Shown: positions 1 through 24,550 of the stretch, one piece after another | How positions within the stretch are numbered: the stretch's first letter is position 1 | Layout: the number at the start of each line of letters is the position of its first letter | Source: Paraglomus occultum | Lineage: Eukaryota; Glomeromycota; Glomeromycetes; Paraglomerales; Paraglomeraceae | Length of the DNA: 24,550 nt | Direction: 5' to 3' | Assembly (NCBI GenBank): GCA_910592205.1 | Contig: CAJVPJ010000459.1 | Coordinates: 1 to 24,550 of the forward strand | Notes under the pieces: generated by a model | Databases searched by the model: none | Seen by the model: the letters and a program-made list of their open reading frames with translations, nothing else | What the model was told of the DNA's origin: nothing | Position numbers and translations under genes: made by a program

Positions 1-77
1 AAGTCCGTTTCAAAAATTAGCGTTCTTATATAGAGTTGTGACTGTATGGGGTGTGACTGTAAGGAGGTCTGACTGTA
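1..77 (+). repeat. Possible end of a pogo/Tigger-like DNA transposon with tandem TGACTGTA motifs
   Basis: The octamer TGACTGTA occurs three times, at 39-46, 54-61 and 70-77, spaced 15-16 bp apart. A fourth copy lies at 2670-2677. The sequence before the first copy (an AT-rich ATATAGAG stretch leading into TGACTG and then TA) resembles that at 2655-2677. It also resembles the general look of pogo/Tigger terminal inverted repeats, which end in a CAG/CTG triplet next to a TA target site. The window starts here, so the rest of any element is not visible. The family assignment is inference from memory of such termini. Confidence 0.3.
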
Positions 78-84
78 GTGACAT

Positions 85-800
85 TTGCTGTCACAAGTTG
101 TCACGAGTTCGTCTCAAGTAAAAAAATTTGTAGAAAGCTGGTTTTTGAGAGTCTGAGTTCGAATAAGACTGTTCTCGATGACTCACAAGCGTCACAAGTT
201 TCTTAGGTTAATTTATCGAGTACCACCTTATTTTTTCTATATGTATACCATATGTACATATCGAAGGTAGGTATATATCAGGTATATGTATATGTATCAA
301 AGGGAGTATATCGAATACGTACTCGATATATGTGTGTGTATCAAATATATGTAATAGGCATATGTATCGGGTATATATCAAAGGCATACCATAGGAAAGG
401 GCTTTAATTTTTCCTTAGAATTCTACTATTTTACTTAAGTAACTTGTGACAGACACATAAAGAGGTAATCGAGAAAGAAATGAAAAGGTTCAAGACTTTC
501 AAACAAGCGTCACAAGTTCTGTCACAGATACCTGCAAACAACCAGTCACAGCATACTTCGGTATTAACATGAGCGAAATCGATATATTTCCACGCTATGT
601 TCTCGGGACATATGGCAGCATACTTTAATATAACGTACTCGAGACGTGGGGTGGTTGAAAAGTTCTGATCGTGGATTTTTATCTTGACAAGTGCCGGTCT
701 CACTTAAAAGTAAAGATAAGTCTTCGAAGCTTGAGCTTCTGAGGGACAAGTGAAAAAAAAGTTGGTCCGAGTTGGCATATAAGTTGTTGAGTAGCGTTCA
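85..800. repeat. Gene-free stretch with dispersed GTCACAAGT motifs and low-complexity DNA
   Basis: No coding region is recognised. The motif GTCACAAGT, or its complement, recurs near 91, 191, 441 and 509. The 16-mer ACAAGCGTCACAAGTT is exactly repeated at 185-200 and 503-518. Between about 225 and 390 lies a degenerate low-complexity tract built from variants of TATATGTATC. Open frames on the minus strand at 431-749 are unlike any protein I know and overlap these repeats, so I treat them as non-coding. Confidence 0.5.
644..673 (-). repeat. Inverted copy of a 30-bp repeat also present at 1356-1385
   Basis: The reverse complement of these 30 bases matches 1356-1385 at 29 of 30 positions, sharing the core GATCAGAACTTTTCAACCA. 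The two copies lie about 680 bp apart in opposite orientation. The second copy sits just before the integrase-like remnant at 1351-1810, so this may be part of the same transposon family. Confidence 0.6.
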
Positions 801-1350
801 TTTTTTCCTGTCACACTAAAAAATTCGATTGAAACAGTTTTCAAAATTCATTTCTCCAGTCTTCTATGCAATCCTTGCGAACTTTTTTTTCTCAACCGCC
901 GTTAGCCGATTACGCATGTTGTGATAAACATATCACGTGATTAAGTTTTTGCTAATACCACAATCCTAAAGAATTGTCTGAACAAACAAACAAACAAAAA
1001 GATTAGGTAAATTGCTTAGAAATGTATGGAGATAGGAATTTGTTATATGCCTATGCACTATCCTAGAATTACATGTCGAGTGTTTGAAACTTTTGCTGGA
1101 GACATCGGATTGCGTTGAAATTTTGCAAGTTATTAGGGTTTGTAATATGGCATGTTCAGAGGAATTTTCAATATTGTTCCTAACTTCTATGAGGAATTAG
1201 ACAATTGCTTTTAGGGTATCGTCAACGAACGTACATAACTCGACAATTACCAGGTCAATTCAGGCCAACTTTTTTTCAGCTGTTTACTAAAACCTCGGGC
1301 TTGCAACCATAGTTTTTGTTTTTAAATATATTGGGCAGTTGTGGAGATAA
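801..1350. other. Intergenic, no gene recognised
   Basis: Only short motifs were seen: a palindromic ATCACGTGAT at 932-941, which contains the CACGTG core bound by CBF1-type bHLH factors, and a short CAAA microsatellite near 978-998. No conserved protein is encoded on either strand. Confidence 0.5.
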
Positions 1351-1810
1351 TTGTTCACGATCAGAACTTTTCAACCAACCCACGTAGTTACGGTAAAATT
1401 TCAAAATGTTGTAGATGTCGCCAGTAGATTCAAATATTCTGTACCTCTGAGTCAAAAAACAGTTCAGAAGTTGCAAGCGCATTTAGAAAAATCTATGATG
1501 TCCCAAGTATTCCTCTTTCCTGGCCTGAGTTATTACAATGTGATGGTGGGCGTGAATTTATGGGCGAAACCGCTCGATTAATGCGAGATCATAACGTTAC
1601 AATTCGGATGATTGGACTTTATGTTTATAGCCATCGAGGGCTAGCAATTGTAGAACGATTTAATAGGACACTTGCGCAAATGTTATACTGTACAAAGTTC
1701 AATATGCAGTCGAATCTCTATCTTCGAATCCTACATTAATTAGAGCATTGGTTAGGCATTTACCCAAAGTTCTCGATTATTTAAATAATTATTCAACGCG
1801 CCTCGGCTGA
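1351..1810 (+). pseudogene. Broken integrase (rve-type, DDE) fragment of a transposable element
   Basis: Three successive reading frames carry consecutive pieces of a retroviral-type integrase core, as found in fungal LTR-like elements. 1351-1581 has a VVDVASRFKYSVPL stretch, typical of the strand carrying the first catalytic Asp. From about 1560 the second frame has IVERFNRTLAQMLY, the usual helix carrying the catalytic Glu. From 1694 to the TGA at 1808 a third frame continues with a Leu-rich helical tail (RHLPKVLDYLNNY). Two frame changes and a stop after codon 76 make it non-functional. Domain identity is from motif recognition; the exact element family is unknown. No N-terminal part or LTRs were recognised nearby. 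Confidence 0.75.
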
Positions 1811-2075
1811 ATGACGACGCAACCGCGAAATCGTCGTTATTACTTGACTTAATGTCAAGCCGATCGTCTGAATTACTGAATTATTTTTTCTGCCCAAATG
1901 GACGTCTTTAAACATAATCTTATCGTCAGTCGAACAATGATGCAAATACAAACTTGTCGCCTAACCAAATAACAATTTTTTTGTTCAACCATCTCCGCAA
2001 ACAACTCCGCAAGCTTAACTCCGCTGTGAACCAACCCCCTGCAATGATGACGCAATTGCAAACTCATCGTCACTA
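1811..2075. repeat. Three diverged copies of a hairpin-forming repeat (GACGACGCAA...TCGTCGT)
   Basis: A module of about 30 bp with self-complementary ends appears at 1811-1840, near 1935-1965 (degenerate) and at 2045-2075. In each, a (T)GACG/ATGATG arm is followed by a CAA-rich loop and a CGTCG/CATCGTC arm. It directly follows the integrase remnant. An AT-rich stretch separates the copies, and no protein is encoded. Confidence 0.45.
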
Positions 2076-2082
2076 TGAGTGG

Positions 2083-2165
2083 GAATAACCTAAATTACGT
2101 GACTAAGTGAATATAACCTAAACCGAGTGCTTATAATCTAAGCTGAGTGAGCATAACATAATGAT
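2083..2165 (+). repeat. Degenerate tandem repeat, units of roughly 20-26 bp
   Basis: The sequence repeats a unit of the form ATAACCTAA(A)...GAGTGA about four times (ATAACCTAAA, ATAACCTAAAC, ATAATCTAAGC, ATAACATAA), with variable unit length. No coding potential was found. It may be part of the repeat block that follows the integrase remnant. Confidence 0.4.
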
Positions 2166-2579
2166 GTTATACCCACTGGCCTAAATGAGAAAGTATCGTT
2201 GCAATGTCTTTTTAATAAACCGTCAGATCTATTAACCACACAGCTATTACCATTATTTTATCATTGATGATTTTATAAAACCTCTGCATGTTAAGACGGG
2301 CTAGTTCTGCAAAATACCAGACCAGAACAACAGTAGACGAAGAAAGCAAGGAGAATTTATTACTTGAGGTTAAAATAAAAGAAGAAACGCTGATACAAAC
2401 TAAGTAATGAAAACTGGCAAACGAGTTCGATGTAGGCCGTCGATCATAAGTATCATTCTCCGAGAGAAAGATAAAAGTCAAAACGCCAAACTTTATAACA
2501 GAATTTATTAATCAATAAAATCGCATGCTTTAAATAGCGTTGCACAACATATTAATAATATGTATTTCAGTTATATGCC

Positions 2580-2690
2580 ACTTCGAATATATCCCCAAAA
2601 GCAAGTGGGAAGATAAAAAACGGGATAGGACTGTATCTTGGGTCCCAAAGTGGGGATATAAACGAGGTATGACTGTAATAGAGTAGCTTT
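2580..2690. mobile_element. Possible pogo/Tigger-like terminal inverted repeat
   Basis: The segment ending at 2677 reads ATAAACGAGGTATGACTGTA. It resembles the terminus at 30-46 and the general form of pogo/Tigger ends (a CTCGTT/AACGAG block a few bases from a terminal CAG/CTG next to TA). The preceding 2636-2650 contains a GGGTCCC palindrome. A possible transposase N-terminal fragment follows at 2742. The assignment is inference. Confidence 0.3.
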
Positions 2691-2741
2691 TAGGTTATGT
2701 CAAAACCGTTAACTCAAATCCGCTTGTTCTTTTTTGCAGGG

Positions 2742-2855
2742 AAAAAGCGTAAGCGCGTCGTCTTGTTTATGAGAAATTTTTATTATTTTGTAGAGAGGGG
2801 ATATTCCGGGTTTGGAATACGTATAATGTCAATTATAGCAGATTTTATTATATAA
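2742..2855 (+). pseudogene. Possible decayed N-terminus of a Tigger/CENP-B-like transposase
   Basis: After a polypyrimidine-AG stretch at 2728-2739, the frame from 2742 to the TAA at 2853 begins KKRKRVVLFMR. It resembles the basic start of CENP-B/Tigger-type helix-turn-helix domains (commonly KRKRVVLSIE...). The rest of the 37 codons shows no convincing helix-turn-helix pattern, so this is at best a remnant. Its closeness to the terminal-repeat-like sequence at 2655-2677 supports the reading. A chance basic peptide is the main alternative. Confidence 0.25.
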
Positions 2856-2859
2856 TTCA

Positions 2860-4100
2860 AACTAGAATTTAATTTGATAGCCGAATAAAGTGAGCAATGC
2901 AGTAAGTATAAAGTCGGTTTATATTTTGTTGGTAATTACGTCAATTAAATCTTGAAATTATCTATCATAACAAATTTCATGAATCATATGATTGTTGTTG
3001 TTAATGAGATTATCAGTGATGGTAACGTTCTCCATTGTTACTATATTTGGAAAAAGTACGTTCAAATTATCGGGAGGTCACGAAAAAGTTCATAAGACTA
3101 ACTACTGTTAGCATGCCGCCAAGTTTGTGTATGGGTAATAGCAAAGAAACGTGTATACATAAAAACGTGTATGTTATATTGCACAGAAACCCAACGCTTG
3201 AATACAAAATTACTAACGAGATCTTGAACTATTCTGTCTGTTCTTTGCACTTATTTCCGTCTTTTATAACTACCGTCTAATAATTGTCTTCCATTCCTTC
3301 CTATACAAGAAAAAAGCTGATATACATGGGCAAATATTAGACGGAACGAAAAATGTCATCTGTAAACATACTATGAGTAACTCCTGTACATCTAATTTAC
3401 ACATCACAAATCAGACGTCAAGAGAAGCAGGACATTCACGTAAAAAAATCCAGCTTAAAGTCAGTGAATTAAGAAAACTATAAAACGTAAAGAAAACATC
3501 AGTAGAAGAGCAGAAATATGCAGTCGTCGTTTTCTCCATCATTAATGCTAGATGTTGTTTATAGTGTAAATATCGACAATTCATAAGCAGTGTATTATGA
3601 ATGGTGATCAGTGACGCAGCTCCTATCAGTTTCAGTTATCGCGTAAACTTTCGTTGAGAGACCATAACGAATCTGCATCGTGATTGATGGCACAATATCG
3701 ATGGACAACTCTTAATCGCCAAGTGGTTTCTTAAATTGACAAAATCTTCATTCTCACCATGCATTTGATTCAAAGGACGATGCGCATACAAAGCTAATGG
3801 ATATGTAAATCGTGATGGGGTTGCAATAAACAGCAATTTATTTTATCATCATTTAAAACTTCCCTGTTCGACCCAAAACATTGTTTGATGGCTATAGATA
3901 CAAACAATGATCAAATGTCAGCGAGAGCAAATTAAAAGCTATTGCATTTAACAAAGTTTTAATCAGAAAGTACGAAATTCGAACCCCTGAAATCTTGATG
4001 TAACAAACAAATTAGAAACGAAAAAAGTACAGTTTTACCTTTTTAAGGGTCGATTGCCTAAAAAATAACTACTTTTTATCTTGCTTTACGTGATTTACTG
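2860..4100. other. Intergenic, no gene recognised
   Basis: AT-rich DNA without recognisable protein domains. It includes one copy of the palindrome ATCATATGAT at 2983-2992. Frames at 3035-3280 (+) and 3636-3836 (-) are open but have no family resemblance and biased low-complexity composition. The right end should contain the 3' UTR of the CBF1 gene. Confidence 0.5.
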
Positions 4101-4105
4101 TCAAT

Positions 4106-4111
4106 TTTATT
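4106..4111 (-). terminator. Candidate poly(A) signal of CBF1
   Basis: AATAAA on the minus strand, about 116 nt past the CBF1 stop codon at 4227-4229, is a plausible polyadenylation signal. AT-rich DNA makes chance matches likely. Confidence 0.3.
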
Positions 4112-4226
4112 AATAAAACAAAAACATCTGTTTCGGATTACAAATGGTGATATACGGGTATAATTTTTACTTGACCTAAATACCAATGAACCAGAATATA
4201 TTTACTAAACTTCACTCCCTCCCCAT

Positions 4227-5243
4227 CTACTCCGTTCGCTGTTTCTTTTTAGGACCTTGTGATTCGTCCAACTCTGTTCGCAATCGTTGATTGTCGGTTT
4301 TCAATAAATCTACTTGCGCTTGCAAATCTTGAATGGCTTGATCTGTTAACAATTTCTCCAGTGTCCACTTCTCAATATTCGCTGCTTCATTCTCCTTAAG
4401 CTGTTGAATATATTGAACAGCTCTCTGGAGAATACTGCCTTTATTTTTCTCACAACCAGGCACAATCTTAGCTAATTCATTGATTCCTTGGTTAATTGTA
4501 TCACGACGACGACGCTCCACCTCTTTATGATTCTCTCGCCGTTGGCGATGCCACTCTTCACTGCCCACGGGAGGCTTTCCAGAAGGAGAGGACTGAGGCG
4601 TTGAACTGGGAGTCAAAGAATTTGGTCGAAGAGGCGATGCCTGTGGAATGGCATGTTGGGGAGTCATTGGTGCTGGCTGGATAGGTAATGGTGCTGGATG
4701 AATAGCAACTGGTTCTTGCTTGGGAGCCAGAGGAGTGCCAGGGTTGTGTTGTGCCACTGATTGAAGTTGAGCCTGGGTCTGTGAAGAATGTTGTTGTTGA
4801 ATAGTCAAGTTACTCTGCGAGGTAGAACTGAAAAAGGAACATGGGAAAGGAATAAATTTATGAGTAATTACATGTATAATACCACTGGTTGTTATAATAT
4901 CATAATACGGTAATCGAGTACCTAGGTTGGATATTTTGAATTTTCTGTTGAGTTTGTGAGTTAACAGTTACAGGTTGAGATTCATCCTTATTCTGGTTAC
5001 CCTGTTGTGCATTTTGAGGGTTTTCTTTGAAAGGGGCTTGAGTTTGCTGTGGATACCGTAGTATAAAACGTGACGAAACCAAATATGGGAAGAGGTCAGT
5101 GAGGTAGAGAGAGATAAACAGGTACAAAAAAGTGTGAATTAGAAAGACCGCGAGTAAAGTTAATCTTAATTGGAAGGGTAAGTTGTAAGGTGAGTGGATG
5201 GGAGTAGTACCATGTTAATAACTGCGGCTTCCTCACTGGTCAT
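4227..5243 (-). CDS. CBF1: CBF1-type bHLH transcription factor (centromere-binding factor 1)
   Basis: Three exons: 5211-5243, 4922-5046 and 4227-4827, giving 252 residues. The start is the ATG at 5243 (MTSEEAAVINM), followed by a GTACTA donor. Residues about 12-140 are a Gln/Pro-rich, disordered activation-type region. A basic helix-loop-helix domain covers about 148-200, with the H-x3-E-x3-R DNA-contact pattern at H153, E157 and R161 (NHKEVERRRR). The segment ANIEKWTL at about 202-209 is characteristic of fungal Cbf1. A coiled-coil/zipper follows to about 240, then a PKKKQR basic tail that may be a nuclear localisation signal. In yeast, Cbf1 dimers bind RTCACGTG at centromeres and at methionine/sulfur-metabolism promoters; the role here is inferred from homology. 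The protein is shorter than yeast Cbf1 because the N-terminal region is short. Confidence 0.93.
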
Positions 5244-5863
5244 TGTCCGCTTTTAGTATGTTGAAATAGGTGTTGTTGGTGTTTTGAGGATAGCGAACGC
5301 GACTTGGAACAAGTGACTACGGGAACGTAGGTTGAAGTCAGGTGAACTGGAAAGCGGTCACAGTATTTTTTGTTGGTGTTCTGGATGCTGTGAGGGGGTG
5401 TGGTGACAGGCCGGGCATAAAAAGGGAGCGAGAGTTGATGATATCTTGTGACCGTCTTGTGACATGTGATGACGTAATACTTCTTACTGTAAATGGTGGA
5501 GGCTTATAGGATGCATGGCGATTGTACCAGTAATATGCATTGTCACACACCATGACTTTTGATTTTCAGGTGACGACTCCGATGGTCACAATTTTACGAG
5601 TGGACTAGACGATTTGTAATTAATTTCCAATACTAATATTCTTTAATTGTCATCTGATCATAAACATGATATCATGCCACTTATATCCAATTGTCCGTGA
5701 TTTGTAATCATATGATGAGTTCCGGTCGTAGAAAATCGGACATTTTGTATGGGTTAATCATAGCGGGAGAAAAGGAATGGGAAAGCACCGATTTAACACA
5801 TAGGCGTTTAGGATAAGTCATCATTGTTCTGGTTACAATCATATGATCACCTTATTGTATGGA
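5244..5863. promoter_or_regulatory. CBF1 upstream region / DBR1 3' flank
   Basis: This gap between the CBF1 start and the DBR1 stop holds no gene. It carries two copies of the 10-bp palindrome ATCATATGAT (5707-5716 and 5838-5847), whose core CATATG is an E-box. It also has a cluster of GTGAC motifs at about 5447-5478 (CTTGTGACCGTCTTGTGACA) ending in TGACGTAA, a CRE-like half site. A regulatory role is inference. Confidence 0.4.
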
Positions 5864-7900
5864 CTAGTTTACTGTATGTGTTCGCTGACCATTAGGATTG
5901 ATTTTGTTTGTTATTTCCAATAAAGTAGTAAATTCCTCAGTTTGAGGGTTCAAATACTCCCGTCCTACATAAAAAATGAAAACCCATTCGATCAAATAAA
6001 TTTAGAGCAATCTAACAGAGCAACGCGTGTAACTTACTGGCATTTTTACTTAAACTCGGGTCAGACGTCAACTGATCGTGAGAAGGAGCAGTAGGTCTGA
6101 AATTCTTCGGGATGAGCAATCCGGACTCGCTCTGCCCAATAGTAGATCTCACCCATTCTAATTTTTCGTCTATCGCCCTAAAAAGAAGATACGATACAAT
6201 GAACAGCATAATTGAAAATACGAATTGAACGAAGGTTTACTAACTGTCTAACTTCTTCTTCTGGTGGTAGTTGTGGCTGGTGAGAATTGAGACTCAAGTA
6301 CGGATGCAACACTTTTGTAATTGCAAGCCATTCCTCATCATACATGAAATCCATCGGACCCTGAGCATCAGGAATTTCGATAACCTATTCGCAAGTCAAC
6401 TAAAATGAATCTGTGTATATATATGTAAGGTAGTAAAATTGGCAAATTAATTGACTTGTGACCTGTAGGAAATCCCTCCTGGGCAGACATTTATCAAGAG
6501 ACAGAAATCGGGTAACCACGTTTGATTCATTCTCGTTAATTTGTCCATCAGAATTCACAGGATTTTGCATCTCTGAAGCCGAATCGGTATCTCTATTACC
6601 AACTCTATCAATATCATCAATTACATTATTATCGATATCCTCTTCATCATCTAAATCCATGACGATTTCATCTGGATTACTCATAAATTGTATTTTCTTG
6701 TCTTGATGCTTATTGGTTGCAGCTGTGGAATGGGGAACTACAGCCGCAAATTTAACATGTAGATGGGCTGCGAACCAATATTTTGGCTTCAACTTCCATA
6801 ATAATTCCTCACAAGCAGGAGTACCCAAGGTATTATTTTCAATCTATTATGATCATGTGAGTCTTAGTATAGAATGCACCGAATATGGACTGTTGAACAT
6901 ACTCACCTCATTTTTGAAGAACGGTTTCATCCGAACGAGGTTTTGTACATCACCAAATTGTTCAACTCCTCTCGGCCAGTCATGAGACATAAAAATGTCT
7001 AGTTTTTGTCTTATCTGACGATGAATAAATAGCTGAGATTATGCACGACTGTAATGACGTTGAAATATGCACAGCTTACAAATCACGATACCTGAGACAA
7101 TTTAAATACTTCATACTTCCTGACATGGTAAACGCTTCTTAATGTATTATCTGAATATGGGAGCTTTTCATAATGGCCTAAATGAACGGTCCAATGAATA
7201 TGGCAGTCAGCAATAAAGGTTCCTCACGATAGGCAGTCAGCAATAATACAGAATATCGATATAGAAATTGGACTTACCGCATGAATAGTGCTTATCTTTA
7301 TATATGCCTGATATTCCGCCAATACGAACCCCACCAAACCGAACGACGCCTGCGGATCCGAGATAATAAATGTTTTTACAGACCCAGCCCCCGTGATATC
7401 TAAGTGGTAAATAAATTTAATTAATACACCTATTTTAATAACACTTGTAAGCGAACAAAAGTATTATTTCTTACAGTTCCCATAAATAATTACTAGCTTC
7501 ATGGTTTCCGCCAATGAAAAGAGTCGGATATGGTGCCTTTGATTGACCGCTGTAGTATTTATGAAAAGTGCCTAACGATCGATATCTGGCTGGAACTGCC
7601 AAAGAGTCAAGGTCGATAGTATTACGGATTGACTAAAAAAGAGAAACTCCAGTGACAGTGAATATAATTTAATCCATGCATCAAACATTCATTAATCACA
7701 TTACCTGAAAGTCACCGCATATTAGCAACAAGTCTATCTTAATTTTGTCAACTTGCTCTATATGTTTCAGAGTTTTATATATTACGTCGAGCGTACCGTG
7801 ACAACAACCTTCCACAGCTATCTAACAATAATTGAGTTTAATCAGAAGATATAATTACCATTCTTACACTTTTTGCCTTACTATTTTCACTTACTCTCAT
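5864..7900 (-). CDS. DBR1: RNA lariat debranching enzyme DBR1
   Basis: Ten exons: 7895-7900, 7705-7821, 7475-7632, 7278-7399, 7092-7177, 6907-7014, 6463-6843, 6245-6384, 6038-6177 and 5864-5964; 452 residues. The first exon is only ATGAGA, followed by a GTAAGT donor. The enzyme hydrolyses the 2'-5' branch bond of excised intron lariats in the nucleus. Metallophosphoesterase motifs occur in order: GCCHG (C8, H10), CGDFQ (D39), GGNHEAS (N84, H85), MSHDWP (H174) and AHLHVKF (H226, H228). The Cys in the first motif is a Dbr1 hallmark. The DBR1-specific [12 protein letters not shown] stretch precedes the C-terminal domain, which holds NPQTEEF. An acidic Asp/Glu-rich insert lies at about residues 250-270. 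The intron at 6385-6462 has a weak GTCACA donor. The gene is divergent from the lipase. Confidence 0.95.
7202..7246 (+). repeat. Short direct duplication inside DBR1 intron 4
   Basis: The 15-mer GGCAGTCAGCAATAA occurs at 7202-7216 and again at 7232-7246, with a 30-bp period, inside the 100-nt intron 7178-7277. It looks like a local tandem duplication. Confidence 0.7.
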
Positions 7901-8101
7901 ATTCACGATACTCCGTAACGTGAGAGAAAGAATTGATTACCTCGATTTAGTGATTAGGCATATGATCAGAACCATTTTTCCAGATGATCTGCCGGTTGTC
8001 AACAAAAATTATCTAGCGACAAAGTTCTCTTAGAGATAAATGCGTGGCACCTTCAGTGTTCGACGTAAGTGTCATTAATAAAGAACTCACTCAGGTCTCT
8101 T
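7901..8101. promoter_or_regulatory. Divergent promoter between DBR1 and the lipase gene
   Basis: Only 201 bp separate the DBR1 start codon (minus strand) from the lipase start codon (plus strand), so the two genes probably share one bidirectional promoter. No TATA box or defined factor site was recognised. If the lipase has an upstream non-coding exon the region would be shorter still. Confidence 0.5.
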
Positions 8102-11081
8102 ATGAATACTGCTATGAATTTACCAAATTTAAAAGAGTCGATAATTACGAGTTATTGGGACGCTCGACCGCCTACGGAAGACCAAGTGTTGCATTTCCCA
8201 GAAGAAAACGATCCTTCACGGTCTTCTCAGTCTTCCCTATATACCCTGATATCCGGAGTGACCTCTGTTGCAAGCGAAGTGTCGTCTTACTGGGCAAAAG
8301 TATACCGTCGTGCAATATTTGTAAACTGGCAATCGAAAATTAAATTCCTTTTTTCTTTTAGAATGCTTCTGACAATTTTTCGTTTTCTTTTTATTAATAA
8401 AGAAACTTTACGCAACCGTAGTATGTCCTCAGGATCCTATATCACAATGTAAGCGCATTATGAAACATGCGACCACGTACGAGGACTGGGCTTATGGTGC
8501 AACAAGTCTTGATATTCATGAAGGTAATGAGAATTTTCGTACTCGTAGAAGAATAATCTGGAAACTTCATTACCGTTTGATTACTTTAATCAATCGAACG
8601 TTTTGTGATCGTATGAATGTTTAATACGTTCCGCCGGTCAGAGACAAACTGAACGTAGTAACCATGCTATTACATTTTTATACTAAGGCAAAGAGCAGTG
8701 GAAAAACGAGGAGGAGTCTCCGGATTATGACTATAAACTATTGAAGGCTAGGCGTGCTGAATTGCAACAAGTTCGTAAATCCGGCGATTTATCTGCCATG
8801 ATTTTCAAGCTTAGAACGTCTTTATCGAGGAATCTCGGAGACATGGGTCAACCAAAGGTAAATTGTAAACCATTGTCCCGACTTCAACATCTAACTTATA
8901 AGGCTGTTTGTCTTTGTCTATCTTAGCTATATGCCCACACACACATAGGCACCAAAAGACTTATAGAAGCGTATATTAACGAAGTTGCTAAGTTATTGAA
9001 TAGAATCTGTGAACTAGAATCGGATGACATAACCCCTAAGGAAAAGCTAGAAGTTATCACTAATACACGACAATCGTTTGGGCGAACTGCTCTTCTATTG
9101 AGTGGAGGGGCAACGTTTGGTACGTATGTGAATAATCGTACGTACATGTAATACTTGACAATAAGACGCGTCTGTCATATTTAGGACTTGCTCACATTGG
9201 TGTCATAAAGTGTTTATATGAAGTCAAGTTATTGCCGCGTATTATCTCTGGAGCATCTAGTGGATCGATCATAGCTGCATTACTTTGCACAAAGACTGAT
9301 GATGAAATTCCAACATGGTTCTATGAGATGCAGAATTTGGATTTTGTAAGTTATATATGCTTTGGGATACGATGTTGAGGCAATATTATATTGATAAGTT
9401 TTATCATTTGAAGGAGGTATTTGATAAAAAAGATCGACCAGATACATTATATACGAGGCTTTGTCGCTTGTTTAAACGAGGTAATTCACGGAAGAGAAAA
9501 TCAGATCTACCGAATTCATGGCTAATTTCTTTCTTACCTTGATGCAGGCGTATTGTATGACGGTGATGTTCTAATAGAATGGATGCGCAAACAACTTGGG
9601 GATATGACTTTTCAGGTATATTTATCAGCACCAACTGTTTGCGTATTGCGAAGTTAAGGTGCTCAATAGCATGTTCCAAACTTTCAGGAGGCATTTAATC
9701 GCACTCGGCGTATTTTAAATATTACTGTCAGTTCTGCCAGCGTATATGAAATGCCGCGGCTTCTCAATTATTTGACAGCACCGAACGTGGTACGTTGAGT
9801 TATCGCATCTCAATTATTATATATCGGAAATGTTTTGTCTGACTGTTATTGTTAATGTCTTCGCGCCTGAAGCTAATTTGGTCCGCTGTGTAAGTTACAT
9901 AACACGTTTGTCAATCTTCCTTGTTTGATCATGATATATGATAAGTCTAACCAAGGTGAATCAAACGATTTTACAGGGCTGCATCATGCGCTGTGCCATT
10001 CATCTATGGTTCGACGCCATTGATGGCAAAAGATAAAGCTGGGAAGATTGCACTTTGGAATCCATCTGGTTTGTTGTTAGTTCTTTGAATTGAAGCGCGC
10101 ATAGTCATATAAAACTTCTTTATTAATCTTATTTGTTATTGAAATCAAAGGTCACACATGGATCGATGGTTCTGTTGAAAAGTGAGTATATAAGACGTAA
10201 AACGACGTTCCAGCGATGCATAAGATATATATCATTAATTTACATAATTACAGCGACCTTCCAATGAATAAGCTGTCTGAGTTGTTCAACGTTAATCATT
10301 TTATCGTCAGTCAAGGCAAGAATTGGGCTTATCATATTTTGTTTATATCAGCGTGTCCAACTTGACGACAACGCTTATTTCTGTCTAATTACTTTATCAG
10401 TCAATCCCCATGTTGTCCCATTTCTTCAAACGAAGCTCATTCCCTCGGCAATAAATCGTATGGTCAGCTGGTTCATTTTCCTTGCTGTTTCTGAAATACA
10501 ACATAGATTGAACCAGGTGAGTGGAATACGTTAAAAGTAGTTATTTTTCATACGATCGTTCTATTCATAGCGCGCTTACTGATGCTGATTTGCTATAAAA
10601 CAATAGTTAAGTGAACTCGGAATTACAGGAAGTTTAATATATCGAATACAAGCTATTGTATCCCAACGATACGTTGGTGATATTACCATAGTACCACAAA
10701 TAGCATATACCGATTTCCTGAATCTCCTTACTAACCCCACACCAGAAATACTAAAAGATGCAACGTTAAGAGGTGAAAGGGCTACATGGCCGAGTAAGTT
10801 TTGAATCATTCGTTATCATGTTTGCAATAGTGACTAATGATATCAACTTATCCTCAGAAATTTCGATTATTCGTAATCATTGTCATATTGAATTATGTCT
10901 TGACTCGGCCGTGATCGCCCTACGGGAGCAGGTATTGAGTTTGGCTGTCTCCCCAAATGAATCAGGAGGACTAGACAGTTTAGATTTGGAAACTCCCGGA
11001 AATGCCAATGAACCGGAAAAATTTATACGCCGTGAGAAACGACATAAGATTCGGCCACTATCTACAACAGATGAATTCTGA
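8102..11081 (+). CDS. Patatin-domain triacylglycerol lipase (TGL3/4/5, SDP1 family)
   Basis: Fifteen exons: 8102-8320, 8433-8523, 8688-8857, 8927-9119, 9185-9345, 9414-9480, 9548-9615, 9688-9789, 9873-9889, 9977-10068, 10151-10181, 10254-10315, 10401-10516, 10607-10793 and 10858-11081; 599 residues. Lipases of this family release fatty acids from storage triacylglycerol on lipid droplets. An N-terminal family domain contains [12 protein letters not shown] and [10 protein letters not shown]. The patatin domain starts at [14 protein letters not shown] (oxyanion Gly-rich loop, about 217-230). It has the nucleophile elbow GASSG (S249) and the dyad Asp in WIDGSVENDLP (D399), followed by [15 protein letters not shown]. 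The start is uncertain: 8102 is the first ATG after an in-frame stop at 8066. The first intron's 3' site (8432) could instead lie at 8402. One intron uses a GC donor. Confidence 0.93.
10316..10400 (+). other. GC-AG intron in the lipase gene
   Basis: Exon 12 ends CAAG and the intron begins GCAAGA, ending TTTATCAG. The flanking codons restore the conserved FIVSQVNPHV stretch exactly, which no nearby GT donor does. The site CAAG|GCAAG matches the strong consensus normally seen at GC-AG introns. Confidence 0.85.
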
Positions 11082-11375
11082 AAGGGGATTAACTGCAAAC
11101 AGAGTTCTGTTTCTATTCTTTTTCCAACGTTATCGTATATGACACTGACCAATCAACTACCATGCAATACAAGGCAACAATCTACATTTCTGGTAAAGGA
11201 TCAGACAAGGTATTACACCATGGCTGTGGTATAAATATTTATTGGCGATGTTAATGTAATTGTTGGTATCAATCGACCACCTTGGTGTACGCGGTCAGAT
11301 ATGCACAAATCTAAATTCTGCAGATACCTCTCAATAAAGGCTTCAAACTCTTCTATTTCTCTAACGATTTATTTA
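11082..11375. other. Convergent 3' flanks of lipase and HP1 genes
   Basis: No gene was found. The 294-bp gap must hold both 3' UTRs. AATAAA on the plus strand at 11333-11338 is a possible lipase poly(A) signal. It is close enough to the HP1 stop (11376) that the two transcripts may overlap. Confidence 0.45.
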
Positions 11376-12297
11376 TCATTCTACAATCCTAAATCGCAAA
11401 TGCTTCTCGTAGAAGCTTATTACCTAATGAGCATTTTAAAAGTACCAATTATTGCGAAAGATTCCGCCGATCGCAAAAGCATGAGTAATATAAAAAGGAC
11501 AAACCTTTTGAGGACATTTTTCATTCACTTCTCTCGAATCATGTACTGTTCTCTGACCGTTTTTCCTACGGGAGAATTATTAGCGGACGAGTTATCTGTC
11601 TTTTGATAAAAATAGGCTCGTTGCTGAGAACGACATACCAATGCAAATAGACGAATAAACCTTCGTTAGTCTTTTCTACGGTTTCGATATTCTCCACTTC
11701 TTCCTCCCAACTGCCCCAATATGAAGGCGGAAAATCGTCATCGGTATCAATTCCTTCATCAGATAAGTCTATTGCTCGTTTCCGCTTAAAGTCTGACCGA
11801 GTGGGAGCTGATTTTGATGAATTATCACCGTTGGTTTTCGATTTGGAAGCCGTCTTTGTATTAGGCCTTCCTCCAATCCCTTCCCAATACTCTTCAACTA
11901 AATTTTGCGCAAAACTGATTGAATCAAATTTAAAAACTACTAGGGTAAACTACAATCAACGGAATCAACAAATGCGGCTGAGTAATGCGTACACGTTCTC
12001 TTCGTCCTCCCACGTATTTTCGGAATCTGGGTACCCTTTCCATTTGAGGAAGAACTGTAGATGACCCTAAATAGTCGGCAAGAAACTAAACAGATAAGTT
12101 TTTGAGTCAAGGAGAAATCACTATGCTCAGTCTGAATAAAGACTCACGTTTTTCCTGCGATGTCTTAAAACTCTCTCTACAACATATTCATCTTCTCCTT
12201 GACTATCGTCAGACTGACTGTTTTCTTTCTGCTTCTCTTCATTCCTGCTTGTTTCCTCAGACTTGCGCTTGCTCTCGTCAATTTCTTGTGGTGACAT
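11376..12297 (-). CDS. HP1: HP1/Swi6-type heterochromatin protein (chromodomain + chromoshadow domain)
   Basis: Five exons: 12148-12297, 11993-12066, 11639-11914, 11505-11565 and 11376-11423; 202 residues. Residues 1-36 are a charged, low-complexity tail. The chromodomain (about 37-86) begins EYVVERVL and contains [15 protein letters not shown]. The aromatic cage expected for methylated H3K9 is present (Y38, W59, Y62 by alignment to HP1). A 50-residue hinge includes KRKR (118-121), possibly nucleic-acid-binding or nuclear-targeting. The chromoshadow domain (about 144-202) contains [17 protein letters not shown] and ends [16 protein letters not shown]; it normally dimerises and recruits PxVxL partners. 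HP1 proteins pack H3K9-methylated heterochromatin and silence transposons. The possession of both domains distinguishes it from transposon chromodomains. An upstream non-coding exon is possible, since TTTGTTTAG precedes the ATG. Confidence 0.94.
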
Positions 12298-12788
12298 GTC
12301 TGGTGATACTAAACAAATGAACAGGCTGTCGGAATGATGTTAATGTGTGTATAGGCTAGGGAACAAGGAAAGCTTTATTAGGCTTTAATAATACAAACTA
12401 AAGCGCGTTGAAAAATTAACAAAGGGGGCATTGTTTAACGTGACGTCACAAGGTTGATTATTATTATTATTATTCTTATTATAATATTTATGTCAGCATG
12501 CCAATTCATCCTATGAACTCTTTTATGTTACTGCAAATCAACTTCTTTTTTGTCACCAATAATTATAGCGTCGCGAAGTTTAAAATGGATAGAGTATGGT
12601 AAGCGATAACGTTATCGCATACAATCTCGAAGAACAGAATCACAAAAATTAACCCGCCCAATGAATTCGACCTTCCAGAAGTTGACTAAAATTACCTTAT
12701 TTGGCCATCAAACAGTGCAATAATTTTCGGCTCCACAACGAGACATTAACATTACGTATTTATCATGCGTATTACTATACCAATACTA
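12298..12788. promoter_or_regulatory. HP1 upstream region with a perfect CRE and a 16-bp palindrome
   Basis: No gene was found. GTGACGTCAC at 12440-12449 contains the full CRE octamer TGACGTCA (bZIP, CREB/ATF-type site), 144 bp upstream of the HP1 ATG. A TTA microsatellite lies at about 12458-12482. The perfect palindrome GCGATAACGTTATCGC is at 12603-12618. Regulatory function is inferred from position only. Confidence 0.4.
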
Positions 12789-13072
12789 AGGGGTCGTCTA
12801 AAGCGGGGGCAACACAAGAAATCAGTCCAATTAAATTTCAAAGATTGGCGAAGTTAACCAATCTAATTACAAGATCACGTGTAACATATAAAGTTCAAAA
12901 CAAGCCAAAAAGAAGAAAATTCAAATTTTACTATGATAACTAGCCTTTGACTTCTAAGTAAAAATGTTCAGCATGAAATTTTACTCATATGTATTAAATG
13001 TCAATAACTTAATTAAAAAATTGTTATTAATTTGATGATTTCATGTATTTGCCCCCGCTTTAGCCATCCCCT
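12789..13072. mobile_element. MITE-like non-autonomous DNA transposon, 284 bp
   Basis: Terminal inverted repeats of 24 bp lie at 12789-12812 and 13049-13072. They match at 21 of 24 positions, both start AGGGG and both contain CTAAAGCGGGGGCAA. The element is flanked by the direct repeat ATACTA (12783-12788 and 13073-13078), consistent with a 6-bp target-site duplication. The interior is AT-rich and encodes no transposase. A plus-strand frame at 12701-12943 crosses the left boundary and is therefore unlikely to be a gene. The superfamily is not recognised. Confidence 0.8.
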
Positions 13073-13382
13073 ATACTAAGCAACATTCTGATAGAGAAAG
13101 TATTAAAGTCCGCGTACTTGTTTTACGGCGATTGGTAATTTGGTCACGCATGCCGGAAAACAAACTATCTGTCTCTTGGCTTGGTCGATTGGCTCAGTTT
13201 ATTCTTACGCAAAAATAATAATAATGTAGGATGCCTCAAATAATTAATGTATCACACAAATCATACATTAAAACATCTCCAGGTTATATCTTTATTGCAC
13301 AAAGGTATAATAAGATAAAGTGCATCATGTCATTAAAGCGGAATTAGGTGCTTCCTCTGCATCCCGCATTAATCATAGCTCC
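13073..13382. other. MAP1 3' flank, no other gene
   Basis: AT-rich DNA between the MITE and the MAP1 stop. AATAAA on the minus strand at 13291-13296 lies about 87 nt past the MAP1 stop and is the likely poly(A) signal. Nothing else was recognised. Confidence 0.45.
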
Positions 13383-15257
13383 TTATGGATAAATTCGCTT
13401 TTCATTTGCTCTAGCTGTCAATACTTCAACACCAGTTTCGGTCACAAGAAGCGTGTGCTCGAATTGTGCACTTCGTTTTCCGTCTACAGTGACCGCTGTC
13501 CAGTTATCAGGCCAGAGCTGATCTTTCCAAGTTCCTAAAATACTCTCGCATTGTGAGATGCTAACTAATAGTTAATATGAGACGCAATTATTCGTTACGT
13601 ACCAAGATTTATCATTGGCTCTATCGTGAATACGTGGCCAGGTTTCATGATGCCCACAGCCTTATTTTCTAATGAAGAGGGTACTCATGTTATGATTAAT
13701 TTCATGAAAAAAAAACATAGTAGATAAGCATCAAAGAGCAACCTACTTTTGTAATGAGGAACACTAGGCGCACAATGAAAGAGCCTTCGATGATATCAAA
13801 GTAATAATGGTTATTTCAGAAGTTCTGAGTCTGGCTTTAATGTTAGCCTTCGTTGAGCGAAAATTCTAACCTATGAATTCCATGTCCACAATACGAGCTA
13901 ACGACAGAACAGTTGTTTTCCTTTGCCGTTTTCTCTATAATTGCTCCAAGATTACGATATAAAAAGCCTGGCTTGACTATGAAGACCTGTTAGACAATTA
14001 CTGACAAAAAGTCAAGTTAAAATCGACATGTTTAATTACCATGTTCTATTGCCTTGTCCAGACATTCCTTTGCAGTTCGCAATAACCTCTTGCTATCTTC
14101 GTCTATGTTCCCAACTGGATAGATTTCGTTAAGATCTCCATGAAAACCGTTATGATACAACGTGACATCCACGTTGACGATATCGCCATCCTGAAGTTCG
14201 CGCTGATCGGGTATTCCGTGACAGATAACTGATGAAAGGTGAAACTGATTCAACAAATGTCGGCCGGCAGCTAGGAAAACACGCGCTTCAAACTTACCTT
14301 CATTCACCGAACTAAATTCCGTGAGAGAACCGCCAAAAAAGTTAAAAGACAACTACTTGGCAATGAAATAACTTAAGAGCCGACATTTACGTGCAGACTG
14401 ATTTTGGAAACCCATAATAATTTAGCGGAGATGGATAAGAATCGCGTTCTATCGTAGCTTCATGAACTATCCGATCTAACTCATCCGTAGTGACACCAGG
14501 TTTTATGGCTGCCGCTGCAATATCTAATACTTCGCGAGCAAGCTGTCCGCGCGTAGTATTCATTGAAAGTCGTTACCGTTACAAACTAAGCAATGCCAGA
14601 ATGAAATTTGTAGATAAAGAAAAAAACAAAATGTTAATTAAAGTGGCTAACCTTGCAAACAGTTCGCATGCCCTCAATTTCTTCTTCATTCAGGACTTTT
14701 ATTGTGGTACTGTTACGGACGCTTTGCTCAGATTTCGGTTGGCCTGATTCAAGAAACATTTCGCGTAGGCCGTGAGCAAATGGAGCTTCAACTGCTCTGC
14801 ATTATTCTTGTCAACTTCAAATTATTGAGTTCTTTATGATACAATCTCTCAACCTGTGAAATCGTCTGCATAGTCCGGTCTTATTATGTGCGGTGGTACT
14901 GGTCTTCGAGGTGACAAAGGGTAGACCGCTCGCAACGAACCGGTATAATTATACTTTGGAATATATGTATTTCCTACAAGAGCACGGTCAGTACCGTCTT
15001 AAATTCGCATCAATCACTAAAAACATACCTTTATCGTGAATGGGTTTGTGGGTAGCCTAATGGTTGGGAAAGGACACAGTTAAACAAATTAGTCCCTGAA
15101 CGTTGCTGCCGCGCGAATCACTGCTTACCCAGTTCTTTTTAAAGCACTCTTGTGTACAGAAGTAAGAGCCTGAAATGCCATTCTTCAAGCAAGTAGGGCA
15201 TTGCAATCTCGCGGGATTTCCACAGGCTATCCCCGTACATTTTTGTTCACTGTTCAT
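13383..15257 (-). CDS. MAP1: Methionine aminopeptidase 1 (zinc-finger type)
   Basis: Eleven exons: 15129-15257, 15029-15056, 14854-14973, 14652-14791, 14391-14542, 14298-14311, 14040-14228, 13871-13976, 13747-13784, 13603-13668 and 13383-13534; 377 residues, close to yeast Map1. The enzyme removes the initiator Met from nascent cytosolic proteins at the ribosome. The N-terminal zinc-finger region has C7, C12, C20, C23, C34, C38, H46 and H50, as in eukaryotic type 1 enzymes. The pita-bread catalytic domain has all five dimetal ligands: D215 (NVDVTLY), D226 (HGDLNE), H289 (CGHGIH), E322 (FTIEPM) and E353 (QFEHT), plus the substrate His H198 (VICHGIPD). It lacks the insert of type 2 enzymes. Exon 6 is only 14 nt. 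A CRE octamer sits 34 bp upstream of the ATG. Confidence 0.96.
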
Positions 15258-15450
15258 TGTAATTGCTACAAAATGAAGGAACCGCAAAATTGACGTCACC
15301 CCAGACCTGAACAAAAAAGTATGATTAAATGTTACACAACGCAACAAATTAAAACGAGGCGACTGCAACAAAACCAGACAAAGTGAACATTTTATTATAT
15401 GCGACATAAACAAGAGGATGATGTAGCTGTGTAGAATGAACAACAAAATG
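15258..15450 (-). promoter_or_regulatory. MAP1 upstream region with CRE octamer
   Basis: TGACGTCA at 15291-15298 lies 34 bp upstream of the MAP1 start codon. The region also holds the 30-bp repeat at 15363-15392 that is shared with 24488-24517. This suggests that part of the promoter derives from a dispersed repeat. No TATA box was recognised. Confidence 0.4.
15363..15392 (+). repeat. 30-bp dispersed repeat, identical to 24488-24517
   Basis: All 30 bases, from CTGCAACAAAACCAGACAAA through GTGAACATTT, are identical to 24488-24517 in the same orientation. Similarity stops abruptly on both sides. It is likely a fragment or terminus of a dispersed element. Confidence 0.85.
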
Positions 15451-18295
15451 CAATGAATTCTGCAAAAGACATTGCCAGCTTGAATTCTACTTCAATATTG
15501 CCTTACCGCTTATTTTATGGAGCGGAAAATTGTTCCTTCACATATACCAATTCCATCTTTGAATAGACATAAGACTAGCGATGAATTATCCCAATAAAAC
15601 AGCTGTAACAGGAATCAAATTATAGTAATAATAAGTAATATATAAATCTGGTCGTGTGTGCTATCACGATCTGAGATATGAAGTTCAGCACATGATGAGA
15701 ATTTGACTAAAAAAACAGGATTGGTAATCATCCATGTGTCTCGTATATATGAACAAAAGTTGTCCCAAACTTATACCTATCACCAACAAACTAAATAAAG
15801 AACAGCGTTATTAAATTTACGTAAAATCTTTCTCATTTTGTTTTCAACCAACTTTATCCCCGTCGAATCATAATTGCGGGTTGTCAATTCGAGCGGAGCT
15901 GTGGCGTTTTCCACTTTTATTGAATAAATAACTGTAAGCGACCTTTAAACCAGGCTTTATTTTTACTACTCACAACTTGGTGTCGGCCGGTAGACACTAA
16001 TTCATCCTTCCTCGAGTAAATCCACTATTCTCTTCCGATAAAATTGTTTCGGAAACTTATAAGTCAGAATTATATCAAACATGTTTCCACGTAAGCGAAC
16101 AATTTGTTGTAAGCCAGTGAAATACTCGCGGAACAAGAAGCAAATACTTCTAATTGAGATAGGAATTAGCGGGCAGTTTTACCACTATATTGAATAAATC
16201 ACCAGCGCATAAACATGAACAGTGTGTTTCAAAGCACACTCGAATTCTATAAGTGCAACCTCCATAAGTGTAAGACTTCTTTAAACGCAAAAAAGTAAAC
16301 CAATTTTTTATATGACGTCCATTCCTGAAATTTACACGCAAACTATTAAAATAAACTTCTTTATTTTTTTGGACGTTACTGACGTTTCAATAACGTCGCC
16401 ATGCTTTTAATTAACAGGATATAATCCTTTAATTGTTAATCGTAACTGTAGATTTGTGTAACGTGTTTGTGTTTGTGTTTGACATGCAAGAATCCACTTT
16501 GGAAAACAGCTTGGCTTACAAATAGGGAGAACTCATCAACAACGATTTAGATTTATTTGTTTATTACAGTAATATGATTGGCTGTTTTGTGACATCAGCC
16601 GCCGTTAGTGACCCGTACTAACAAATGGTGAGCGAATGCATACGTAGTAAGAACGACTTAGTTACGGTTTACTGGCCACCTACTTCTCATATAACTTAGC
16701 AAACGTTTGTCGTTTGTAATCCATAATAATAATGATAGCCCGTTCCGATTTGCGCCGCCCCCTGATTGGCGGATTAAAATCATATGATCGGACACGGATG
16801 GAACCAAAACGTCCGTTTGTTGCGAAAAAGGGTTCTAATGGCTTTCGGAAATATGGTTTTTATTGCAACAAATAACAATTAAAGTCTTGGAGTGAAAAGA
16901 AAACAACGGAATAATATTGGAATGGAGGAACACGAAATTATCGGAACGGAACAGAAATGAGCAGGGCTATTGTCACTGTTGGATAATTGTTGAGTTATTA
17001 ACGTGTTCCCTTATTCTAGACTAATTATAGCCATTCAGTATTAGTATATATAATGTTTTGAAAATAAACAAATCTGCAGTAATTTTTAAAGCCGACTATG
17101 TTCGAATTACAGTTGAATATCGGTCAATTTCGATAATATTCTACACAGATATGTCGACGTATGCTTAACTTATTCGTAGTTACAAATCAAATTCCAGCGG
17201 CAATAATAATTGGATTTGTTCATGCCGGTTAGCATTTCCTTTAAAACCGCTCGCTGTATCTTGCTTTTTGGTGAGTATCACTTTGAGATTTTTGCTAATG
17301 TCAATTACAGTCCGTAAAACCCCAAAATTAGAAGGCGCGTTTAATGTTGTCTATATAAGTACAACTTTAATTCAATATTAACTCTATATGATAGTTCATT
17401 ACGATACACATTCTATTAAGTAAATCTTTGGTCATGTTCAATGAACTTCCAATTGAGAATGTTGCCTAATTAGATGGTTGTGATCGTAAGCTTTACATAT
17501 GGAGAATATGAAAGTTGTAAACACGGTTAGACTCTACGAGTGCACTTACTGGGGACGAAATCTACGTGTTCTACTTAATAAATTTATAGAAGGCTTGTTG
17601 TGAGAAGCACGAAAATGTGGATATTTCTCCGAGCATCTCTGCAAAGGGTGCAGAAGTGATGACCCACAGTTGGAATAATTGACATATCAAGGATTGGAAA
17701 GTTGTCGATAAACATCAAATACTAATTCACAATTTACTTTTCTTCACTAATAAACAAAGTGTGTTTGTTTGAGTAGACAATTTATAAAGTTGTTTTCATT
17801 CTCGTCCTACTAATTTATCGATAATCTTAATTAGTGCTTTATGTTAACGTTCTTCTAATGCGTTTTCGTTCCCGAGATTGTTTTTAATATCAGAATGTTG
17901 TGCATATTTAGGGTTTCTCCTCTTCACAATGCTTCCTGTATGGCTATTCCAGGACAGGTACGTGGTAATAGAACTTCTCATATTATTAATTGCATGAAGC
18001 AAAGCTGTTGAGAACTATTTCGTAATTCAATCGAGCATTGACATAGAGCCATTTGTTATTAATCTGGCGCGATCGTCTGACTTATCAATCTGATTTGTTG
18101 AGTGACTGTCGTATTACTGCGGTTTTTTCACGAACTTGGCGTGTAAATAGTTGTGTCACACAATAATAAAGTCACGCTAATGTGTTTGGAGAAACATCGT
18201 CAAGACTTGAGCGTAAACATAATAAGAGACCCGTTTTGATCAATTACTTTGTCACGCGAAGACAGGAATGGGATTATGATTATCAGGCTCTCGTT
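15451..18295. other. Long intergenic region, no gene recognised
   Basis: About 2.8 kb of AT-rich DNA without recognisable domains on either strand. Items seen: the palindrome ATCATATGAT at 16779-16788, a short inverted pair GACGTTA/TAACGTC around 16371-16397, and a locally GC-rich stretch at about 16741-16772. The right end should contain the promoter of the polymerase gamma homologue. A phase-compatible, exon-like segment at 17912-17957 lacks a start codon and was not used. Confidence 0.5.
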
Positions 18296-21200
18296 ATGCT
18301 GACGCACATGTTTATCCCCGATAAAGGCTGGAAGAGGGTATTTCTATGTAATAATAATCGGTTCGCACTTTCGAATAACACCACATTCCGTACATACGTG
18401 AGTTCGTACATACATGATACACCAAAGACCAAGCAAGTGAACGGCGTTGTGAACGAGAGTAAGACAGCACCGAATGAGAGTGAGTGTACATGCAAGACGC
18501 GTGCGTTTAACACTATGTGGATATGTACGCCGCGGTTTAAAAATTTGTTCATTTAACATATTTTATTCCGTTTTTTAACCACCCGAACTGATTTACAATT
18601 TCAGGAGAATTCAACCATTTTGGCATAGAAATGCTTCCGCGTTGGCTTCATGAACAATTATTCAAAAAACGCCCATCCCCGTCTGAAAATTGTCTTAGAA
18701 TAGCATCTGATCATCTCTCGAAGAACAACATATCAATCCAGAAAGACAATACGGCTGCTCCGATCCCTCAATTTAAGCTGCCAAAAATTGTCGGTTCATC
18801 AATTGCTCACCATTTTTACAACATAGCAAATCAACAAGCTGAACCGATCAATCAAATTGCTCGAGAATTTTCAAAGTCTAACATACTCGAGGTTCCAAAA
18901 CGCGGCCAATGGCAATTTAGAGCGGGTTGGACAAAATATTATAATGATAAAAACGAACCAGTCGAATATCCTGAGGAAGAGAGTCTATGTTTTGACGTTG
19001 AAACAATGGTTAGAGACAGTAATTTTCCTGTGATCGCGTGCGCTGTATCTTCAACTGCATGGTATTCATGGGTCTCACCTCGGCTCATAGAATATTTAAA
19101 ATATAGAACTTCGAATGACTCATTTGATCCATCGCGTGGCTGCTCACCCTCTCTTACCGAGCATTTAATTCCGCTTGGTGAAAACGATCGACCGAGAATC
19201 ATAGTTGGACATAGCGTTGGATATGATAGAGCAAGGATTAAGGAAATGTATTCTCTAACGTCTCCCAATATTCATTTTCTCGATACGGCTGCTCTACATA
19301 TTGCAGTGACTGGGTTATGTAAAACCTGTCCGTCATGGATAAAGACCGACAAGATGTGGGAAACTTATGATACCAATCAACTCCTCCATTCAAAAGATTT
19401 TCATGCGCTATACGATCTCAGCCTTATTAGCAGTCTTCGAGAAGTATATTTATGTCATTTTTCTGGTGAGCTAGATAAATTACCACGTAACGTGTTCGTT
19501 GATGGGAGTTTAGATGACCTAATAGTCGAGGATACCTTTCAGGAGCTTATGTCTTATTGTGCTAAGGATGTGACAGTGACTTATAAGGTATTTCAAAAAT
19601 TATTGCCAAAATATCTTATTAAATATCCGCATCCAGCGTCGTTCGTGGGCATGATGCACATATCAGATACATTTTTAACAACGAAGAGTGATTGGAATAA
19701 ATACATAAACAATGCGGACATTATATACAAGGAACAGATGGACACTATAGAAAGGATGTTCCAGCAGTTAGCAGACGAAGCTGTGAAAATTCATCCATCC
19801 CATGCAATGAACGATCCATGGTTGCAACAATTAGATTGGTCGACAGCACCTTCCTCGTCATCTTCGTCGCCATCGTCAACGTTATCAACATTGTCATATT
19901 CATGTTTTTCTCTTTCAAAGAAATCTTCGTTTCTTCCTCGCTGGTACCGTATGCTATATAACCAGTCAACTAACTCTATGAAAATCACTGCCAGGACAAG
20001 GATAGCACCTATACTCCTCCGTCTCAAATGGAAAGGATATCCCGTGTATTACACGAATGCTTTCGGATGGACTTATCGAGTTCCTATTAATGATTCAACA
20101 TTCAAAGAACAAATTTCACCCTGCACTTGGCCGGCCTCATCGCTATCACCTTCTTACGAACCAAAATATGCCAAGGACACAGCTGGGAGATATTATCGTA
20201 TTCCTTATCATGAGGGTTTAAAATGTTCATCATTGCTTTCTCGTTATTTTCTATCTGAAATCGAATCAGGAACACTTTCATCTGACTCATCTACGGCTAA
20301 GTCAATTCTCCGAGCTTATGCTTCGTGTTCCTACTGGAAGATGAACGAAGAGAGAATAAAGTCAACGGTAATAGTTTACGATACGAAAAGTGACGGAATG
20401 AAGTCTGGAATGATACTTCCAATGGTTAAACCACTGGCGACAGTCACTCGTAGACCGAAGGACTATCTTTGGATGTCGGCCAATGAACTACATAAAGAAC
20501 GTATTGGGTCAGAATTAAAAGCTCTAATTCAATCGCCAGATGGATACAAAATTATAGGCGCTAGACTATCATCTCTGGAATTATGGATTTACGGTCTTTT
20601 AGGAGATGCTCAGTTTGGTATACATGGAGCTTCGGCTATGAGTTGGATGTTGTTACAAGGAGGCACATCGGTTACCTCGAATCTGCATACACGAACTGCC
20701 AATATCATGGACATATCTGATAGACAAGCAGAAGTTATCAACAATGCAAGAACGTTTGGAAGTGATGAGACTTTTCTTACGCAGATGATTAAGAAATACA
20801 ATAAGAAGATTAGTGAAGGGAAGGCTAAATCACTAGCAAAGAAATTTATTAAACATACCATTGGTTTAAAGTGGAACGCAGCAAATGCCCAGATGAATGT
20901 TCAGTGGTTAAGCCAACCAAATAGCCAATCATCCACCAAATTACGATCAACACCAAAAGGTTCCGGTCTGGTTTTTGGTGGAAGCGAGAGTTATACTGTC
21001 AATACACTTAATAGCATAATTAGATCTTCCGAGCTGTGTACACCATTTTTAGGTTCCTGCCCCACAGAAGCATTGAATCATTCATGCGTGAAAAAGGATC
21101 ACGTGTCATTACGTCTAAACTGGATAATCCAGTCATCATCTGTTGATTATATTCATTTAATGCTTGTCGCTATGAAGTACTTAATAGATACATATGATAT

Positions 21201-21844
21201 CAAAGCAAGATTTATGCTGTTATCACAGGATGAATTGAAGTATCTTGTTAAAGAAGAAGACAGTTATAGAGCAGCATTAGCGTTACAAGTGAGCCATTTG
21301 TGGACAAGGGCATTATTTAGCTATATGCTTGGAATTGAAGACTTACCTCTGGTATGAATATATTGTTTACTTTGGCGTGTTATTTAGCTTTCAATATGAT
21401 CAAAATTCACTTTAACGTTTTTGTCCATTTTTACAGAATGTAGCATTTTTGTCAAGCATAGATTTTGACAGCGTTCTTCGCAATGACATTGGTGCAAATT
21501 GCAGCACACTCTCATACGTACCAGTCAACACACCAAATGGAATTAGTGTATCCATTCATGACATTCTACAGCATCAAACATCTCTTGGGAGATCCGTTCA
21601 TAGACAAAATAATATTTCGGCTGACCCAGACATAATTGCACAAGATGAAAGCCTATTACATCCGAAAAAGCCATTGGTGAATGACTTGGTTTTGAAGATA
21701 CAGTCACTGTCTTCTGCAAGAGAGATTGAAACTTTTCTGAATCAGCACAATATAAATAAGAAGGCCAATAAACATGCACCAGCTTTCATAAATATTGCAC
21801 CACTTGTGACGAAAAACTTAAACTGTAATTTTCTAACTAGCTAA
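18296..21844 (+). CDS. MIP1: Mitochondrial DNA polymerase gamma homologue with altered polymerase active site
   Basis: Three exons: 18296-18479, 18605-21351 and 21437-21844; 1112 residues. The start is inferred. Conserved residues (FNHFGIEMLPRWLHEQLF) run upstream of the ATG at 18631. A GTGAGT donor at 18480 and a TTTCAG acceptor restore the frame to an exon beginning MLTHMF, whose basic, Ser/Asn-rich sequence suits a mitochondrial presequence. The 3'-5' exonuclease is complete: Exo I FDVET (D192, E194), Exo II GHSVGYDRAR (D269), Exo III YCAKDVT (D383). A Ser-rich spacer at about 478-495 follows. The family-A polymerase domain is recognisable throughout (TRR...WMSANE, RIGSELKALIQSPDGY, NWIIQSSSVDYIHLMLVAMK, YRAALALQ). 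However, motif A reads GARLSSLELW, motif B DRQAEVINNARTFG and motif C SQDE, so key catalytic residues are changed. It could be a diverged paralogue acting as an exonuclease or accessory factor. Confidence 0.93.
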
Positions 21845-21917
21845 AAGCGATAGATATATGCAATCTGTTCCCATTTATAAATAATTTTATCACAACTTTT
21901 TTTTTAAACCAATTAAT

Positions 21918-21923
21918 AATAAA
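21918..21923 (+). terminator. Candidate poly(A) signal of the polymerase gamma homologue
   Basis: AATAAA 74 nt after the stop codon at 21842-21844, in a T/A-rich tract, is a plausible polyadenylation signal. Confidence 0.35.
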
Positions 21924-21984
21924 CGAAAAAATACATAGTAATAGTGCACTCTTGCACAATGAGCTTCGACGCAGTAATTACAAC

Positions 21985-22000
21985 CAATCAAATTTGATTG
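21985..22000. other. Perfect 16-bp palindrome
   Basis: CAATCAAATTTGATTG is fully self-complementary. It lies in the 3' flank of the polymerase gamma homologue. Function unknown. Confidence 0.6.
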
Positions 22001-22123
22001 ACTCGTACTGATGATCGTCAGCTAGAATTTCGCTATTAATGCTCCCGAAGTATGTCATGGAGATGTTTTCATATTTTGACCTATCAACATCAACAACAGA
22101 GAAATACTACCATATTTTAACTC

Positions 22124-22345
22124 ATGTTGGAAATAACATCAAACAGAGAATCGGGCATTGGCCGTTATGACATGTCCCATCACAAGACGGCATTAATTAT
22201 TGAGCACAAGGCAACTGATGACCCTGACCAACTAGGGAAATTGGCTGATGGTGGGATTTGGCAATAAATATCACACTAATTTGACCACTGGGACTCCCAC
22301 TCAAAAGATTGTAGAAGTCACGATTGTCTGGTGTGAGAAAATGAG
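22124..22345 (+). pseudogene. Broken PD-(D/E)XK nuclease-like (DUF1703-type) fragment
   Basis: The frame from the ATG at 22124 to the TAA at 22265 contains SNRESGIGRYDM, then ALIIEHKATDDPDQLGKLAD. This matches the G-R-x-D ... (I/V)-I-E-x-K core of the PD-(D/E)XK superfamily nucleases fused to AAA-ATPase-like proteins and common in repeats of some fungi. The following part of such domains (a Gln-Ile helix, then K-Y-x-T and a strand before a hydrophobic F/W-x-x-K) seems to continue in another frame from about 22248 (NKYHTNL, then KIVEVTIVWCEK). The frame change near 22250 and the loss of everything upstream indicate a remnant. Identification is by motif recognition only. Confidence 0.6.
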
Positions 22346-22392
22346 CAGCAGGGAGCGCGAGCAGACTTTTTTTTGGTGGGGTGTTTTTTTAT

Positions 22393-22569
22393 ACACCTTC
22401 AGTCTGCGGATTTTTAGCGCTAAAAACGTTAAATTCGATAGCAAAAATCAGGTGTAAAAATGGTGTAAAAATGGAACTATGACGAGCATTTTGTTTTTTA
22501 CGACACAATTTCGGTAAAATAACACCAACAGCCTGCGGGTTTTAAGCGTTAAAATTATTAAAATCGATA
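22393..22569 (+). repeat. Two diverged 48-bp direct repeats
   Basis: 22393-22440 and 22522-22569 share the ordered blocks ACACC, CTGCGG, TTTT, AGCG, TAAAA, TTAAA and CGATA at the same spacing. The repeat period is 129 bp. Between them lies a small tandem GGTGTAAAAAT pair at about 22450-22471. No coding is seen. Probably part of a repetitive element. Confidence 0.65.
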
Positions 22570-22720
22570 ATTTGTTTTCTTGATAGAGCAAAGCGATTTA
22601 AAACTCAAGAAATATAATTTGCTTCCTTGATTAAAAAAGCACCTAAAACCTTTAAGATTTATATCAATTAATTGTATAGCTATTTGACCTTTTTTCGCTT
22701 TGAAATATATCTAGAAAACA

Positions 22721-22860
22721 ATATTGCTTTCTTGTCAAGTTTAAGTCTCTGAAATCTAATATTGCTAGCTGTATGAGGGTGCAAAGCACCCGAAATGCGA
22801 AGCGGAGCGGAGCATCTAGTTAGCATATTGCTTTTTTGTCTAGTTTGAGTCTCCGAAATC
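22721..22860 (+). repeat. Direct repeat pair of 36 bp around a GC-richer AAGCGGAGCGGAGC segment
   Basis: 22721-22756 and 22825-22860 match at 32 of 36 positions (both begin ATATTGCTTT and end GAAATC). Between them, 22776-22818 holds GTGCAAAGCACCC, which can fold as a hairpin (GGGTGCaaaGCACCC at 22778-22792), and AAGCGGAGCGGAGCATCTAG. This is consistent with a dispersed repeat; I recall similar segments from Glomeromycotina DNA, which is not verified here. Confidence 0.6.
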
Positions 22861-23265
22861 CATTCTGATCATGAACAAACGAAGTGCAGTGTGTTATTGG
22901 GGCAGAGCATAGTTATCATATTTGATCACTAATTAGCTTTCTATTACTGTGAGCATGAGCCTTTAGGTAAATATAAAACAGATGCAAAGCGTAACGGAGC
23001 ATATTTATCCGTTTAGTTAATATTTTTATACACGTCACTCGAATGGCAATTTTTTGTCATCACCCACATGCGACATAATGTATGCTGATTTAATAGTCAT
23101 GGCCGTTTCGACAACAGAGAAAATAATCGCGTAAATCTTATATCCAGTTATGCTATATATGTTATCGGATCATGTTATTGCGAGTTTGATGACCTGATTG
23201 CAATTATGTTGTCATTTTAAATTTGTATTATATTTTAATTATCTAAAGATTTGTATTTTAATATA

Positions 23266-23430
23266 ATGAAAATGTCTGATAAATGTACCTGCCTATTCCC
23301 TCATAATCCCGGTGAAATTTGTGAAAACACTTATGCAATACCTGAGGAATGTAGTCATTGGAAAGGCGAAAGAATAATGCCATGTATTAAATGTGGTATA
23401 CCAACTGTTTCAACCCCTGGTCGATATTAG
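23266..23430 (+). CDS. Hypothetical small Cys-rich protein (54 aa)
   Basis: An ATG-to-TAG frame of 55 codons sits in otherwise very AT-rich DNA. It encodes a peptide with six Cys in the arrangement C-x-C-x10-C-x9-C-x10-C-x2-C, including CTCLFPHNPGEIC and MPCIKCG. Its composition is more protein-like than its surroundings. No family is recognised. It could be a zinc-binding fragment of a transposon protein, an exon of a longer gene, or chance. No signal peptide or promoter was recognised. Confidence 0.35.
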   Translation: MKMSDKCTCLFPHNPGEICENTYAIPEECSHWKGERIMPCIKCGIPTVSTPGRY

Positions 23431-23616
23431 GAAACGCTATAATAAACTCCGATCAATGGTACGAGAAAAAAAAATGAGAAAATAATGAATGCCTATAAAG
23501 CCACGCTTGCATGTTATATACAGGATATCTGATTATGCTATCAAAATGTAATCGCTTATGTTCACTATTCTAGAATGCAGTTAAAATAGATAGTAAAATA
23601 TATAGATAAATTTTAT

Positions 23617-23710
23617 GACCCTTTAGGATCGACCCTTTAGGATCGCCCCTTCGGGCCTGCAAAGCAATGGGCTAAGCCCTAGGTACACGTTCGGTGTTTT
23701 TTTTTTTTTT
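23617..23710 (+). repeat. Stem-loop repeat with tandem GACCCTTTAGGATC and poly-T end
   Basis: GACCCTTTAGGATC is repeated exactly at 23617-23630 and 23631-23644. Next come GCCCCTTCGGGCC (hairpin with a CCC-TTC-GGG core, 23645-23657), GGGCTAAGCCC (hairpin, 23669-23679) and a run of 14 T at 23697-23710. The compact hairpins and T-run suggest a small dispersed element, possibly SINE-like or transcribed by RNA polymerase III. I could not identify A/B box promoters, so this is a structural description only. Confidence 0.5.
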
Positions 23711-24487
23711 GGTTTACTTTATATCAGCTTTTGTTGATTTCCAATCTGAAGTAAGGATATTTTTCATCTGTCGGGCATAAAACTGCATAACATAAAATCC
23801 TTTTTCTCTAGTTCGGAAAAAGAAAGTAGTTAACCTAATTAAGATCTGGTTTTGAGTAGGTAATGTGAAAGGTGGGATATTAATATAGCAAATTAGTTAA
23901 TATTAATTATACATATCCGGATGGGGCTTATTTCGGGAGAAATTGCACTTTGTGCCTGTCCCTATCAATCTTTTACTGAAGATCATATTTTTATTTAATA
24001 AATACCTTTCTACTTTTACAAGCTTATCAAATGTTATTAATGCATTATATATACGTACGTAGGCTCAATTTCATTATCATTTATTTCCGATTTTCAAGAA
24101 TTTTTGTCATACCTATAAATTTTGAATTGGATATTTATTATTATTAAGAAAAAAATATATTATTAAATAACCATTTTTACGATTATAAATAGTTTATAGC
24201 TGATTATAGCAATTTTATCGATTTATAACGATTTTGGCGATTTCTTTATCAACTTATACTATAATAATGTAGAATTTGATTACGCCCTTATAACTGAATA
24301 AAGTTTGTGGATCTGTGACAATATAACGGCTAAATTACTTTCAGATCTATATTAGCCGGCGCTTCGTATAAAAAATGTAGTACAGAAACCTCCTGGTACC
24401 CTGTCCATTCCATGACACTCCCTGGTACTATCGAATCACGAGGTGTTCGGCTAATTAGATTTCACGAGGAGTATTATATGGGGCGTG
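23711..24487. other. AT-rich intergenic DNA, no gene recognised
   Basis: Very AT-rich, with repeated GATTATA/TTTATCGATTTATA variants at about 24180-24245. A short inverted pair CGGCTAA/TTAGCCG lies at 24327-24333 and 24352-24358. Two near-identical CTCCTGGTAC / CTCCCTGGTAC segments occur at about 24389-24428. No protein domain was found. Confidence 0.45.
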
Positions 24488-24517
24488 CTGCAACAAAACC
24501 AGACAAAGTGAACATTT
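24488..24517 (+). repeat. 30-bp dispersed repeat, identical to 15363-15392
   Basis: Identical over 30 bases to the copy upstream of MAP1. Here it runs directly into a CRE octamer TGACGTCA at 24517-24524. The window ends shortly after, so the context is truncated. Confidence 0.85.
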
Positions 24518-24550
24518 GACGTCACTTGATATTTTTTTAAATTTTTTTAA

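Follow-up and report, generated by a model that had tools for sequence, protein, structure and literature searches.

What can a mitochondrial DNA polymerase be for when its polymerase active site appears to be destroyed? This question is raised by the window, i.e., the whole stretch of 24,550 nucleotides of DNA of the arbuscular mycorrhizal, root-symbiotic fungus Paraglomus occultum that was analysed, which comes from an apparently nuclear contig and encodes a paralogue of DNA polymerase gamma (Pol gamma), here called P0001. Based on its motifs and on the constraint on its domains, we propose, with a rough probability of 0.7, that the gene encodes an exonuclease-only mitochondrial Pol gamma paralogue, a dedicated mitochondrial 3'-5' exonuclease that probably trims and clears mitochondrial DNA (mtDNA).

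The membership of P0001 in the Pol gamma family is seen from the mitochondrial exonuclease domain PF18136 (283 bits in P0001) followed by the family A palm and fingers, collinear with Pol gamma, and from the match to 9c51_A, a DNA polymerase gamma of solved structure, over two collinear stretches (phmmer E 1.1e-148). The polymerase domain DNA_pol_A PF00476 scores 23.5 bits, below the cut-off of 34.3, as compared with 71.9 in the canonical paralogue. In the tree P0001 falls inside the set of 24 Glomeromycotina rows with support 100/100, and its best matches, the canonical copy of P. occultum among them, are 41-45% identical. The window protein was not seen among the annotated proteins listed (the best 120 of 392, of 400 and of 340).

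The gene is longer than the frame of the first-pass annotation, which is extended by a 3' exon and by sequence 5' of the first Met. The frame 18592-21357 on the plus strand, for which more than 900 codons had been claimed, is without stops over 921 codons from stop to stop, with the probability of no stop being about 3e-27 for 915 codons under a simple base-composition model. Because the frame runs back past the first Met to the acceptor at 18603-18604, the first exon must be upstream. The position of exon 1 is a guess, the favoured one being one of several in-frame start and donor combinations in 16500-18560 (other candidate starts at 17222, 17298 and 17895; alternative donors to 18458 at 18479 and others). 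The leader of this candidate, one of several, is net positive (K+R 5 and D+E 1 in 40 residues); for comparison, the leader of the canonical copy has K+R 7 and D+E 2. The gene model is as follows.

18296..18458, plus strand: favoured candidate for exon 1, chosen on nearness and leader composition, with the start Met and a putative presequence MLTHMFIPDKGWKRVFLCNNNRFALSNNTTFRTYVSSYIH...
18459..18604, plus strand: intron before exon 2, if the favoured exon 1 holds; frame and homology (EFNHFGIEMLPRWLHEQLF) reach the acceptor AG at 18603-18604, which is the firmer end
18605..21351, plus strand: exon 2, the bulk of the Pol gamma paralogue, beginning EFNHFGIEMLPRWLHEQLF, with an open frame and full-length Pol gamma homology
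21352..21436, plus strand: GT...AG intron; the 21351/21437 junction reads EDLPL-NVAFLSSIDFDSV, resembling DLPLSVAFFSSIDIDHV of the canonical copy
21437..21844, plus strand: exon 3, the C-terminal extension up to the stop codon, placed by the in-frame splice

In exon 3, 21440-21751 matches residues 993-1099 of Rhizophagus P0155.

A second, canonical Pol gamma in the same genome, for which the first-pass annotation had suggested a search, was found: one locus (C34) that carries GADVDSEELW, NYGRIYG and HDE. A third Pol gamma locus was not found, the PF00476, PF18136, P0001 and Rhizophagus P0155 queries matching the window and C34 only. Published assemblies of Paraglomus are larger (given as 49 and 44 Mb in PMC9453076) than the one searched (32.3 Mb), so that a further copy may be missing. 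Orthologues in related fungi, also suggested for comparison, exist as two Ambispora proteins, both with open frames, an intact exonuclease site and a broken polymerase site (D890K, K947R, Y955F). Here D890, R943, K947, Y951 and Y955 follow what we take to be the human Pol gamma numbering. A profile search with the three polymerase-dead proteins, with the motifs checked, gave no more such orthologues in the best 120 of 400.

Catalysis by family A polymerases uses two Asp as metal ligands. In the window the three polymerase motifs, as seen in the alignment of 250 sequences, are altered as follows.

20557..20586, plus strand: motif A, GARLSSLELW, with the catalytic Asp replaced by Arg (D890R; AGA at 20563-20565)
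20716..20760, plus strand: motif B, SDRQAEVINNARTFG, with R943D, K947E, Y951N and Y955F
21226..21234, plus strand: motif C, QDE versus the canonical HDE, with the Asp kept and the His gone

The first-pass annotation had read these replacements, the AGA codon, the Asp, Glu, Asn and Phe of motif B and the QDE, exactly. Among the 250 aligned homologues the motif A residue is Asp in 247, Arg in the window and Lys in the two Ambispora proteins. Of the residues that mark an active family A polymerase, the motif A Asp and the motif B Lys and Tyr are missing and the motif C Asp is present. Judged by these residues, the polymerase of the window protein is very probably dead. It might be considered that the polymerase still works by means of an unusual metal site, as the motif A Glu (the E895 equivalent) and the motif C Asp are kept in all three proteins; but a basic residue stands in place of the motif A Asp in three of three, the motif B Lys is gone, and the polymerase domain of the broken Ambispora copies has evolved 2.3-4.8 times faster than that of canonical copies (0.305 versus 0.132 and 0.064). 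We therefore reject this explanation, to which we assign very little probability. An assembly or sequencing error, which could be suspected in a single draft assembly, is rejected as scarcely credible: canonical residues are absent at 67 of the 174 conserved polymerase positions, a like pattern is present in two other species, and a canonical copy lies elsewhere in the same assembly.

The exonuclease half is different in its residues, as listed below.

18769..19614, plus strand: 3'-5' exonuclease domain PF18136 (286 bits in the search of the own genome)
18994..19002, plus strand: exo I, Asp122 and Glu124 (FDVET), intact; in the alignment Asp in 243/250 and Glu in 243/250
19225..19227, plus strand: exo II, Asp199 (GHSVGYDRAR), intact; Asp in 248/250, gap in 2/250
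19312..19338, plus strand: orienter-module loop, GLCKTCPSW replacing GLCxQQRPxW, with the Gln and Arg gone and one residue fewer
19555..19569, plus strand: exo III, Tyr309 and Asp313 (YCAKD; YCAKDV), intact in the 250-sequence alignment

The acidic residues of exo I, II and III and the exo III Tyr, which the first-pass annotation had said to be present, are thus all there, and the five catalytic residues are found in each of the three polymerase-dead proteins. From these residues the exonuclease of the window protein is likely to be active. The orienter loop is the exception: Q232/R233, invariant in 25 canonical rows, are missing in three of three polymerase-dead proteins. The orienter module is described as having a role linked to polymerisation (PMC3314619), but the loop cannot be purely a polymerase element, because in human Pol gamma one mutation neighbouring it also slows excision about threefold (PMC4391263).

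We compared the constraint on the two domains, with protein distances standing in for dN/dS in all rate comparisons. The exonuclease/polymerase rate ratio is 1.35-2.12 in 8 canonical pairs versus 0.45 and 0.50 in 2 polymerase-dead pairs, a difference in the direction expected from the first-pass annotation. The broken copies of the two Ambispora species share 86.4% identity in the exonuclease domain, as compared with 81-88% for canonical copies, but 81.8% in the polymerase domain, as compared with 90-95%. Between Paraglomus and Ambispora, the exonuclease identity of the broken copies (47.6%) is below that of the canonical copies (58.2%). With gaps counted, the window has lost 67/174 canonical-conserved residues in the polymerase domain versus 7/63 in the exonuclease domain (p 3e-5), and Ambispora 76/174 versus 4/63 (p 9e-9). 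Of the canonical invariants, the polymerase-dead paralogue keeps 34/39 in the exonuclease domain, the orienter Gln and Arg being two of the five not kept, and 51/112 in the polymerase domain. Between the window and the canonical paralogue, codon position 2 has diverged less than position 3 in every domain, which says little because third positions, differing at 58-67% of codons, are nearly saturated.

A decaying pseudogene would explain why so many conserved polymerase positions are lost. It is noted, however, that the window has the long open frame, spliced in frame to a conserved C-terminal exon, that both Ambispora copies are open with their exonuclease domains 86% identical, and that the losses are concentrated in one domain. 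Because the same pattern occurs in two other species, decay, like assembly error, is very unlikely, and we reject it; that this is not ordinary decay had been claimed from the window only. The same kind of copy in two related fungi points to a dedicated trimming enzyme rather than a decaying gene. It is rather improbable, though less so than decay, that the protein is a non-catalytic DNA-binding or structural partner, in which neither site matters and which holds 3' ends or partners the canonical polymerase. The dead polymerase domain must do something, because it is still constrained (51/112 invariants; 81.8% identity between the Ambispora species), and the dead exonuclease domains of the mirror-image copies described below, which evolve at canonical relative rates (exonuclease/polymerase 1.28-1.80), indicate that a domain can persist without its activity, perhaps for structural reasons. 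Against this, none of the five exonuclease catalytic residues is lost in any of the three proteins, and between the Ambispora species the exonuclease domain evolves about as in canonical copies.

In the tree the three polymerase-dead proteins form one clade with support 100/99, and the AU test rejects their grouping with the canonical copies of their own species (p 0.009 and 0.020; 0.0003 and 0.0145 in a second test). With the exonuclease domain alone, the support for monophyly drops to 71/86, and the Paraglomus and Ambispora lineages, each placed with the other left out, attach weakly at different places. The monophyly thus leans on long branches, and the clade may be deep or shallow.

We infer the exonuclease-only reading, which the first-pass annotation had also put forward, from motifs and domain constraint. 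In the proposed pathway, a duplication inside Glomeromycotina would have given rise to the paralogue. In this copy Arg or Lys has taken the place of the motif A Asp that binds metal, and the Lys and Tyr955 that bind dNTP are lost as well, with the exonuclease site remaining about as constrained as that of active polymerases. The protein would enter mitochondria and bind 3' ends via what remains of the polymerase cleft; as the bound ends could not be extended, only excision would occur, and replication would fall to the canonical copy at the C34 locus. Its role would most likely be the trimming and clearing of broken, linear or damaged mtDNA, and that such clearance is the main role we consider to have slightly less than an even chance. 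The precedents for a role in mtDNA turnover are yeast Mip1 and mammalian POLG: in mip1 exo- yeast, the damage-induced loss of mtDNA is reported to be restored by Mip1 constructs that are polymerase-deficient and exonuclease-proficient (PMC11894172), and the rapid degradation of linear mtDNA is reported to require the POLG exonuclease (PMC6021392).

Alternatively, instead of clearing DNA, the copy may act as an extrinsic proofreader of the replisome, which would accompany the canonical Pol gamma at the fork to remove mismatched 3' ends in trans. This is consistent with the retention of the exonuclease site and of many cleft residues, and with Trypanosoma brucei POLIB, which is described as essential for kDNA replication with its exonuclease suggested to be dominant (PMC12068568). 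In the 250-sequence alignment, however, the canonical P. occultum copy retains its own exonuclease residues, so that proofreading in trans is not obviously needed, and we regard this explanation as unlikely.

Several known systems resemble the proposed exonuclease-only paralogue in part. The canonical fungal Pol gamma (Mip1) has the same architecture, with PF18136, PF00476, the exonuclease residues, the spacer and the C-terminal extension, whereas in the window protein motifs A, B and C are altered, PF00476 is below its cut-off and the orienter Gln and Arg are gone. Engineered Mip1 forms (C-terminal deletion 263, G651S and H734Y) are described as retaining the exonuclease with deficient or compromised polymerisation (PMC11894172); these are laboratory-made, whereas the window gene is natural, with the catalytic residues substituted. 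POLIB, also a mitochondrial enzyme of family A, is described in PMC12068568, which cites a title by Delzell et al. 2022 that terms the exonuclease dominant; the polymerase is called less robust than those of its paralogues. POLIB belongs to another family A branch with the exonuclease domain inserted in the thumb, whereas that of the window protein is N-terminal as in Pol gamma, and its polymerase is weak, whereas the polymerase site of the window protein is destroyed. Conserved inactivated derivatives are also described among archaeal B-family polymerases and in Pol epsilon (PMC2527604, PMC2669801); these are of family B and non-mitochondrial, and for Pol epsilon the title names an inactivated polymerase-exonuclease module, whereas the exonuclease residues of the window protein are intact.

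A further counterpart, which was unexpected, is in the same fungal phylum, where six proteins, P0155, P0156, P0157, P0158 and P0166 (Glomerales/Diversisporales) and P0160, are second Pol gamma copies that have apparently lost the opposite activity. Their exo I DxE is changed to N/S/VxK, the exo III Tyr is replaced in 6/6 and the Asp in 5/6, the exo II Asp is kept, and the polymerase motifs are intact with HDD. For Diversispora, the matches listed included the exonuclease-dead copy and no canonical one. An accelerated exonuclease domain in these copies was looked for and failed to appear, their rate ratios of 1.28-1.80 comparing with 1.35-2.12 in canonical pairs, and their losses are similar in the two domains (8/63 exonuclease versus 21/174 polymerase, p 1.0). 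All three polymerase-dead and all six exonuclease-dead proteins lack the orienter Gln, which is otherwise invariant. A split polymerase made of polymerase-dead and exonuclease-dead subunits is rejected, as no named species listed had both.

It is tempting to trace both kinds to one duplication near the Glomeromycotina root, after which each of the two deep branches would have lost the opposite half (Paraglomus/Ambispora the polymerase, Rhizophagus/Glomus/Diversispora the proofreading exonuclease), yet we consider this doubtful, two separate duplications being at least as likely. The AU test for the two kinds as one clade neither rejects nor supports it (p 0.38), derived residues common to both number 0/8 and 0/4, and no half-enzyme was seen among the matches listed for Funneliformis, Gigasporales and Entrophospora. 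If one duplication is true, the mitochondria of several such fungi would be served by a complete Pol gamma together with a half-enzyme, which would be a dedicated eraser of DNA in one branch and a writer without proofreading in the other. In the open-licence PMC literature, with relevance judged on titles and the openings of abstracts, we found no prior report of such half-enzymes, which does not prove their absence.

In Pol gamma the same exonuclease serves for proofreading and for the destruction of damaged mtDNA, and since all functions reside in a single protein, it is difficult to study one role apart from the other. In these fungi the activities appear to have come apart in evolution, with nature providing an exonuclease-only Pol gamma as well as, in related lineages, one that lacks the exonuclease residues. 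Because the two half-enzymes exist, the residues that couple polymerisation and excision can be tested by comparison. Arbuscular mycorrhizal fungi are coenocytic and hard to manipulate. In these fungi the gene is a candidate for mtDNA turnover and, as a speculation, may contribute to the sorting of mixed mitochondrial genomes.

The Pol gamma paralogue on contig C459 of Paraglomus occultum, by taxonomy an arbuscular mycorrhizal fungus, was compared with its homologues in an alignment of 250 sequences, made up of every protein listed in three homologue searches (the best 120 of 392, 400 and 340, the residue counts covering listed proteins) together with the window copy. It is seen that the exonuclease site is intact, with the exo I Asp and Glu, the exo II Asp and the exo III Tyr and Asp all present, and that the polymerase site is destroyed, both as claimed by the first-pass annotation. 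The motif A Asp, present in 247 of the 250 sequences, is replaced by Arg in the window copy and by Lys in P0011 of Ambispora gerdemannii and P0018 of A. leptoticha. For the polymerase motifs human residue numbering is used (e.g. Tyr951, Tyr955). In motif B the window copy is without the Arg, the Lys and Tyr951 and has Phe for Tyr955, as had been read; among the 250 aligned, Phe at 955 with the Lys absent occurs only in the window copy, P0011 and P0018, the latter two retaining the Arg and Tyr951. In motif C the reported change also holds, the His being lost and the Glu retained, and in P0011 and P0018 the His is replaced by Tyr and the Glu by Asn or Thr; the Asp is retained in all three pol-dead proteins. 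DNA_pol_A (PF00476) scores under its 34.3-bit cut-off in all three (23.5, 21.8 and 21.5 bits), and the mitochondrial exonuclease domain (PF18136) scores 283-305 bits.

The open frame of more than 900 codons is confirmed: 18592-21357 has 921 codons between its flanking stops and is the large exon of a longer gene. The features of the window, which is the whole contig (24,550 bp, in a genome of 32.3 Mb in 1408 contigs), are as follows.

4227-4808, minus strand: HLH gene piece (Pfam)
6400-6843, minus strand: DBR1 C-terminal domain gene piece (Pfam)
14032-14352, minus strand: peptidase M24 gene piece (Pfam)
15057-15446, minus strand: zf-C6H2 gene piece (Pfam)
18603-18604, plus strand: acceptor at the upstream end of the large exon (EFNHFGIEMLPRWLHEQLF), to which frame and homology reach back
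21352-21436, plus strand: 3' intron, GT-AG, leading to the last exon
21437-21844, plus strand: last exon, restoring the conserved C-terminal extension

Upstream of the acceptor there are several in-frame candidates for the first exon, among which we favour the putative exon 18296-18458, with a net positive leader; with this candidate the protein has 1105 aa. Just before GGSESY, at 20872-20967 (WNAANAQMNVQWLSQPNSQSSTKLRSTPKGSG), the window copy is longer than its aligned relatives; the extra stretch may represent an in-frame intron or else a genuine insertion. Pfam matches were found in four of the seven frames scanned around the window copy, and by these domains the neighbours look like ordinary nuclear genes, the peptidase M24 and zf-C6H2 pieces probably being a single methionine aminopeptidase 1 gene. 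At 1428-1739 (plus strand) an open frame resembles by eye the integrase core of a retroelement, with no Pfam match at E 0.01.

The first-pass annotation had proposed looking for a second Pol gamma in the genome and aligning related fungi, and both were fruitful. One canonical copy (GADVDSEELW, NYGRIYG, HDE) lies on another contig of P. occultum (C34, 63,036 bp; corresponding to protein P0007, 1079 aa). No third locus was found in the 32.3-Mb assembly with four different queries; since published Paraglomus assemblies are of 49 and 44 Mb (PMC9453076), a further copy may be missing. The two Ambispora species each hold a pol-dead copy with the exonuclease intact, beside proteins with intact catalytic residues (P0002 and P0003 in A. 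gerdemannii, P0004 in A. leptoticha). It is noted that motif B of P0003 is NYSRIYG, and that Entrophospora candida has a second diverged Pol gamma, P0012, with exonuclease and motif A and B residues intact and motif C YDE, not HDE.

The three pol-dead copies are monophyletic in both the 26-row and the 35-row trees (100/99), and the AU test rejects grouping the window copy with the P. occultum canonical copy (p 0.009, 0.0003) or the Ambispora pol-dead with the Ambispora canonical copies (p 0.020, 0.0145). A single clade of all canonical Glomeromycotina copies is unrejected (p 0.192, 0.235), so the duplication could date back to the origin of the group or be more recent. Forty canonical-conserved positions are altered in both pol-dead lineages (Ambispora scored where both species agree), with the identical new residue at 14 of them; in the small control comparisons of exo-dead with pol-dead copies it is 0/8 and 0/4. 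Against monophyly, the pol-dead branches are long and the tree tool warns of attraction. With the Ambispora copies left out, the window copy takes a basal position in Glomeromycotina (support of the next branch, 36); with the window copy left out, the Ambispora copies group next to Cetraspora and Dentiscutata (support 69). The exonuclease domain alone supports the pol-dead clade at 71/86. In one study the species P. occultum branches earliest (PMC9453076).

The domain-wise comparison of constraint that had been suggested was made at the protein level, with the topology fixed, and the constraint differs by domain: two pol-dead pairs give exo/pol distance ratios of 0.45 and 0.50, versus 1.35-2.12 for eight canonical pairs and 1.28-1.80 for three exo-dead pairs. 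Identities and residue losses are as follows, a conserved residue being one shared by 90% or more of the 25 canonical rows and gaps being scored as lost.

Identity between copies, and conserved residues lost
Ambispora species, exo: pol-dead 86.4%; canonical 86.8% and 81.3%
Ambispora species, pol: pol-dead 81.8%; canonical 94.7% and 89.9%
Paraglomus vs Ambispora, exo: pol-dead 47.6%, below canonical 58.2%
Paraglomus vs Ambispora, pol: pol-dead 42.1% vs canonical 74.5%
Lost in window copy: pol 67/174, exo 7/63 (Fisher p 3e-5)
Lost in Ambispora pol-dead pair: pol 76/174, exo 4/63 (Fisher p 9e-9)

All three pol-dead proteins keep 34 of 39 fully invariant positions in the exonuclease domain and 51 of 112 in the polymerase domain (of the 61 unkept, 3 solely through a gap in P0018). 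By these sequence comparisons, the polymerase domain is relaxed but still constrained.

Among the five unkept exonuclease-domain invariants are Gln232 and Arg233 of the orienter loop GLCxQQRPxW, a loop linked to polymerisation, which align with the Gln and Arg of human GLSSFQRSLW. For this human region L304R, R309H/L and W312R are named in PMC4391263, where the neighbouring S305R is described as reducing DNA affinity by a factor of 10, correct incorporation by a factor of 4 and excision by a factor of about 3. Because S305R also slows excision, the loop is partly relevant to excision as well. In the exo-dead clade described below, the same Gln is Leu in 6/6, and the Arg is Lys in 4/6 and kept in 2/6.

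A Pol gamma that grips the 3' end without competing synthesis would have excision as its sole outcome. In yeast, Mip1 without its last 263 residues, as well as two polymerase-domain mutants, is described as restoring damage-induced mtDNA loss in mip1 exo-, an effect of the truncation that is abolished by mutating its exonuclease site (PMC11894172), and rapid degradation of linear mtDNA fragments is described as needing the POLG exonuclease (PMC6021392). Because of these precedents and the absence of competing synthesis, we favour the window copy being a dedicated exonuclease for mtDNA trimming and clearance, its location, activity and role all being inferred. No earlier report of such a copy was found in open-licence PMC full text, judged partly by title and the start of the abstract. 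Unlike the window copy, the conserved inactivated polymerases met with in PMC2527604 and PMC2669801 are of family B; the closest functional analogue is Trypanosoma POLIB, as described in PMC12068568.

A search with the Funneliformis Pol gamma gave, among the matches listed, a second divergent clade of six proteins, the mirror image of the pol-dead one: P0155 of Rhizophagus irregularis (12 member sequences), P0158 of R. clarus, P0157 of Glomus cerebriforme, P0156 of Diversispora epigaea, P0166 of D. eburnea, and P0160. They are monophyletic (100/100, 35-row tree). Their exo I DxE is NxK, SxK or VxK, the Glu being Lys in 6/6; in exo III the Tyr is replaced in 6/6 and the Asp in 5/6; the exo II Asp is kept. 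The polymerase motifs are intact, with HDD, not HDE, in motif C; motif B reads NYSRLYG where P0003 has NYSRIYG. Unlike the polymerase domain of the pol-dead family, their exonuclease domain is unrelaxed relative to canonical copies. The AU test neither supports nor rejects the pol-dead and exo-dead copies as a single clade (p 0.38). Among the matches listed, no named species has both half-enzymes, and Funneliformis, Gigasporales and Entrophospora have neither. A canonical copy accompanies the exo-dead one in R. irregularis, R. clarus and G. cerebriforme, and for the two Diversispora species the matches listed include the exo-dead copies only and no canonical one. If Diversispora is indeed without a canonical copy, its mtDNA replication would go without intrinsic proofreading.
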